A DNA stretch of 64,000 nucleotides from Solwaraspora sp. WMMD791. GTDB taxonomy: Bacteria; Actinomycetota; Actinomycetes; Mycobacteriales; Micromonosporaceae. The stretch spans positions 6,363,001 to 6,427,000 of the forward strand of contig NZ_CP120737.1 of NCBI RefSeq assembly GCF_029581195.1, in the 5' to 3' direction. Numbering within the stretch: the stretch's first letter is position 1; every line of letters begins with the position of its first letter. The notes beneath the pieces were generated by a model. That model saw nothing but the letters and a program-made list of their open reading frames with translations. It had not been told where the DNA came from and searched no databases. The position numbers were made by a program, and so were the translations under genes. Shown in pieces: positions 1-64,000 of the stretch.

Positions 1-69
1 AAGGCACAGGCCGACTACATCGGTGTCGACGTGGCCGGCCCGTACAAGCCGGAGCACTACCGCTACTGA
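1..69 (+). CDS. ahcY: S-adenosyl-L-homocysteine hydrolase, C-terminal end only (partial)
   Basis: Only the last 22 codons are inside the window, ending in TGA at 67-69. The tail contains YIGVDVAGPYKPEHYRY, the very conserved C-terminus of adenosylhomocysteinase, where the Lys and Tyr residues reach into the NAD site of the neighbouring subunit. The enzyme splits S-adenosylhomocysteine into adenosine and homocysteine in the activated methyl cycle. The rest of the gene lies upstream. A structured 64-bp repeat follows 11 bp after the stop. The identification rests on the C-terminal signature alone but that signature is distinctive. Confidence 0.9.
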   Translation, partial: KAQADYIGVDVAGPYKPEHYRY

Positions 70-80
70 CCCCCCTCTCC

Positions 81-144
81 CGACGATCTTGCGCTTATCG
101 AGAACATTTTTCCGAATTGTTCGTCGATGAGTGCAAGATCGTCG
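81..144. repeat. 64-bp imperfect palindromic dispersed repeat, copy 1
   Basis: Arms of 21 bp (81-101 and 124-144) begin and end with CGACGATCTTGC / GCAAGATCGTCG. The two arm mismatches become G-U wobbles in a plus-strand transcript, and an inner GAACA/TGTTC pair extends the stem. A second copy of exactly the same length sits at 21416-21479. This copy lies between convergent ahcY and nagZ, so it may also act as a terminator, although no T-run follows. Confidence 0.85.
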
Positions 145-196
145 AACGAGGGAGGGCGCGAGTAGGGGCAGGGCGGGGCGACGGGGGCTCAGTGGC

Positions 197-1678
197 TCAA
201 GCGGCCAGTCCGAGGGCCTCGGCGGCGGCCCGGCCGTTGGCGTGGCTCGCGCCGTACGTGGTGACGAAGGCCCGCACACCGGCCGGCCGCCAGCCCGACG
301 GCCAACCCATCTCCACCACCGAGACCGGGCAGCGGGCGGCGAGCGCCTCGATCAGCCCCGGCGCGCCGGGGACCCGGTGCAGGTGCCGACCGACCAGCAC
401 CACCGGCCGGCCGGCGGCGAGGGCCGCGATCTCGTCGGCGGTCGTTCCGGCCGCGACCACCCGTAGCTGAGTCGTGCCGTCGAGGTGCGGGCCGAGCCCC
501 CAGGGCACCCGGCCCTCGGCGATCGTCGAACCGGCGGTGAGCTGTACCACCAGCGCCGACGCCAGCCCGTCGAGCACCCCCTCCACCCGGACCGCGCGCC
601 GGGCGGCGGCGTACCCCAGATCGGTGGCCGCACCGGCGTCGGAGGGCGCCGGCCGCACGGCGCTGGCGAGCGCGGCGACCCGGGCGGCGGCCTGCTCCAC
701 CCGCGCGACCGGCAGGACGCCGTCGGCGACGGCGGCGGCGATGCCGGCGGCGATCCGTTCGACCAGCTGCCGGTCGACGCGCGCACCGACGCAGAGCAGG
801 TCGGCACCGGCGGCGAGGGCGGCGACCGCCGCGGGCACGATGCCGCCGGCGGCCGAGGTGGCGCCGCGCATCTCCAGGGCGTCGGTGACGATCACCCCCT
901 GGTACCCGTACTCCTCGCGGAGCAGGCCGGTGAGCGCGGCGCGGCTGAAGGTGGCCGGTGCCTGCCCGGTCAGCACGGGGACCCGGATGTGCGCGGTCAT
1001 GATCGCGGCGACGCCAGCGGCGATCACCGCCGCGAACGGCGGCAGGTCCCGGGCCCGCAGCACCGACATCGGTACGTCGACAGTGGGCAGTTCGAGGTGC
1101 GAGTCGGTGACCGTCGCCCCGTGCCCGGGGAAGTGCTTGGCACAGCCGGCGATGCCGGCGTCGGTGAGCCCGGCGACGGCGGCGGCCGCGTGCGTGGCGA
1201 CCAGCGTCGGGTCGGCGCCGAACGACCGGGTGCCGATGATCGGGTTGTCGTCGGCGGTGTTGACGTCGACGGTCGGAGCGAGGTTGAGGTTGACGCCGCA
1301 GCCGGCGAGTTCGTCGCCGATCGCCCGGTACACCTGCCGGGTCAGCGCCGGGTCGTCGACCGCGCCCAGGGCGGCGTTGCCGGGGTAGGGGCTGCCGGTC
1401 GCGTGGGCCAGCCGGGTGACGTCGCCGCCCTCCTCGTCGATGGCGACGAGGACGTCGGCGCGGGCGGCCCGCAGCGCGGCGGTGCCGGCCCGGACCTGGT
1501 CGGGGTCGGTGACGTTGCCACCGAAGAGCGTGTGCCCGGCGAGTCCGTCGCCGACCAGCTCCACCGCCCACTGTGGAACAGTGGTGCCGTCGAAGGCGGC
1601 GAGCAGGGTGCGCAGCGCCAGGCGGCGCAGTCCGGGGTCGGCTGCCACCGGTCCGCGCGCCCCTGGGTCGTTCGACAT
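197..1678 (-). CDS. nagZ: GH3 beta-N-acetylhexosaminidase (NagZ-like)
   Basis: A 493-residue glycoside hydrolase family 3 protein. KHFPGHG at about 181-187 followed by DSH at 192-194 is the GH3 hexosaminidase signature that carries the Asp-His general acid/base dyad, and VIVTDALEM at about 262-270 holds the Asp nucleophile (D266). It probably removes terminal N-acetylglucosamine from muropeptides or chito-oligomers. The ATG at 1678 is preferred over an upstream in-frame start because GGAGGGG lies about 8 nt before it. No signal peptide is visible, so a cytoplasmic location is likely. It is divergent from a ROK regulator 177 bp away, which may control it. Use on muropeptide rather than chitin is inferred. 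Confidence 0.85.
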   Translation of the reverse strand: MSNDPGARGPVAADPGLRRLALRTLLAAFDGTTVPQWAVELVGDGLAGHTLFGGNVTDPDQVRAGTAALRAARADVLVAIDEEGGDVTRLAHATGSPYPGNAALGAVDDPALTRQVYRAIGDELAGCGVNLNLAPTVDVNTADDNPIIGTRSFGADPTLVATHAAAAVAGLTDAGIAGCAKHFPGHGATVTDSHLELPTVDVPMSVLRARDLPPFAAVIAAGVAAIMTAHIRVPVLTGQAPATFSRAALTGLLREEYGYQGVIVTDALEMRGATSAAGGIVPAAVAALAAGADLLCVGARVDRQLVERIAAGIAAAVADGVLPVARVEQAAARVAALASAVRPAPSDAGAATDLGYAAARRAVRVEGVLDGLASALVVQLTAGSTIAEGRVPWGLGPHLDGTTQLRVVAAGTTADEIAALAAGRPVVLVGRHLHRVPGAPGLIEALAARCPVSVVEMGWPSGWRPAGVRAFVTTYGASHANGRAAAEALGLAA

Positions 1679-1820
1679 CGTGTCCCCCTCCGTGAGGTCC
1701 GCGCGGTCCGAGTGTCGCACCGGGCAGGCACTGTCGTTGTCCGCGTCTGCCGGGTCGACCGACCGCTGAGGGTGTCGACGCCGACTACGCTACGGCTACT
1801 TCCGCTAGGTTGACCAAGAT

Positions 1821-1844
1821 AATAGTTAACTTTCCTAAAAACTA
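1821..1844. promoter_or_regulatory. AT-rich operator candidate between nagZ and the ROK regulator
   Basis: An AT-rich island in very GC-rich DNA, containing GTTAAC and flanked by a TAGTT...AACTA inverted repeat (1823-1827 / 1840-1844). It lies just before the ROK ribosome-binding site (AGAGGA, 844-849 of this kilobase). ROK repressors commonly bind AT-rich palindromes near their own start, so autoregulation and control of nagZ are plausible but unproven. Confidence 0.4.
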
Positions 1845-1855
1845 GAGGACGACAC

Positions 1856-3031
1856 ATGGGTTCTCCGCGCCTGCCCGGCACGCCCCGTCTGCTACGCGCA
1901 CTCAACGACCGGGCCGCGCTGGAACTGCTCATCGCCCGGGGGCCGCTCACCCGCGCGCAGCTCGGCGAGCTGACCGGCCTGTCCAAGGTCACCGCGTCGC
2001 AACTGGTCGAACGGCTCGAGGGGCGTGGGCTGGTCACCCGGGTCGGCGAGCAGGCCGGCGGGCGAGGACCCAACGCCCAGCTGTACGCCGTACAACCGGG
2101 CAGCGCCCACGTGATCGGCGTCGACGTCGGCCCGGACCGGGTGGTCGCCGCCTGCGCCGACATCACCGGCACGGTCACCGGAACCGTCGAACACTCCACG
2201 AAGGACACCGACGACCCGGTGGGCGTGGTGCACCGTGCGGTGGTCCAGGCGGCCAGCAGCGCCGACACCCCGCTCGCCAGCGTCCGGCGGGTGGTGCTGG
2301 GCACCCCCGGCCTGGTCGACCCGGGCACCGGCGACATCACCTTCGCGTACAACCTGCCCCGCTGGCACCGCGGCCTGCTCGCCGCCCTGCGCGAGGACCT
2401 CGACACCACCGTCGTGTTCGAAAACGACGTCAACCTCGCCGCCGTCGCCGAGGCCCACGCCGGCGCCGCCCGCGACGTACCGGACTTCGTGCTGGTCTGG
2501 GCCGGCGTCGGCGTCGGCCTGGCGATCATGCTCGGCGGCCGGCTGCACCACGGCAGCACCGGTGCCGCCGGCGAGATCGGCTACCTGCCGGTGCCCGGCG
2601 CACCCATTCCCCGGGACGTGTCGCGTCGCGCGAAGCCGGCGTTCCAGCAGGTGGCCGGGGCGGACGCGGTCCGGGCGGTGGCCCGCGAGCACGGCTTCCG
2701 GGCGGCCAGCGCCGGCGAGGCGGTCCAGGCCGCGATCGCCGCCGGCACCCGGGGCGGCCCGTTCCTCGACGAGTTGGCCCGCCGGCTCGCCCTCGGCGTG
2801 GCCAGCAGCTGCGTCGTGCTCGACCCGCCGCTGGTCGTGCTCACCGGGGAGGTCGGCCGGGCCGGTGGCAGCGCCCTCGCCGAACGGGTACAGCACGAGG
2901 TCGCCGCGATCACCCTGGTCGCTCCCCGGGTGGTGGTCACCGAGGTGGTCGACGAACCGGTCCTGCAGGGCGCGCTGCGGATCGCACTGGACGCCGTCCG
3001 CGACGAGGTCTTCGCCTCCACCGTGGCCTGA
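1856..3031 (+). CDS. ROK-family transcriptional regulator
   Basis: 391 residues with an N-terminal winged helix-turn-helix (about 15-65; LTRAQLGELTGLSKVTASQL) and a C-terminal ROK fold. The ATP motif is degenerate (DVGPD where kinases have DxGGT) and the CxCGxxGCxE zinc motif of ROK kinases is absent, so this is a sensor/repressor and not a kinase. The sugar-binding stretch ENDVNLAAVAEA and GAAGEIGYLPV are kept, so it should still bind a sugar or amino sugar. Divergence from nagZ suggests N-acetylglucosamine or chitobiose metabolism, which is inference. The ATG at 1856 has a close AGAGGA site. Confidence 0.85.
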   Translation: MGSPRLPGTPRLLRALNDRAALELLIARGPLTRAQLGELTGLSKVTASQLVERLEGRGLVTRVGEQAGGRGPNAQLYAVQPGSAHVIGVDVGPDRVVAACADITGTVTGTVEHSTKDTDDPVGVVHRAVVQAASSADTPLASVRRVVLGTPGLVDPGTGDITFAYNLPRWHRGLLAALREDLDTTVVFENDVNLAAVAEAHAGAARDVPDFVLVWAGVGVGLAIMLGGRLHHGSTGAAGEIGYLPVPGAPIPRDVSRRAKPAFQQVAGADAVRAVAREHGFRAASAGEAVQAAIAAGTRGGPFLDELARRLALGVASSCVVLDPPLVVLTGEVGRAGGSALAERVQHEVAAITLVAPRVVVTEVVDEPVLQGALRIALDAVRDEVFASTVA

Positions 3032-3035
3032 GGTC

Positions 3036-3065
3036 GAGCGCCGCCGGGCCGAGCGCCGCCGGGCC
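3036..3065. repeat. 15-bp tandem duplication just after the ROK stop codon
   Basis: GAGCGCCGCCGGGCC occurs twice in direct succession starting 5 bp after the stop. It is one of several short duplications at gene ends in this window. Confidence 0.8.
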
Positions 3066-3177
3066 GCAGGCGCTGCACGGAAGCCGCCGCGTCGCAGCCG
3101 AGCGGCCCGGCGGTGGCCCGCGCCACCGCCGACGCGGCCCGCTGCCGGCCCGCCGGCCGGCGTGGTTGGATGGTCCG

Positions 3178-3975
3178 GTGCCTACCGTTGCAGACGACCT
3201 GGTGATCGAGTTCGACTCCGTGGGCGTGACCCGCTCCGGCACGGCCCTGCTGCAGGACGTCACCCTGCAGGTACGCCCGGAGCAGCGGTGGGTGGTCCTC
3301 GGCCCGAACGGCGCCGGCAAGACCACCCTGCTCAGCCTGGCCGCCGGCCGGATGCACCCGACGACCGGCACCGTACGCGTCCTCGGCGAGCAGCTGGGCC
3401 GCACCGACCTGGCCGAGCTGCGTACCCGCATCGGACTGACCACGGCGGCGCTCGCCGAGCGGATCCCCGCGACCGAGCGGGTCCTCGACGTGGTGCTCAC
3501 CGCCGCCTGGTCGGTGGTCGGCCGGTGGCGGGAGAGCTACGACGCCCTCGACGCCGACCGGGCCCGGGACCTGCTCGACCAGTTCGGCGTCGGCGGATTC
3601 GCCGCCCGCGAGTACGGCACCCTGTCCGAAGGGGAACGCAAGCGGGTGCAGATCGCCCGTGCCCTGATGACCGACCCGGAGCTGCTGCTGCTCGACGAGC
3701 CGGCCGCCGGCCTCGACCTGGGCGCCCGCGAGGACCTCGTCGGCCGCCTCGGCGGCCTCGCCCGCGACCCGCACGCCCCGGCGCTGGTGCTGGTCACCCA
3801 CCACGTGGAGGAGATCCCGCCCGGCTTCACCCACGCGCTGCTGCTGCGCCAGGGCGCGGTGGTGGCCGCCGGTGAACTGGCCGCGACGCTCACCGGTGAT
3901 CACCTGTCCAAGACGTTCGGCCTGCCGCTGGTCCTGGACCGGGTCGGCGCGCGCTACGCCGCCCGGGCCGCCTGA
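3178..3975 (+). CDS. Orphan ABC transporter ATP-binding protein
   Basis: About 265 residues from a GTG at 3178; an in-frame TTG at 3166 is an alternative. Walker A GPNGAGKTT is at about 42-50, the signature is LSEGERKRVQIARAL, Walker B is LLLLDEPAAGLD, and the switch histidine is in LVTHHVEEI, so it should be a working ATPase. It resembles the YlmA/ModF-like group of single-domain ATPases. No permease is adjacent. Ribokinase begins 3 bp after the stop, so the two genes are almost certainly cotranscribed, yet nothing else of a ribose transporter is present. Partner and substrate are unknown. Confidence 0.8.
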   Translation: MPTVADDLVIEFDSVGVTRSGTALLQDVTLQVRPEQRWVVLGPNGAGKTTLLSLAAGRMHPTTGTVRVLGEQLGRTDLAELRTRIGLTTAALAERIPATERVLDVVLTAAWSVVGRWRESYDALDADRARDLLDQFGVGGFAAREYGTLSEGERKRVQIARALMTDPELLLLDEPAAGLDLGAREDLVGRLGGLARDPHAPALVLVTHHVEEIPPGFTHALLLRQGAVVAAGELAATLTGDHLSKTFGLPLVLDRVGARYAARAA

Positions 3976-3978
3976 GCC

Positions 3979-4950
3979 GTGGAACCCGTGCCCACACCCG
4001 ACGGCGGTCCCCGACCGTCTTCCGACTCCGGGTCCCGACCGGATCCCACGCGGCGACCCCGGATCGCGGTGGTGGGCAGCGCGAACATGGACCTGGTGGC
4101 CACCGCGCCGAAGCTGCCGCAACCGGGGGAGACCCTGCTCGGCAGCGACTTCGTCATGGTCCCCGGCGGCAAGGGCGCCAACCAGGCGATCGCCGCCGCG
4201 CGGGCCGGCGGCGACTGCGTCTTCCTCGGCGCGGTCGGGTCGGACGCCTTCGGGGTCACCCTCACCGGCCGACTCGCCCGCTCCGGTGTGGACACCGGGC
4301 AGCTGCGGGTGGTGTACGGCGCGTCCGGGGTCGCGGTGGTCATGGTCAACGCGGCCGGCGAGAACGCCATCGTCGTCACTCCGGGAGCCAACGCCGCGTT
4401 CCACGGGCTGACCGAGCCGGAGCTGGCGGCGGTCCGCGCGGCCGACGTCCTGGTCGCGCAGTTGGAGATCCCGCTGGAGACCGTCCTGGCCGCCACCACG
4501 GCCGCCCGGGACGCGGGCGCCCGGGTGATCCTGAACGCGGCACCGGCCCGGCCGCTGCCCGCCGACCTGCTCGACACCGTCGACCTGCTGGTGGTCAACG
4601 ACGCGGAGGCCCGGGCGATCGCCGGCGCCGGGCGGGAGGACCCGGCGGCGCTGTTGACCGCGGTACGCCGTGCGGTGCTCACCCTCGGCGCGCAGGGCGC
4701 CTGGTACGTCGACCGGGACGGCACCCACGAGCACGTGCCGGCGTTCGCGGTCGAGACGGTGGACTCCACCGCTGCGGGTGACGCGTTCACCGGGGCGCTG
4801 GCCGTCGCCTGGGGCGAGGGCCGGGACCTGGTGTCGGCTGTACGGTGGGCGTCGGCGGCCGGGGCGGCCTGCGTACGGCGGTTGGGGGCCTCGGCGTCGC
4901 TGCCGCAGCGGGCCGAGATCGACGCCCTGGCCAGCGCCAGCGCCAGCTGA
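3979..4950 (+). CDS. rbsK: Ribokinase (PfkB family)
   Basis: 323 residues from a GTG at 3979, with a roughly 25-residue Pro/Ser-rich N-terminal extension before the fold begins (RIAVVGSANMDLVA). PfkB signature 1 is GGKGANQAIAAARAGG. Signature 2 is DSTAAGDAFTGAL, whose GD aspartate is the catalytic base. It should phosphorylate ribose, or a related pentose, to the 5-phosphate with ATP in the cytoplasm. It starts 3 bp after the orphan ABC ATPase. The C-terminus ends ASASAS, where a 30-bp tandem duplication spans the stop codon. PfkB kinases are hard to separate by substrate, so another sugar or nucleoside is possible. Confidence 0.82.
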   Translation: MEPVPTPDGGPRPSSDSGSRPDPTRRPRIAVVGSANMDLVATAPKLPQPGETLLGSDFVMVPGGKGANQAIAAARAGGDCVFLGAVGSDAFGVTLTGRLARSGVDTGQLRVVYGASGVAVVMVNAAGENAIVVTPGANAAFHGLTEPELAAVRAADVLVAQLEIPLETVLAATTAARDAGARVILNAAPARPLPADLLDTVDLLVVNDAEARAIAGAGREDPAALLTAVRRAVLTLGAQGAWYVDRDGTHEHVPAFAVETVDSTAAGDAFTGALAVAWGEGRDLVSAVRWASAAGAACVRRLGASASLPQRAEIDALASASAS

Positions 4951-4991
4951 GCGTCCGTGCCCGGGCGCAGCGCCAGCTGAGCATCCGCGCC
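4939..4991. repeat. 30-bp tandem duplication spanning the rbsK stop codon
   Basis: The unit beginning AGCGCCAGCTGAGC starts at 4939 and again at 4969; the second copy is partial (about 23 bp) with two substitutions. The first copy contains the rbsK stop codon. Confidence 0.75.
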
Positions 4992-5033
4992 GTTGGTCGG
5001 CGGCGGGTGGCGCGGGTACGGGATCATCGAGTC

Positions 5034-5441
5034 ATGCGAGTCATCCTCAACCTGCTCTGGTTGTTCTTCGGCGGCGGCATCGTGCTCGGTGTCGCGTACG
5101 GGCTGGCCGCGCTGATCTGCTTCGTGCTGGTCGTCACGATCCCGTTCGGGGTGGCCTCGCTGCGGTTGGCCTACTACTCCCTCTGGCCGTTCGGTCGGAC
5201 GCTGGTGGCCAAGCCCGGTGCCGGGATCGGCTCCGGGCTGGCGAACATCCTCTGGGTGCTGCTCGCCGGCTGGTGGTTGGCGCTCACCCACATCGTCACC
5301 GGAATCACCCTCTGCCTGACGATCATCGGGATCCCGTTCGGCATCGCCAACTTCAAGCTGGTGCCGGCCGCGTTCTGGCCGCTGGGCCGCGAGGTGGTCG
5401 ACGTCGAGGACCTACGTCGGCCCGGCCTGGTCAGCGCCTGA
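5034..5441 (+). CDS. YccF-domain inner-membrane protein
   Basis: 135 residues from the ATG at 5034. The protein is two copies of the YccF unit: hydrophobic segments followed by TIPFGVASLRLAYYSLWPFGR (first) and IIGIPFGIANFKLVPAAFWPLGR (second), each with the IPFG...WPLGR pattern of the family. About four membrane segments are expected. The role of YccF proteins is not known. The gene stands alone between rbsK and convergent minus-strand genes. The longer open frame upstream of 5034 overlaps rbsK and is not supported. Confidence 0.85.
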   Translation: MRVILNLLWLFFGGGIVLGVAYGLAALICFVLVVTIPFGVASLRLAYYSLWPFGRTLVAKPGAGIGSGLANILWVLLAGWWLALTHIVTGITLCLTIIGIPFGIANFKLVPAAFWPLGREVVDVEDLRRPGLVSA

Positions 5442-5479
5442 CCCACCGGTCGTCGCCACGGCTGCGGGCCATCGAGAGG

Positions 5480-5992
5480 TCAGGTCGTGAACGCCACCAG
5501 GTAGACCGTCACCTCGTCCGGCGCGTCGAGATCGAGCAGCACCGTCCGGAACACCCCGTCCACCGGCTCGTCGCGTTGGTCGATGCCGGACACCGACACC
5601 GCGTCGTCCGGCCGCCAGGTGTCGCCGCCGGGGTGATCGGCGGTCCGTACGGCCCGCAACCCCGGCTCGGGAGCGGGGAACCGGCTGTCGTCCAGGAACC
5701 CGGGCAGCTCGTCGGCGGGGATGCGGAACATCGCCGTCAGGTGCCAGTCCAGGGCGCTGGCGAACGACGTCGACAACAGCACCGTGCCCGGCGGCAGCCG
5801 TACCTTGGCGTTGGCCTCGACCTCGGCGGCGCTCAAGGTGCGCACATCCCGGTCGGCGGCGGCCCGGTCGATAGTCCGGTCGGCGGCCCGGCCCGCGCCG
5901 GTGCCCACCACCCCGCAGCCACCGAGCGCCGCCGCCGCGACCAGCGCGACCAGCGCGCCGCCGATGCCGCGCCGGATGCTCGATCCAGTCAT
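5480..5992 (-). CDS. Putative lipoprotein of unknown function
   Basis: 170 residues from the ATG at 5992. The N-terminus has arginines, a hydrophobic stretch and a lipobox (LGGC), so it should be exported and lipid-anchored. The rest has no recognised domain; it is acidic and mentions no catalytic motif I can identify. The ribosome-binding site is weak and an earlier in-frame ATG at 6019 exists. It lies 23 bp downstream of a minus-strand coiled-coil protein and is probably cotranscribed with it. Confidence 0.6.
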   Translation of the reverse strand: MTGSSIRRGIGGALVALVAAAALGGCGVVGTGAGRAADRTIDRAAADRDVRTLSAAEVEANAKVRLPPGTVLLSTSFASALDWHLTAMFRIPADELPGFLDDSRFPAPEPGLRAVRTADHPGGDTWRPDDAVSVSGIDQRDEPVDGVFRTVLLDLDAPDEVTVYLVAFTT

Positions 5993-6015
5993 ACCGGGCA
6001 GGGTAGGCGCAGCGG

Positions 6016-6837
6016 TCAACTCGACGCCGGCGGCTCCTCCTCCTCGCCGAGCCGGTCCGCGCCCCGCCGGCGCAGCATCTTCAACCCCGGGATGCCGGCG
6101 ACGGCCAGCTTCAGGTCCCGGGTCACCTCCAGCAGGCTGTGGATGTCCGGCCCGACCCGGTCCAGGGTCGCCAGGATCGGCAGGACGTCGGCGGTGATGT
6201 GCCGGGTCAGCCGGGGCAGCTCGTCGACCAGCCGCACCGCCGCCTCGACCTCGTCCTCGCTGAGCTGCTCCACGAAGTGCCGGGCCATCGGCGCACCGCG
6301 CCGCAACGCCGGCTCGAACTCGCCGAGCAGTTCGGCCGACCGGTCGGCGATCTGCTCACTGCGCCCGACGACCCGGCTCGCCCCGACCGCGACCCGGTCG
6401 GCGTCGGTGAGCAGCGTCTCCGCCGCCGCCGCGACCCGGGTCGCCGCCTGCACCGCCGTCGTGGCCGCCGTCGCGATCGACTCCACCCGGCGGGTCGCCT
6501 CCTCGGTCTCCTCGACCACCCGCTCGCTGCGTTCCAGCAGCACCTCGACCCGGTCGACCACCGTGCCGACCCGCTGCACCAGTGCCTCGATCTCGTCCAG
6601 TACGGCGAACGCCCGCCCCGGCACCGCAGCGTACCCGGCGGCCAGCTGGCCGACCTGCCCCGCCACCTGGCTGGCCTGCGCCGCCACCTGACCCGCCTGG
6701 CTGGTGGCCCGGCCGGCCACGCCGGCCGCCGCATTCACGGTGCCGGTGACAGTCCCGGTGACGGCGTCGGTCACCTGCCCGACCGTGGCTCTGGTCAGTG
6801 CGTAGATACTCGCCGGGGTGGGCAGCGGGAACGGCAT
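6016..6837 (-). CDS. Hypothetical coiled-coil protein, phasin-like composition
   Basis: 273 residues from the ATG at 6837. The first 70 residues are Ala/Gly/Gln/Val-rich with repeated TGTVTGTV and SQAGQVAAQASQVAGQ; the middle (about 90-200) is dominated by heptad-like Glu/Arg/Val/Ala helices, and the C-terminus ends in an acidic EEEEPP tail. This composition suggests a long amphipathic helix bundle, as in phasins or apolipoprotein-like proteins, but I recognise no family. It heads a two-gene minus-strand unit with the lipoprotein. The upstream 51 codons of the open frame look like noncoding DNA with a tandem repeat, so the later ATG was chosen. Confidence 0.6.
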   Translation of the reverse strand: MPFPLPTPASIYALTRATVGQVTDAVTGTVTGTVNAAAGVAGRATSQAGQVAAQASQVAGQVGQLAAGYAAVPGRAFAVLDEIEALVQRVGTVVDRVEVLLERSERVVEETEEATRRVESIATAATTAVQAATRVAAAAETLLTDADRVAVGASRVVGRSEQIADRSAELLGEFEPALRRGAPMARHFVEQLSEDEVEAAVRLVDELPRLTRHITADVLPILATLDRVGPDIHSLLEVTRDLKLAVAGIPGLKMLRRRGADRLGEEEEPPASS

Positions 6838-6868
6838 CCCACCATTGTGCGGCCCGCTGGCCACCGTC

Positions 6869-6918
6869 CGCTCGCCAGCGCAGCGGATCGGCCCGCTCGC
6901 CAGCGCAGCTGATCGTCC
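6869..6918. repeat. 25-bp tandem duplication upstream of the coiled-coil gene
   Basis: Two consecutive 25-bp units beginning CGCTCGCCAGCGCAGC (6869-6893 and 6894-6918), differing at two positions. It lies 32 bp upstream of the minus-strand ATG at 6837, in a 216-bp spacer where I see no gene. Confidence 0.7.
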
Positions 6919-7053
6919 CGGTCGCCGCCGGTCAGAAACCGCGGCGCGCCTACCGTTGCGGCTGGCCAGCGGCGGGGGGACGGGCACGCGTTCCGGGTGC
7001 GGACCGGCGCGCGGGCACGCCCGCCCCGGGCCGGTGCGGCTGCTGGCCGGCGG

Positions 7054-7599
7054 TCAACTGCCGGGCGGAAGGGCCGGTGACGGCCGGGCGGGCGGGGGGC
7101 TGAGCGCCTCGGCCTCCAGCGCGGCCTCGACGGCCCGGCGCAGCGCGCGGTGGATGCGTCCGATCCGCAGCGCGTCGCGGCTGGACACCAGCAGCACCGG
7201 CGTCTGACGCACCTGTGCCCAGAGTTCGAGCTGGTGCGCGCCCCGGTCGTAGGAGTCGTCGAGCAGCCCGAGCAGCAGGTCGGCCAGGGGGACGATGATC
7301 AGTCCGACCAGGATGGAGCCGCCGACGAGCGCGACGGTGACGGTCGACGAGGCGTCGATGCTCAGCGCGGTGACCAGCCCCAGGATCGCGGTGACCACCG
7401 GGGCGACGAAGGCGATGCCGACCATGCCCCGGCCGGCGTACGCCCGCCAGTAGCGGGCACCGCGCCGCTGCCAGATGCGGTCCACGTCGGTCAGCGGGTA
7501 CCGCTGCTGCTCCGCCTGGAACTCGACGGAGGTGATCCGTACGGATTTGTCGTCGTAGTAGGTGAACACCCCGGCTACCTCCTCACGCTCGTGGATCAC
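7054..7599 (-). CDS. DUF6232-type membrane protein
   Basis: 181 residues from a GTG at 7599, preceded by GGAGAG at 8 nt. The N-terminal domain (FTYYDDKSVRITSVEF, then YPLTDVDRIWQRRGAR) is the DUF6232 pattern: a small PH-like beta domain in front of two membrane helices (about 65-85 and 95-120). The C-terminal third is cytoplasmic and ends in a Pro-rich tail. Function unknown. It is divergent from the enoyl-CoA hydratase gene with only 61 bp between starts, so the promoters must be very close. The long upstream part of the open frame overlaps the hydratase and is not used. Confidence 0.7.
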   Translation of the reverse strand: MIHEREEVAGVFTYYDDKSVRITSVEFQAEQQRYPLTDVDRIWQRRGARYWRAYAGRGMVGIAFVAPVVTAILGLVTALSIDASSTVTVALVGGSILVGLIIVPLADLLLGLLDDSYDRGAHQLELWAQVRQTPVLLVSSRDALRIGRIHRALRRAVEAALEAEALSPPPARPSPALPPGS

Positions 7600-7660
7600 G
7601 TTACCCACTCTCCGGTGATCGCCGTAGGCTGTCCCACAACGCGACGACGGGAGGTCTGAC

Positions 7661-8440
7661 GTGTCGGATCCGGTGCTGGTCGAGGTCGGGGTCGAGGAGG
7701 GCATCGCCACCGTCCGGCTCGCCCGTCCACCGATGAACGCGCTGAACGCGGCCGTGCAGGAGCAGTTGCGCGACGCCGCGCGGACCGTCACCGACGACGA
7801 GCGGGTCCGGGCGGTCGTGGTGTACGGCGGCGACAAGGTCTTCGCCGCCGGTGCCGACATCAAGGAAATGGCCGACATGTCGTACGTGGCGATGTCGGCG
7901 CGGGCCGCCCAGTTGTCCAGCGCGTTCGACGCGATCGCCCGGATCCCCAAGCCGGTGGTCGCGGCGATCACCGGCTACGCCCTCGGCGGCGGGTGTGAGC
8001 TGGCGCTGGCCTGTGACTGGCGGGTGGTCGCCGACGACGCCAAGCTCGGCCAGCCGGAGATCAAGCTCGGCGTCATCCCCGGTGCCGGCGGCACCCAACG
8101 ACTGGCCCGCCTGGTCGGTCCGGCCCGGGCCAAGGACATCATCCTCACCGGCCGGATGGTCGACGCCGTCGAGGCCGAGCGGATCGGGCTGGCCGACCGG
8201 GTCGTCCCGGCCGACCAGGTGTACGCCACGGCGCTCGACCTGGTCCGTCCGTTCGTCACCGGCCCGGCCCAGGCGGTGCGGGCGGCCAAACTGGCCATCG
8301 ACGGTGGCCTGGAGATGGATCTCGCCTCCGGCCTGGCCTGGGAGAGCCAGCTCTTCGCCGGCCTGTTCGCCACCGAGGACCGGGCCGAGGGTATGGCCGC
8401 ATTCGTCGCCAAACGCAAGCCGGACTTCACCGGCCGCTGA
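7661..8440 (+). CDS. Enoyl-CoA hydratase/isomerase (crotonase family)
   Basis: 259 residues from a GTG at 7661 with GGGAGG close by. The crotonase fold is clear: GADIKEM gives part of the oxyanion hole, ALGGGCELALACD carries the first catalytic Glu, and GQPEIKLGVIPGAGGTQRL carries the second. Both glutamates of true hydratases are present, so hydration of trans-2-enoyl-CoA in beta-oxidation is the likely reaction. The gene is monocistronic or leads into the ThDP enzyme about 100 bp later. The chain-length preference cannot be read from the sequence. Confidence 0.87.
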   Translation: MSDPVLVEVGVEEGIATVRLARPPMNALNAAVQEQLRDAARTVTDDERVRAVVVYGGDKVFAAGADIKEMADMSYVAMSARAAQLSSAFDAIARIPKPVVAAITGYALGGGCELALACDWRVVADDAKLGQPEIKLGVIPGAGGTQRLARLVGPARAKDIILTGRMVDAVEAERIGLADRVVPADQVYATALDLVRPFVTGPAQAVRAAKLAIDGGLEMDLASGLAWESQLFAGLFATEDRAEGMAAFVAKRKPDFTGR

Positions 8441-8543
8441 CCCCCGGCTCGCGTCGGCCCGGCACTGCCGGCCGTATGTGACCGGGCGGTAACCTGCACG
8501 GGTCGGGCCGATCGGCCGGCCCGCGCGAGGGGAGGCATCGGCG

Positions 8544-10166
8544 ATGGTGGAACGGATCGACGGTCACGGCGGGGCGCTCACCCTGGCTGCGGTGCGGGCG
8601 TACGGCGTACAGGAGCTGTTCACCCTCTCCGGCGGGCACCTGTTCCCGCTCTACGACGCCGCACACACCGCCGGATTCCCGATCTACGACGTCCGGCACG
8701 AGCAGACCGCCGTCTTCGCCGCCGAGGCGATCGCCAAGCTGCAGCGGCGCCCCGGGCTGGCCGCGTTGACCGCCGGGCCGGGCGTTACCAACGGCATCTC
8801 CGGGCTGACCAGCGCCTTCTTCAACGCCGCGCCGGTGCTGGTGCTCGGCGGCCGGGCCCCGGCGTTCCGCTGGGGGTCGGGCAGCCTGCAGGAGATCGAC
8901 CACGTACCGCTGGTCGCCCCGGTCACCAAGCACGCCGCCACCGTCACCTCGACCGAGGAGATCCCGGCGGCGGTCGCCGCGGCCCTGACCGCCGCGCTCA
9001 CCCCGCACCGGGGGCCGGCCTTCCTCGACCTCCCCCTCGAAGTGATCTTCTCGACCGCGGACCTGCCGGCCCCGGTCGCCGCGCCGGTGCCGGTGGTCGA
9101 ACCGGATCCGGACGACGTCACCGCCGCCGCCCGGCTGATCGCCGCCGCGCACCGACCGGTGATCGTCGCCGGATCCGACGTGTACGCCGCCGACGCTGTC
9201 GCCGCGCTGCGGGAGGCGGCCGAGGCGCTGCAGGTGCCGGTCTTCACCAACGGCATGGGCCGGGGAGCGCTGCCCCCTGGCCACCCGCTCGCGTTCGCCA
9301 AGGCTCGGCGGGTCGCGCTCGGCGGTGCCGACGTCGTCGCGGTGATCGGTACCCCGCTGGACTTCCGGTTGGGCTTCGGCGACTTCGGCGCCGCCCAGGT
9401 CGTACACATCGTCGACGCGCCCAGCCAGCGGGCGACCCACGTACAGCCGGCGGTGTCACCCGCCGGTGACCTGCGCCTGATCCTGTCGGCGTTGGCCGAC
9501 CACGGCGGCGACCGGACCGACCACTCCGGTTGGCTGACCGACCTGCGCGCCGCCGAGGACAAGGCCAAGGCCCGCGACGCCGCCGAACTCGCCGCGGACA
9601 CCGACCCGATCCGTCCGGGGCGGATCTACGGCGAGCTGCGCGCGGTGCTCGAACCGGACGCCGTCACCATCGGCGACGGCGGCGACTTCGTCTCGTACGC
9701 CGGCCGCTATCTGGAGCCGTCGGTGCCGGGCAGTTGGCTCGACCCGGGCCCGTACGGCTGCCTCGGCACCGGCATGGGGTACGCCATGGGCGCCCGGCTG
9801 ACCTACCCGGACCGGCAGGTCTGCGTGCTGATGGGCGACGGCGCCGCCGGCTTCTCGCTGATGGACGTCGAATCGCTGGTACGGCAGAAGCTGCCGGTGG
9901 TGATCGTCGTCGGCAACAACGGCATCTGGGGGTTGGAGAAGCACCCGATGCGGGCCATGTACGGCTACGACGTCGCCGCCGACCTGCAGCCCGGGCTGCG
10001 CTACGACGAGATCGCCAGCGCTCTCGGCGGGGCCGGGGAGACGGTGGACCGGGCCGACGGGATCGGTCCGGCGCTGCGCCGCGCGTTCGCCGCCGGAGTG
10101 CCCTATCTGGTGAATGTGCTGACCGACCCGAGTGACGCGTACCCCCGCTCGTCGAACCTCGCCTGA
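8544..10166 (+). CDS. Thiamine diphosphate-dependent enzyme, acetolactate synthase/2-hydroxyacyl-CoA lyase type
   Basis: 540 residues from the ATG at 8544 with GGGGAGG upstream. The three ThDP-enzyme domains are in order: pyrimidine-binding (with RHEQTAVFAAEA supplying the ThDP-activating Glu), central, and diphosphate-binding (MGDGAAGFSLMDVES...GNN, the GDG-x-NN metal motif). It resembles the IlvG/Rv1820-like group often labelled acetolactate synthase. No regulatory small subunit is adjacent, and true biosynthetic AHAS normally has one, so a lyase acting on a 2-hydroxyacyl-CoA or a catabolic role is equally possible. It lies after the enoyl-CoA hydratase. Confidence 0.8.
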   Translation: MVERIDGHGGALTLAAVRAYGVQELFTLSGGHLFPLYDAAHTAGFPIYDVRHEQTAVFAAEAIAKLQRRPGLAALTAGPGVTNGISGLTSAFFNAAPVLVLGGRAPAFRWGSGSLQEIDHVPLVAPVTKHAATVTSTEEIPAAVAAALTAALTPHRGPAFLDLPLEVIFSTADLPAPVAAPVPVVEPDPDDVTAAARLIAAAHRPVIVAGSDVYAADAVAALREAAEALQVPVFTNGMGRGALPPGHPLAFAKARRVALGGADVVAVIGTPLDFRLGFGDFGAAQVVHIVDAPSQRATHVQPAVSPAGDLRLILSALADHGGDRTDHSGWLTDLRAAEDKAKARDAAELAADTDPIRPGRIYGELRAVLEPDAVTIGDGGDFVSYAGRYLEPSVPGSWLDPGPYGCLGTGMGYAMGARLTYPDRQVCVLMGDGAAGFSLMDVESLVRQKLPVVIVVGNNGIWGLEKHPMRAMYGYDVAADLQPGLRYDEIASALGGAGETVDRADGIGPALRRAFAAGVPYLVNVLTDPSDAYPRSSNLA

Positions 10167-10194
10167 CGGGTTGCCGACCCGTCAGGGTCGGCAA
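10163..10194 (+). other. Two interlocking, mutually exclusive hairpins
   Basis: CTGACGGGT (10163-10171) can pair with ACCCGTCAG (10177-10185), or TTGCCGACCC (10171-10180) can pair with GGGTCGGCAA (10185-10194). Both stems are perfect but share bases, so only one can form at a time. The element begins at the stop codon of the ThDP enzyme and ends 64 bp before the exporter ATPase. It may be a terminator or an attenuator; there is no T-run. Confidence 0.55.
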
Positions 10195-10258
10195 ATGCGT
10201 GGCGGAATGTCAGACCCGTCGTTCAGAGTGTGCGGGGGAATCAACGACGGGAGCGGGG

Positions 10259-11296
10259 ATGTCGCACGCGATCTGGGCGGAAGGGCTGGTCAAACGGTTC
10301 GGTCCGACGACCGCCCTGGCCGGGGTGGATCTGGCGGTACGGACCGGCACCGTGTTCGGGCTGCTCGGGCCGAACGGGGCCGGCAAGACCACTGCGGTAC
10401 GGGTGCTGGCCACCCTGCTGCAGCCGGACGCCGGACAGGCCCGGGTCCAGGGTTTCGACGTGGTGCGCCAGGCGCACCAGGTCCGTCAGGTGATCGGCCT
10501 GACCGGCCAGTACGCCTCGGTCGACGAGACGCTGACCGGTGTGGAGAACCTGATCATGATCGGTCGGTTGCTCGGGCTGTCCCGGGCCGACGCCCGGTCC
10601 CGGGCCCGTGAGCTGCTGACCGAGTTCCATCTCACCGACGCCGGTTCCCGCGCGGCGAAGACGTACTCGGGCGGCATGCGCCGCCGGCTCGACCTGGCGG
10701 CCAGCCTGGTGGGCCGGCCGCAGGTGCTGTTCCTCGACGAGCCGACCACCGGTCTGGATCCGCGCAGCCGCAACGAGCTGTGGGAGCTGGTTCGTGGCCT
10801 GGTCGCCTCCGGTGTGACAGTGCTGCTCACCACCCAGTACCTGGAGGAGGCCGACCAGCTCGCCGACGAGTTGGCCGTGGTCGACCACGGACGGGTCATC
10901 GCCAGCGGCACCCCGGAGGAGCTCAAGGCCAAGACCGGGGCCCAGGTGCTGGCGGTGCGTCCGACGGACCCGACGACGTTGCCGACGGTGCTGGCCACGC
11001 TCCGGGAGCTGTCCGGCAACGAGCCGGCGCTGTCGCAGACGACGGTCACGGTCAGCACCGCCGATCCCGAGCTGCTGCCGGCCGTGGTGCGCCGACTCGA
11101 CGAAGCCGGTGTCAAGGTGGGCGAGTTGGCGTTGCGCGGTTCCAGCCTCGACGAGGTGTTCCTGTCGCTGACCGGCCACCGGGCCGAGCCGGGCGGTGCC
11201 GGTCCCGAGACCACCACCGGTCAGCAGTCGACCGACCGGACCTCCCCGACGGGGTCCGAGCCACGACCCGCCGCCACGATGGAGCAGATCCGATGA
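10259..11296 (+). CDS. ABC exporter ATP-binding protein (DrrA type)
   Basis: 345 residues from the ATG at 10259. Walker A GPNGAGKTT, signature YSGGMRRRLDLAASL, Walker B VLFLDEPTTGLDP and a C-terminal extension with the DrrA-like GSSLDEVFLSLTGH motif place it in the daunorubicin-resistance group of ATPases. It should power a two-subunit drug or lipid exporter with the permease that follows. The last bases overlap the permease start by 4 nt (ATGA). The tail beyond residue 305 is low-complexity Gly/Thr/Pro. No biosynthetic cluster is nearby, so the substrate is unknown. Confidence 0.88.
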   Translation: MSHAIWAEGLVKRFGPTTALAGVDLAVRTGTVFGLLGPNGAGKTTAVRVLATLLQPDAGQARVQGFDVVRQAHQVRQVIGLTGQYASVDETLTGVENLIMIGRLLGLSRADARSRARELLTEFHLTDAGSRAAKTYSGGMRRRLDLAASLVGRPQVLFLDEPTTGLDPRSRNELWELVRGLVASGVTVLLTTQYLEEADQLADELAVVDHGRVIASGTPEELKAKTGAQVLAVRPTDPTTLPTVLATLRELSGNEPALSQTTVTVSTADPELLPAVVRRLDEAGVKVGELALRGSSLDEVFLSLTGHRAEPGGAGPETTTGQQSTDRTSPTGSEPRPAATMEQIR

Positions 11297-12120
11297 CCGC
11301 CGCCGCGACCACCGCCACCACCGCCACGCCGAAACCTCCCGGCGGGTCACAGTGGGTCGGCCCGGTCGCCGGGCTACGCCACACCGGCACTCTGGCCTGG
11401 CGCAGCCTGGTGCAGATCAAGCACAACCCGATGGAGTTGCTGGACCTCAGCATCCAGCCGCTGATGTTCGTCCTGCTGTTCACCTACGTGTTCGGCGGCG
11501 CGATCGCCGGTTCCCCTGGTGACTACCTGACCTTCGCCCTGCCCGGCATCATCGTGCAGAACGCCCTGTTCGCCACGATGACGACCGGGTTCGGCCTCAA
11601 CACCGACCTGACCAAGGGCGTGTTCGACCGGCTGCGGTCGCTGCCGATCGCGCGGTGGGCGCCGCTGGCCGGACGGATCCTCGCCGACACCGTCAAGCAG
11701 GCCTGGTCGGTGACGCTGCTGCTGGGGGTCGGGATGATCCTCGGGTTCCGCATCGGCGGTGGGCTGCTCGGCCTGCTCGGTGCGTTCGCGCTGATCCTGG
11801 CGTTCACCCTGGCCGCCTCGTGGATCTCCGTGTTGGTCGGGGTGCTGGTCAGCGAGCCGGAGAAGGTGCAGATCTTCGGCTTCATGGTGATCTTTCCGCT
11901 CAGCTTCACCAGCAACGCCTTCGTCCCGACCGAGACGATGCCCGGCTGGCTGCAGGCATGGGTGGAGGTCAACCCGGTGACGATCCTGGCCGACGCCCTG
12001 CGGGGGCTGCTCGGCGGTGACGCCGCAGCCGGACCGGTCGGCTACTCACTGCTCTGGGCAGCCGGCATCGCCGTGGTCTTCGCACCGTTGGCGCTGGCCC
12101 GCTTCAAGCGGCGGACCTGA
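11293..12120 (+). CDS. ABC-2 type permease (DrrB type)
   Basis: 275 residues from the ATG at 11293, overlapping the ATPase stop. After a Thr/Ala-rich cytoplasmic N-terminus there are about six membrane helices. MFVLLFTYVFGGAI and the conserved FDRLRSLPIARWAPLAGRILAD loop are typical of DrrB/ABC2 permeases, as is the SNAFVPTETMPGWLQ segment near the C-terminus. It forms the membrane channel of the exporter with the preceding ATPase, most likely as a 2+2 complex. Close coupling of the two genes supports this. Confidence 0.88.
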   Translation: MTAAATTATTATPKPPGGSQWVGPVAGLRHTGTLAWRSLVQIKHNPMELLDLSIQPLMFVLLFTYVFGGAIAGSPGDYLTFALPGIIVQNALFATMTTGFGLNTDLTKGVFDRLRSLPIARWAPLAGRILADTVKQAWSVTLLLGVGMILGFRIGGGLLGLLGAFALILAFTLAASWISVLVGVLVSEPEKVQIFGFMVIFPLSFTSNAFVPTETMPGWLQAWVEVNPVTILADALRGLLGGDAAAGPVGYSLLWAAGIAVVFAPLALARFKRRT

Positions 12121-12153
12121 CCCGCGTCGGCCGCCGACCCGGATCCGGTGCGC

Positions 12154-12621
12154 TCACTGCTCGGGGCGCCGGTCCTCCCGGTCACCGGCGTCCCGGCTGT
12201 GGGTTTCGTTCTCCTGGCGGGGCTCGTTGGGCCGCCGGGTCTGCGCCTCCCGCCGGATCTCGTCCTCGCGACGACGCAGATCCTCCTCCCATCGTTCGAA
12301 CAGCTCCCGGTCCTGCTTCGACTGCTCGGCGTCGAGAGCGCGGAGGAACTCCGGGTCGTCGTCGGGGGCGAGTGGGCGGTTACGCGGCGTCGTCGGCCCC
12401 GGTCGGCCGGGGCCACCGAGCGGGGCACCGCTGCCGAAGACGGGTCGGCGGCTGAGGAACCAGGCGGCCGGCCCGAGCAGCGGCACGACGATGATGACCG
12501 GCACCCAGAGCGCTCGGGGCAGGGCGCGGACCTCACCTTTCTCGGCCGAGAGGCAGCTGATCAACGCCACTGCCATGAGCACGACGTGGAGCATGAAGAG
12601 GACGATGAACACGCGGGCCAT
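12154..12621 (-). CDS. PLD-nuclease-N-terminal-domain membrane protein
   Basis: 155 residues from the ATG at 12621. Two membrane helices (about 1-22 and 37-58) flank ALPRALWVPVIIVVPLLGPAAWF, the signature of the PLDc_N family, short membrane hairpins that resemble the start of cardiolipin synthases. No HKD nuclease motif follows; the C-terminal 95 residues are a charged Arg/Glu/Asp coiled tail. Function is unknown. It is convergent with the DrrB gene and lies downstream of the DUF202 pair on the same strand. Confidence 0.75.
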   Translation of the reverse strand: MARVFIVLFMLHVVLMAVALISCLSAEKGEVRALPRALWVPVIIVVPLLGPAAWFLSRRPVFGSGAPLGGPGRPGPTTPRNRPLAPDDDPEFLRALDAEQSKQDRELFERWEEDLRRREDEIRREAQTRRPNEPRQENETHSRDAGDREDRRPEQ

Positions 12622-12657
12622 CCCGCAATGATGCCCCGCTGCGGCGGCGCAGCCTAG

Positions 12658-13020
12658 TCAGCGCAGGATCAGGAGGGCACCCAGCAGGGCGTAACCGGCG
12701 GTGACCAGCCCCAGCAGAGGCACCTCGGCGCCGATCTGTCCGGCCGTGGGCCGGCGTGGGCCGCGCGCCCGGCGGTAGGCGTAGCCGATCAGCGCGGCCC
12801 AGCCGACGACCGCCGCCGGGGCGGCGAGCAGCGAGGACCCGCCTCGGTCGATCGCCAGCCGGACGGTCAGTAGCACGACCAGGGTCAGGGCCAGGGCGGA
12901 GCGTCGCCAGGCCAGTCGGGTTCGCTCCGGCTGCAGGCCGGGATCGTACGGCGGGTCACCGCCCGGTCGACCGGGAGGGCCTGGCGGTGGTCCGTCCGTC
13001 GGTCGGGTCGGCTCAGCCAC
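12658..13020 (-). CDS. DUF202 membrane protein (second of pair)
   Basis: 120 residues from a GTG at 13020. A Pro/Gly-rich cytoplasmic N-terminus is followed by QPERTRLAWRRSALALTL, the family motif (ERTxLAWxR), and three membrane helices. Its start overlaps the end of the upstream DUF202 gene by 8 nt, so the two are translationally coupled and probably form a complex. DUF202/YidH proteins have no established function. Confidence 0.78.
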   Translation of the reverse strand: MAEPTRPTDGPPPGPPGRPGGDPPYDPGLQPERTRLAWRRSALALTLVVLLTVRLAIDRGGSSLLAAPAAVVGWAALIGYAYRRARGPRRPTAGQIGAEVPLLGLVTAGYALLGALLILR

Positions 13021-13402
13021 GGGTGGCCTCGATCACCACGACGACGGTGAGGACGGCGGCCCCGATACCGACACAGATGGCCAGGAACGCGGGGAATCGG
13101 GAGGCCGGGAGCTCGGCGCCGAGCCGCATCGCCCGTTCGGTGCGCGCCCAGTGGTCGACCGCCCGTACCGCCACGGCCCCGCCGAGCAGCATCAGGACGA
13201 CGGCGAGGGCTTCCCGCAGATGGGCGACGGACAGCTCGGGGAGGAACTGCGCGACGGCCAGACCGCCGGCGACCAGGGCCAGGGCGGTACGGATCCAGGC
13301 CAGGAAGGTCCGTTCGTTGGCCAGCGAGAACCGGTAGTCCGGCGCGGTACCCACCCGCCGGGTCTGGCTGGGATCGAACCATTGGCGCAGCGCACTCCAC
13401 AC
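13013..13402 (-). CDS. DUF202/YidH-family membrane protein (first of pair)
   Basis: 129 residues from a GTG at 13402. It carries FSLANERTFLAWIRTALAL, the classic YidH/DUF202 motif, then three membrane helices. The order YidH-like then short DUF202 protein with overlapping ends is common in actinobacteria and points to a heteromeric membrane unit. The start lies 34 bp from the divergent gene at 13436, whose -10 box sits in that gap. Confidence 0.78.
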   Translation of the reverse strand: MWSALRQWFDPSQTRRVGTAPDYRFSLANERTFLAWIRTALALVAGGLAVAQFLPELSVAHLREALAVVLMLLGGAVAVRAVDHWARTERAMRLGAELPASRFPAFLAICVGIGAAVLTVVVVIEATRG

Positions 13403-13421
13403 CTGGCTGATTATCGACGAC

Positions 13422-13427
13422 TAGACT
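13422..13427 (+). promoter_or_regulatory. -10 box for a leaderless gene
   Basis: TAGACT ends 8 nt before the GTG at 13436, leaving no room for a ribosome-binding site, so the transcript probably begins at the start codon. Confidence 0.5.
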
Positions 13428-13435
13428 CACCGACT

Positions 13436-13840
13436 GTGGCGGAGCTGACCGATGACGAGCGCAGCACTCTGAAGACCGGGGCCTTCGGCGCGGTCTACCT
13501 GGTGTCGAACGCCGATCCGGGGATCTTTTCGATGGTCCGGGAGAGCTTCGCCGCCTCGGACGCCTTCGCTGGCGCCAGCGGTCTGGTCAAGGACGTACTG
13601 ACCAGTGGTGAGCTGCCGAAACTGCCCCGCGAAACGCCGGCGGCGGTGGAGGAGCTGGTGTTGCCGTTGCTGCGGCGCTCGGTGGCCATCCTCATCGCGA
13701 AGTCCCCGCACGACCTGGACGAGTACCGGTCGACGGTGCTCGGCGCGGTGGACCGGGTGGCGCAGGCCGCCTCCGGGGTCGACCCGGCGGAGCAGACGAT
13801 GATCGACAGGATCACCCAGGCGTTGGCCGACCCCTCCTGA
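13436..13840 (+). CDS. Conserved hypothetical protein
   Basis: 134 residues from a GTG at 13436. It is soluble, mostly helical, with no signal peptide, membrane segment or catalytic motif. Hydrophobic and charged residues alternate in a way expected of a small helical bundle (FGAVYLVSNADPG, LVLPLLRRSVAILIAKSP). I do not recognise a named family. It seems leaderless, and lies between the DUF202 pair and etfBA. Codon use and GC pattern match the neighbours, so it is very likely a real gene. Confidence 0.65.
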   Translation: MAELTDDERSTLKTGAFGAVYLVSNADPGIFSMVRESFAASDAFAGASGLVKDVLTSGELPKLPRETPAAVEELVLPLLRRSVAILIAKSPHDLDEYRSTVLGAVDRVAQAASGVDPAEQTMIDRITQALADPS

Positions 13841-14009
13841 CCTGTCCTCCGGCCCGGTCGGTGGTGCCGTTTCGCCCTTGGCTACTAGCGGGTAACATAG
13901 CTCGTGGGACATTCCACACCGCTGCTCGGTTGACCGATCGTTAAGGTAAGCGGCAGGCTGCGCCGAGAGCGGCAAACAGCACCACCTACAGGAGGGGTGT
14001 CGAAGCGCG

Positions 14010-14789
14010 ATGAACATCGTCGTACTCGTCAAGCAGGTGCCCGATTCCGGCGCGGAACGCGCCCTACGTGGTGACGACAACACCGTCGACCGCGGCTCGG
14101 CCAACAACGTGATCAATGAGATGGACGAGTACGCGATCGAGGAGGCGCTGCGGCTGCGGGAGGCCAACGGTGGCGAGGTGACCATCCTCACCATGGGTCC
14201 GGACCGGGCGGCCGAGTCGATCCGCAAGGCGCTGTCGATGGGCCCGGACAAGGCGGTGCACGTCGTCGACGACGCACTCCACGGCTCCTGCGCTGTCGCC
14301 ACGTCGAAGGTGCTCGCCGCCGCGCTGGCCAGCCTGAACGCCGACCTGATCCTCTGCGGCGCGGAGTCCACCGACGGGCGGGTGCAGGTCATGCCGCACA
14401 TGCTCGCCGAGCGGCTAGGGATCGCCGCGCTCACCGGCGCCCGCAAACTGACCGTCGACGGCGGCACCCTCACCGTCGAGCGGCAGAGCGAGGAGGGCTA
14501 CGAGGTGGTCCGCGCCGCCACCCCGGCGGTGGTGTCGGTCTGGGACACCATCAACGAGCCCCGTTACCCCTCGTTCAAGGGGATCATGGCCGCCAAGAAG
14601 AAGCCGGTACAGACCCTGTCCCTGGCCGATCTCGGCGTCGCCGCTAGCGAGGTCGGCTTCGACGGCGCCACCAGTGCGGTGGTCGACCACCACAAGCGTC
14701 CGCCGCGTTCGGCGGGGGAGAAGCTCGTCGACGACGGCGACGGCGGCGTACGGCTGGTCCAGTTCCTGGCGTCCGAGAAGTTCGTGTGA
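14010..14789 (+). CDS. etfB: Electron transfer flavoprotein beta subunit
   Basis: 259 residues from the ATG at 14010, with AGGAGGGG 12 nt upstream. The N-terminus MNIVVLVKQVPD, the loop NEMDEYAIEEALRL, the AMP-binding region (LILCGAESTDG) and the recognition-loop region RAATPAVVSVWDTINEPRYPSFKGIMAAKKK are diagnostic of EtfB. With EtfA it takes electrons from acyl-CoA dehydrogenases and passes them to the quinone pool through ETF dehydrogenase. It overlaps or nearly abuts etfA. In Mycobacterium tuberculosis the same pair (fixA-fixB) also lies near a cysteine desulfurase, mnmA, ligA and gatCAB. Confidence 0.95.
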   Translation: MNIVVLVKQVPDSGAERALRGDDNTVDRGSANNVINEMDEYAIEEALRLREANGGEVTILTMGPDRAAESIRKALSMGPDKAVHVVDDALHGSCAVATSKVLAAALASLNADLILCGAESTDGRVQVMPHMLAERLGIAALTGARKLTVDGGTLTVERQSEEGYEVVRAATPAVVSVWDTINEPRYPSFKGIMAAKKKPVQTLSLADLGVAASEVGFDGATSAVVDHHKRPPRSAGEKLVDDGDGGVRLVQFLASEKFV

Positions 14790-14803
14790 GCGGGGTGGAT
14801 GAA

Positions 14804-15766
14804 ATGGCAGAGGTTCTCGTCGTCGTCGAGGCCACCGGCGAATTCGGCGTCAAGAAGGTCACCCTCGAACTGCTGACCCTCGCCCGCCGACTCGGCGGTG
14901 AGGTCGCCGCAGTGGTGCTCGGCGGGCCCGGCGCGGCCGCCGCGATGACCGACAAACTCGGCGAGTACGGCGCCACCACGGTGTACGCCGCCGAGAGCGA
15001 GGAGATCGACGGCTACCTGGTCGCACCGAAGGTGACAGTGCTGGCCGAGCTGATCGGTCGGGTACAGCCGGCCGCCGTACTGCTCGCCTCCTCCCAGGAG
15101 GGCAAGGAGATCGCCGGGCGGCTCGCCGTACGGCTGGACAACGGCCTGCTGACCGACGTGGTCGACCTGGCGGCCGACGGCACCGCGACCCAGGTCGCGT
15201 TCGCCGGCTCCACCATCGTGACCTCGCGGGTGACCCGGGGGCTGCCGCTGGTGACGTTGCGGCCCAACTCGGTCGCCCCCGAGCCGGCCCCGACCACCCC
15301 GCAGGTCGAGCAGCTCACGGTGCAGGTCCCCGAGACCGACAAGCTCGCCACGGTCGTCGAGCGGGTCGCCGAGCAGTCCGGTTCCCGTCCGGAGCTCACC
15401 GAGGCGTCGGTGGTGGTCTCCGGCGGTCGCGGCGTCGGCAGCGGTGACAACTTCAAACTGGTCGAGGAGCTGGCCGACCTGCTCGGCGGCGCGGTGGGCG
15501 CCTCCCGGGCCGCGGTCGACTCCGGCTACTACCCGCACCAGTTCCAGGTGGGGCAGACCGGCAAGACGGTCTCCCCGCAGCTCTACGTCGCGCTCGGCAT
15601 CTCCGGGGCGATCCAGCACCGGGCCGGCATGCAGACGTCGAAGACCATCGTCGCGGTCAACAAGGACGCCGAGGCACCGATCTTCGAACTCGCCGACTTC
15701 GGCGTGGTGGGCGACCTCAACAAGGTGGTCCCGCAGGCCGCCGAGGAGATCCGCAAGCGCAAGTGA
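14804..15766 (+). CDS. etfA: Electron transfer flavoprotein alpha subunit
   Basis: 320 residues from the ATG at 14804; an in-frame GTG at 14786, overlapping the etfB stop as GTGA, would add six residues. The C-terminal FAD domain is textbook: [33 protein letters not shown], and [24 protein letters not shown], which together hold the flavin. It pairs with EtfB. A strong terminator follows 15 bp after the stop and closes the two-gene operon. Confidence 0.95.
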
Positions 15767-15781
15767 CACCGACGGTGCACA

Positions 15782-15816
15782 CCGGGCCGGGACCCTCCTA
15801 CAGGGTCCCGGCCCGG
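15782..15816. terminator. 15-bp perfect hairpin between etfA and rskA
   Basis: CCGGGCCGGGACCCT (15782-15796), loop CCTAC, perfect complement 15802-15816. It sits between convergent genes and should work in both directions. No T-run, as is usual in high-GC actinobacteria. Confidence 0.8.
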
Positions 15817-15833
15817 CCCGCGTACCCGGTTGC

Positions 15834-16631
15834 TCAGCCGGACAACGTGCCGCGCAGCAGGCTCTGCCCGGAGTGCGACGGATCGTTGTCGTACTCCTCG
15901 GCCGACACGTCGACCAGCCGGTAGGCGTCGAGATCGACGTTGGTCGGCAGCGGCATCAGCACGTCGGCGGCGTCGGCCAGCGTGCCGACCGGGAACATCT
16001 GCATCGTGTCCGGGTCGATCAGCCAGACCTGGTAGTAGCCGGCCGGCCGGGGCAGGCCGGCGACGTGCAGGTGCAGCCGGCCGTCGTCGAACACCCGGGC
16101 CTCACCGGCGGCGTCGGCCGGTGCGTCGCCGAACGCGGCGAGCGCGGCGCTGGCCACCACGTCGGACCCGGCCGGTGGCGGGGAGGCCAGCCGGACCACG
16201 GCCACCGTACCGACGACCCCGGCGATCGCGGCGGCGATCGCGGTGACGACCGGCAGCCACCGACGCGGCCAGCGCCGCGACCGGCGGCCGGTCCGCAACG
16301 GTACGACCGGTGCCGGTGCCGGTGCCGGTGCCGGTGCCGCTGCCGGTGCCGGTGTCGGTCCGGCGGGCGACTCGTGCACTTCCGATGTTGCCGGATCGCG
16401 GCCGGTCGCCGGCCCGTCGAGCTCCGCCACGATGCGCCGCCAGACGTGGTCGGCCGGTTCGGGCAGGTCGGCCAGGTCCTGGGCCTCCGCGCCGATCTGG
16501 CCGACGTAGCGGATCGTCTCCAGTTCCGTACGGCAGCGCGGGCAGTCGGAGAGGTGACCGGACTCGCCGGCGTCCGCCTCGGTCTCACCGAGTGCCAGAA
16601 AGACCAGCCGGTCGTGTTCCAGGTGCGGCAC
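15834..16631 (-). CDS. rskA: Anti-sigma-K factor (RskA-type) with ZAS zinc motif
   Basis: 265 residues from a GTG at 16631, with GGAGGTGG just upstream. The N-terminus has the zinc anti-sigma signature H26-x3-C30-x2-C33. A Pro/Ala linker encoded by a hexanucleotide repeat leads to one membrane helix (about 123-145), then an external domain ending in [19 protein letters not shown], typical of the RskA C-terminal domain. It should hold SigK at the membrane until regulated proteolysis releases it. The gene overlaps the end of sigK by 47 nt, which supports stoichiometric co-expression. Confidence 0.88.
16309..16359. repeat. Hexanucleotide (GGTGCC) microsatellite inside rskA
   Basis: About 8.5 units of GGTGCC with two point changes. 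On the minus strand it encodes the Ala-Pro linker of RskA. Each unit is two codons, so slippage would change linker length without shifting the frame. Confidence 0.9.
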
Positions 16632-17238
16632 CGTCCACCTCCCAACGTCGTCGCAGAACCGCCATGCCACGGCGGATGTGGCTCTTGACCGTACCGAGCG
16701 GGACCCCGGTGACCGCCGCGATCTGCTGGTGGGTCAGGTCGTCGAAGAACGCCAGCTCGAGCATTCGGCGTTGCTCGGCGGGCAACCGTGCCAACTCGTC
16801 GGCGATCACCAGCCGGTCCACCACCCGCGCCGGATCCGGGCTGACTGCCGGCGTGACGGCGCTGGCCTGCCGGACCGAGTCGGTCACCCGGTTCTCGCGA
16901 GTCAACGCCCGGATCCGGTCGACCACCTTGCGCCGGGCGATACCGAGCAACCAGCCGAGCAGCGACCCCCGGGCCGGGTCGAACCCGTCACGCCCCAGCC
17001 AGGCGGCCACGAACGTGGCCTGCACCACGTCCTCCGCGTCGGCCCGGGCGGCCAGGGTGGCCGTCGCCAGGTGCAGCACCGCCCGGCCGTACCGGTCGTA
17101 GACCTGCCGCAACGCCTTCTCGTCGCCGGCAGCGAACCGCTGTGCCAGCAGTTCGTCGTCACCGACATCGGGTGGCGCCGGGTGACGGTCGGCACGGCGA
17201 CCGCCGTCGGTGTCCCCGCTCACCCGGGACATCGCCAT
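16585..17238 (-). CDS. sigK: ECF RNA polymerase sigma factor SigK
   Basis: About 217 residues from the ATG at 17238; a second in-frame ATG is 6 nt later, and neither has a clear ribosome-binding site, so the exact start is uncertain. Sigma region 2 (about 50-110; DAEDVVQATFVAAW is the -10-binding helix) and region 4 (about 150-200; LTHQQIAAVTGVPLGTVKSHIRRG, helix-turn-helix for the -35) are both intact. Coupling to an RskA-type anti-sigma factor, and matching promoter motifs before sigK and the divergent DUF4397 gene, argue for the SigK group. Autoregulation is predicted. Confidence 0.87.
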   Translation of the reverse strand: MAMSRVSGDTDGGRRADRHPAPPDVGDDELLAQRFAAGDEKALRQVYDRYGRAVLHLATATLAARADAEDVVQATFVAAWLGRDGFDPARGSLLGWLLGIARRKVVDRIRALTRENRVTDSVRQASAVTPAVSPDPARVVDRLVIADELARLPAEQRRMLELAFFDDLTHQQIAAVTGVPLGTVKSHIRRGMAVLRRRWEVDGAAPGTRPAGLSGTR

Positions 17239-17319
17239 CTGTGGGGCATGCCTGACTGTAACTCCCACCGTTCTCGCTCCGACCGTGCCGCCCTGCCGGG
17301 AAATCCAGGTCACCACAGG

Positions 17320-17346
17320 GTTCGGCCGTCGGCCGTCGAACGGATG
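17320..17346 (-). promoter_or_regulatory. Predicted SigK-type promoter of sigK
   Basis: Read on the minus strand: CATCC (17346-17342), 17-nt spacer, CGAAC (17324-17320). The mycobacterial SigK consensus is CATCC and CGAAT with 16-17 nt spacing, so only the last base differs. The start codon lies about 80 nt further on. Confidence 0.5.
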
Positions 17347-17417
17347 CACCCGGCCGATCCGGACCGCTCGTCCGGGGGCCCGGCGCGGTACGGCGGAAAA
17401 AGAATCCGGCCGTGCTG

Positions 17418-17444
17418 CATCCGGCTGCCCGAGCCCGGTCGAAT
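17418..17444 (+). promoter_or_regulatory. Predicted SigK-type promoter of the DUF4397-sortase operon
   Basis: CATCC (17418-17422), 17-nt spacer, CGAAT (17440-17444): an exact match to the mycobacterial SigK promoter elements, 73 nt before the DUF4397 start codon. Confidence 0.6.
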
Positions 17445-17517
17445 CCCTCATCGCAAGGCCGACCGCCGAGGGCCCCGGCGCCGGAGCAGAGCTGCCAATC
17501 GTTTCCGAGGAGGAGAA

Positions 17518-18363
17518 ATGCGCGCTACGTACTCTCGCCGGGCCGCTGCCGGCGCGGCTGCCGCCCTCGCCACGTTCGTCGGGCTCAGCGCCGTGACCGC
17601 CACTCCGGCGTTCGCCGCGACGTCCGACGTCTCGGTGGTGCACGGCATCCCGGGCACCCCGGTCGACGTGTACGTCAACGGTGAGCGGACCCTGGAGAAC
17701 TTCCAGCCCGGTGACGTCGCCGGACCCCTCGAACTGCCGGAAGGGTCGTACGACCTGGCGCTGACCCGTCCCGGTGAGCCGGTCGCGGACGCGATCCTGA
17801 CCGCCGACGACGCCGCCGTCCCCGGTGGCGCGAACATCAGCATCGTCGCCCACCTGGGTGCCGACGGCGCGCCGACGATCACCCCGTTCGTCAACGACGT
17901 CTCGGCGACCGACGCCGGGCAGGCCCGGCTGATCGTCCGGCACACGGCGGCGGCCCCCGGGGTCGACGTACGGGCCGGTGGTGAGCCGGTGTTCCGGAAC
18001 CTGACCAACCCCAACGAGGAGTCGGCCGACCTGCCGGCCGGCACCGTCGCTGCGGACGTCGTGCTGACCGGTACCGACACGGTGGTGCTCGGCCCGACCG
18101 ACCTGAACCTCAACGAAGGCACCGCGACGATCGTCTACGCCATCGGCTCGGCCGAGGAGGAGACCCTGAACGTGGTCGCCCAGACCATCTCCGGGCTGCA
18201 CTCGGCGCCGGACGGGGTGCCCAGCGGCACCGGTGGCCTGGCCGACACCGGGTCGAACACCGCCTGGTACCTGGCCGCCACGGTCGGCGTCCTGCTCCTG
18301 GCCGGCGGCGGGCTGTTCGCGGTCCGTCGGCGGGCGGTGGCCGGGCCGGCAGCGCGTCGGTGA
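17518..18363 (+). CDS. DUF4397-domain surface protein with LAxTG sorting signal
   Basis: 281 residues from the ATG at 17518, with GAGGAGGAG directly upstream. It has a signal peptide (cleavage likely after TPAFA), two DUF4397 beta-sandwich units (about 38-130 and 140-225; DVSVVHGIPGTPVDVYVNG and ARLIVRHTAAAPGVDV mark their starts), and a C-terminal sorting signal: LADTG at 241-245, a hydrophobic helix and an RRR tail. LAxTG is the motif used by actinobacterial sortases, and a sortase gene overlaps the 3' end by 4 nt. It is therefore probably wall-anchored by that neighbour. Function of DUF4397 is unknown; adhesion is a guess. Confidence 0.87.
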   Translation: MRATYSRRAAAGAAAALATFVGLSAVTATPAFAATSDVSVVHGIPGTPVDVYVNGERTLENFQPGDVAGPLELPEGSYDLALTRPGEPVADAILTADDAAVPGGANISIVAHLGADGAPTITPFVNDVSATDAGQARLIVRHTAAAPGVDVRAGGEPVFRNLTNPNEESADLPAGTVAADVVLTGTDTVVLGPTDLNLNEGTATIVYAIGSAEEETLNVVAQTISGLHSAPDGVPSGTGGLADTGSNTAWYLAATVGVLLLAGGGLFAVRRRAVAGPAARR

Positions 18364-19013
18364 CGGTTTCCACCAGAGGGGCGCTGGCGGCCGTGGCCGC
18401 CAGCGCCGCCGCCCTGCTGAGCGTCACGTTGGCCGCCTGCGGCACCGACTCCACCGTCGGTGCCGACGAGGTACGGCAGCTGGCCAGCCCGTCGACGTCG
18501 GCCACGGCACCGGCGTCGACCGCGACCGTACCGGTACGCCCCGGCGCGTTGCCCGACCCGGTCGCCGCGCTCGCCCCGACCCGACTGGCGATCCCGGCGA
18601 TCGGTGTCGTCGCCCGGGTCGACCCGGTCGGCGTGGCCGACGACACCGGCGAGTTCGACGTGCCGCCCAGCGTCGACGAGGTCGGCTGGTACCGGTTCGG
18701 CCCCGGGCTGGAGGCGCGGTCCGGTTCGGTGGTGATCGCCGGGCACGTCGACGGCGCCGGTCAGGGACCGGGTGCCTTCTTCCGGCTGCGCGAGCTCGAC
18801 GCCGGTGACCGGATCGAGGTGGCCGCCGGCGACCAGGTGCGCGAGTTCCGGGTGGTGGGCCGGGAGGAGTACGACAAGTCGGTGATCCCACTGGAGCGGT
18901 ACTTCGCCCGCGACGGCGAGGTACGGCTGACCCTGATCACCTGCGGCGGGCCGTTCGACGAGGCGGCCCGGCGGTACCGCAACAACGTCGTGGTCACCGC
19001 CGTACCGGTCTGA
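18360..19013 (+). CDS. Sortase (actinobacterial class E/F)
   Basis: 217 residues from a GTG at 18360, overlapping the DUF4397 stop. Catalytic residues are His129 (VVIAGHVDG), Cys195 ([10 protein letters not shown], the TLxTC signature) and an Arg in EAARRYRNN (about 204-207). The catalytic domain spans about 70-215. The N-terminus is unusual in having a lipobox-like LAAC with Cys27, so the enzyme may be lipid-anchored and not held by a membrane helix. It should cleave LADTG in the upstream protein and join it to the wall. Being cotranscribed with its substrate from a SigK promoter suggests a dedicated pair. Confidence 0.88.
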
Positions 19014-19076
19014 CCGCCACGCGTCACGGACCGGCACCGGTACGGCCGCCGCCGCTGCCGCGTCCGAACCGACGGA

Positions 19077-19082
19077 TAGGCT
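19077..19082 (+). promoter_or_regulatory. -10 box for leaderless cysteine desulfurase gene
   Basis: TAGGCT ends 8 nt before the ATG at 19091, so the transcript should start at or next to the start codon. Confidence 0.5.
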
Positions 19083-19090
19083 TGTCGACG

Positions 19091-20278
19091 ATGGCCTACC
19101 TCGACCACGCCGCGACCACGCCGATGCTCGACGAGGCGGTGGAGACCTACGTCGCCACCGCCCGTCGGGTCGGTAACGCGTCCTCGCTGCACGCCGCCGG
19201 TCGGGCGGCCCGGCGGACGGTCGAGGAGGCCCGGGAGCGGGTCGCCGCCGCGCTCGGCGCGCGACCGTCGGAAGTGATCTTCACAGCCGGTGGCACCGAG
19301 AGCGACAACCTCGCGGTCAAGGGCATCTTCTGGGCCCGGATCGCGGCCGCGCCACAGCGCCGCCGAATCCTGGCCAGCGCCGTCGAGCACCACGCCGTCC
19401 TCGACGCCGTACAGTGGCTCGCCACGCACGAACACGCGGAGGTGACCTGGCTCGCGGTCGACGCCGACGGGCGGGTCGCCGTCGACACCCTGCAGGCCGC
19501 CCTCGACACGGCTGCCGACACCACGGCGCTGGTCAGCGTCATGTGGGCGAACAACGAGGTGGGCACGGTCCAGCCGGTGGCTTCGTTCGCGGCACTGGCC
19601 GCCCGGTCCGGCGTACCACTGCACACCGACGCCGTCCAGGCGGTCGGTCAACTGCCGGTCGACTTCGCCGCCAGCGGCGCGGCCGCGCTCACCGTCAGCG
19701 GGCACAAGGTCGGTGGCCCGGCCGGTGTCGGCGCGTTGCTGCTCGGCCGCGACGTCGCCTGCACTCCGCTGCTGCACGGCGGCGGCCAGGAGCGCGACGT
19801 GCGTTCCGGCACCCTCGACACGGCCGGTATCGCCGCGTTCTCCGTCGCGGTCGAGGTCGCGGTGAAGCGGCAGGCCGAGCACGCGGCGCGGGTCGGCGCG
19901 CTCCGCGACGACCTGGTGGACCGGGTACGTGCGGTGGTGCCGGACGCGGTCTACAACGGTGACCCGGTCGACCGGCTGCCGGGGAACGCCCACTTCTCCT
20001 TCCCCGGGTGCGAGGGCGACGCGTTGCTGCTGCTGCTCGACGCGCAGGGCATCGCCTGCTCGACCGGCTCGGCCTGCTCAGCCGGCGTGGCCCAGCCGTC
20101 ACACGTTCTGCTGGCGATGGCAGCCGACGACGACCGGGCCCGGTCGTCGCTGCGGTTCAGCCTGGGCCACGACTCGACCTCGGCCGAGGTGGACGCGCTG
20201 CTGGCGGCGTTGCCGGGCGCGGTGGACCGGGCCCGGCGGGCCGGCGCGGTCCGGGGCAGCCGATCGGTCACCGGCTAG
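19091..20278 (+). CDS. Cysteine desulfurase (IscS/NifS-like)
   Basis: 395 residues from the ATG at 19091. The N-terminus YLDHAATTP, the PLP lysine in [10 protein letters not shown] (Lys206) and the catalytic cysteine in GSACSAG (Cys329) are all present. It moves sulfur from cysteine onto its own Cys as persulfide. The next gene is mnmA, so the main acceptor is probably the tRNA 2-thiouridine pathway, as for the equivalent mycobacterial pair; a role in Fe-S assembly cannot be excluded. The gene has no room for a ribosome-binding site and appears leaderless. A second TAGGCT box (20276-20281) overlaps its own stop codon and may serve mnmA. Confidence 0.92.
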
Positions 20279-20316
20279 GCTCGACAGCGAAGCGACAGCG
20301 GGCAGGAGTGGGTACG

Positions 20317-21390
20317 GTGCGGGTGCTGGCGGCGATGTCCGGCGGGGTCGATTCGGCGGTGGCCGCCGCGCGTGCGGCCGAGGCCGGGCACGATGTGACC
20401 GGGGTGCACCTGGCGTTGGCCCGCAACCCGCAGACGTACCGCACCGGGGCCCGGGGCTGCTGCACCGTCGAGGATGCCCGGGACGCCCGTCGGGCCGCCG
20501 ACGTGATCGGCATTCCGTTCTACGTATGGGACATGGCCGACCAGTTCCACGCCGACGTGGTGGACGACTTCGTCGCCGAGTACGCCGCCGGGCGTACCCC
20601 GAATCCGTGCCTGCGCTGCAACGAGAAGATCAAGTTCGCGGCGGTGCTGGACCGGGCCGTGGCGCTGGGCTTCGACGCGGTGGTGACGGGCCACCACGCC
20701 CGGCTGGGCCCCGACGGTCTGCTGCGCCGCAGCGTCGACGCCGCCAAGGACCAGTCGTACGTGCTCGCGGTGCTGGACCGGGCGCAGCTGGACCGGGCGA
20801 TGTTCCCGCTCGGCGACTCGACCAAGGCGCAGGTGCGCGTCGAGGCCGCTGAGCGTGGCCTGGCGGTGGCCGACAAGCCGGATTCGCACGACATCTGCTT
20901 CATCGCCGACGGCGACACCCGTCGGTTCCTCACCGAGCGGCTCGGCAGCGCCCCCGGTGACGTGGTCGACGCGGTCACCGGGGCGGTCGTCGGCGGCCAC
21001 GACGGGGCCTACGGCTTCACCGTCGGGCAGCGCCGTGGCCTCGGCCTCGGTGCGCCGGCGCCGGACGGGCGGCCCCGCTACGTGCTGTCGATCACACCGG
21101 TCAGCAACACGGTGACCGTCGGCCCGGCCGAGGCCCTGGACGTCAGCACGGTGACCGGCGAGCGTCCGGTGTGGATCGGGGGACCCCGCCCCGACGGTCC
21201 GGTCGAGGCGATGCTGCAGGTCCGGGCGCACGGTTCGGTGGTGCCGGCGGTGGTCGAGGTGAGCGCCGACGGGATGCGGGCCGAGCTACGTCGACCGCTG
21301 CGGGCAGTCGCCGCCGGGCAGGCAATGGTCGTCTACCGGCCGGACCCGGCCGGTGACGTGGTGCTCGGCTCGGCCACCATCACCGGGTGA
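20317..21390 (+). CDS. mnmA: tRNA-specific 2-thiouridylase MnmA
   Basis: 357 residues from a GTG at 20317, with AGGAG 9 nt before it; a GTG three codons earlier is also in frame. The ATP-pyrophosphatase P-loop is [13 protein letters not shown]. The two catalytic cysteines are Cys98 ([12 protein letters not shown]) and Cys194 (SHDICFI), and the C-terminal beta-barrel ends in [18 protein letters not shown]. It adenylates U34 of tRNA Lys/Glu/Gln and replaces oxygen with sulfur supplied by the upstream desulfurase. A structured 64-bp repeat follows the stop by 25 bp. Confidence 0.95.
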
Positions 21391-21415
21391 CCTGCCCGCC
21401 GTTCTCACTTTTTCC

Positions 21416-21479
21416 CGACGATCTTGCAGTTATCGAGAGCATTCGCCCGAATTGTCAATCGATAAGTGCAAGATCGTCG
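21416..21479. repeat. 64-bp imperfect palindromic dispersed repeat, copy 2
   Basis: Arms 21416-21436 and 21459-21479 pair with a single mismatch. The copy has the same length as the one at 81-144 and about 54 of 64 identical bases, with the differences concentrated in the loop. It sits between mnmA and the MetE-like gene. Confidence 0.85.
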
Positions 21480-21510
21480 GGATGTTGGGCGGTGGGCGGG
21501 CGTGAGTGGG

Positions 21511-21516
21511 TAGAGT
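21511..21516 (+). promoter_or_regulatory. -10 box upstream of the MetE-like gene
   Basis: TAGAGT ends 8 nt before the GTG at 21525, the spacing seen at other leaderless genes here. It would place the transcript start at the first codon of a 7-residue leader peptide. Confidence 0.45.
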
Positions 21517-21524
21517 TCGTGGCC

Positions 21525-21548
21525 GTGACCGATCCGAGTGCGCCGTGA
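21525..21548 (+). CDS. Possible 7-residue leader peptide created by a 20-bp duplication
   Basis: GTG at 21525 opens an 8-codon frame (MTDPSAP, stop TGA at 21546-21548) that overlaps the GTG of the MetE-like gene as GTGA. The 20 bp from 21525 are repeated with three changes from 21545, so the leader copies the first codons of the gene it precedes. Translation is not proven; it may be a by-product of the duplication. Confidence 0.35.
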   Translation: MTDPSAP

Positions 21549-22624
21549 CCGATCCAAGTACGCAGAGCGAGCCCCGGCAGAGCGAGCTCGGTGCGCGGGG
21601 CGAGCTCGGTGCGCGGGGCGAGCTCAGTGGGTCCTGGCCGTGGCCGGCGGGTGCCGCCACCGGCATCGGCTCACTGCCCGGCACCGACGTCGCCGAAGCC
21701 CAGCGGATCGTGCTGGGTGAACTGCCGCAGCTGCCGCACCTGGCGGAGCTGCCGGCCAGGGGCCCAGGGGCCGAGCTGATCGGGCGCGGCGCGGCCTTCC
21801 TGGTCGACCTGCCGATCGAGCTGTACGCCGGCCGCTGGCGGGTCGCGGCCCGGCCGGGCCGCGATCTGCGACACGCCCTCGACCTGCGGGAACGCGACCT
21901 CGACCAGTTGACCGAGCAGGCCGACGGGTACGTCGGGCCGGTCAAACTGCAGGCCGCCGGGGTGTGGACACTCGCCGCCAACCTCGACGTCGGGCTTGGC
22001 GGTCGGCTGGTCCGCGACCACGGTGCGGTCCGTGACCTGGCCGCCTCCCTCGCTGAGGGGCTGCGGGCCCACGTCGCCGACGTGACCCGCCGGGTGCCCG
22101 GCGCGAAGGTGCTGCTGCAGCTCGACGAACCAGCGCTGCCCGCCGTACTGGCCGGAGCGGTGCGCACCGACAGCGGACTGCACACCTACCGGGCGGTGGC
22201 CGCCAGCGTCGCCCGGGACCTGCTCGCCGAGGTGATCGCCACGGTCGGCGTACCGGTGGTGGTGCACTGCTGCGCGCCAGCCGTGCCGCTGGCGTTGCTG
22301 CGGGCCGCCGGCGCGGTGGCGGTCGCCGTCGACCTCGACCTGGTCACCGACCTGGATCCGCTCGGTGAGGCGATCGACGCCGGGCTCGGACTGTTCGCCG
22401 GCGCCGTGCCGGGTACACCCCGGCAGCCGGGTGCCGCGCCGACCTCGGCGCAGGCGGCCGACGCCGTGCGTACCCTCTGGTCGAAGCTCGGTTTCCCGGC
22501 GCAGCGGGCCGCCGCGCAGGTCGTGGTGACGCCGGCCTGCGGGCTGGCCGGCGCGACCCCGGCGTACGCGCGGACCGCGCTCGCCGCCTGCCGCGACGCC
22601 GGCCGACGCCTCGCCGAGATGTAA
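21545..22624 (+). CDS. Cobalamin-independent methionine synthase C-domain-like protein
   Basis: 359 residues from a GTG at 21545. An N-terminal repeat (GELGARGELGARGEL) precedes a single UROD/MetE-like TIM barrel starting at ATGIGSLPGTD. Zinc ligands of MetE are recognisable: the H-x-C in VVVHCCAP and the later Cys in VVTPACGLAG. It is half the length of full MetE (about 750 residues) and lacks the N-terminal folate domain, so it cannot be a standard methionine synthase. Its place between mnmA and ligA is like that of Rv3015c in Mycobacterium tuberculosis. A methyltransferase acting on a thiol is the best guess. Confidence 0.7.
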   Translation: MTDPSTQSEPRQSELGARGELGARGELSGSWPWPAGAATGIGSLPGTDVAEAQRIVLGELPQLPHLAELPARGPGAELIGRGAAFLVDLPIELYAGRWRVAARPGRDLRHALDLRERDLDQLTEQADGYVGPVKLQAAGVWTLAANLDVGLGGRLVRDHGAVRDLAASLAEGLRAHVADVTRRVPGAKVLLQLDEPALPAVLAGAVRTDSGLHTYRAVAASVARDLLAEVIATVGVPVVVHCCAPAVPLALLRAAGAVAVAVDLDLVTDLDPLGEAIDAGLGLFAGAVPGTPRQPGAAPTSAQAADAVRTLWSKLGFPAQRAAAQVVVTPACGLAGATPAYARTALAACRDAGRRLAEM

Positions 22625-22674
22625 CGGCACCGAGGGAGCACCGGCGGATCGTCGCGCGTGGTCACTGCAGCGGT

Positions 22675-22680
22675 TACGGT
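22675..22680 (+). promoter_or_regulatory. -10 box for a leaderless small-protein gene
   Basis: TACGGT ends 8 nt before the ATG at 22689, matching the spacing at other leaderless genes in this window. Confidence 0.45.
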
Positions 22681-22688
22681 TGGTGGTG

Positions 22689-22847
22689 ATGAGCTATCAC
22701 GATGACGGCATCGACGGCCCGCCGGAGCGCCCCGGCTGGTGGACGATGTACCGCGGGCTGATCGTCGCCATCGTCGCCGTGGTGTTCGTGCTCTGCTTCC
22801 TGTGGTGCGCCGGCGTGGCCGTGTTCAGCCTGGTGCAGGGCCGGTGA
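22689..22847 (+). CDS. Small single-pass membrane protein (52 residues)
   Basis: An ATG at 22689 opens 52 codons: a polar N-terminus rich in Asp/Pro/Gly with WWTMYRG at the membrane edge, one long hydrophobic helix with three Trp/Cys residues (VVFVLCFLWC), and a short QGR tail. The N-in topology is uncertain. The reading frame stops cleanly and lies between the MetE-like gene and ligA without overlap. A -10 box 8 nt upstream suggests leaderless expression. It is too small to name. Confidence 0.55.
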   Translation: MSYHDDGIDGPPERPGWWTMYRGLIVAIVAVVFVLCFLWCAGVAVFSLVQGR

Positions 22848-25193
<2,346 letters not shown>

Positions 25194-25432
25194 CAGCGGC
25201 GCCGTGAGCGGACCGGCCAGGGCGAATATCGTGCGCCGGCAACAATTGGTCTACGCCATTGCCGCCCGGACCGCAGTATTTCCCACCGGAAGCCGCTGAC
25301 CGCGTCTCAAATCAATCACGACCGCGCTTCGGTCCTGACCCGGTCGCCGGGCGTCCCTAAGGTGTATGGCGTCGGCGCGATGCCCGACCGGGCGAGCCGG
25401 CAACGGCCGGCCAAGCGCGACGGGAGGGGCAG

Positions 25433-27649
25433 ATGGAGGCCGCGGCACTGCGGAACTCCGTACCTCCGGAGCGTGCGCCCCTGTTCTTCGGATACGTCGG
25501 CGGGGTCACCGCGGCTGCGGTCGCTGTCTGCGCCGCACCGCTGATCACGCTGCCGGCGCAGGTCCCGCAGCTGCCGGCCGCGTTCTGGCTGATGGCCGCG
25601 CTCGCGGTGGTCGGCGACGCCCGGCCGTTCACCCCGCCGGGCCGCCGGCGGCGCTCCGAGGTCTTCCCGTCGGTCTGTTTCACCTTCGCGATCCTGCTCG
25701 CCTGGGGGCTCGGCCCGGCCGTCGCGGTGCAGGCGGTCGCGGTGACGGTCTTCGCCTGGCGGGCCCGGCACGTGCCGTGGCGGGCGCTGTTCAACAGCTC
25801 GCAGTACGCGCTGGCGCTCGCCGCCGCCGCGCTGGTCGCCGGGCTGGCCGGGCCGGGTGCCTTCGCCGGCACCACCGACCTGGGCTGGAGTGACGTGGCG
25901 GTGGCGGTCGGCGCGGCCGCCGCCTGGTCGGCGGTCAACTACAGCACCGTCACCCTGGCGATCCGACTGCGCTTCGGCGGCCGGTGGTGGCGGGCGGCGC
26001 AGCGCGGTGTCGGGTTCGAACTGCTCTCCACCGGGTCGTTGCTGCTGCTCGGGCCGGTCCTGGTGGTGGCCGCACAGGCCGATCCGGCATTGATCCCGCT
26101 GGTCCTGGTGCCGCTGTACGCGGTGTACCGGATGGCCGCGCTCGCCAGTGAGCAGGAACGCTCGGCCCGGCTGGACCCGCTGACCGGGCTGGCCAACCGC
26201 AAGGCGCTGATCGTCGAGATCGCCGACCAGGTGCCGGTGCACGCCGAGGCACGTCGACGTGGCGCCACCGACGCGCAGATGGCACTGCTGCTTCTCGACC
26301 TGGACCGCTTCAAACACGTCAACGACGCACTGGGCCATCTGGTCGGGGACCGGTTGCTCGTCGAGGTGGGGCTGCGGCTGGCGATGGTGGTCCGGCCGCA
26401 GGACCTGGTGGTACGCCTCGGCGGTGACGAGTTCGCGATTCTCGCCACCCGGCTGACTGGCGCCGACCAGGCCCGCGACATCGCCGACCAGGTGGTGACC
26501 GCCCTGGCGGAGCCGGTCGCCCTTGACGGGTTGCCACTGGACGTGGGCGGCTCGGTCGGCATCGCCCTCTACCCGGAGCACGGCGAGGACTTCGCCACCC
26601 TGCTGCAGCACGCCGACGTGGCCATGTACGACGCGAAGGACACCGGCGACGGCACCGCCGTCTACGCCGCCGAGTCCGACCACAACTCCCCGGAACGGCT
26701 CAGCCTGCTGGCCGACCTGCGCCGGGTGCTCGACGTCAACGGCGCGCACGCCGCCGACCCCGGCCGGGAGGTCGACGACGTCGGTGAGATCACGATGTAC
26801 TACCAGCCACAGGTGGAGGTCGCCACCGGCGAGGTGGTCGGGGTCGAGGCGCTGCTGCGCTGGCGGCACCCCCGCCGGGGCATGGTCGACCCCGAGGAGC
26901 TGATCAAGGTGGCCGAGCAGAGCGCGGTGATGCGTCTGCTCACCCGCCGGGTCGTCGACGACGTCGTCGAGCAGGTCGCCAAATGGGCGGCGACCGGGAT
27001 CTCGCTGCGCGCCGCAGTCAACGTCAGCGTCCGCGACCTGCACACCGGGGAGATCGCCGACCAGATCGCCGACCGGTTGACCCGCTACAACCTCCCGCCC
27101 GACCAGTTGCAGCTGGAGATCACCGAAGGGGCGTTGATGGCCGACCCACGTCGGGTGCTGGCCACCATCTCCCGGCTCGACGCCATCGGGGTGGCGATCG
27201 CGCTGGACGACTTCGGCACCGGCTACTCGTCGATGCAGCACCTGCGCCGGCTGCCGCTGTCGGAGGTCAAGGTGGACCGGTCGTTCGTACTCGGGATGTC
27301 GACCGACACCGACGACGCGGCGATCGTCCAGTCGGTGATCGAGCTGGCCCGCGCACTGGGACTGCGGGTGGTCGCCGAAGGCGTGGAGGACGAGGCGTCC
27401 TGGCGACGGTTGCACGCCCTCGGCTGCCACGTCGCCCAGGGCTGGTTCTACGCCCGGCCGATGCCGGCCGACGAACTGGTCAGCTGGCTTGCCCGCTACC
27501 GGCCGCTGGCACCCGGCCCGCGCAACGACCCCACCGGCCCGCGCAACGACCCAGGCGACCCGCCGGACCCGCCCGCCGAGGCGCAGGGTGCGACGTCGGC
27601 CGACCCGCCCGACCCGCCCGATGAGCCGACCGGTGTGGCCGAGAAATAG
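25433..27649 (+). CDS. Membrane-bound diguanylate cyclase/phosphodiesterase (GGDEF-EAL)
   Basis: 738 residues from the ATG at 25433 with GGGAGGGG upstream. About seven N-terminal membrane helices (10-225) form a sensor of unknown type. The GGDEF domain is intact (GGDEF at 330-334; RFKHVNDALGH conserved) and has an inhibitory I-site RPQD at 321-324. The EAL domain (EAL at 472-474; EITEGALM, DDFGTGYSS present) is also complete. Both c-di-GMP synthesis and breakdown are therefore possible. The C-terminal 40 residues are Pro/Asp-rich with a 21-bp tandem repeat. It sits between ligA and gatC with its own spacer. Confidence 0.9.
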   Translation: MEAAALRNSVPPERAPLFFGYVGGVTAAAVAVCAAPLITLPAQVPQLPAAFWLMAALAVVGDARPFTPPGRRRRSEVFPSVCFTFAILLAWGLGPAVAVQAVAVTVFAWRARHVPWRALFNSSQYALALAAAALVAGLAGPGAFAGTTDLGWSDVAVAVGAAAAWSAVNYSTVTLAIRLRFGGRWWRAAQRGVGFELLSTGSLLLLGPVLVVAAQADPALIPLVLVPLYAVYRMAALASEQERSARLDPLTGLANRKALIVEIADQVPVHAEARRRGATDAQMALLLLDLDRFKHVNDALGHLVGDRLLVEVGLRLAMVVRPQDLVVRLGGDEFAILATRLTGADQARDIADQVVTALAEPVALDGLPLDVGGSVGIALYPEHGEDFATLLQHADVAMYDAKDTGDGTAVYAAESDHNSPERLSLLADLRRVLDVNGAHAADPGREVDDVGEITMYYQPQVEVATGEVVGVEALLRWRHPRRGMVDPEELIKVAEQSAVMRLLTRRVVDDVVEQVAKWAATGISLRAAVNVSVRDLHTGEIADQIADRLTRYNLPPDQLQLEITEGALMADPRRVLATISRLDAIGVAIALDDFGTGYSSMQHLRRLPLSEVKVDRSFVLGMSTDTDDAAIVQSVIELARALGLRVVAEGVEDEASWRRLHALGCHVAQGWFYARPMPADELVSWLARYRPLAPGPRNDPTGPRNDPGDPPDPPAEAQGATSADPPDPPDEPTGVAEK
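27513..27554. repeat. 21-bp tandem repeat near the 3' end of the GGDEF-EAL gene
   Basis: Two units (27513-27533, 27534-27554) encode GPRNDPT/GPRNDPG in the disordered tail. Confidence 0.8.
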
Positions 27650-27730
27650 ACTCGTCGGGTCCGGTGCCGGCAGGCCACGCCGCGCGACGATCCGGGACGA
27701 CCGTTCCACCACCGTACGAAGGGGGCGCAG

Positions 27731-28030
27731 ATGGCCGCCATCTCCCGCGAGGAGGTCGCGCACCTGGCGCGACTGTCGCGGCTGGCCGTGACCGAGGACG
27801 AACTGGCGACGTTCGCCGGCCAGCTCGACGTCATCCTGCAGTCCGTGGCGCGGGTCGGCGAGGTCGCCGCCGACGACATCCCGCCCACCTCGCACTCGGT
27901 GCCGCTGACCAACGTACTGCGTGAGGACGTCGTCGTCCCCGGCCTGGACCGCGACGCCGCGCTCGCCGCCGCCCCCGACGCCGAGGACGGCCGGTTCCGG
28001 GTGCCGCGCATCTTGGACGAGGAGGTCTGA
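27731..28030 (+). CDS. gatC: Asp/Glu-tRNA amidotransferase subunit C
   Basis: 99 residues from the ATG at 27731, preceded by AGGGGGC. The pattern [15 protein letters not shown], the central QLDVILQSV and the C-terminal [13 protein letters not shown] are typical of GatC, the small belt that wraps GatA and stabilises the GatCAB complex. The complex converts mischarged Glu-tRNA(Gln) and Asp-tRNA(Asn). Three bases separate it from gatA, so the genes are cotranscribed. Confidence 0.95.
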
Positions 28031-28033
28031 GCC

Positions 28034-29512
28034 ATGTCCGAACTCACCAGGATGACCGCCGCGCAGCTCGCCGGCCTGATCGCCGACGGCAGTACCTCCG
28101 CCGTCGAGGTCACCCGCGCCCACCTGGACCGGATCACCGGTGTCGACGAGCGGGTCCACGCCTACCTGCACGTCGACTCCGAGGGTGCGCTCGCCGCCGC
28201 GCAGGCCGTCGACGCCGCCCGCGCGGCCGGTCAGCCACTCGGCCCGCTGGCCGGGGTGCCGATCGCGGTCAAGGACGTCGTCACCACCAAGGGCGTGCCG
28301 ACCACCGCCGGGTCGAAGATCCTCGACGGCTGGCGGCCGCCGTACGACGCCACGATCGTCGCCCGGCTGCGCGCCGCCGGGATGCCGATCCTCGGCAAGA
28401 CCAACATGGACGAGTTCGCGATGGGTTCGTCGACCGAGTATTCGGCGTACGGGCCGACGTACAACCCGTGGGACCTGACCCGGATCCCCGGCGGATCCGG
28501 CGGCGGCAGCGCGGCCGCGATCGCCGCGTACACCGCGCCGCTGGCGATCGGCACCGACACCGGCGGCTCGATCCGCCAGCCGGGCGCGGTCACCGGTACG
28601 GTCGGTGCCAAGCCGACGTACGGCGGCACCTCCCGGTACGGGCTGATCGCCTTCTCCTCCTCGCTGGACACCCCCGGCCCGTGCGCCCGGACCGTGCTCG
28701 ACGCCGCGCTGCTGCACGAGGCGATCGCCGGGCACGACCCGCGTGACTCCACCTCCATCCCGGCTGCCGTGCCACCGGTCGTCGCCGCCGCCCGCGCCGG
28801 TGCCTCCGGTGACCTGACCGGGGTCCGTCTCGGCCTGGTCACCCAGTTCGCCACCGGCGAGGGCGTCGAGCCGGGCGTGCAGGCCGCGTTCCGTGACGCC
28901 GTCGACGCGTTGACCAAGCTCGGGGCCGAGGTCGTCGAGGTCTCCTGCCCGCACTTCGGCTACGCGCTGCCGGCGTACTACCTGATCGCGCCGAGCGAGT
29001 GCTCGTCCAACCTGGCCCGCTACGACGGCGTCCGGTACGGGCTGCGCAGCGGCGACGACGGCAACCGGTCACTGGAAGAGGTCATGTCGCTGACCCGTGA
29101 CCAGGGCTTCGGCCCCGAGGTCAAGCGGCGGATCATGCTCGGCACGTACGCGCTGTCCAGCGGCTACTACGACGCCTACTACGGGCAGGCGCAGAAGGTC
29201 CGTACCCTGATCACCCGCGACTTCACCGCCGCGTTCGAGCAGGTCGACGTACTGATCTCGCCGACGACGCCGTTCGTGGCGTTCCCGCTCGGGGCACGCA
29301 CCGCCGACCCGTACCAGATGTACCTGGCCGACCTGTTCACCATCCCGACCAACCTGTACGGCGGCCCGGCGATCTCGGTGCCGTGCGGGTTGGCCGACGG
29401 GCTGCCGGTCGGGTTGCAGGTGATGGCGCCGACGATGGCCGACGACCGGATGTACCGGGTCGCGGCCGCCCTGGAGTCGGCGGTCGGCACCCTCACCCCG
29501 CCGGAGCTCTGA
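28034..29512 (+). CDS. gatA: Asp/Glu-tRNA amidotransferase subunit A (amidase)
   Basis: 492 residues from the ATG at 28034. The amidase-signature triad is complete: Lys80 (VAVKDV region), cis-Ser155 (GGSGGGSA) and nucleophile Ser179 ([12 protein letters not shown]). It releases ammonia from glutamine and passes it to GatB for transamidation of Glu-tRNA(Gln) or Asp-tRNA(Asn). The length is normal. The gene is between gatC and gatB on the same strand, with 42 bp before gatB. Confidence 0.96.
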
Positions 29513-29554
29513 GCCGCGACGTGCCGACCTGCGATCGAGAGTTGGAGCTGTGAG

Positions 29555-31060
29555 ATGAGCACGACCGCGTTGCCCACGTACGAGGACGTCGTCGCCCGCT
29601 ACGAGCCGGTGATCGGCCTGGAGACGCACGTCGAGCTGGGCACCAACACCAAGATGTTCTGCGGCTGCCCGACCGGGTTCGGCGCCGAGCCGAACACCCA
29701 GGTCTGCCCGGTCTGCCTCGGGCTGCCCGGCTCGTTGCCGGTGGCGAACAAGGCGGCGATCGAGGCGACGATCCGCATCGGGCTGGCACTCAACTGCTCG
29801 ATCGCTGACTGGTGCCGGTTCGCCAGGAAGAACTACTTCTACCCGGACATGCCGAAGAACTACCAGATCAGCCAGTACGACGAGCCGCTGTGCGTGGACG
29901 GCTGGCTCGACGTCGAGGTCGACGGCGAGATCGTGCGGATCGGCATCGAACGGGTGCACCTGGAGGAGGACACCGGCAAGACGCTGCACGTCGGCGGCGC
30001 GACCGGCCGCATCCACGGCGCGACCGAGTCGCTGGTCGACTACAACCGGGCCGGCATCCCGCTGGTGGAGATCGTCACCAAGCCGATCCCCGGCACCGGT
30101 GACCGGGCACCCCAGGTGGCCCGCGCGTACGTCACCGAGCTGCGGGACGTGATCCGCTCGCTGGGCGTCTCCGACGTACGGATGGAGCAGGGTTCGCTGC
30201 GCTGCGACGTCAACACGTCGCTGACCCCGGTCGGGCAGACCGAGTGGGGCACCCGCACCGAGACCAAGAACGTCAACTCGCTGCGGTCGGTGGAGCGGGC
30301 GGTACGCGCGGAGATGCTGCGCCAGGCGTCGGTGCTCGACGCCGGTGGCCGGATCGTGCAGGAGACCCGGCACTTCCACGAGGACAGCGGCGACACCACG
30401 TCGGGCCGGTCCAAGGAGACCGCCACCGACTACCGCTACTTCCCAGAGCCGGACCTGGTGCCGCTCGCCCCGGACGCCGCCTGGGTGGCCGAGTTGAAGG
30501 CGGCCCTGCCGGAGCTGCCCCGGGTGCACCGCAAGCGGCTGCAGGAGCAGTGGGGGCTGACCGACCACGACATGCAGTCGGTGGTCAACGCCGGCGCGGT
30601 CGAGCTGATCGAGCAGACCGTCGCGGCCGGCACCACCCCGGCCGGTGCCCGCAAGTGGTGGCTGGGTGAGCTGGCCCGCCGGGCCAACGAGTCCGGTGTG
30701 GAGCTGGGCGCGCTCGGGGTCACCCCGGCACACGTCGCCGAGCTGCAGGGCCTGGTCGACTCGGGCAAGCTCAACGACAAGCTGGCCCGTACGGTCCTGG
30801 AGGCGGTGGTCGCCGGAGAAGGCACGCCGACCGAGGTGATGACCGCGAAGGGTCTGGGTGTCGTCTCCGACACCGGTGCGTTGACCGCCGCCGTCGACGA
30901 GGCGATCGCCGCCAACCCGGACATCGCGGCGAAGGTACGCGACGGAAAGGTCGCGGCGGCCGGTGCCCTGGTGGGCGCGGTGATGAAGACGACCAAGGGC
31001 CAGGCGGACGCCCGTACGGTCCGGGAGCTGATCCTGTCCCGCCTCGGCGCGCAGGGCTGA
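29555..31060 (+). CDS. gatB: Asp/Glu-tRNA amidotransferase subunit B
   Basis: 501 residues from the ATG at 29555 with TTGGAG upstream. The cradle domain begins [13 protein letters not shown] and includes [33 protein letters not shown] and [15 protein letters not shown], all GatB signatures, with the cysteines CGC and CPVC of the zinc site. The helical and YqeY-like tail domain (about 340-501) binds the tRNA elbow. It completes the gatCAB operon, which is closed by a strong terminator. Confidence 0.96.
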
Positions 31061-31087
31061 GGCGAGCCGCGCGCCTGCTACCGCTGA

Positions 31088-31120
31088 CGAGCCGCGTCGG
31101 GCACTGCCCGACGCGGCTCG
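31088..31120. terminator. 15-bp perfect hairpin after gatB
   Basis: CGAGCCGCGTCGGGC (31088-31102), loop ACT, perfect complement 31106-31120. It lies between convergent gatB and the DUF397 gene and should stop transcription from both sides. Confidence 0.85.
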
Positions 31121-31126
31121 GGTCGG

Positions 31127-31321
31127 CTATCGGGCGGTGTGGCTGACGAAGGTCTGCCAGGCGGTGGGGGTGAAGGCAAGGGTGCCGCCGGTGCGGTCCT
31201 TGCTGTCGCGGACCAGGACCCGGCCGGGCAGGTTGTCGGCGACTTCGACACAGTTGCCGCCGGTGCCGTTGCTGCGGCTGCTGGTCCGCCAGGCCGGTCG
31301 AGGATCGGTGGTCACGCCCAT
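31127..31321 (-). CDS. DUF397 small protein (pair 1)
   Basis: 64 residues from the ATG at 31321. DUF397 signature: WRTSSRSNGTGGNCVEVADN, then VLVRDSKDRTGG and FTPTAWQTFV. In streptomycetes DUF397 proteins are paired with an upstream XRE regulator (Scr1/Scr2, WhiJ, BldB-linked families) and behave in a toxin-antitoxin or partner-protein manner. Here its start overlaps the XRE stop by 10 nt. A second pair with a near-identical DUF397 core is at 53462-54432. The molecular activity of DUF397 is not established. Confidence 0.9.
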   Translation of the reverse strand: MGVTTDPRPAWRTSSRSNGTGGNCVEVADNLPGRVLVRDSKDRTGGTLAFTPTAWQTFVSHTAR

Positions 31322-32103
31322 CTGTCTGCCGCCTCCTGCATCAACGCCACGGACTGCTCGCTGGGCAGAGCGTACTCCCGCAGCGACTCCCAGGCATGCT
31401 CCAGTCTGGTCAGATCGGCCTCCAACTCGATGGTCTGGCCCTCCAGCGGCCCGTCGATGAAGCCCGCCGCCCGAGCCTCCAGGCTGGCCAGGGTGAACGG
31501 GCCGTTCAGCCCCGGGTAGGCGCCGACCCCGGTCGGCACCACCTGGAGCGAGATGTTGGGCCGGTCGCAGGCGGCGATCAGCGCCAGGATCTGCTCGCGC
31601 ATCACCGCCGGGCCGCCGACCGCCCGGGTCAGCACCGCCTCGTCGATCACCCCGACGAAGCGGCACGGCCGCTCGGCCCGGTGCAGGATCTCCTGGCGGC
31701 TGAGCCGGTCGCCGACCGTGGTGTCGACGTCGTCGATCGCCACCCCGGCCTGGGTGAGCACGACGCGGGCGTACGCCTCGGTCTGCAGCAGGCCGGGCAC
31801 CAGCATCGGCTCGTACCAGCGCAGGATGATCGCCTCCCGTTCGTGCTCCAGCCACGGGCGCAGCCAGACCGGGGCCCGCTCGGCCCGCAGCAGCAGCGCG
31901 TAGAGGGTGCTGTAGTCGCAGTTGAAGACCCGGTCGATGGCGGCGAGGTAGTCGAGCCGGATCGGCCGGACGCCGCGCTCGATCGAGCTGACGTGCTGGG
32001 CCGACCAGTGCAGGGCTGCCCCCCACTGCTCCTGGGTGAGCCCGGCCAACTCGCGTCGGCGGCGCAGTTCCGCTACCAGGTAAGCGCTTGCGGGTCCAGA
32101 CAT
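31312..32103 (-). CDS. Scr1/WhiJ-type XRE regulator (pair 1)
   Basis: 263 residues from the ATG at 32103. An N-terminal XRE helix-turn-helix (about 8-65; LTQEQWGAALHWSAQHVSSIERG) is followed by the DUF5753 domain (about 85-255) with ILRWYEPMLVPGLLQTEAYAR, VGVIDEAVL, and SLQVVPTGVGAYPGLNGPFTL. This is the standard Scr1/WhiJ-like architecture, a regulator partnered with a DUF397 protein. The DUF5753 domain probably binds the partner or a ligand. A 16-bp motif 111-126 bp upstream is shared with the second pair. Confidence 0.9.
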   Translation of the reverse strand: MSGPASAYLVAELRRRRELAGLTQEQWGAALHWSAQHVSSIERGVRPIRLDYLAAIDRVFNCDYSTLYALLLRAERAPVWLRPWLEHEREAIILRWYEPMLVPGLLQTEAYARVVLTQAGVAIDDVDTTVGDRLSRQEILHRAERPCRFVGVIDEAVLTRAVGGPAVMREQILALIAACDRPNISLQVVPTGVGAYPGLNGPFTLASLEARAAGFIDGPLEGQTIELEADLTRLEHAWESLREYALPSEQSVALMQEAADRWA

Positions 32104-32213
32104 TCGCTTCCTCCATCTTCGCTACAGAATTGCTTTGCGGTGGGCAGGACTCACCCGGGCCCGGATGCGGGCGGTACGGGTGTGCTGCCCATCTTCCATT
32201 GCGGGGGTGGCGG

Positions 32214-32229
32214 AGTCCAGGGTGGAGGT
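32214..32229 (-). promoter_or_regulatory. 16-bp motif shared by both Scr1/DUF397 pairs, copy 1
   Basis: Plus-strand AGTCCAGGGTGGAGGT, identical to 54521-54536. It is 111-126 bp upstream of the XRE start at 32103. Just beyond it, both loci also share GGC..ATTC at a one-base offset. Operator or promoter for the XRE gene is the simplest reading. Confidence 0.5.
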
Positions 32230-32367
32230 GTGGCGAATTCGAGAAGGCGTCCATCGTTGTCCCGATGGGGGATTCATGGCGCAAGGAAGAATGGCAAAGA
32301 TCAATTGCGGCCGACCGGAGTGGTGAGTCAGCCCGGTGCGGTACGCCGGCACGGCGTACTCGGCTGG

Positions 32368-32634
32368 ATGTCGGTGCCGACCGGCAGCGCCGTGCCCGGC
32401 TACGTCGACCACCCGGTGATCGCCCGAGCCCGACACCTGGCCGCGATACACCTGCCCGACCCGATCACCGGATGTCCACGCTGCGGCACGATCGTCTGTC
32501 CGGCGCTACGGCTCGCAGTGGCCTATCTGGACCGGTACGACCGCGACGCCGCTCGGACCATCCGCCGGCTGCTGGACTCGGTCGGCATCTGGCTCACCGA
32601 CAGCCCGACGATCGGGGCAGGTGGCGATGACTGA
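32368..32634 (+). CDS. Small protein with CxxC, divergent from XRE pair 1
   Basis: 88 residues from the ATG at 32368; a GTG at 32323 in the same frame would add 15 residues, and no good ribosome-binding site decides between them. The centre has GCPRCGTIVCPA, a three-Cys (CxxC and C) motif that may bind zinc, in an otherwise helical protein. Such genes often sit beside actinobacterial XRE/DUF397 loci, but I cannot assign a role. Its end overlaps the next gene by 8 nt. Confidence 0.55.
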   Translation: MSVPTGSAVPGYVDHPVIARARHLAAIHLPDPITGCPRCGTIVCPALRLAVAYLDRYDRDAARTIRRLLDSVGIWLTDSPTIGAGGDD

Positions 32635-32899
32635 GCCGCTTACCCCGCCGCTGGTGCAACCGTGGGACATCATCGAGATCGGCGCGGCCGACTATCTCAA
32701 CGGCGACGGAATGCTGCGACTCCGCGTCATTCACGTCCGAGCGGAAGCCGATCACCCGAGGATCGAATGGATTCATCTGCTCGGCAATCGGCTGCACGGC
32801 GACCGCGAAGGACAGATGATGATGGTGACCGTACGGGCATCGGCGCTACGCCGCCCCGGCGCGGTCAGCCGGCCGGCGCGCCACGATCGGGCGATCTAG
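32627..32899 (+). CDS. Small hypothetical protein, last gene of divergent pair
   Basis: 90 residues from the ATG at 32627; an in-frame GTG two codons earlier is possible. The protein is beta-rich (WDIIEIGAADYLNGDGMLRLRVIHV, then EWIHLLGNRL and MMMVTVRASALRRPG), like a small barrel; there is no signal peptide. Start and stop overlaps (ATGACTGA) with the previous gene show coupling. A 12-bp perfect hairpin covers the stop codon, so transcription should end immediately after it. Function unknown. Confidence 0.55.
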   Translation: MTEPLTPPLVQPWDIIEIGAADYLNGDGMLRLRVIHVRAEADHPRIEWIHLLGNRLHGDREGQMMMVTVRASALRRPGAVSRPARHDRAI

Positions 32900-32937
32900 A
32901 AGGATCGTGGTCGATATACCGGCCAGATCCTTCTAGA
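32895..32937. terminator. Hairpin over the stop codon of the small gene; bidirectional terminator
   Basis: TCTAGAAGGATC (32895-32906) pairs perfectly with GATCCTTCTAGA (32926-32937); TGG/CCA extends the stem with one bulged base. The TAG stop codon lies inside the left arm. Convergent metallophosphatase transcription would also meet it. Confidence 0.75.
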
Positions 32938-33000
32938 CCGCGGTGGGGCGCTGGCCCGGGCGGGCCGGGCCGGGCATTGGTCAGGGCGGCTGAGTGCCGG

Positions 33001-34638
33001 TCAGGACGGGCTGGGTACCGGTGGACCGGGGACCGGGCTGGCCGGCCCGGGGCCGGCCGGGTCCGTGGTGGGCGTCGCGGACGGGTCGACCGGGTCGACC
33101 GGTGCGGCGATCACGTGCCGCTCCAGGGTGACCTGCGCCTGACCGGTGCCGCCGACCCGGATGTCGTCGTGCGCCTGCAACTGATCCTCGGCACCGAAGT
33201 AGAGCACCGACATGGCCAGCGGGGTCGGCTCCTCACCCTCCAGCCCGCGCAGCCCGGCCCCGCCGGTCGAGCCCTCCACCATCAGCAGGGTCGACTGCTC
33301 GCCCGGCACCTCGGCGAGCCGGCGGACCTCCCGGTTGTGGGTGTGCCCGGCCAGCACCAGCGGGGTGACGCCGGAGAGCGGGCCGGCCGACACCGGGTCG
33401 TGGACCAGGGCGATGTCCACCGGCTCATCGGCTGCCCGGATCGTCGCGGCGAGCTGCTCGCCGACCCCGATGACCTGCTCGGCCGCCGGCTTGGACAACC
33501 CGCCGTCGGCCGGGCTGGTCTGCTTGTCCGGGGTGAACCGGGGGTCGCCGATCCCGGCGATCCGCAGCCCGGCGACCTCGGTGATCTCGTTGTCCAGCAC
33601 GATCGCGTTCGACTGGCCGGCCACCGCCTCCTGGGTACGGACCGAGTCGTGGTTGCCGCGGATGAACACGTACGGCACCTCCAGCAGGCCGATCGAGGCG
33701 ACGTAGTTGGCCTCCGGCTCGCTGCCCCAGTCGGTGATGTCGCCGGTGTCGATGACGACGTCGATGTTGAACTGCTCGACGACGGTCCGGATCATCGACC
33801 AGCCGGTCGGGTTGAGGTGCATGTCGGAGACGTGCAGCACCCGGGTGGTGCCCTCGGCGGCCTCGTAGACCGGCAGCGTCGACACCGTCGTGTAGATCCG
33901 GCTGACGTTGGTGACGATGTGCTGCAGCTGCTCGGCGTACCGGTTGTAGTTGCTGGCGATCTGCTGCACGTCACCGACCACCGCCGGGGCGTTGACCAGC
34001 AGACCTTCGTACCGGGGCTCCTCGATCGCCTCCGGACGCAGGGTGAGCGCGGCGACCCCGACGCTGCCGCCGGTGACCAGCAGCGCCAGCGTGCCGGACC
34101 AGGCCACCCGGCGGGTGTCGCGGAAGACCAGCGCGGCGAGGATCAGGGTGGCCAGCACCGCCACCGCCAGGGTTCGGATGCCGAGCCGCAGCACCCCCTC
34201 GGTGACGTCGCTGACCACGGTCTGGCTGGCCCGGGTGATCGCCGCCGGGTCGTCGAGCAGCGCCAGGGTACGGCCCTGGTCGAGTGAGCCGAGCCGGATG
34301 GACAGCTGCACCGGCCCTTCGTGGCTGTCCAGATGCAGCGCGCCGAGCGGTGGGATCGCCACGGTGGTGCCGCCGTCGACCGCCGGGGTGACCGCCATCT
34401 CGGCCCGGAACGGCCCGACGTCGACCTCCGTACGGGCCCCGAGCAGGATGCCGATGGCGATGCCGGCCAGGCTGACCGCGACCACGGCCAGCGCGGTACC
34501 GGCCCGCCGGGTCGGCCGGGACCGGGCGGCCCGGCCGAGTTGGCGGGCCACGGCCCGGGCGAAGGGTCCGAGCCGCCGCACGGCGCGCCGTGGCCGGCCG
34601 CCGGCCGTACGGGAGTCGGTTGGTTGCTCGTCACTCAT
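33001..34638 (-). CDS. Membrane-anchored metallophosphoesterase
   Basis: 545 residues from the ATG at 34638. An N-terminal membrane helix (about 45-68), a region around residues 75-160, and two further helices (about 155-195) precede a calcineurin-like phosphoesterase domain with all metal motifs: VSDMHLN (DxH), DTGDITD (GDxxD), RGNHD and AGHTHN (GHxH). The C-terminus is a Pro/Ser/Thr tail. It should act outside or at the membrane on phosphodiesters or phosphomonoesters; the substrate cannot be read. It begins 44 bp after the sugar dehydrogenase gene on the same strand, so they may be one unit. Confidence 0.85.
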   Translation of the reverse strand: MSDEQPTDSRTAGGRPRRAVRRLGPFARAVARQLGRAARSRPTRRAGTALAVVAVSLAGIAIGILLGARTEVDVGPFRAEMAVTPAVDGGTTVAIPPLGALHLDSHEGPVQLSIRLGSLDQGRTLALLDDPAAITRASQTVVSDVTEGVLRLGIRTLAVAVLATLILAALVFRDTRRVAWSGTLALLVTGGSVGVAALTLRPEAIEEPRYEGLLVNAPAVVGDVQQIASNYNRYAEQLQHIVTNVSRIYTTVSTLPVYEAAEGTTRVLHVSDMHLNPTGWSMIRTVVEQFNIDVVIDTGDITDWGSEPEANYVASIGLLEVPYVFIRGNHDSVRTQEAVAGQSNAIVLDNEITEVAGLRIAGIGDPRFTPDKQTSPADGGLSKPAAEQVIGVGEQLAATIRAADEPVDIALVHDPVSAGPLSGVTPLVLAGHTHNREVRRLAEVPGEQSTLLMVEGSTGGAGLRGLEGEEPTPLAMSVLYFGAEDQLQAHDDIRVGGTGQAQVTLERHVIAAPVDPVDPSATPTTDPAGPGPASPVPGPPVPSPS

Positions 34639-34682
34639 TGTCGAATCATGCCTGCCTGCTGGGGAGGGAAACGGCGGCCCGG

Positions 34683-35918
34683 TCAGCTGCGGCCGGCTCC
34701 GCCGTCGGCGAAGACCAGCCGGAGGATCCGGTCGTCCTCCGGAGCCGGTTCGCCCCGGCCGTCGGTGTTCGAGGTGGTCACCCAGACCGAGCCGTCAGGT
34801 GCCTGCACGACGGTACGCAGCCGACCGTACTCCTCGGTGAGCAGCGCGCGGGGCTGCCCGAACACGGTGCCGTCGTCGGTCATCTCGACCAGCCACAGCC
34901 GTTCGCCGCGCAGGCAGGCGGCGACGAGGACCCGCTCGACCATGGCCGCCCCCGAGCAGGAGGACTCCTCGGTCGGCCAGACGACCAGCGGATCGACGTA
35001 CCGGTCGTCGTCGCCGGTGCCCTCGACCTGCGGCCAGCCGTAGTTGCCGCCCGGCTCGATCAGGTTGATCTCGTCCCAGGTGCTCTGGCCGAACTCGGTG
35101 GCGTACAGCCGGTCCTGGGTATCCCAGGCGATGCCCTGCACGTTGCGGTGCCCGAGCGACCAGACCAGTGAGTCGGCCGTCGGGTTGCCCGGTGCCGGCT
35201 CGCCGTCCGGCGTCATCCGCAGGATCTTGCCGCCGAGGCTCTCCGGATCCTGGGACAGCCCGGTGTCGGAGGCGTCGCCGGTGGTGGCGTAGAGGTACCC
35301 GTCGGGGCCGAAGGCGAGTCGGCCGCCGTTGTGGATGCCGGACACCGGGATGCCGGTGACGATCGGCTCCGGTTCGCCGCCGAGGGTGAGCCGGGCGATG
35401 CGGTTGTCCTGCGCCGTGGAGTAGTAGATGAACACGGTCTCGTCGGTGGCGTAGTCGGGGGAGACCGCGATGCCGAGCAGCCCGCCTTCACCGCCGCTGT
35501 CGGCCTGGTCGATCGTCTGCACCTCGGTGACGTCCAGCCCGTCGGTGCTGGAACCGGGCCCGACCTGCAGGATTCGGGCGCTGTCGCGCTCGGTGACCAG
35601 CGCCGCCCCGTCCGGCAGGAACGCCACCCCCCACGGCACCGCCAGCCCGCTGGCCAGCACGGTGACCGCGATCTGCTGGTCCACGCCGCCGCCGGTCGGG
35701 GTCGCCGTGGGGGCGGGGAAGGTGGGGGGCGCCCCAGCCTGGTCCGGCTCCGGCTCGCCGAACGTGCAGCCGCCGGCGAGCAGCAGGGCGGTCAGGCTGG
35801 CGGCGACGGTCGCGGTGGTCGTGCGGCGCGACAGACGGCGGTACGGCGACCAGCGGTACGACTGGCGGCGCGACGGCAGACGGGCGTTCACCCGCACCAG
35901 ACTAGCCCGCTGCCCCAT
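34683..35918 (-). CDS. PQQ-dependent sugar dehydrogenase-like lipoprotein (GDH/Hhip beta-propeller)
   Basis: About 411 residues from the ATG at 35918; a later GTG near 35892 is also possible. A long Arg-rich N-terminus with a hydrophobic stretch ends in LLLAGGCTFG, a lipobox, so the protein should be a lipid-anchored extracytoplasmic propeller. GSDH motifs include LASGLAVPWGVAFLPDG, HNGGRLAFGPDGYLYATTGDA, LGGKILRMTPDG and GHRNVQGIAWD. It probably oxidises aldose sugars, but PQQ use is inferred. Its start is 30 bp from the first iron-box-like repeat, which could control it as well as the divergent DUF1540 gene. Confidence 0.83.
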   Translation of the reverse strand: MGQRASLVRVNARLPSRRQSYRWSPYRRLSRRTTTATVAASLTALLLAGGCTFGEPEPDQAGAPPTFPAPTATPTGGGVDQQIAVTVLASGLAVPWGVAFLPDGAALVTERDSARILQVGPGSSTDGLDVTEVQTIDQADSGGEGGLLGIAVSPDYATDETVFIYYSTAQDNRIARLTLGGEPEPIVTGIPVSGIHNGGRLAFGPDGYLYATTGDASDTGLSQDPESLGGKILRMTPDGEPAPGNPTADSLVWSLGHRNVQGIAWDTQDRLYATEFGQSTWDEINLIEPGGNYGWPQVEGTGDDDRYVDPLVVWPTEESSCSGAAMVERVLVAACLRGERLWLVEMTDDGTVFGQPRALLTEEYGRLRTVVQAPDGSVWVTTSNTDGRGEPAPEDDRILRLVFADGGAGRS

Positions 35919-35947
35919 ATCCGCATCCGACGGTGCCCCCGGAACGG

Positions 35948-36035
35948 TCAGGTAAGGGTAACCAAATTGCATCACCTTGCCTTAGGTAAGGATAGCCAAA
36001 ATTATCGTTGTTCGGCTTAGGTAAGGGTTTCCGAA
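35948..36035. promoter_or_regulatory. Three tandem iron-box-like repeats (IdeR/DmdR type), 34-35 bp apart
   Basis: Sites at 35948-35966, 35982-36000 and 36017-36035 match the IdeR/DmdR iron-box consensus TTAGGTTAGGCTAACCTAA at 15, 15 and 14 of 19 positions. Each begins with (T/C)AGGTAAGG. They lie upstream of, not over, the -35 of the DUF1540 promoter, at about -124, -90 and -55, the arrangement used when IdeR activates ferritin genes. No experimental support exists here. Confidence 0.55.
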
Positions 36036-36036
36036 A

Positions 36037-36065
36037 TTGCAACAATTGAATAAGGGCCCTATATT
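36037..36065 (+). promoter_or_regulatory. Strong housekeeping promoter of the DUF1540 gene
   Basis: TTGCAA (36037-36042), 17-nt spacer, TATATT (36060-36065), a near-consensus sigma-A/HrdB promoter immediately downstream of the third repeat. The transcript would carry a leader of about 70 nt. Confidence 0.65.
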
Positions 36066-36141
36066 CGGTCGTAGTGGAATACGGTTTCATCACAGCGGCG
36101 AGGCCGCCGCTGCCGGATGCCGCCGAGCTAGGAGGACCACG

Positions 36142-36441
36142 ATGACCGCGATGATGGAGATGCCCCGCGTGCAGGAGTGCACCGCCGTGGAGTGTGCGTA
36201 CAACCAGCACGAAGGCTGTCACGCCTTCGCGATCACCATCGGCACCGAGGCGGACAGCGCCAGCTGCACCACCTTCTTCGACATCTCCGCCAAGGGAGGA
36301 CTGGACGCCGTGATCGCCCAGGTCGGTGCCTGCAAGCGTGCCGACTGCCGGTTCAACGCCGAACTGGAGTGCCGGGCCCCGTCGATCCGGGTCGGACCCA
36401 GCCGGGACATGGCCGACTGCATGACCTACGAGCCGGCCTGA
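36142..36441 (+). CDS. DUF1540 cysteine-rich protein with internal duplication
   Basis: 99 residues from the ATG at 36142, with a perfect AGGAGG at 7 nt. It has eight cysteines in two identical arrays: C13-x4-C18-x7-C26-x15-C42 and C64-x4-C69-x7-C77-x15-C93. The first array belongs to ECTAVECAYNQHEGCHAFAI, the second to ACKRADCRFNAELECRAPSI, so the gene arose by duplication of one DUF1540 unit. Four cysteines per unit suggest one metal (zinc or iron) or an Fe-S site each. It has no signal peptide. The iron-box-like repeats upstream hint at a role in iron storage or handling. Confidence 0.88.
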   Translation: MTAMMEMPRVQECTAVECAYNQHEGCHAFAITIGTEADSASCTTFFDISAKGGLDAVIAQVGACKRADCRFNAELECRAPSIRVGPSRDMADCMTYEPA

Positions 36442-36495
36442 CCTGCCCACGGACAACCGGCCGGGCCACCGGCACCGGCACCGGCCCGGTCGGGC

Positions 36496-37014
36496 TCAGT
36501 CCACGACCGGGCTGCGCCGTTCCAGCAGCACCACGTCCCGCCAGCGGCCGTCACGTCGACCGATCCGCTGCCGGGTCCCGACCGTACGGAAACCGGCGCG
36601 GGTGTGCACCGCCAGGCTCGCGCCGTTCTCCGGAAAGATCCCGGCCTGGACCGTCCAGATCCCGGCCGACTCGGTCGACGAGATCACCGCGTCGAGCAGC
36701 CGGGTGCCGACGCCGCGTCCCTGGGCCGCCGGGGCGACGTACACCGAGTTCTCCACCACGCCGGCGTACACCGGCCGGCTGGAGACCGCGCTGACCGCGG
36801 CCCAGCCCAGCAGGGATCCGTCCGCGTCGTCGACGGCCACCCACCGGTGTCCCGCCAGCCGACCGGCGTCGAACGTCGCCCAGTCCGGGGCGGTCGTCTC
36901 GAAGCTGGCCAGCCCGGTGTCCAGGCCCGCCTGGTAGATGCCGAGCACCTCGGCCGCGTCGGCGGGGCGCATCGCCCGCACCCGTACCGTCGCCGTCGCG
37001 TCATCGGTCCACAT
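36496..37014 (-). CDS. GNAT N-acetyltransferase (phosphinothricin acetyltransferase-like)
   Basis: 172 residues from the ATG at 37014. The sequence begins VRAMRPADAAEVLGIY, has the acetyl-CoA loop YVAPAAQGRGVGTRLLDAVI (Q/RxxGxG/A), and ends with GIFPENGASLAVHTRAGFRTVGTRQRIGRRDGRWRDVVLLERR, the pattern of the Pat/Bar/MddA branch that acetylates phosphinothricin, methionine sulfone or sulfoximine. It stands alone. A TAGGTT box 7 nt before the ATG suggests a leaderless transcript. Confidence 0.85.
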   Translation of the reverse strand: MWTDDATATVRVRAMRPADAAEVLGIYQAGLDTGLASFETTAPDWATFDAGRLAGHRWVAVDDADGSLLGWAAVSAVSSRPVYAGVVENSVYVAPAAQGRGVGTRLLDAVISSTESAGIWTVQAGIFPENGASLAVHTRAGFRTVGTRQRIGRRDGRWRDVVLLERRSPVVD

Positions 37015-37021
37015 GGCAGCC

Positions 37022-37027
37022 AACCTA
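37022..37027 (-). promoter_or_regulatory. -10 box for leaderless GNAT gene
   Basis: TAGGTT on the minus strand, 7 nt before the ATG at 37014. Confidence 0.45.
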
Positions 37028-37167
37028 GTACCGCTGACCGGGGTCGGTCACCCTGGTGCCGGGGTGGTGGGCCGCCCGGCGCCGGCCGGGGGACACACCG
37101 AGGCGCTTGCCAGGTGACGAGGCAGAGCCCGGCAGCAGGTTACGGCGGCCGGGTCCCGGCGGCCCGC

Positions 37168-37173
37168 TATCGT
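37168..37173 (+). promoter_or_regulatory. -10 box for leaderless dehydrogenase gene
   Basis: TATCGT ends 7 nt before the GTG at 37181. Confidence 0.5.
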
Positions 37174-37180
37174 CGGAGCG

Positions 37181-38107
37181 GTGAAGGTCTGGATCCCCCA
37201 CCGGCAAGGTCGGGAACTGCTCGGCCCGCTGCCCGACGAGGTGACCGTCGAGGTCGTCGCCGACCCCGCCGAGCTGCCCTCGTCGCCGGCCGGTGTGCGG
37301 TTCTGGGTGCCGCCGTTCCTGGCCCGACCGAAGGCCGCCGAGCTGGTCGGCAGGATGCCGGACCTGCAGGTGGTCCAGCTGCTCTCCGCCGGCGCCGACG
37401 CCTGGGCGGGCCGGCTGCCCGATCAGGTCACCCTCTGTGACGCCCGTGGGGTGCACGACTCGTCGACGGCGGAGTGGATCGTGGCGGCGATCCTCACCCA
37501 CCTGCGCGACTTCGCCGGCTTCATCCGGGCGCAGGACCGCCGGGAATGGTCGTACGACAGGTTCGCCCCCACCGACGAGCTGGCCGGCAAGCGGGTGCTC
37601 ATCGTCGGTGCCGGCTCGATCGGTGCGGCGCTGCGGGCGCGGCTGACGCCGTTCGAGGTGGAGTTCACCCTGGTGGCCCGGACCGCACGGCCTCAGGAGC
37701 AGGTGTACGGCGTCGACGAGCTGCCCGCGCTGCTGCCGCAGGCGGACATCGTGGTGCTGGTCGTGCCGTTGACCCCGCAGACCCGGGGGATGGTCGACGC
37801 CGCGACGCTGGCGGCGATGCGCGACGGGGCGCTGCTGGTCAACGCCGCCCGTGGCCCGGTGGTGGACACCGACGCGCTCACCGCCGAACTGGCCGCCGGC
37901 CGGATCCACGCCGTACTCGACGTGACCGATCCCGAGCCGCTGCCCCCCGAACATCCACTGTGGGGGCTGCCGAACGTCGTGATCAGCCCGCACATCGCCG
38001 GGTCGGTACGCGGACTGCGGGCGCGCGCCTACGCGCTGGCCGGGCGGCAGATCGGTCGGTTCGTCCGGGGTGAGCCGCTGGACAACGTGGTGGTGGACGG
38101 CTACTGA
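37181..38107 (+). CDS. D-2-hydroxyacid dehydrogenase (NAD-dependent)
   Basis: 308 residues from a GTG at 37181. NAD-binding fold: VLIVGAGSIGAALRARL (GxGxxG), then the Arg-bearing LLVNAARGPVVDT and the catalytic Glu/His pair in DVTDPEPLPPEHPLWGLPNVVISPHIAG. The catalytic domain supplies LLSAGADAW and the segment GVHDSSTAEWIVAAIL. It should reduce 2-oxoacids or oxidise D-2-hydroxyacids; the substrate (glycerate, phosphonate or lactate type) is not evident. Its 3' end overlaps the convergent PH-domain gene by 7 bp. Confidence 0.88.
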   Translation: MKVWIPHRQGRELLGPLPDEVTVEVVADPAELPSSPAGVRFWVPPFLARPKAAELVGRMPDLQVVQLLSAGADAWAGRLPDQVTLCDARGVHDSSTAEWIVAAILTHLRDFAGFIRAQDRREWSYDRFAPTDELAGKRVLIVGAGSIGAALRARLTPFEVEFTLVARTARPQEQVYGVDELPALLPQADIVVLVVPLTPQTRGMVDAATLAAMRDGALLVNAARGPVVDTDALTAELAAGRIHAVLDVTDPEPLPPEHPLWGLPNVVISPHIAGSVRGLRARAYALAGRQIGRFVRGEPLDNVVVDGY

Positions 38108-38529
38108 TCCGTCGGGGTCGCTGCGGCGTCCGCCGGGCCGGCCGGTTCAGTCGCCGGGCCGGCCGGACCGAGTGGCTGTCCGCTGGCGGCGATCAGCCGG
38201 GGCAGGTCCCCGGCGCGGACCGCCGGCAGCGGTACGCGGTGCCCGTCGGTGAGCCGGGCCACCGCCCGACCGTGCGGGTCTGCGGTCAGCTCGGCAACGC
38301 GCGACCAGGGGATCCGCCGCTGGCCGAGCAGGGCCCGCACGTGCAGGCCGTCGGCGTCGGCGTCGGTGCCGGCGCGGACCGCCCAGAGCGCGATCGCCAG
38401 TGGCACCAGCAGGATCGGCAGGAAGTACCAGCGGGTGCTGGCCAGCGGCAGCGATCCGACGAAGGCGAGGATCGCCGCCAACATGATCGCCTGGTGGGGC
38501 CGGAACCGGACGATGACCCTGCGACTCAT
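38101..38529 (-). CDS. PH-domain (bPH2-like) membrane protein
   Basis: 142 residues from the ATG at 38529. Two membrane helices (about 16-33 and 37-56) are followed by a small PH-like domain (about 58-110) with the typical GLHVRALLGQRRIPWSRVAEL turn and a C-terminal Pro/Ala/Thr tail. Many actinobacteria have such a protein, annotated as PH domain-containing, with no known function. Its last codons overlap the convergent dehydrogenase. Confidence 0.75.
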   Translation of the reverse strand: MSRRVIVRFRPHQAIMLAAILAFVGSLPLASTRWYFLPILLVPLAIALWAVRAGTDADADGLHVRALLGQRRIPWSRVAELTADPHGRAVARLTDGHRVPLPAVRAGDLPRLIAASGQPLGPAGPATEPAGPADAAATPTDQ

Positions 38530-38717
38530 CCGACAATCCTGGCATCCCGCTGGTGAGCGCCGGTGCGCGGGTGTGGTCGCCGGTGGTCGGGTCGGCCACA
38601 CCGACCGCTGTGGAAAAATCTCGTACGGTCGACCCGTAACCCGATCGCCACCTGTCTCGTTGCTCTCGGCACAGGTCGGCCGCCGGGTGTGCGTGCCGCC
38701 TGCCCCCGACCCCTTCC

Positions 38718-41393
38718 GTGGAGGCGATGGCCGCCTTGCCTGAAGCATCCCCTCAGCTGCCACGCGCGCAGCTGCGTCACCACCGGGCGGCCGACGGCGG
38801 TCTGCTGCTACCTGCATCGGTCCTGTTCGCCGTGGCCTTGCTCGTCGCCGGTGGCACCGGCCTCGTCGCCGCCCCGCACGCGCTGCTCGGCGCGATGATG
38901 TTCGGCGTCTGCGGTCCTGGTTGGCGGTTGATACGCACCGCCCGCGTCGCCCGTGCCCGCTCCGGGGACTTCCGTGCCTGCCGGTGTGCCGGGGTGCTCG
39001 TCGGGGCGACCGTGGTCGGGGTCGGTGCGGTCTGCGTCGCGGCGGTCGCTCCGGCGACGGTACGGGCCGAGGTGGCGGTGGCCGGGCTGGTCCCGACACT
39101 GGCCGGGCACCTGGTCGCGATCCTGTTGCTACCGGGCGTCGCGGAGACCTGGTCGTTGCGGTGGCGGCGGCTGTTCGACGGACTGAGCATGGCGACCAGT
39201 CTGATCTTCGCCGGCTGGCTGCTCTCCCCGGCCAGCGGGGTGCCGGCGACCGTGCTGGTCGCCCAGCTCGGGGTGATCGGCGTCGGGGCGGTCATCGCGG
39301 TGACGGTGTTGAGTGTGCGGGGCCAGCTGTCGTCGGTGCCGTTCTGCGGTGGTGGTTCGATCGCCCTACTGGTCGGCCTGGCGGCCCTGACGGTCTGCTT
39401 CGCGTACGGCACCGACGACCGGCTCTGGTGCCTGGCGGCGGCCCCGGTGGTCGGCGGCATGCTGCTGCTGGCGGTCGGTGCGTGGCGTGCCCTGCGCGCC
39501 GGCGGAGTCCGGGTCGTCCCGCTGCGCGGGCGGCTGTCGGCGTACCCGCTGTTGACGGTGCCGGCGGTGGTGGCGACCGCGGCGGCCGGCTACCACCTGG
39601 CGGTGCAGGGCTCGTTCGACCGTACGTCGATCCTGCTCGGCCTGGCGGTGATCCCGACGCTGGTGGTCCGCGAGGTGATGGCCGCCGCCGACGTGCGCGC
39701 CTACGCCCGTCGGCTCTCGGAGCAGGAGGCGCACTTCCGGTCCCTGGTCTCCGGTGGCAACGATCTCACCCTGATCCTCGGTGACGACCTGCTGGTCCGC
39801 TGGCAGTCACCGGCCGCCGCCCGGCTGTTCGGGCTGGCCGATGCGGATGTGCTCGGCCGGCCCTTCACCGACCTGATGCACCCGGAGGACGCCGCCGAGG
39901 TGATGCTCATCCTGACCGGGGTGTCGACCGGCCGGCTGCCCCGCTCCGGACGCGTGCCGCTGGTGACCGCCCGGCTGCGCGACGGTCACGGTCGGTGGCG
40001 CGACACCGAGTCGACCGTCACCGACCAGCGCGACGTCCCCGAGGTCCGGGCGCTCGTCGTCCACGTGCGTGACGTGGGGGAGCGGGTGCGTCTGGAGCGC
40101 CGGCTGCACAAACTGGGCTTCACCGACCAGCTGACCGGGTTGGCGAACCGTCGGGAACTGATGCGTCAGCTGGCCACGTCGCAGGAACTGCCCGGGCAGC
40201 CGGGGGCGTTGCTCATCATCGACCTGCACGGCCTGACCAGTGTCAACGAGCAGTACGGCCGGGAGACCGGGGACGCGGTGCTGATCGAGGCGGGTCGCCG
40301 GCTGCGCGACACGGTGGGTCCGGACGACGTGGTGGCCCGGCTCGGCGGCGACGAGTTCGCGGTCGTCACGGTGGCCGGGCCGATGCTGGCCTACGGCGTC
40401 GGTGCCCGGCTGATCTCGGTGCTGCGGGAGCCGTGGCAACTGCCCGGTGTCCTGGTCCATCTGCAGGCCAGCATCGGCATGGCCGACCTCGGCGGCGGCG
40501 ACGGGGTGGACGACGTCCTGCGCCGGGCGGACCTGGCCCGGCGACGGGCCCGCCAGCTCGGCCGGAACCGGGTCGAGTGGTACGACTCCTATCTCGAGGA
40601 GCAGCTGGTCCGTCGGCTGGATCTGGAGCGTGAGCTGCCCGGCGCCGCCGAGCGCGGCGAGCTGGACGTCGTCTACCAGCCGATCATCGATCTCACCGAC
40701 GGCCAACCGGTCGGGGTGGAGGCGTTGTTGCGCTGGCGCAGCCCGGTGCTGGGCACCGTGCTGCCGGCGGAGCTGCTGCTGGTCGCCACCGACCTGTCGT
40801 TGCTGCCGCAGATCGGCCGGTGGCTGCGGGCTACCGCCTGTCGTCAGCTGGCGTCCTGGGCACGGGAGGGCCATCAGCTGTGGCTGTCGGTCAACGTCGC
40901 CCCGGTCGAGCTGGCCGCACCGGGGTTCGCGGCCGACCTGGTGGCGGTGCTGCAGACCAACGGAATGACGCCGGAACAGTTGATCGTCGAGGTCGCCGAG
41001 TCGTTGGCCGCCGATCAGCAGCAGGAGATCATCGTCCAGCTGGCGGAGCTGCGGGCCCGGGGCGTGCGGATCGCGTTGGACGACTTCGGCGCCGGGCAGG
41101 CGGCGATCGGCCAGCTCCGCCGACTGCCGCTGGACTTCGTCAAGATCGACCGGTCCCTGGTGACCGACTCGACCAGCCGGTCCGACCCGGCCCGACCGGT
41201 GCTGGACGTGGTGGCGGAGCTGGGCCGCCGGTTCGGCCTGGAGATCATCGCCGAGGGGTTGGAGACGGCCCAGCAGGTCGGCCAGGCTCAGGCCGCCGGC
41301 TGCCGGTTCGGTCAGGGGTACGCCCTGGCCCGCCCCGCTCCTGCGGAGCGGACCGAGGCGTACATCGCCGATTTCCCCACCCCGTCGTACTGA
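38718..41393 (+). CDS. PAS-GGDEF-EAL membrane protein
   Basis: About 891 residues from a GTG at 38718 or 888 from an ATG at 38727; the ribosome-binding site does not decide. About nine membrane helices (30-310), a PAS domain (about 345-440), a GGDEF domain (GGDEF at 543-547) and an EAL domain (EAL at 668-670). The GGDEF domain lacks an I-site: GPDDVVARL precedes GGDEF and there is no RxxD. Its substrate loop reads DLHGLTSVNEQYG where DLDxFKxIND is usual. The EAL domain has DDFGAGQAAI in place of DDFGTGYSS but keeps the metal residues. It may favour one direction of c-di-GMP turnover. Confidence 0.85.
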   Translation: MEAMAALPEASPQLPRAQLRHHRAADGGLLLPASVLFAVALLVAGGTGLVAAPHALLGAMMFGVCGPGWRLIRTARVARARSGDFRACRCAGVLVGATVVGVGAVCVAAVAPATVRAEVAVAGLVPTLAGHLVAILLLPGVAETWSLRWRRLFDGLSMATSLIFAGWLLSPASGVPATVLVAQLGVIGVGAVIAVTVLSVRGQLSSVPFCGGGSIALLVGLAALTVCFAYGTDDRLWCLAAAPVVGGMLLLAVGAWRALRAGGVRVVPLRGRLSAYPLLTVPAVVATAAAGYHLAVQGSFDRTSILLGLAVIPTLVVREVMAAADVRAYARRLSEQEAHFRSLVSGGNDLTLILGDDLLVRWQSPAAARLFGLADADVLGRPFTDLMHPEDAAEVMLILTGVSTGRLPRSGRVPLVTARLRDGHGRWRDTESTVTDQRDVPEVRALVVHVRDVGERVRLERRLHKLGFTDQLTGLANRRELMRQLATSQELPGQPGALLIIDLHGLTSVNEQYGRETGDAVLIEAGRRLRDTVGPDDVVARLGGDEFAVVTVAGPMLAYGVGARLISVLREPWQLPGVLVHLQASIGMADLGGGDGVDDVLRRADLARRRARQLGRNRVEWYDSYLEEQLVRRLDLERELPGAAERGELDVVYQPIIDLTDGQPVGVEALLRWRSPVLGTVLPAELLLVATDLSLLPQIGRWLRATACRQLASWAREGHQLWLSVNVAPVELAAPGFAADLVAVLQTNGMTPEQLIVEVAESLAADQQQEIIVQLAELRARGVRIALDDFGAGQAAIGQLRRLPLDFVKIDRSLVTDSTSRSDPARPVLDVVAELGRRFGLEIIAEGLETAQQVGQAQAAGCRFGQGYALARPAPAERTEAYIADFPTPSY

Positions 41394-41434
41394 CCACGAC
41401 CGGCCGGCCGACCGGTAGGGACGTCCCGACCTGG

Positions 41435-42703
41435 TCAGGCCGGTGCGTAGCCGGGCATCGGGTAACCGGCAAGCAGGTCGGCGACCTCACCGGCGATCCG
41501 GTCCAGCGCGGCGTCGTCGTCCTTGACGGCGGCGGTGACCGCGTCGTCCATCCAGGCCGCGACCTGCGGCATCTGGGCCTCGGTCAGCCCACGGGTGGTG
41601 AGCGCGGCGGTGCCCAGCCGGATCCCGGACGGGTCGAACGGCTTGCGCGGGTCGTACGGCACGGTGTTGTAGTTGAGCTCGATGCCGGCCCGGTCCAGGG
41701 CCTGCGCCGCCGGCTTGCCGGCGACGCCCTTGCCGGTCAGGTCGGCCAGGATCAGGTGGTTGTCGGTGCCCCCGGAGATCAGGTCGAAGCCCCGCTCGGC
41801 CAGCGCGGCGGCCAGCGCCTTCGCATTGGCGACCACCTGGTGGGCGTACCGGCGGAAGTCGTCGGTGTCGGCCTCGCGCAACGCGACCGCGATACCGGCG
41901 GTGGTGTGGTTGTGCGGGCCGCCCTGCAGGCCGGGGAAGACCGCCTTGTCGATCGCGGCGGCGTGCTGTTCGGTGGTGAGGATCATCGCGCCGCGCGGGC
42001 CGCGCAGCGTCTTGTGGGTGGTCGTGGTGATCACGTCGGCGTGCCCGACCGGTGAAGGGTGCGCGCCGCCAGCGACCAGGCCGGCGATGTGCGCGATGTC
42101 CGCGACCAGGACCGCGTCGACCTCGCGGGCGATCTCGGCGAAGGCGGGGAAATCGATGGTACGGGGCACTGCCGTGCCGCCGCAGAAGATGACCTTCGGG
42201 CGCTCGCGGCGGGCCACGTCGCGGACCTCGTCGAAGTCGATGCGGCCGGTGTCGCGGGAAACGGTGTAGCGCACCGAGTTGAACCACTTTCCGGTGGCCG
42301 AGACCGACCAGCCGTGGGTGAGGTGCCCGCCCATCGGCAGCGACATCCCCAGCACGGTGTCACCGGGGGAGAGGAAGGCCAGGTAGACGGCGAGGTTGGC
42401 GGGGGAGCCGGAGTACGGCTGGACGTTGGCGTGCGCGACGCCGAACAGCGACTTCGCCCGGTCGATCGCGAGGGTCTCGATCGGGTCGACGAACTGCTGG
42501 CCCTCGTAGTAGCGCCGGCCCGGGTAGCCCTCGGAGTACTTGTTGGTCAGCACCGTGCCGCTGGCCTCCAGTACGGCGGTGGAGACGTAGTTCTCCGAGG
42601 CGATCATCCGGAGCTTGTCGTGCTGGCGACGGGCCTCGCCCTCGACGAGCGCGGCGAGCTGGGGATCGGCGGCGGTCAGGTACGGAATCTGCGGTACGTG
42701 CAC
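41435..42703 (-). CDS. glyA: Serine hydroxymethyltransferase
   Basis: 422 residues from a GTG at 42703 with AGGAGGG 6 nt before it; longer frames upstream overlap the riboswitch. The PLP lysine is Lys231 in TTTTHKTLRGPRG. Signatures LRMIASENYVS, TNKYSEGYPGRRYYEG and QPYSGSPANLAVY are all present. It converts serine and tetrahydrofolate to glycine and methylene-tetrahydrofolate, the main one-carbon source. A ZTP riboswitch lies directly upstream and should raise expression when folate-dependent purine synthesis is blocked. Confidence 0.96.
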   Translation of the reverse strand: MHVPQIPYLTAADPQLAALVEGEARRQHDKLRMIASENYVSTAVLEASGTVLTNKYSEGYPGRRYYEGQQFVDPIETLAIDRAKSLFGVAHANVQPYSGSPANLAVYLAFLSPGDTVLGMSLPMGGHLTHGWSVSATGKWFNSVRYTVSRDTGRIDFDEVRDVARRERPKVIFCGGTAVPRTIDFPAFAEIAREVDAVLVADIAHIAGLVAGGAHPSPVGHADVITTTTHKTLRGPRGAMILTTEQHAAAIDKAVFPGLQGGPHNHTTAGIAVALREADTDDFRRYAHQVVANAKALAAALAERGFDLISGGTDNHLILADLTGKGVAGKPAAQALDRAGIELNYNTVPYDPRKPFDPSGIRLGTAALTTRGLTEAQMPQVAAWMDDAVTAAVKDDDAALDRIAGEVADLLAGYPMPGYAPA

Positions 42704-42774
42704 GACGTGCCCTCCTGGGTGTCGGTGCGGCGCCGTCGCCCCCGGGCAGTGCCGGGCACGGCGGTGCCGTCGAC

Positions 42775-42854
42775 GGTGCACCCAGGCGCGCGGCGCACGT
42801 CAGTGGTCGCTCCCCGGTGGTCGGTTCCACCTTCGCTGCGCCAGTCGCGTGACC
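42775..42854 (-). ncRNA. ZTP (pfl) riboswitch upstream of glyA
   Basis: Read on the minus strand, the RNA opens with GGUCACGCGACUGGCG, has a GGUGG/CCACC stem, the invariant CCGGGGAGCGACC, and then GUGCGCCGCGCGCCUGGG with a closing GUGC/GCAC stem. These are the ZTP/pfl consensus parts: the P1 strand, the CCGGGGAGCGACC internal loop, and the CCGCNCGCCUGGG pseudoknot arm. glyA is a classic target. The expression platform is not obvious, though a GC-rich hairpin zone separates the aptamer from the glyA ribosome-binding site. Confidence 0.85.
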
Positions 42855-42860
42855 GGATCG

Positions 42861-42866
42861 AGGATA
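42861..42866 (-). promoter_or_regulatory. -10 box of glyA
   Basis: TATCCT on the minus strand. A start about 7 nt further would lie at the first base of the ZTP aptamer, which supports both calls. Confidence 0.6.
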
Positions 42867-42952
42867 ACCCGTGCCGGGTTCGCGCAGCGACGAGACCCGG
42901 CGCTGGCAACGGTACGTCGGCTGACCGGTTTGTGGCAGTTGACCGATGGGCA

Positions 42953-42968
42953 ACTTAATCGGTTCAGT
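42953..42968. promoter_or_regulatory. LacI operator candidate O1, on the glyA side of lacI
   Basis: ACTTAATCGGTTCAGT matches the palindrome ACTTAACCGGTTAAGT at 14 of 16 positions. It lies 15 bp beyond the lacI stop codon and about 87 bp upstream of the glyA -10 box. Confidence 0.5.
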
Positions 42969-42982
42969 AATCCGGTGGTCGC

Positions 42983-43999
42983 TCAGGGTCGAGGCGGGGC
43001 GGTGCTGCCCCGCGGCGTCAGCCGGGGCGTGTCGTCCTGGAAGGTCTGTGCCGGACCGCCGGCGATGGTGGCGAGCAACTGGCGGGCCGCGCGGGCGCCG
43101 TACGCCGGGATGTCCCGGCCCAGCGCGGTCAGCGGCGGGTGCACCAGTCGGCACAGTGGCGAATCGTCCCAGGCCACGATCGACAGGTCGCCCGGCACCG
43201 TCAGCCCCATCTCCTGGGCGACGGAGAGGCCGGCGATCGCCATCACGTCGTTGTCGTAGATCATCGCGGTGGGCCGGGTCGGCGTGCTGAGCAGCCGCCG
43301 GGTGGCCCTTGCGCCCTCCTCGCCGGTGTAGTCCGACGGCACCGTGACGCACTGGTCCAGGCCCAACGTGCGGCAGGCGTCGGTGAACGCGGTCGCCCGG
43401 ATCTCGGCGTGCAGCAGGCCGGGCAGCCCGCCGACCCGGGCGATCCGTCGGTGCCCGAGGGCGACCAGGTACTCCACGGTCTCGACCAGGGCGGTCGCGT
43501 CGTCGGACCAGACGCTGGACAGCGAGCCGGTGCGCCCCGGTCCGCCGATCACCACCGCCGGCAGTTGCAGGGCCTCCAGTGCCGGCACCCGACCGTCGTC
43601 GACGCGCAGGTCACAGACGAGCACCCCGTCCACCCGCCGTTCGCCCCACCAGCGTCGGTAGACGGCGATCTCGGCCTCGGTGTCCGCCACCACCTGCAGG
43701 GTCAGCGCGTACGACCGGGCCGACAGCTCTGCCTCGACGCCGCTGATCAGCTCCATGAAGAACGGCTCGATGCCGAGGATCCGCGCCGGTCGGCTGAGCG
43801 CCAGTCCGACGGCGTTCGCGGTGGCTCCGGAGAGGGCGCGGGCGGCGCTGTTGGGGTTGAAGCCGATCTCCGCCGCGATGGCCAGGATCCGCTGGCGGGT
43901 GGCCTCGGAGACGCCCGGCTGGCCGTTGAGCGCGTACGACACCGCGCCCTTGGATACGCCTGCTCGGCGGGCGATGTCGGCGATGGTCGGCCGTTTCAC
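42983..43999 (-). CDS. LacI-family transcriptional repressor of the mannan locus
   Basis: 338 residues from a GTG at 43999 with AAGGAG at 8 nt. The N-terminal helix-turn-helix is VKRPTIADIARRAGVSKGAVSYAL with the hinge helix NPNSAARALSG; the rest is a periplasmic-binding-protein-like effector domain (about 60-335) ending in GRDIPAYGARAARQLL. It is divergent from the mannoside importer operon and should repress it until a manno-oligosaccharide binds. Candidate operators occur upstream of its own gene and of the binding-protein gene. Confidence 0.9.
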   Translation of the reverse strand: MKRPTIADIARRAGVSKGAVSYALNGQPGVSEATRQRILAIAAEIGFNPNSAARALSGATANAVGLALSRPARILGIEPFFMELISGVEAELSARSYALTLQVVADTEAEIAVYRRWWGERRVDGVLVCDLRVDDGRVPALEALQLPAVVIGGPGRTGSLSSVWSDDATALVETVEYLVALGHRRIARVGGLPGLLHAEIRATAFTDACRTLGLDQCVTVPSDYTGEEGARATRRLLSTPTRPTAMIYDNDVMAIAGLSVAQEMGLTVPGDLSIVAWDDSPLCRLVHPPLTALGRDIPAYGARAARQLLATIAGGPAQTFQDDTPRLTPRGSTAPPRP

Positions 44000-44129
44000 C
44001 GGCGGCGCTCCTTCGGTTCGGTGCCTGCTGCACGTGGTCGGTTGCCCGGGTGGTCGGTTGCCCGGGGCGGTCGGTCGTTCCGGCTGGTCGCTTGCGGTGA
44101 CGGTGACACCCTGTGCCCCGGTCGTCCGA

Positions 44130-44145
44130 TCTTGCCCGGTTAAGT
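44130..44145. promoter_or_regulatory. LacI operator candidate O2, upstream of lacI
   Basis: TCTTGCCCGGTTAAGT matches ACTTAACCGGTTAAGT at 13 of 16 positions. A longer CCGGTTA...TAACCGG inverted repeat (44136-44142 / 44162-44168) overlaps it. The 405-bp spacer 44000-44404 holds this site, the importer promoter and two more operator-like sites; I see no gene in it. Confidence 0.45.
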
Positions 44146-44307
44146 TGCCTTCTCGAAACGATAACCGGCCCGCCCGCCAGGTGTCAGGGGCCCGTCCGGC
44201 GAGACCCGCCGTGCGCTCGGAAGCGTTGCTGGACCCTCTGTCACACCCGATCCTGCAGGTGATCCACATCACGAAGATTACGGGTTGGCCACGGGGTTAA
44301 CACGCCA

Positions 44308-44336
44308 TTGACAGTCGCGAAGCGCGCTCGTACCGT
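44308..44336 (+). promoter_or_regulatory. Consensus promoter of the mannoside importer operon
   Basis: TTGACA (44308-44313), 17-nt spacer, TACCGT (44331-44336). This is the best -35/-10 pair in the window. Operators sit directly downstream, in position to block transcription. Confidence 0.75.
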
Positions 44337-44342
44337 GGCCTC

Positions 44343-44358
44343 ACTTATCCGGTTCAGT
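44343..44358. promoter_or_regulatory. LacI operator candidate O3, just after the importer promoter
   Basis: ACTTATCCGGTTCAGT, 14 of 16 matches to ACTTAACCGGTTAAGT, beginning 7 bp after the -10 box, where it would block the start of transcription. Confidence 0.55.
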
Positions 44359-44373
44359 CAACGTTCCTCAATG

Positions 44374-44389
44374 TTGGGAGCGTTTCCAA
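44374..44389. promoter_or_regulatory. Second operator-like palindrome before the binding-protein gene
   Basis: TTGGGAGCGTTTCCAA is an imperfect palindrome resembling the TGGGAGCGCTCCCA operator of actinobacterial CebR-type LacI repressors. It differs from the other operator family here, so a second regulator may act on this promoter. Confidence 0.4.
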
Positions 44390-44404
44390 TCTTCGGAGGA
44401 TGGC

Positions 44405-45685
44405 ATGGAACGGCGTTGGACCCCTTGGGTGCGGACGGCGGCCGTCGGGGCCGCCGGCGCGCTCCTGCTCGCCGGCTGCAGTGGTGAACCCGGTGGTGGC
44501 GGCGACGACGGCAAGACCACCCTGACCATCGCGTTCTGGGGCGACTTCGGCCTGGGCGACCTCAAGGCCCAGTACGAAGCCGACAACCCGAACGTCCGGA
44601 TCAACCTCAACGCGGGCGAGTACAACGCCCAGCACGAGGACCTGCAGAAGAAGCTGATCGCCGGCTCCGGTGCCGCCGACATCGCCGCCATCGACGAGGG
44701 CTTCGTCGTGCAGTTCCGTGAGCAGGCCGACAAGTTCGTCAACCTGCTGGACAAGGGTGCGGGCCAGTACGAGGACCGCTACCTCGAGTGGAAGTGGCGC
44801 CAGACGCTCTCCGTCGATGGATCCACCCAGATCGGCCTCGGCACCGACGTCGGCGGGCTGGCCATGTGCTACCGCACCGACCTGTTCGAGGCCGCCGGCC
44901 TGCCCACCGACCGCGAGCAGGTCTCCGCGCTCTGGCCGGACTGGGATTCCTTCATCGCCACCGGCGAGGACTACGTCGCCGCCAGCGGCAAGAAGTTCGT
45001 CGACTCGGCCACCAACATCTTCAACCCGGTGCTCGGCCAGCAGCCGGTCGGACTCTTCGACACCAGCGACAACCTGGCCATGGAGGGCGGCCCGAAGGTC
45101 GCCTTCGACACCGCCGCCGCCGTCGTCGCCGCCGGGCTCTCCGCCAACCTCGCGGCCTTCTCCCCGGAGTGGAACAACGGCTTCGTCAACGGCGACTTCG
45201 CCGTACTGGCCTGCCCGGCCTGGATGATGGGGCACATCCAGAACACCGCGCCGGACACCGCCGGCAAATGGGACGTCGCCGCCATCCCCGGCGGTGGTGG
45301 CAACTGGGGCGGCTCGTTCCTGACCATTCCGGCGCAGGGCAAGAACGTCGACGAGGCGTACAAGTTCCTCGAGTGGCTGATCCAGCCGGAGCAGCAGATC
45401 GAGATCTTCAAGAAGGTCGGCAACCTGCCGTCGCAGCCGGCGCTCTACGAGGACCCGGCGATCGTCGAGTTCTCCAACCCGTTCTTCAGCGACGCCCCGG
45501 TCGGCCAGATCTTCTCCGACACCGCAGCGAACCTCACCCCGCAGTACCTCGGCCGCAAGAACGGCCCGGTCCGGGTCGCGGTGGAAAACGTACTCAACCG
45601 CCTGCAGAGCGGTGACCTCGAAGGCAAGCCCGCCGAGGCATGGACCGAAGCCCTCGCAGAAGCCGAGAAGGCGGCCAACGCGTAA
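44405..45685 (+). CDS. Carbohydrate ABC transporter substrate-binding lipoprotein
   Basis: 426 residues from the ATG at 44405 with GGAGG upstream. The signal peptide ends in LLLAGC, a lipobox. The mature protein is a family-1 sugar-binding protein: TLTIAFWGDFGLGDLKAQYEADNP, GLAMCYRTDLFEAAGLPTD and FKKVGNLPSQPALYEDP. It captures the oligosaccharide outside the cell. Downstream genes (mannosidase, mannanase) suggest manno-oligosaccharides. It heads the operon, so it should be the most expressed member. Confidence 0.9.
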   Translation: MERRWTPWVRTAAVGAAGALLLAGCSGEPGGGGDDGKTTLTIAFWGDFGLGDLKAQYEADNPNVRINLNAGEYNAQHEDLQKKLIAGSGAADIAAIDEGFVVQFREQADKFVNLLDKGAGQYEDRYLEWKWRQTLSVDGSTQIGLGTDVGGLAMCYRTDLFEAAGLPTDREQVSALWPDWDSFIATGEDYVAASGKKFVDSATNIFNPVLGQQPVGLFDTSDNLAMEGGPKVAFDTAAAVVAAGLSANLAAFSPEWNNGFVNGDFAVLACPAWMMGHIQNTAPDTAGKWDVAAIPGGGGNWGGSFLTIPAQGKNVDEAYKFLEWLIQPEQQIEIFKKVGNLPSQPALYEDPAIVEFSNPFFSDAPVGQIFSDTAANLTPQYLGRKNGPVRVAVENVLNRLQSGDLEGKPAEAWTEALAEAEKAANA

Positions 45686-45797
45686 CCACATCGCGGGCCG
45701 CGTACCGCGTGGCCGGGGTGGGCGACGTCCGGACCGGACGCACCGTCCACCCCCCGCCACATGGCCGGCCGCCGCACGGCTACCCCTGGAGGCAACC

Positions 45798-46811
45798 ATG
45801 TCCGCAACGCGCGCCGCACCGCCGTCGCCGCGCAACCGCGCCGGGGCGCACACCCGTGCGGCCGACCCCGATCCGCGGGCCAATCCGACCTGGCGCAACC
45901 GCATGCACCGCTTCGACATGCGGTACATGCCCTACATCCTGATCTCCCCGTTCTTCCTTCTCTTCGTCGTCTTCGGGCTCTTCCCGATCATCTTCAACGG
46001 CGTGGTGGCGCTGCGGCACTGGCGACTCGACAACGCCGAGCTGACCGGCTGGGCCGGACTGGCGAACTTCGAGCGGCTGCTCGGCGACGACCGGTTCTGG
46101 AACGCGCTGTACAACACGTTCGGCATCTTCATCCTCTCCACCGTGCCGCAGCTGTTCCTGGCCCTGATCATCGCGTCGTTGCTGAACCGCAAACTGCGCG
46201 CCCAGACCTGGTTCCGGGTCGGCATCCTGCTGCCGTACATCACCCCGATCACCGCGTCGACCCTGCTGTTCGCGGTCTTCTTCGCCCGTGACTTCGGCAT
46301 CGCCAACTGGGCGTTGGACGTGCTCGGACTGCGCGGCGAGGCGCCGATCGACTGGCGCTCCACCAAGACCGCCTCCTGGGTCGCGATCGCCACGATGGTC
46401 AACTGGAAGTGGATCGGCTACAACGCGCTGATCTACCTGGCCGCGATGCAGTCGATCCCCCGCGACATCTACGAGGCCGCGGCCGTCGACGGAGCCGGCC
46501 CGTGGCGTCAGCTCTGGCAGATCACCGTACCGATGATCCGGCCGGTGGTGGTCTTCACCGTGATCCTGTCGACCATCGGCGGTCTGCAGCTGTTCACCGA
46601 GCCGATGCTGTTCGAGCAGAACTCGCAGGCGGCCACCGGCGGATCCAACGGCCAGTTCCAGACCATCGCCCAGCTGATCTACAAGGTCGGCTGGAAGGAC
46701 CTCAACCTCGGGTACGCCGCCGCGATGTCCTGGGCGCTGTTCCTGATCATCGTGATCATCGCGGTCGTCAACGCGCTGGTCGCCAACCGCCTGGGAGGGG
46801 GTCGCAAGTGA
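45798..46811 (+). CDS. Carbohydrate ABC transporter permease 1 (MalF-like)
   Basis: 337 residues from the ATG at 45798 with GGAGG at 6 nt. About six membrane helices follow a cytoplasmic N-terminus. The EAA loop is IYEAAAVDGAGPWRQLWQITVPMI, which docks with the ATPase. PYILISPFFLLFVVFGLFPIIF is typical of CUT1 MalF-type subunits. The end overlaps permease 2 by 4 nt. No ATPase gene is in the operon, so an MsiK-like shared ATPase is likely. Confidence 0.92.
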   Translation: MSATRAAPPSPRNRAGAHTRAADPDPRANPTWRNRMHRFDMRYMPYILISPFFLLFVVFGLFPIIFNGVVALRHWRLDNAELTGWAGLANFERLLGDDRFWNALYNTFGIFILSTVPQLFLALIIASLLNRKLRAQTWFRVGILLPYITPITASTLLFAVFFARDFGIANWALDVLGLRGEAPIDWRSTKTASWVAIATMVNWKWIGYNALIYLAAMQSIPRDIYEAAAVDGAGPWRQLWQITVPMIRPVVVFTVILSTIGGLQLFTEPMLFEQNSQAATGGSNGQFQTIAQLIYKVGWKDLNLGYAAAMSWALFLIIVIIAVVNALVANRLGGGRK

Positions 46812-47746
46812 GCGTCGACACCGCACCCCGCCCACCCGCCGAACGCACCGGTGCCACCGGCGGCGGCAAACCGCCGAACCGGCGGCGGCGCAACGCCGCG
46901 TTGATGGGCCGGGCCCCGGCCAGTACGCCGGGCAGCTTCTGGAACTACCTGTTCCTCAGCCTGGTCATCCTCTTCTCGGCGTTCCCGCTCTACTGGATGC
47001 TGGTCATCGCCACCGGCACCGACGCCGACCTGGCGAAGATCCCACCGCAGATGCTGCCCGGCGGGCAGCTGCTCACCAACCTCAACGAGGTCTTCACCCT
47101 CGAGGACGTCTACTTCGCCCAGTCGTTGGTGAACAGCTTCATCGTCTCGTCGGTCGTGACGTTCTCGGTGCTGTTCTTCTGCTCCCTGGCCGGCTTCGCC
47201 TTCGCCAAGCTGCGCTTCAAGGGCCGCAACGTGCTGATGGTGATCGTGGTGCTCACCCTGACCGTGCCCAACCAGCTCGGCGTGGTCGCGCTCTACATCC
47301 TGATGGGCGAGCTCGGCTGGAACGGTCAGCTGATCGCGGTCATCGTGCCCGGCCTGGTCACCGCGTTCGGTGTGTTCTACATGCGGCAGTTCATCCTCGA
47401 AGCCGTGCCGGACGAGCTGATCGAAGCCGGCCGCATCGACGGTGCCACCACGATGCGGATCTACTGGAGCGTGGTGCTGCCCGCGGTACGCCCGGCGATG
47501 GCCGTCCTCGGCCTGCTCACCTTCGTGGCCACCTGGAACGACTTCCAGTGGCCGCTGATCACCCTCGGCGGCACCTACTACCCGACGTCGATGGTGGCCC
47601 TGTCCGACCTGGCCAGCGGCAACTACGTGCTGTACCGGCGGGTGCTCGCCGGTGCGTTCGTCGCGACCATCCCGCTGCTGATCATGCTCTTCATCGGCGG
47701 TCGCCAGATCGTCCGGGGAATCATGGAAGGCGCAGTCAAGAACTGA
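46808..47746 (+). CDS. Carbohydrate ABC transporter permease 2 (MalG-like)
   Basis: 312 residues from a GTG at 46808, overlapping permease 1. Six membrane helices; the EAA loop is LIEAGRIDGATTMRIYWSVVLP. TFVATWNDFQWPLITLGGTYYPT is characteristic of MalG-type subunits. It forms the transmembrane channel with permease 1. A perfect 15-bp hairpin follows 14 bp after its stop. Confidence 0.92.
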   Translation: MSVDTAPRPPAERTGATGGGKPPNRRRRNAALMGRAPASTPGSFWNYLFLSLVILFSAFPLYWMLVIATGTDADLAKIPPQMLPGGQLLTNLNEVFTLEDVYFAQSLVNSFIVSSVVTFSVLFFCSLAGFAFAKLRFKGRNVLMVIVVLTLTVPNQLGVVALYILMGELGWNGQLIAVIVPGLVTAFGVFYMRQFILEAVPDELIEAGRIDGATTMRIYWSVVLPAVRPAMAVLGLLTFVATWNDFQWPLITLGGTYYPTSMVALSDLASGNYVLYRRVLAGAFVATIPLLIMLFIGGRQIVRGIMEGAVKN

Positions 47747-47760
47747 CCCGGTGCCGACGT

Positions 47761-47798
47761 GGGGGTGTGGACGGCCGTGGCCCGCCGTCCACACCCCC
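47761..47798 (+). other. Strong hairpin inside the mannan operon
   Basis: GGGGGTGTGGACGGC (47761-47775) pairs perfectly with 47784-47798; the loop is 8 nt. It lies between the permeases and the mannosidase gene on the same strand. It may partly terminate or stabilise the upstream message, so transport proteins exceed enzymes. Confidence 0.7.
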
Positions 47799-47853
47799 CG
47801 CTGCGGCGACCGCGGCACCCGACCCGGCACATCGAGCACGAGCGAGGAACCAG

Positions 47854-50394
47854 ATGAACACCGTACGACCGCTCCACGAGGGCTGGACCGTGCGACCCGC
47901 TGACGGGTTCGACGTACCCGACGGCATCGCTGACCGGCCCGTCGGCGCGACCGTACCCGGCTGCGTCCACACCGATCTGCTCGCCGCCGGACTCATCCCC
48001 GACCCGTACCTCGACGACAACGAGACCCGGCTGAGCTGGATCGGCCGGACCGACTGGATCTACGAGACCACCTTCGACTGGGCGGACCCGGACGACGCCC
48101 GGGTCGACCTGGTCTGTGCCGGCCTGGACACCGTCGCCACGCTCACCCTCAACGGCGTCGAGGTCGGCCGCACCGCGAACATGCACCGTGGCTACCGGTT
48201 CGACGCCCGGACGGCCCTGCACACCGGGCGCAACACCCTGCAGGTGCGGTTCGACTCCGCGTACCGGCACGCCGAGGCGGTACGGGACCAGCTCGGCGAG
48301 CTGCCCAACGCGTACCCGGAGCCGTTCAACTTCATCCGCAAGATGGCCTGCAACTTCGGCTGGGACTGGGGCCCGAACCTGGTGACCGCCGGCATCTGGC
48401 AGGAGATCGGCCTGCACACCTGGACCGACGCCCGGTTGGCCACCGTCCGGCCGCTGGTCACCGTGGACCACACCGCCGGTGCCGCCACCGGCCGGGTCGA
48501 GGTGCACGTCGACGTCGACCGCGCCGACGACCACGACGGGCCGCTCACCGTGGTCGCCGCCGTCGCCGGCGTCCGCGCCGAGGCGGTCGTCCCCGCCGGG
48601 CAGCGCGCTGCCGTCGTGACCCTCACCGTTGCCGACCCCGCGCTGTGGTGGCCCCGGGGGTACGGCGAACCCGCCCGCCACACCCTCGACGTCACCCTGC
48701 ACCGGGCCGACGGTGCCAGACTCGACACCTGGGCGCGGCGGATCGGGTTCCGGTCGGTCCGCCTGGATACCAGCGCCGACCGCGACGGCACCGCCTTCAC
48801 CCTGGTCGTCAACGAGGTGCCGGTCTTCGTCCGGGGCGTCAACTGGATCCCCGACGACGCGTTCCCGACCCGGGTCGACCGGGCCCGCTACGCCCACCGG
48901 CTCGGTCAGGCGGCCGACGCCGGCGTCAACTTCCTGCGAATCTGGGGCGGCGGGCGCTACGAGTCGGAGGACTTCTACGATCTCGCCGACGAGCGGGGGC
49001 TGCTGGTCGGGCAGGACTTCCTGTTCGCCTGCGCCGCGTACCCCGAGGAGGAGCCGCTGGCCGGCGAGGTCGACGCCGAGGCCCGCTACCAGGTCGCCCG
49101 GCTCACCCCGCACCCCAGCCTGGTGCTGTGGACCGGCAACAACGAGAACATCTGGGGCTGGCACGACTGGGGCTGGCAGGAGGTCCTCGACGGCCGGACC
49201 TGGGGGCTCGGCTACTACCTCGACGTGCTGCCCGGCATCGTCGCCGAGCTGGACCCGACCCGCCCGTACTGGCCGGGCAGCCCGTACTCGGGCCGCGACG
49301 ACCTGCACCCCAACGACCCGGCGCACGGCACCATGCACATCTGGGACGTGTGGAACACCGACGACTACCTGAAGTACCGGCAGTACGTGCCCCGGTTCCT
49401 CGCCGAGTTCGGCTACCAGGGTCCACCGGCGTACGCCACGCTGCGCCGCGCGATCAGCGACGATCCGCTCGCTCCCGACTCGCCCGGCATGGCCCACCAC
49501 CAGAAGGCGACCGACGGCGACCTGAAACTGCAACGTGGCCTGGACGCACACCTGCCCGCCCCGCGTGACTTCGACGACTGGCACTACCTGACCCAGCTCA
49601 ACCAGGCCCGCGCGATCGCCGTCGGTGTGGCGCACTTCCGGTCCCACCGGGGCGTCTGCATGGGCACCATCCTGTGGCAGCTCAACGACTGCTGGCCGGT
49701 CACCTCGTGGGCAGCGATCGACGGCGACGGACGCCGCAAACCCCTGTGGTACGCGCTGCGCCACAGCTACGCCGACCGGCTGCTCACCATCGAACCGCGC
49801 GACGACGGACTAGCCCTGGTCGCGGTCAACGACACCGGTACGCAGTGGCGGCCGACCGTCGACGTCACCCGGCTCACCCTGGCCGGCGAACCACTGGCCA
49901 AGGTCGGACACGAGCTGACGGTGCCGGCGCACGCGGCGGTCACCGTACCGCTGGACACCGGGCTGGCCGCCAGCGGCGACCCGCGCCGCGAACTGCTGCT
50001 CGCCGCCGCCGGCGACCAGCGGGCCTGGTGGTTCTTCGCCGAGGACCGGGAGGTCGACTACCCGGCGGCCGGGTACGACGCGACGGTCGAGCCGACCGAC
50101 GGCGGGCTGCGGGTGACCGTCACCGCCCGGACGATCCTGCGCGACCTGACCCTGTACGCGGACCGGCTCGACCCGGCGGCCGAGGTGGACCAGGCGATGG
50201 TCACGCTGCTGCCCGGCGAGTCGGCCCGGTTCGTGGTCCGTACCGGCGTCGACCTGGACCCGACGGCGCTGACCCGCCGCCCGGTGCTGCGCTGCGTCAA
50301 CGACATCACGGCCGGCTCCGACATCGCGGCGGGCTCCGGCGTCGCGGCGGGCTCCGACATCGCGGCCGGCTCCGGCGCGGCGGTCGACGCGTGA
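47854..50394 (+). CDS. GH2 beta-mannosidase
   Basis: 846 residues from the ATG at 47854. The layout is that of GH2 mannosidases: sugar-binding jelly-roll domain (about 1-170), Ig-like domain, and (beta/alpha)8 barrel. Acid/base Glu431 is in WTGNNEN and nucleophile Glu518 in FLAEFGYQG. FIRKMACNFGWDWGPN and VFVRGVNWIPDDAFPTRV are also typical. No signal peptide, so it splits imported manno-oligosaccharides in the cytoplasm. The last 18 residues are a repeat (SDIAAGSG/VAAG). The stop overlaps the kinase gene by 4 nt. Confidence 0.93.
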   Translation: MNTVRPLHEGWTVRPADGFDVPDGIADRPVGATVPGCVHTDLLAAGLIPDPYLDDNETRLSWIGRTDWIYETTFDWADPDDARVDLVCAGLDTVATLTLNGVEVGRTANMHRGYRFDARTALHTGRNTLQVRFDSAYRHAEAVRDQLGELPNAYPEPFNFIRKMACNFGWDWGPNLVTAGIWQEIGLHTWTDARLATVRPLVTVDHTAGAATGRVEVHVDVDRADDHDGPLTVVAAVAGVRAEAVVPAGQRAAVVTLTVADPALWWPRGYGEPARHTLDVTLHRADGARLDTWARRIGFRSVRLDTSADRDGTAFTLVVNEVPVFVRGVNWIPDDAFPTRVDRARYAHRLGQAADAGVNFLRIWGGGRYESEDFYDLADERGLLVGQDFLFACAAYPEEEPLAGEVDAEARYQVARLTPHPSLVLWTGNNENIWGWHDWGWQEVLDGRTWGLGYYLDVLPGIVAELDPTRPYWPGSPYSGRDDLHPNDPAHGTMHIWDVWNTDDYLKYRQYVPRFLAEFGYQGPPAYATLRRAISDDPLAPDSPGMAHHQKATDGDLKLQRGLDAHLPAPRDFDDWHYLTQLNQARAIAVGVAHFRSHRGVCMGTILWQLNDCWPVTSWAAIDGDGRRKPLWYALRHSYADRLLTIEPRDDGLALVAVNDTGTQWRPTVDVTRLTLAGEPLAKVGHELTVPAHAAVTVPLDTGLAASGDPRRELLLAAAGDQRAWWFFAEDREVDYPAAGYDATVEPTDGGLRVTVTARTILRDLTLYADRLDPAAEVDQAMVTLLPGESARFVVRTGVDLDPTALTRRPVLRCVNDITAGSDIAAGSGVAAGSDIAAGSGAAVDA
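50311..50376. repeat. Low-complexity tandem repeat at the 3' end of the mannosidase gene
   Basis: GACATCGCGG(C)GGCTCCGGC-type units repeat here and encode the AGSDIAAGSG tail; boundaries are approximate. Confidence 0.65.
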
Positions 50395-51323
50395 GCGGCG
50401 GCGCCGTACTGGCGGTCGACGTCGGCGGCACCAAACTGGCCGCCGCCGTCGTCGAACCCGACGGCCGCATCGCCGTCCGTGGCGCCGTGCCGACCCCGGC
50501 CGGCGCGGACGCCGCGACCGTCACCGCCGCCCTGCACCGGGTGGTCCACCAGGTCGTCGACGGCCGGGACCCGGCCACACTGGCCGGGCTGGGGGTCGGC
50601 TCGGCCGGCCCGCTCGACCCGGCGGCCGGCACGGTCAGCCCGGTCAACATCGTCGCCTGGCGCGACTTCGGCATCCTCGACTCGCTGCGGTCGGTGCTGC
50701 CCGGCCGCCCGGCGGTGCTCGCCGGTGACGGGCACTGCATGGCCCTCGGCGAACACTGGCGCGGCGGCTACCCCGGTCGGGCCCTGCTCGGCATGGTCGT
50801 CTCCACCGGCGTCGGCGGCGGACTGGTCATCGACGGCCGGATCCACCCGGGCAGCAGCGGCAACGCCGGCCACATCGGACACATCGTCGTCGACATGACC
50901 GGCCCGCCCTGCCCGTGTGGCGGGCGCGGCTGCGTCGAGGCGATCGCCAGCGGTCCGGCGATGGTCCGGTGGGCCGTCGAGCAGGGCTGGACGCCGGGGC
51001 AGCGCCCGGGCGACGCCCGTACCCTCGCTGCCGACGCGCGGGCCGGCGTACCGGTCGCCGCCGCCGCCTTCACACGCGGCGCGACCGCCCTGGCCGCCGC
51101 GGTGGTCTCCGCCACCGCGCTGATCGACCTCGACGACGTCGTCATCGGCGGCGGGGTCGCCGCCGCCGGTGACGTGCTCTTCGCTCCGCTGCGCGCGGCC
51201 GCCGCGGAGCTGGCGGGCCTCGACTTCGTCCGTCGGGTCCGGATCCACACCAGCAGTCTCGGCAACGACGCAGGACTGCTCGGTGCCGCCGCACTCGCCC
51301 TGGAGGCCGCCGCGCGCCAGTGA
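50391..51323 (+). CDS. ROK-family sugar kinase (probable mannose or glucose kinase)
   Basis: 310 residues from a GTG at 50391, overlapping the mannosidase stop. ATP motif AVDVGGTKLAA, catalytic Asp in LAGDGHCMALGEH, and the zinc motif CPCGGRGCVE are present. The sugar-binding motif reads GNAGHIGH, where many glucokinases have GAAGEIGH. It has no DNA-binding domain, so it is an enzyme. Context suggests it phosphorylates mannose freed by the mannosidase; glucose is the main alternative. Confidence 0.87.
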   Translation: MSGGAVLAVDVGGTKLAAAVVEPDGRIAVRGAVPTPAGADAATVTAALHRVVHQVVDGRDPATLAGLGVGSAGPLDPAAGTVSPVNIVAWRDFGILDSLRSVLPGRPAVLAGDGHCMALGEHWRGGYPGRALLGMVVSTGVGGGLVIDGRIHPGSSGNAGHIGHIVVDMTGPPCPCGGRGCVEAIASGPAMVRWAVEQGWTPGQRPGDARTLAADARAGVPVAAAAFTRGATALAAAVVSATALIDLDDVVIGGGVAAAGDVLFAPLRAAAAELAGLDFVRRVRIHTSSLGNDAGLLGAAALALEAAARQ

Positions 51324-51355
51324 CCTCCACCGCTCCACGGTCAAGGAGACCCCCG

Positions 51356-53377
51356 ATGCGCCCACGCTCCGCCGGCCTGCTGCTGGCCCTGGCCGGACTG
51401 CTGCTCACCGTAGCGGCAGTCCCGGCCCAGGCCGCACCGCCGGCCCATCACCCCGGCCATCCCGGCCATCCCGGTACGCCCGGTACGCCGACCGCCGGAT
51501 TCGTCACCCGGCACGGCGACGACCTCAAACTCGACGGCAGGAAGTTCCGGTTCGCCGGCAGCAACAACTACTACCTGATGTACAAGTCGCCGACGATGGT
51601 CGACGACGTCTTCGACGACGCGAAGTCTGCCGGGTTCACCGTGCTGCGTACCTGGGGATTTCTCGACATCGGCAACGCCGACGGCTCGAACTCGGTCGCC
51701 GGCCCCGCCGACGGCGTCTACTTCCAGTACTTCGACGGCGACCGGCCGGCGTACCACGACGGCCCGGACGGTCTGGAACGCCTCGACCACGTCCTGGCCG
51801 CCGCCCGCGAAGCCGGCATCAAACTGGTGATCCCGCTGACCAACAACTGGCGCGACTTCGGCGGCATGGACCAGTACGTGCGGTGGCGCGGCGGGCAGTA
51901 CCACGACGACTTCTACACCGACCCGGTGATCCGTGGCTGGTACAAAGACTGGATCAGTCACGTGCTCAACCGCACCAACACCATCACCGGGGTCAAGTAC
52001 CGCGACGATCCGACGGTGATGACCTGGGAGTTGGGCAACGAACCCCGCTGCAAGGGCTCCGGGGTGTATCCGGCGTCACCGGACTGCACCACCGAGACGC
52101 TGACCGCGTGGGCCGACGAGATGAGCCGGCACGTCACGGCGAACGCGCCCCGGCAGTTGGTCAGCGTCGGTGACGAGGGCTTCTTCTGTGACGACCCGAC
52201 CAGCGGTGACTGGACCACCAACTGCGGCGAAGGCGTCGACAGCGTCGCGCTGAGCAGGCTGCCGGCGATCGACGTGATCTCGTACCACCTCTACCCGGAC
52301 CACTGGGGCAAGGACGCCGCCTGGGGCAACGAGTGGATCGCCCGGCACGCCAAGGCCGCCAGGAAGGCCGGCAAGCCGGTGATGCTCGGCGAGTTCGGGA
52401 TCCACGACAAGTCGACCCGCAACGTCGTCTACCGGCAGTGGACCGACACCGCGATCGCCGGCGGCACCGCCGGGTTCCTCTACTGGATCCTCTCCGGCGT
52501 GCAGGACGACGGCAGCCTTTACCCGGACTACGACGGATACACCGTCTACTGCCCGAGCCCGGTCTGCACCACGCTGTCGAACGCGGGAGCGGCGGTGCGG
52601 GGCGACAAGCGGCCGTGGCCGCCGGTCGCCGACCACGACACGGCCACCGTCGAGTTCGGCCAGGTCGCGACGCTGCGGCCGGCGGCCAACGACATCGCCC
52701 ACCGGGGTACGGTGCGCGCCGCCACCATCGACCTCGATCCGACGGTACGCGGCCAGCAGCGCCGGGTCGGCGTCGACGGCGGTGAGTTCGCCCTCGGCGA
52801 CGACGGGGTCGTCACCTTCACCCCGGCGGACGGCTTCGCCGGCCGGGCCACCGCCCACTACACGGTGCGCGACCGCGCCTGGCGTACGTCGAACGTCGCC
52901 GACCTGGTGGTGACCGTCAAGCCGGACCCGGCCGGGGTGCAGACGCTGTTCTCGTTCGAGACCGGCACCGACGGGTGGGGGCCGCCGTCGTGGGAGCCGG
53001 GTGTCGGCACCGTGGCGCAGTCGGACGCGTTCGCCACCGACGGGGCGTACGGGTTGCGGGTCGACTCGGTCACCGGCGGCTGGTTCGGCGCGTCGTTCGC
53101 CGAGCCGGTGGACCTGTCCGGCCGGGTCACCCTGAAGTACGACCTGCGTACCGACCCGTCGGTGGGAACCAACGCGGCGATCGCCGTGCAGACCGGGCCG
53201 GGCTACACCTGGTGCCAGTCGACGTTCACCTGGCTGAACCAGGGTTGGACCGGCACCGCCGAGATCGACCTGCTGACCGAGATGTCGTGTGACGCGGCGG
53301 CGCTCGCCGACGTGCGCGAGTTCTACGTCTACGTCAACCCCGGCAGCGTGCACCTGGACAACATCCGGGTCGAGTAG
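51356..53377 (+). CDS. Secreted GH5 endo-beta-1,4-mannanase with C-terminal binding module
   Basis: 673 residues from the ATG at 51356 with AAGGAG at 7 nt. The signal peptide ends near VPAQAA; a PGHPGHPGTPGTP linker follows. The GH5 barrel (about 45-410) has acid/base Glu229 in WELGNEPRC and nucleophile Glu346 in MLGEFGIHD. A cadherin/Ig-like stretch (about 425-525) is followed by a jelly-roll module (about 530-673; FSFETGTDGWGPPSWEPG), probably a mannan-binding CBM. It cuts mannan outside the cell and feeds the importer upstream. A terminator closes the operon. Confidence 0.9.
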   Translation: MRPRSAGLLLALAGLLLTVAAVPAQAAPPAHHPGHPGHPGTPGTPTAGFVTRHGDDLKLDGRKFRFAGSNNYYLMYKSPTMVDDVFDDAKSAGFTVLRTWGFLDIGNADGSNSVAGPADGVYFQYFDGDRPAYHDGPDGLERLDHVLAAAREAGIKLVIPLTNNWRDFGGMDQYVRWRGGQYHDDFYTDPVIRGWYKDWISHVLNRTNTITGVKYRDDPTVMTWELGNEPRCKGSGVYPASPDCTTETLTAWADEMSRHVTANAPRQLVSVGDEGFFCDDPTSGDWTTNCGEGVDSVALSRLPAIDVISYHLYPDHWGKDAAWGNEWIARHAKAARKAGKPVMLGEFGIHDKSTRNVVYRQWTDTAIAGGTAGFLYWILSGVQDDGSLYPDYDGYTVYCPSPVCTTLSNAGAAVRGDKRPWPPVADHDTATVEFGQVATLRPAANDIAHRGTVRAATIDLDPTVRGQQRRVGVDGGEFALGDDGVVTFTPADGFAGRATAHYTVRDRAWRTSNVADLVVTVKPDPAGVQTLFSFETGTDGWGPPSWEPGVGTVAQSDAFATDGAYGLRVDSVTGGWFGASFAEPVDLSGRVTLKYDLRTDPSVGTNAAIAVQTGPGYTWCQSTFTWLNQGWTGTAEIDLLTEMSCDAAALADVREFYVYVNPGSVHLDNIRVE

Positions 53378-53396
53378 TCAGATCGCTCCGAACGCG

Positions 53397-53433
53397 CGAA
53401 CCCTGGCCCCGAACAACTCGGGGCCAGGGTTCG
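53397..53433. terminator. 16-bp perfect hairpin after the mannanase gene
   Basis: CGAACCCTGGCCCCGA (53397-53412), loop ACAAC, perfect complement 53418-53433. It separates the mannanase gene from the convergent DUF397 gene. Confidence 0.88.
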
Positions 53434-53461
53434 TCACGTCGGTCGCTTGCTGATCGGTGGG

Positions 53462-53647
53462 TCAGCGCAGCGTGGCTGCTCCGGTGACGAAGGAGCGCCA
53501 GGCAGTCGGGTCGAAGGTCAGCGCCGGTCCGGTCTGGTCCTTGCTGTCCCGGACCAGGACGCGACCGGGGAGGTTGTCCGCCACCTCGACGCAGTCGCTT
53601 CCGTTGCTGTTGCTGCGGCTGGACTTGCGCCACATCGGCTCGGTCAT
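53462..53647 (-). CDS. DUF397 small protein (pair 2)
   Basis: 61 residues from the ATG at 53647. Its core WRKSSRSNSNGSDCVEVADN followed by LPGRVLVRDSKD is nearly the same as that of the DUF397 protein at 31127, differing mainly at the ends. The start overlaps the XRE stop by 4 nt (ATGA). As with pair 1, it should work with its XRE partner. Confidence 0.9.
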   Translation of the reverse strand: MTEPMWRKSSRSNSNGSDCVEVADNLPGRVLVRDSKDQTGPALTFDPTAWRSFVTGAATLR

Positions 53648-54432
53648 AGTTCCTTCACCAACTTCAAGATCATGTCCCGCGACTGGGCGCGCGGCAACGC
53701 CACACCGCTCAGAGCCTGCCAGGCCTGTTCCAGCGCGGCAACCCGCTTCGGGTCGGTCACCACGCGGCCCTCCAACTGGTCGTCGACGTATCCGACGTTG
53801 CCGCCGGTCTCAGCCATGCTGGCGAGCATGAACGGCCCGTTCTGCCCGGGATGCCAACCTGCTGATACTGGCGTCACCTGCACCAGGACCCGGGACCGGG
53901 TGCTCATTTCGGCGATGTGCTCCAGCTGCTCCTTCATGATCACTGGGTCCCCTCGGCGGAGCCCGTCCTCATCGATGATGAATTGGCACACCGGTGGCTC
54001 CTCGCGCTCGAACACGGCGGTCTGCCGGGCCAGCCTGATGCTCAGATAATCGTCGGCTTTCGCCGGTGTGAGCAGACCGCTGTGCAGGATGGCGCGGGCG
54101 TACGCCTCCGTCTGCAGCAGCCCAGGGATGATCTGGCACTCGTACCGCCGGATCGCCGACGCCTCCTGCTCCAGCTCGGGTAACGGCTGGAACCAGTCTG
54201 GCGGGATGGCCTTGCGGGCCTTGTTGGCCAGCTCCTTGACCAGCGGCGCGCTGCTGAACACCCGGTCGATGTGATCAGCGGTGTCGGGCATCGGTATCTG
54301 GCGGCCGGTCTCGAACTTGGCGATCAGGGACGCCGAGACGCTGAGCCGCTGGGCCAATTGTTCCTGCGTCATACCGCCGTTGAGCGAACGAAGAAACCTG
54401 AGCACCTGGGGGATGCCATTGTTACTCGTCAT
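53644..54432 (-). CDS. Scr1/WhiJ-type XRE regulator (pair 2)
   Basis: 262 residues from the ATG at 54432. XRE helix-turn-helix at about 15-70 (MTQEQLAQRLSVSASLIAKFETG), then DUF5753 with IRRYECQIIPGLLQTEAYARAI, CQFIIDEDGLRRG and VLVQVTPVSAGWHPGQNGPFML. It is well diverged from the XRE of pair 1 while the two DUF397 partners are close. The 16-bp motif 89-104 bp upstream is identical to that of pair 1. Confidence 0.9.
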   Translation of the reverse strand: MTSNNGIPQVLRFLRSLNGGMTQEQLAQRLSVSASLIAKFETGRQIPMPDTADHIDRVFSSAPLVKELANKARKAIPPDWFQPLPELEQEASAIRRYECQIIPGLLQTEAYARAILHSGLLTPAKADDYLSIRLARQTAVFEREEPPVCQFIIDEDGLRRGDPVIMKEQLEHIAEMSTRSRVLVQVTPVSAGWHPGQNGPFMLASMAETGGNVGYVDDQLEGRVVTDPKRVAALEQAWQALSGVALPRAQSRDMILKLVKEL

Positions 54433-54520
54433 TACCGATCCTTCCGGCCCGTCTCGGGGCAGCGTCCTGCCCGAAACAACTGTGTTGCGTTCCGGCCATC
54501 CTCTCTCGTGACGTCCGCAC

Positions 54521-54536
54521 AGTCCAGGGTGGAGGT
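54521..54536 (-). promoter_or_regulatory. 16-bp motif shared by both Scr1/DUF397 pairs, copy 2
   Basis: Plus-strand AGTCCAGGGTGGAGGT, identical to 32214-32229, upstream of the XRE start at 54432. Confidence 0.5.
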
Positions 54537-54593
54537 CGGCAGATTCTTCGCTGGTTGCTCCGGAACTGTGGAATCTCTGATCCAGAGATCGCC

Positions 54594-55522
54594 TTATTGA
54601 TCAAAAAGTGTGCGGTCGAGCCAGGCGGCCATCTGGTCGGCGTACTGCTGGCTGATGGCAGCCTCGGCGGCCCGGTTGTCGCCGACGGCCGGGTCCACGT
54701 CGGAGCCTTCGCGCATCAGCAGATGGTCGTGGCCGGCGACGCGGTGCACGGTCAGCTCCGCCGACGACGATCTGTGCCACGCCGCGATGCTGTCGTCGAT
54801 CGGCATCCAGCTGTCGGTCTCGCCGTAGAACAGCAGCGTCGGGCAGCGCACCCCGGCGAAGATCCCGGTCGGATCCAGGTCCATGTCCCGCCAGCCGCCG
54901 CCGGCAGCCGGCAACTCGCGGGGAAGTACGCCAGCGGGAACCAGGGGCGGTCCGCGTACCGGTCGACGAGCGCCTGCGCCGTCGGACGGTCCAGCTGCCC
55001 CCGCTGGTACGCCTCCCACCCGGCGCGCAGCTCGGCCAACCCGGCCAACTCGGTGTCGCCGTACCCGTGCCGGCGCAGCTGCTCGGCCGTGCCGTGGCGC
55101 ATCTGCGCCGCCGGTGACACCCCGCACGAGGACACCAGGATCTGGAAGGCGAACAGTTCCGGATGGTATGCGGCGGCCATCGGCGCAGCCCAGGCACCCT
55201 GGCTCAACCCCCACAGACCGAGTCGCGCATCGCCGCCGACGATCTCGCGCACCGTCCGGGCCGCAGCCGCCGCGTCGGCGGCCTGCAACCGCAGCGGTAC
55301 GTCGCGACCGGGCTCCAACGGTGCCCGGCGGTCGTAGCGCAGCACCGCCACACCGTGTGCGGTGAGCACCCGGCCGACGTGGGTGTAGCAGAAGTAGGAC
55401 CGGTGACCGGCCGCCGATCCGTGCACCACGACCACCGCTGCGCGGACCGGGCCGGCGGGCAGGTCGACAGTGCCGGGCAACTCGCCGTCGTCGGTCGGGA
55501 CGACACACCCGGCCGCGATGAT
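54594..55522 (-). pseudogene. Alpha/beta hydrolase, disrupted by a frameshift and lacking a start
   Basis: The N-terminal part (VVVVHGSAAGHRS, nucleophile Ser in WGLSQGAW) and the C-terminal part (CPTLLFYGETDSWMP, His in VAGHDHLL) of a dienelactone-hydrolase/esterase-like protein lie in different frames. One base appears missing in the GGGG run at 54920-54923; adding it restores WFPLAYFP followed by RELPAAGGGW. An in-frame TAG at 55523-55525 lies just upstream, and only a TTG at 55480 could start the gene. The frameshift may be a sequencing error, but the missing start makes a decaying gene likely. No partner is known. Confidence 0.7.
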
Positions 55523-55700
55523 CTAGATCCACTCGTTGTTCCGCCGCGAGCCGGTCGCGGGGCTCGCCGCCGTTCAGGCCTGCGGCCTGCGCCTGTCGCG
55601 GGTTTGTAAGAGGTAGCTAACCGCATCGCAACATTCACGGCTCGTTGGCTGTAACACGCCGTCCCTAGGGTCTTCTCTAGTCTATAGAAAAGGGAGTGAG

Positions 55701-56909
55701 ATGACCGCGATGCCAAGCGTGACCCTCGCCCAACCGGTCGACACCGCCGGGGCCGGGGCCGGGGCACCAGCTGCCCCCGACCTCGCGCCGATGGTGTCGA
55801 TCGTCGACCTGCACAAGCAGTACCGGACCCCCGAGGGCGACGTGCACGCCGTCCGGGGGATCAGCTTCGACATCGCCCGGGGCGAGTTCGTGACGTTGCT
55901 CGGCCCGAGCGGCTGTGGCAAGACCACGATCCTGCGCTCGGTCGCCGGACTGGAGACCCCCACCTCCGGCGAGATATCCATCGGCGGTCGGGTCGTCTAC
56001 TCGTCCGAGCGCCGCATCCGCCTGACACCGGCCCGACGCCAGATCGGGATGGTGTTCCAGTCGTACGCGATCTGGCCGCACATGTCCGTCTTCGACAACG
56101 TCGCCTACCCGCTACGGCGCCGCCGACTGCCCAAGCCCGAGATCACTGCCCGGACCACCGAAGTGCTGGAGCAGCTCGGGCTCGCCCACGCCGCGCGGCG
56201 CTCGGCTACCAAGCTCAGCGGTGGGCAACAGCAGCGGGTGGCGGTCGCTCGCGCGCTCGTGTCGCGCTCCGAACTGATCCTGTTCGACGAACCGCTGTCC
56301 AACCTCGACGCCAAACTCCGCAAGGAAGTCCGCCAGGAGATCCGCGACCTGCAGCAAAGGCTCGGGATCACGGTCCTCTACGTCACCCACGACCAGGAGG
56401 AGGCGATGGCGGTCTCGGACCGGATCCTGGTCCTCGAAAGCGGCGAGATCAAGGACCAGGGCACGCCGGCCCGGGTCTACTCACGCCCCGCCGACGTGTT
56501 CGCCGCCAACTTCGTCGGCGAGAGCGAGACCCTCGACGGCCGCATCGTCGAGGCCGACGACGACCACTGGCTGGTGCAGACCCAGATCGGCCGGCTGCAC
56601 GTGGCACGACAGCCGCACGACGCCGCGCGGATCTCCGAGCCGGTCATGCTCACCGTACGCCCGGAGCACCTGCAACTGCGGGAACCGACCCCGGAGACGG
56701 CGGCACAGACCATCGCCGGCGTGGTCCGGTCCACCTCGTTCCTCGGCCCGTTCGCCGAACTGGTCGTCGAGCTGGAGTCCGGCCACCTGGTCACGGCCCG
56801 GGTGAGCGGCAGCGCGGGCGCCGCCCCGGGCACCCGGGTCCACGTGCGGATCGAGCCGCACCACATCGTTCTGCTGCCCCACCGCGCGCCCGCCGCCAGC
56901 GCCGCCTGA
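55701..56909 (+). CDS. ABC importer ATP-binding protein (FbpC/PotA type)
   Basis: 402 residues from the ATG at 55701 with AGGGAG upstream. Walker A GPSGCGKTT, signature LSGGQQQRVAVARAL, Walker B LILFDEPLSNLDAKLR, switch VTHDQEEAM, and a C-terminal TOBE domain (about 300-395). This is the import ATPase type that works with iron, polyamine, phosphonate or thiamine permeases. It opens the operon that also has the matching permease and binding protein, so the three form one transporter. A 16-bp tandem repeat begins at its end. Confidence 0.9.
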   Translation: MTAMPSVTLAQPVDTAGAGAGAPAAPDLAPMVSIVDLHKQYRTPEGDVHAVRGISFDIARGEFVTLLGPSGCGKTTILRSVAGLETPTSGEISIGGRVVYSSERRIRLTPARRQIGMVFQSYAIWPHMSVFDNVAYPLRRRRLPKPEITARTTEVLEQLGLAHAARRSATKLSGGQQQRVAVARALVSRSELILFDEPLSNLDAKLRKEVRQEIRDLQQRLGITVLYVTHDQEEAMAVSDRILVLESGEIKDQGTPARVYSRPADVFAANFVGESETLDGRIVEADDDHWLVQTQIGRLHVARQPHDAARISEPVMLTVRPEHLQLREPTPETAAQTIAGVVRSTSFLGPFAELVVELESGHLVTARVSGSAGAAPGTRVHVRIEPHHIVLLPHRAPAASAA

Positions 56910-56946
56910 GCAACGCGCCGCCTGAGTGACGCGCCGCCTGAGTGAC
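56899..56946. repeat. Three 16-bp tandem repeats over the ATPase stop codon
   Basis: GCGCCGCCTGAG(C/T)(A/G)AC occurs three times (56899-56914, 56915-56930, 56931-56946). The first holds the TGA stop of the ATPase gene; the others are in the 66-bp gap. Confidence 0.85.
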
Positions 56947-56975
56947 GCGATCCGACCCATCAAGGAGAGAGACAC

Positions 56976-57737
56976 ATGACGTACAACCAGGTGCACCCGA
57001 AGAGCCACGCCGTCGAGGTCATCGACCGCACCGAGACGTTGACCAGGCTCAACGACGCACTGGAGATCGACTTCACGAAGACCGCCGTCGTGCAGATCGA
57101 CATGCACGTACGGCAGATCGACAAGGACTGGTCGTCGTTCCCGCAGAACGTGGCCGACCGGATCCTGCCGAACGCCGCCGCCTTCCTGGACGCCGGCCGC
57201 GAGCTCGGGCTGCCGGTCATCCACATCATGGTCTACCAGCGCCTGGTCGAGCGTGGCATGCAGCCGCGTACCGCGATCGTGCAGAGCACCGGGCGGCCCG
57301 GCACCCCGTACGGCCTGGCCCCCCGGCCCGGCTACCACCCCGACGCGCCCGAAGGCTACTTCGAGTGGGACGTGATGCCGATCCTCGGCCCCAAGCCGGG
57401 CGACTACATCATCAACACCAAGCGGCAGATGACCAGCAGTTTCCTGTCGACCGACGTGGAGCACCTGATCCGCTGCCTCGGCGTGGACACGTTCTTCGTC
57501 GTCGGCATCAACACCAACAACTGCGTCTCCAACTTCTCGTTCGACGCCTACAACCGGATGTGGACGCCGGTCATCGTCACCGACGCGGTCGGTTCCACCC
57601 ACGGCAAGGACCTGCACGAGTTCGCGCTGCAGAACTACCCCCGCACGATCGGCCTGGCGATGTCCTCCGCCGAGGCCGTCGAGCGGCTCACCGCCGCCAA
57701 AGCCGCCGCCGGGGCACCCGTGACGGCCGGCGTCTGA
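56976..57737 (+). CDS. Isochorismatase-fold cysteine hydrolase (complete triad)
   Basis: 253 residues from the ATG at 56976 with AAGGAG upstream. The triad of cysteine-type members is complete: Asp42 (VVQIDMH), Lys149 (NTKRQM) and Cys183 (INTNNCVSN). Such enzymes hydrolyse amides, for example nicotinamide, N-carbamoylsarcosine or biuret, and do not need isochorismate. It is the first of two paralogous genes in this operon. The substrate is unknown; the binding protein and M24 neighbour suggest a small imported compound. Confidence 0.87.
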   Translation: MTYNQVHPKSHAVEVIDRTETLTRLNDALEIDFTKTAVVQIDMHVRQIDKDWSSFPQNVADRILPNAAAFLDAGRELGLPVIHIMVYQRLVERGMQPRTAIVQSTGRPGTPYGLAPRPGYHPDAPEGYFEWDVMPILGPKPGDYIINTKRQMTSSFLSTDVEHLIRCLGVDTFFVVGINTNNCVSNFSFDAYNRMWTPVIVTDAVGSTHGKDLHEFALQNYPRTIGLAMSSAEAVERLTAAKAAAGAPVTAGV

Positions 57738-57790
57738 CGCCCAGCCTGCTGCGCGCCAGCTGACTTCCACTTCTCGAAAGGGACTGCCCC

Positions 57791-58513
57791 ATGCTTACCG
57801 GACCTACCATCGACGTCTACGACCGGGCGGAATTCCTCCAAGTCATCAACGACGCCGTCCCGATCGTCCCGGCCCGGTCCGCGGTCGTGACGGTCGAGAT
57901 GACCCAACGCCGACTGACCCCCACCGCGCCGTTCCCGCCCGGTGTCCGCGACGAACTGCTCGCCAACACCGAGCAACTGCTGACGCTGGCCCGCGAGAGC
58001 GGGGTGGCGGTGATCCACGTGCTGTCCGCGCTGCGGCCGGTGGAGACCGAGGCCCGCGCGGCCATGCGGGTCCACCGGGCGTGGGCCGCGATCGGCGAGT
58101 CGCCGAGCCCGTACGGCCCGGTGCCCGACGAGTCGGTCGACGTGCAGGACGGCACGTTCCAGCCCGACTTCGCGGTCCCGGTCGCCGACAGCGACTACAT
58201 CATCAAGACCAAGAAGTCGCTGAGCGCCTTCTACCAGACCGACCTGGAATGGCTCACCAAGGCGCTCGGCGTCGACACGCTGATCCTCGCCGGCGCGAAC
58301 ACCAACGCCGACATCCAGTCCACCGCCTACGACGCGAGCTGCAAGGCGTACAAGGTGATCACCGTCGCCGAGTGCGTCGCCACCTGGTTCGGCGAGGACC
58401 TGCAGGAGCTGGGTCTCCAGCAGCTCGGGCGCTGCCAGGGCTGGGTCCTGCGACTGCCGGAACTCGCCGCCAAGCTCGCCTCGGCGACCGCCGCGACGGA
58501 GGTGCCGACATGA
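57791..58513 (+). CDS. Isochorismatase-fold protein with catalytic Cys replaced
   Basis: 240 residues from the ATG at 57791. It is a paralog of the preceding protein: DYIIKTKKSLSAFYQTDLEWL aligns with DYIINTKRQMTSSFLSTDVEHL-type residues there. The triad is altered: Asp42 is Glu36 (VTVEMTQ), Lys is kept (Lys141), and Cys183 is replaced by Asp174 (ANTNADIQST). It is therefore probably not an amidase. Non-cysteine family members such as EntB/PhzD do exist, but they keep the Asp, so a non-catalytic partner or a different chemistry is likely. It overlaps the next gene by 4 nt. Confidence 0.85.
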   Translation: MLTGPTIDVYDRAEFLQVINDAVPIVPARSAVVTVEMTQRRLTPTAPFPPGVRDELLANTEQLLTLARESGVAVIHVLSALRPVETEARAAMRVHRAWAAIGESPSPYGPVPDESVDVQDGTFQPDFAVPVADSDYIIKTKKSLSAFYQTDLEWLTKALGVDTLILAGANTNADIQSTAYDASCKAYKVITVAECVATWFGEDLQELGLQQLGRCQGWVLRLPELAAKLASATAATEVPT

Positions 58514-59628
58514 GACGTCGCACCACGACCACCGTACGGATCGGCGCGCCCCTGGCTGCGCTGTCGCTCGCCCTGGCCGCCTGCGGCGGCGGGGCCGACG
58601 AGGCGGCGGCGACGGCACTACCCGAGGAACTCGCGGTGGCGTCGACGGTGGACATGACAGACGAGGAGTACGCCACCTACCTGGCCGATCTGGCAGAGGC
58701 GTCGAAGGCGGAGGGCGGTCAGCTCAACTACTACTTCAGCGCCCCGGCCGCCGCCGCCGAGAAGCAGATCGACCTGTTCATCGAGGAGTACCCGTGGGTG
58801 AAGCTGGAGTACACCTCCGGCGGCACGCTCGAACTGATCGAGCGCATCATCACCGAGAACGCGGCCGGTCGGCCCAGCGCGGACATCATCCAGGGCGGCC
58901 CGTTGGAGGACAACACCCTCTGCCGTGACGAGGGCCTGTGCCTGGCGTACGACCCGCGCGGGGAAGGCGGCCTGCCGGCGGACCGGGCCTACCCGGACTG
59001 TGTCTGCTCGGTGGCCGACTTCTTCACCTTCCACATCGTCTACAACACCGACAAGGTCACCGCGGCGGAGGCCCCCGCCACCTACGAGGACCTGACCGAC
59101 CCGAAGTGGAAGGGCCGGTTCGGCATCAACATCGACCAGCTCGACTGGTTCGCCGGGATGCTCGCGCACCTGGGCGAGGAGCCCGGCCTGGAGCTGATGG
59201 AGGCGATCGCCGCCAACGAACCCGTCGTCTACTCCGGCGCCGACGGCCTGGAGAAACTCGCGGCCGGTGAGTTCGACGTCGCACTCCCGCAGACCGCGAC
59301 CCGCACGATCCGGGACCTGATCGTCGCCGGGGCACCGATCGACATCGTCACCACGCCGGTGACCATCGCCCAGCCGGACATGTACTTCGCGCTGGCGGAC
59401 GCGCCGCACCCGGCCACCGCCCGGCTGTACATGGAGTGGCTCATGAGCGACGACTGGCAGAACACGGTCGGCGAGGCCGTGGTGAAGATCCCGATCAAGC
59501 CGGGAGCGCCGATCCCCTCGTCGGCCGAGGGCATCCTGCAGAGCGAGCTGTTCTTCGAGACCACCGACAACTTCGGTGACTACGACACACGCGTCGAGCA
59601 GCATCAGTCGATCTTCGTGACGGGCTGA
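58510..59628 (+). CDS. ABC importer substrate-binding lipoprotein (Fe3+/AfuA/2-AEP-like class)
   Basis: 372 residues from the ATG at 58510 (ATGA overlap). The signal peptide ends in LALAACGGG, a lipobox. The mature protein resembles type-6 binding proteins of the AfuA/PotD/aminoethylphosphonate group: ADIIQGGPLEDNTLC, YNTDKVTAAEAPATYEDLTDPKWKGRFGI, and VYSGADGLEKLAAGEFDVAL. The family binds iron, polyamines, phosphonates or organic anions, so the ligand is open. It does not show the double-Tyr iron site clearly. Confidence 0.88.
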   Translation: MRRRTTTTVRIGAPLAALSLALAACGGGADEAAATALPEELAVASTVDMTDEEYATYLADLAEASKAEGGQLNYYFSAPAAAAEKQIDLFIEEYPWVKLEYTSGGTLELIERIITENAAGRPSADIIQGGPLEDNTLCRDEGLCLAYDPRGEGGLPADRAYPDCVCSVADFFTFHIVYNTDKVTAAEAPATYEDLTDPKWKGRFGINIDQLDWFAGMLAHLGEEPGLELMEAIAANEPVVYSGADGLEKLAAGEFDVALPQTATRTIRDLIVAGAPIDIVTTPVTIAQPDMYFALADAPHPATARLYMEWLMSDDWQNTVGEAVVKIPIKPGAPIPSSAEGILQSELFFETTDNFGDYDTRVEQHQSIFVTG

Positions 59629-59633
59629 CCGAC

Positions 59634-61403
59634 ATGGTGACCCTTGTGGAAGGCCGTACCCGGCGCGTCATCGGCCTGGTCGACAGCTTCCGCGCCCTGC
59701 GGGGGGCGTTGTCCCCCCGCGGGGTGGTCTACGGGCTGGTCCTGGTCATCCTGCTGGCGCAGGTGGCGCTGCCGATCGCCATCCTGCTGTACACCAGCGT
59801 GAAGGACGCCCGGCCGACCGACGCCGACTTCTTCTCCCTCGAGTTCACCCTCGACAACTTCCGGGACGCGTTCGCGTCCGGCCGGCTGCTCAGCGTCACC
59901 TGGACCACGGTGCAGTTCGCGGTCGGCTCCACGCTCGTGGCCCTCGCGCTGGGCACCTTCCTGGCCTGGATCGTCGCCCGGACGAACGTGCCGTTCCGCA
60001 ACGTGGTGGGCGTGCTCACGGTCGTTCAGATGGCGGTCCCCGGAATCCTCATCCCGGTGGCCTGGACCTTCCTGGCCAGCCCGAACATCGGTGCCATCAA
60101 CGTGGCCTGGCGCGACCTCACCGGCACCGACGGCACCCTGTTCAACGTCTACTCCATGGAGGGCCTGATCCTGGTCAACGGGCTCACCATGGTGCCGATG
60201 GTCTACCTGTTCGTGGTCACCGTCTTCTCCTCGATGAACTCGTCGCTGGAGGAGGCCGCCGAGGTGTCCGGGGCCTCGAAGCTGCGGGCGGTGCGGGACA
60301 TCTCGCTGCCGCTCGCCGCACCCGGCATCGCCGCCGTCGCGATCATGGCGTTGATGCGGGCCTGGGAGGCGTTCGAGATCCCCTGGTTCCTCGGCGTCAA
60401 CGAACGGATCTTCACCTACGCCTCGGAGATCTACCTTCGGACGAGTACGCCGCCGAGCAACGTCGGCCTGGTCAGCACCTACGCCGTCTTCATGCTGGTC
60501 GGTGCCGTGGTGATGATCTGGTGGTACGACCGGTTCAACCAGGCGGGGGAGCGGTACGCCGTGATCAGCGGCAAGAACTTCTCCTCGGTCCGGATGGACC
60601 TGGGCCGGTGGCGGCTGCCGGTGGCGGCGCTCACCTTCGTCGTGCTGACGCTGGTGATCCTGCTTCCGCTGCTGATGCTGCTGTGGATGTCACTCAATCC
60701 GTTCTTCCGGCAGGTCAGCTGGGAGTCGCTCACCTCGCTGTCGTTGGACTCCTACGTGGCCGCCCTGCGTACGCCCAACATCCTGCAGGGTTTCGCCAAC
60801 AGTCTCCTGGTCGGCGTGCTCGCCAGCGCCGGCGTACTGGTCCTGTCGACCCTGGCGGCGTGGTTCTCCGCCCGGCGGATCGCCGGCGGCCGGCTGCTCT
60901 ACCTGCTGACCTCGGTGCCGATGGCGCTGCCCAACGTCATCGTCGGCGTGAGCTTCCTGTGGATCTTCCTCATCACGCCGCTGCCGATCTACTCGACCCA
61001 CTGGGCGCTGGTGATCGCGTACATCACCATCATCATCGCGGTGGTGTCGCGGCTGGTCAGCGCCCGGATGCTGCAGATCAGCTCCGAGCTGGAGGAGGCG
61101 GCGCAGGTGGCCGGGGCGAGCTTCGCCCGGGCGATCTGGACGATCGTCGTACCGCTGCTGTCACCGGCCCTGCTCGCGGGCGCCCTGATCACCATGGTGA
61201 TGAGCTTCCGCGAACTGCAGACCACCCTCTACCTCGCGGGTCCGCAGACCCGCACCGCGGCGGTCGTCATGTTCGACATGGCCGGCGACGGACAGTTCTC
61301 CACCGTGGCGGCCTTCGGCATCGTCACCTTCGGTGTCCTGCTCGTCGGGCTCGTCGGCTACAACCGCCTCAACGCCCGGATGGGACTCGAGGGCGGCCTC
61401 TAG
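59634..61403 (+). CDS. ABC importer permease, two fused domains (FbpB type)
   Basis: 589 residues from the ATG at 59634. It has about 12 membrane helices with two EAA loops: SSLEEAAEVSGASKLRAVRDISLPL (first half) and SSELEEAAQVAGASFARAIWTIVVPL (second half). A single fused chain replaces two permease subunits, as in FbpB/AfuB and 2-AEP importers. It starts 5 bp after the binding-protein stop and matches the ATPase at the operon start. Confidence 0.92.
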   Translation: MVTLVEGRTRRVIGLVDSFRALRGALSPRGVVYGLVLVILLAQVALPIAILLYTSVKDARPTDADFFSLEFTLDNFRDAFASGRLLSVTWTTVQFAVGSTLVALALGTFLAWIVARTNVPFRNVVGVLTVVQMAVPGILIPVAWTFLASPNIGAINVAWRDLTGTDGTLFNVYSMEGLILVNGLTMVPMVYLFVVTVFSSMNSSLEEAAEVSGASKLRAVRDISLPLAAPGIAAVAIMALMRAWEAFEIPWFLGVNERIFTYASEIYLRTSTPPSNVGLVSTYAVFMLVGAVVMIWWYDRFNQAGERYAVISGKNFSSVRMDLGRWRLPVAALTFVVLTLVILLPLLMLLWMSLNPFFRQVSWESLTSLSLDSYVAALRTPNILQGFANSLLVGVLASAGVLVLSTLAAWFSARRIAGGRLLYLLTSVPMALPNVIVGVSFLWIFLITPLPIYSTHWALVIAYITIIIAVVSRLVSARMLQISSELEEAAQVAGASFARAIWTIVVPLLSPALLAGALITMVMSFRELQTTLYLAGPQTRTAAVVMFDMAGDGQFSTVAAFGIVTFGVLLVGLVGYNRLNARMGLEGGL

Positions 61404-61457
61404 GCCGCCCTCGGGCCCCGGGCCCACCCCCTTCACCAACCCCCTTTGTGAGGACCT

Positions 61458-62648
61458 GTGACGACCATCGCTGCACAACCACTGACCGACCGCGACTACC
61501 CCCGGTTCTCCGATGCGGAGTTCGCCCGACGTGACGCTGCGGTTCGGGCCCGGATGGACGCCCTCGACCTGCAACTCGTCGTGGTGTGCGGCCGGGGCGG
61601 CCGCGACCCGAACGTGCTGTACCTCAGCGACTGGTGGTCGACCCGGGAGGCCTGGATCCTGTACCCCCGGCACGGCGATCCGACCATGCTGATCCAGTTG
61701 TCGAACCATCTGCCGCTGGCCCGGCGGATGGCCCGGTTCCCCGACGTACGGTTCGGCGGCTCGGCGCCGACCGGCTCGGTGGACACCGTCCCCACCCTGA
61801 TCGAATGCCTGCGCGAGCGCGGCGTCACGACCGGCCGGGTGGGCCTGGCCGGCACCATCACCTGGCGGGACCACGCCCGGCTCACCGAGGCGCTGCCCGG
61901 GGTCGAATGGGTCGAGTTCGGCGGCCAGCTGGTGGACCAGCGCCAGATCAAGAGCGACGAGGAGATGCAGCGGCTGACCGCCTCGGCGCGGATGTGCGAC
62001 GCCTCCGCGTTGGCGATCGCCGAGCAGGCCCGGCCCGGCATGACCGAACACGAGGTGGCCCGGATCATCGAGGACAGCTACCTGGCCGACGGTGGGATCA
62101 ACGGCATCCACTTCATGGTCGCGACCCAGATGTCCGATCCGCGCGGCGGTGTGCCCTGCCAGCACCAGGCCGACCGTCGACTGCAGGTCGGTGACGCCCT
62201 CGTCGCGGAGCTCAGCACGAACTACGCCGGCTACTCCGCCCAGGTCCTGCGCAGCTACACGATCGGCGCGCACCCGACACCGCTGTACGCCCGACTGCAC
62301 GACGTCGCGCTCGAGGTCTTCGACGCCGTCTGCGCGGCGATCCGGCCCGGTGCGACGGTGTCGGACATCCTCGACGCGGCGGAGGTCGCCCAACGGCAGG
62401 GCTTCACCATCTACGACGACCTGGTGCACGGCTGCGCCCAACTGCCGGCCATCGTCCGTACCCGGCAGACCTACCGGGGCGAACCCGAGGGCTTCGTGTA
62501 CCAGGAGGGGATGTGCCTGGTCGTGCAGCCCAACGTGGTGACGCCGGACGGCCTCGCCGGGGTCCAGTACGGCGAGATGTTCCGGGTCACCGCGTCCGGA
62601 CTCGAATCGTTGCACGCGGTGCCGCGCGAGTTCTTCCGGTGCGGCTGA
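61458..62648 (+). CDS. M24-fold hydrolase lacking most metal ligands (creatinase-like)
   Basis: 396 residues from a GTG at 61458. An N-terminal creatinase/prolidase domain (about 20-155) precedes the pita-bread M24 domain (about 165-390). Of the five metal ligands of peptidases, three are changed: Glu251 and Gln262 (ELSTNYAGYSAQ, both Asp normally) and Gln357 (VVQPNVV, Glu normally). His324 (VHGCAQ) and Glu373 remain. Creatinase also lacks metals and uses this His, so a metal-free C-N hydrolase is plausible. Metal-dependent proline peptidase activity is unlikely. Confidence 0.82.
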   Translation: MTTIAAQPLTDRDYPRFSDAEFARRDAAVRARMDALDLQLVVVCGRGGRDPNVLYLSDWWSTREAWILYPRHGDPTMLIQLSNHLPLARRMARFPDVRFGGSAPTGSVDTVPTLIECLRERGVTTGRVGLAGTITWRDHARLTEALPGVEWVEFGGQLVDQRQIKSDEEMQRLTASARMCDASALAIAEQARPGMTEHEVARIIEDSYLADGGINGIHFMVATQMSDPRGGVPCQHQADRRLQVGDALVAELSTNYAGYSAQVLRSYTIGAHPTPLYARLHDVALEVFDAVCAAIRPGATVSDILDAAEVAQRQGFTIYDDLVHGCAQLPAIVRTRQTYRGEPEGFVYQEGMCLVVQPNVVTPDGLAGVQYGEMFRVTASGLESLHAVPREFFRCG

Positions 62649-62652
62649 CCGC

Positions 62653-63951
62653 GTGACCACCACCGACAGCCAGGACCGGACGCAGCGCAGGTCCCTGCGC
62701 CAGCGTCTGGTCATCGACATCACCCCGCTGCGCGAGTCGCCCGACTTCCGGCGGCTGTGGACCGGACACGCCGTGGCGATCCTCGGCACCCAGATGACCC
62801 GGGTCGCCGTGCCGTACCAGGTCTACGTGCTGACCGACTCCACCCTCATGGTGGGTCTGGCCAGCCTGGCCCAGCTCATTCCGCTGATGGTCTGCTCGCT
62901 GCTGGGCGGTTCGGTCGCCGACGCCGTCGACCGTCGCCGCCTGCTGGTGGCCACCGAGAGCATGTTGGCAGTCGTCGTCGGCGGCCTGGCCCTGCTGGCC
63001 CTGCTCGACCGGCCACCGATCTGGGCCATCTTCGTCCTGGTGGCGGTCTCGGCCGGCCTGTCGGCGTTGGAGAGCCCGGCGCGCAGCGCCGCAGTGGCCG
63101 GCCTGGTCCGCCGGGAGGTGCTGCCGTCGGCGTTCGCGCTGAACCAGACCCTCACCCAGGTCGGCGCGATCGTCGGGCCGGCCGTCGCCGGCGTGATCAT
63201 CGCCGGGCTCGGGCTGTCCAGCACGTACGCGCTGAACGTCGCCACGTTCCTGGTCTCCATCGCGGTGCTCAGCCGGATGCGGCCGATGCCACCGGCGCAC
63301 GCCGTCACCAAGCCGGGGATCCGCTCGGTGATCGAGGGCCTGACCTACCTGCGGAGCAAGCCCGCGGTGCTGGGCTGCTTCCTCGCCGACCTCAACGCCA
63401 TGTTCTTCGGTATGCCCCGGGCGCTGTTCCCAGCGATCGCCCTCGGCCAGCTCGGCGGCGACGCGGTGACCGTCGGGCTGCTGCACGCCGCCCCGGGCGC
63501 GGGGGCCCTCATCGGTGCCCTCACCTCGGGCTGGGTCGTCGCGGTGACAAGACAGGGCCGGGCGGTGATCGTATCGATCACCGTGTGGGGTCTGGCGATC
63601 GCCGGGTTCGGCCTGTCGCACTGGCTGCCGCTGACCCTGGCCCTGCTCATGGTCGCTGGCGCCGCCGACGTCGTCTCGGCGGTGTTCCGCCAGACCGTCC
63701 TGCAGCTCAGCGTGCCGGACCATCTGCGGGGCCGGCTCTCGTCGGTCCACATCGGCGTGGTGACCGGGGGGCCGTTGCTCGGCGACGCGCGGGCCGGTGC
63801 GACGGCGAGCCTCACCAGTCCGGCGTTCGCGATGGTCTCCGGTGGTCTGGCCTGCGCGGTGATCATGGCGTTCCTCGGTTGGCGGCTGACGGCGCTGCGC
63901 CGGTGGACGCTCGCCGACGCCGAGATCGACCGTCGGGAGAACGGGAGCTGA
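62653..63951 (+). CDS. MFS exporter (MFS_3/EntS-like)
   Basis: 432 residues from a GTG at 62653, 4 bp after the M24 stop. About 10-12 membrane helices; motif A is GGSVADAVDRRRLL, and the start FRRLWTGHAVAILGTQMTRVAVPYQVY is typical of the MFS_3 family, which includes the enterobactin exporter EntS and macrolide pumps. As the last complete gene of the operon it may release a product or protect against the imported compound. Its stop is 3 bp before the next start. Confidence 0.85.
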   Translation: MTTTDSQDRTQRRSLRQRLVIDITPLRESPDFRRLWTGHAVAILGTQMTRVAVPYQVYVLTDSTLMVGLASLAQLIPLMVCSLLGGSVADAVDRRRLLVATESMLAVVVGGLALLALLDRPPIWAIFVLVAVSAGLSALESPARSAAVAGLVRREVLPSAFALNQTLTQVGAIVGPAVAGVIIAGLGLSSTYALNVATFLVSIAVLSRMRPMPPAHAVTKPGIRSVIEGLTYLRSKPAVLGCFLADLNAMFFGMPRALFPAIALGQLGGDAVTVGLLHAAPGAGALIGALTSGWVVAVTRQGRAVIVSITVWGLAIAGFGLSHWLPLTLALLMVAGAADVVSAVFRQTVLQLSVPDHLRGRLSSVHIGVVTGGPLLGDARAGATASLTSPAFAMVSGGLACAVIMAFLGWRLTALRRWTLADAEIDRRENGS

Positions 63952-63954
63952 CGC

Positions 63955-64000
63955 ATGACGACGTACCCGCACGATCGCCACGCCACCCGGTCGCCTCGAT
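63955..64000 (+). CDS. Start of a further operon gene (partial)
   Basis: An ATG at 63955, with GGGAG upstream and 3 bp after the MFS stop, opens a frame that runs off the window after 15 codons (MTTYPHDRHATRSPR). It is too short to identify. The spacing shows it belongs to the same operon. Confidence 0.55.
   Translation, partial: MTTYPHDRHATRSPR

Follow-up and report, generated by a model that had tools for sequence, protein, structure and literature searches.

The DUF1540 gene of Solwaraspora sp. WMMD791 is preceded by a tandem array of three iron boxes, all of them upstream of a predicted promoter. Judged by comparison with related genomes, the array is a real, conserved iron-regulatory element. 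Activation of DUF1540 by IdeR appears to be its most likely function. We favor, with some confidence, the view that iron-loaded IdeR raises DUF1540 transcription and that the protein handles abundant iron. The mechanism of IdeR is already known, and DUF1540 would be a putative new target for it. The link to iron boxes gives DUF1540, a domain with no assigned function according to PMC7677010, a concrete and cheap test.

The array and its predicted promoter

The following features were read in the window, the whole 64-kb stretch of DNA that was analyzed (positions are those of the window):

34683..35918, minus strand: divergent glucose/sorbosone dehydrogenase-like gene (PF07995, E 6.6e-70); the start is one candidate, by reading
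35948..35966, plus strand: iron box 1 (outer), TCAGGTAAGGGTAACCAAA, 15/19 against TTAGGTTAGGCTAACCTAA, matrix score 21.3
35982..36000, plus strand: iron box 2 (middle), TTAGGTAAGGATAGCCAAA, 15/19 against TTAGGTTAGGCTAACCTAA, matrix score 23.8, the top site of the window
36017..36035, plus strand: iron box 3 (nearest the gene), TTAGGTAAGGGTTTCCGAA, 14/19 against TTAGGTTAGGCTAACCTAA, matrix score 22.0
36037..36065, plus strand: sigma-70-like promoter TTGCAA-N17-TATATT (TTGCAA 36037-36042, TATATT 36060-36065)
36130..36137, plus strand: Shine-Dalgarno-like AGGAGGAC, 4 bases before the DUF1540 ATG, by direct reading
36142..36441, plus strand: DUF1540 gene, 99 aa, with two four-cysteine repeats (PF07561 profile match)

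On direct reading the three boxes share one orientation and are spaced 34 and 35 bp apart. An earlier note on this DNA had described 19-bp sites matching at 14-15 of 19 positions every 34-35 bp, and its coordinates proved exact to the base. Each box is a 19-bp palindrome near TTAGGTTAG(G/C)CTAACCTAA, the form of IdeR/DtxR/DmdR operators. Box 3 ends at 36035, one base ahead of the predicted −35 (36037), as the note had also said, and all three boxes lie upstream of the −35.

TTGCAA-N17-TATATT is the only promoter-like match in 35880-36520, where shuffled sequences give a mean of 0.1. The promoter is identified as a consensus match, and its exact form is missing from two loci of the genus, L003 and L004. 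The predicted −10 would place the transcription start near 36071, and hence the center of box 3 near −46. Across the boxes and promoter the GC content is 42-48%, with 70-83% on the upstream side and 58-73% downstream. A further match at 35987-36005 (matrix score 22.6) is offset by 5 bp from box 2. This shifted match arises from the repeated half-site; binding at box 2 may be possible in two registers.

Comparison with published motifs and with chance

The scoring matrix was made from the 31 DtxR motifs of C. glutamicum with RT-PCR support in Table 1 of PMC1382209, the 9 without such support being excluded. By matrix score boxes 1, 2, and 3 rank 14, 22, and 17 among these 31, close to the published median of 21.3 bits. 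A scan with this matrix, of the kind that had been proposed as a check, returned the three boxes as the top separate sites of the 64-kb window, the next separate site scoring 14.2. The best score over 30 Markov-shuffled windows was 16.2, and none of the 30 reached the scores of the boxes. That the boxes are chance matches or non-functional relics is barely credible against these shuffles and against the presence of boxes upstream of DUF1540 in nine family codes, even though the outer boxes have been gained or lost within the genus, as relics might be.

Genome-wide, TTAGGTAAGGCTAACCTAA matches 8 times at 7 places when at most three mismatches are allowed, and the reversed pattern not at all. 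Boxes 1 and 2 are two of these places; box 3 exceeds the mismatches allowed. One place is beside an HtaA-domain gene and another beside an ABC-transporter ATPase gene. The remaining three have neighbors with no obvious connection to iron (glycosyltransferase 87 plus an unmatched protein; DUF3159 plus a transglutaminase-like protein; a TldD-like protein), so a box match alone is no proof of an iron gene. The exact tandem AGGTAAGGNT-N12..40-AGGTAAGGNT has no second occurrence in the whole genome.

The array within the genus

The box nearest DUF1540 is present in all seven genus genomes sampled. The number of boxes varies: three in two genomes, two in three, and one in the remaining two. The spacing is 34-35 bp in all five genomes with multiple boxes, and the sequence between boxes has largely diverged. 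The promoter hexamers are similar and equally placed in 5/7 genomes, altered in L004, and unrecognizable in L003. As regards the array proposed in the earlier note, therefore, its nearest site and its spacing are kept in the genus, but the triple array is not a conserved unit. It is better seen as the most complete form of an array that varies around one constant site.

Conservation across DUF1540 loci

Searches of 200 Micromonosporaceae genomes found DUF1540 relatives in 100, and those of 394 genomes of the class in 59; 80 of 162 named relatives were also taken, 76 of them bearing the name Micromonospora. Altogether 237 loci were read, 215 of them distinct (22 duplicates were left out, as were three weak matches from the family and six from the class). 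A box of at least 14/19 within 300 bp upstream of DUF1540 is present in 83 of the 215 distinct loci, compared to about 0.6 in Markov shuffles. The independent matrix gives 81/215, compared to 4/206 in the stretch 600-900 bp upstream. Absence of the repeats from relatives had been named beforehand as a finding that would count against the proposal; at least one box is present in every sampled genus genome and in these 83 loci.

Boxed loci make up 67 of 164 in Micromonosporaceae (f1) and 16 of 51 outside it, the latter from eight families: f39 (6/6), f20 (3/5), f31 (2/3), f2 (1/2), f29 (1/12), and f3, f44, and f47 (1/1 each). Of these, f2, f44, and f47 are no longer boxed when scored by the matrix. 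On a protein tree that is weakly resolved from few columns, box presence is clustered, with 18 changes vs. 66 in shuffles (260 bp scanned). From this distribution, the DUF1540 protein probably belongs to iron handling in several bacterial families.

The remaining 132 of the 215 loci have no upstream box that reaches 14/19; iron control is therefore not general to the DUF1540 family. The HCHTF subtype of Micromonospora has none in 75 loci, f19 none in 11, and f21 none in 3. Several HCHTF loci (L015, L020, L023, L028, and L029) share by eye an element, roughly GCCTAxxATCGG, about 30-60 bp upstream. With another short element and no box, this subtype may be under different control. A separate element, GAYCTGSG-like, stands some 11-16 bp past the box, at a near-constant distance, in f39 loci L126, L128, L132, L229, L230, and L232; the similar GACCTGCGG is seen in L208, L210, and L212 (both by eye).

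Which gene the boxes serve

The outer box had been placed 30 bp from the start of the divergent sugar dehydrogenase gene. This holds for one candidate ATG, which 29 bases separate from box 1; the gene may also start elsewhere. A role for box 1 at the dehydrogenase is weakened by its presence in only 2/7 genus genomes. It is very unlikely that the boxes serve the dehydrogenase and reach DUF1540 by proximity only. Beyond the nearness of box 1 to that one candidate start, the pattern points the other way: DUF1540 has boxes in front of it in lineages with different neighbors, and within the genus the box kept in 7/7 genomes is that closest to DUF1540. Among the 17 boxed loci inspected, with open reading frames picked crudely, no neighbor is common to all, which indicates that the boxes go with DUF1540. 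The array probably does not serve the dehydrogenase gene.

Activation or repression

A search of the genome found one PF02742 protein, and its closest match is M. tuberculosis IdeR (1fx7, E 6e-73); an IdeR ortholog is thus encoded in the same genome as the array. Two Lsr2 genes are also present. In plentiful iron, Fe-loaded IdeR, as two dimers per 19-bp box, would fill the boxes upstream of the −35. Bound IdeR may then raise DUF1540 transcription by recruiting RNA polymerase. Alternatively or additionally, it may clear the AT-rich DNA of a silencer, for example Lsr2, as at mycobacterial bfrB. The DUF1540 protein, with its two four-cysteine sites, would take part in handling the abundant iron.

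The opposite direction of control is fairly unlikely but deserves a hearing. Here Fe-loaded IdeR would bind the array and repress DUF1540, and the gene would be made when iron is scarce, like the uptake genes. Repression is the main reported action of IdeR (PMC8464063). Furthermore, box 3 is so near the −35 that dimers bound to it could block the polymerase.

Distance from the gene was one way of comparing the two. In 82 of the 83 boxed loci, 73-223 bp separate the end of the nearest box from the DUF1540 start codon. IdeR/DmdR-repressed uptake genes (siderophore-interacting proteins, ABC importers, HtaA) have the 19-bp box in common with the DUF1540 array, and as a control we used 30 siderophore-interacting-protein loci of Micromonosporaceae (a match in 52/61 genomes), taking the nearest in-frame start. 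A box of 15/19 is present in half of them (15/30). The distance from these sites to the closest candidate start is −1 to 36 bp in 13/15, and 66 and 106 bp in the other two; the DUF1540 distance, in contrast, is at least 73 bp in all but one locus. The contrast favors activation, although it is suggestive only, owing to the nearest-start choice in the control and to the distant sites of some C. glutamicum genes that are raised in a dtxR mutant, a point for repression. In Table 1 of PMC1382209, the sites lie as far as 254 bp away at genes raised in the mutant and 37-111 away at the three lowered ones. On these figures, start-codon distance alone cannot separate activation from repression.

A stronger argument for activation, drawn from sequence and analogy, is the predicted promoter with the boxes upstream of its −35, taken together with the literature. 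In excerpts of PMC10317159, activated genes tend to carry multiple boxes, as does the window's DUF1540 with three, and repressed genes generally have one, in the promoter. The siderophore-interacting-protein genes of Micromonosporaceae do not share the upstream and often multiple boxes of DUF1540, which argues against repression. At least two boxes (13/19 or better) are present in 36 of the 83 boxed loci and one in the other 47; 33 of the 39 spacings in the multi-box loci are 20, 24-26, or 34-35.

The closest parallel is bfrB of M. tuberculosis, which has tandem boxes upstream of the promoter, as predicted for DUF1540: four boxes, one of them partly over the −35 (PMC10317159). IdeR displaces Lsr2 there (PMC10317159, PMC9132128), and both proteins have genes in the present genome. 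The differences are in the number of boxes (three in the window, one to three in the genus) and in the target, a ferritin at bfrB and DUF1540 here, where IdeR activation and Lsr2 binding are predictions. In C. glutamicum, ftn, dps, and sdhCD have DtxR sites upstream of the −35, an arrangement like that predicted at the window's DUF1540, and these genes fall in the dtxR mutant (PMC1382209). Each has one listed site, and the products are ferritin, Dps, and succinate dehydrogenase instead of DUF1540. In line with the premise of the earlier note, that sites upstream of the −35 usually activate, these three papers describe storage genes activated by IdeR or DtxR whose sites precede the promoter.

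The ferritin promoters of the family itself lend no support to activation. As a control, 8 loci were read, and none has a site within 250 bp upstream; five have a 14-15/19 site 251-325 bp upstream, perhaps belonging to a bfd gene ahead. The family's ferritin genes are thus without a DUF1540-like layout, which argues against a simple common rule. Read by eye, the distance from the box to the presumed −10 varies by lineage, from about 24 to 68 bp. Helical phasing of the two was considered and rejected, as 24, 44-45, and 54 fit turns of the helix but 50, 59-60, and 62-68 did not (by eye).

The DUF1540 protein

The PF07561 profile matches residues 12-45 (E 1.5e-10; 41.4 bits vs. the curated cut-off of 22.1). 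The profile identified the first repeat and alignment the second. With a score above the cut-off and the four conserved cysteines, the protein is a DUF1540 member. Its eight cysteines, in two sets of C-x4-C..C..C, are invariant across 55 diverse aligned sequences, which suggests two four-cysteine sites holding one metal apiece. No solved homolog was found by sequence at E 0.1 or better, and the structure model, which is weak and carries little weight, had no fold match. The protein has no match to PF00210 (ferritin).

The literature on the domain is varied. C. difficile CdeA (PMC7677010) is a DUF1540 protein with four conserved cysteines, as in the window's protein. But CdeA is an exosporium protein, whereas the window's form fits two repeats into about 99 aa, and its relatives have iron boxes upstream in many lineages. 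DUF1540 proteins of Firmicutes have been compared to the small subunits of cytochrome bd clusters (PMC5322542), and a DUF1540 gene is tabulated in a differential-expression section (PMC6886795). Iron is not mentioned in the DUF1540 passages of these three papers. The word DUF is absent from the main texts of the IdeR/DmdR1 papers PMC8464063, PMC12161575, and PMC10317159; an earlier listing of the gene under another name is possible, the scope here being main texts.

Iron storage and ferritin

A search for PF00210 proteins that was positive in 14/14 control genomes found none in the window's genome or in any of the 7 sampled genus genomes. Neither was a PF04454 encapsulin found in the window's genome. 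The hypothesis that DUF1540 stores iron draws on this lack of a ferritin-family gene in the genus and on the eight invariant cysteines. Among 200 family genomes, DUF1540 occurs in 56 of 66 without ferritin vs. 44 of 134 with it (Fisher p 2.6e-12, uncorrected for kinship; here and below, genomes without a match are the remainder of each draw, and genome counts lack phylogenetic independence). For the family, the majority state of each genus gives the table 6, 8, 27, 3 (p 0.0017), with 5 genomes of unlisted genus left out. In Micromonospora (g4), 24 of 36 DUF1540 genomes are without ferritin, and many carry the boxless form.

Across the class the sign is reversed. In 394 genomes, ferritin is present in 53 of 59 with DUF1540 vs. 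231 of 335 others (odds ratio about 4), and three of the six DUF1540 genomes without it are Micromonosporaceae. This tendency to co-occur speaks against storage. Replacement of ferritin as a general rule was accordingly rejected, although replacement within Micromonosporaceae is possible.

It is quite conceivable, if a little short of probable, that IdeR control is real and yet the protein is no iron store, which is compatible with activation. The site could be of the zinc, rubredoxin-like, or Fe-S kind, and the protein could do redox or regulatory work suiting plentiful iron. Two four-cysteine sets would hold perhaps one metal apiece, a small number for bulk storage. Positive control by DtxR extends to sdhCD, which encodes an iron-using enzyme (PMC1382209), and most DUF1540 genomes of the class have a ferritin-family gene as well. 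Against this, nothing speaks positively for a particular metal or partner, and the structure model is weak. A bolder proposal is that two-repeat DUF1540 buffers or passes iron in actinobacteria, iron-induced and independent of ferritin, with IdeR switching it on as it does a mycobacterial ferritin, and with part of the ferritin duty falling to it in Micromonosporaceae where ferritin has been lost. This we regard as quite unlikely. Were DUF1540 shown to be iron-induced, IdeR would have a widespread target that it activates beyond the ferritins, and this genus, with no PF00210 protein found in 7 sampled genomes, would be a place to ask about iron safety without ferritin.

Boxes downstream of DUF1540

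Matrix scores of at least 15 are found in the 300 bp past the DUF1540 stop in 32/214 loci, so downstream windows are no clean negative control. Eighteen of the 32 are the entire MKTLL/MRTLL clade (L203-L206, L208-L213, and L215-L222), and 14 are in genus g30, where L169 resembles a different repeat. In all 18 members of the clade, which span seven genus codes, a second box is found 28-268 bp past the DUF1540 stop and a same-strand DUF2470-like gene follows DUF1540. From its sequence the arrangement is a two-gene iron-box locus. In L216 and L221, about 33 and 54 bp lie between the end of the downstream box and the start of the DUF2470-like gene. The DUF2470 domain is known from HugZ-type haem oxygenases. 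Pfam confirmed it in the three proteins scanned. A DUF2470-like gene is also present in four Micromonospora loci, there upstream of DUF1540. In g30, iron-box-like sites lie 4-9 bp past the DUF1540 stop in L176, L187, L191, L192, L194, L201, and L202.
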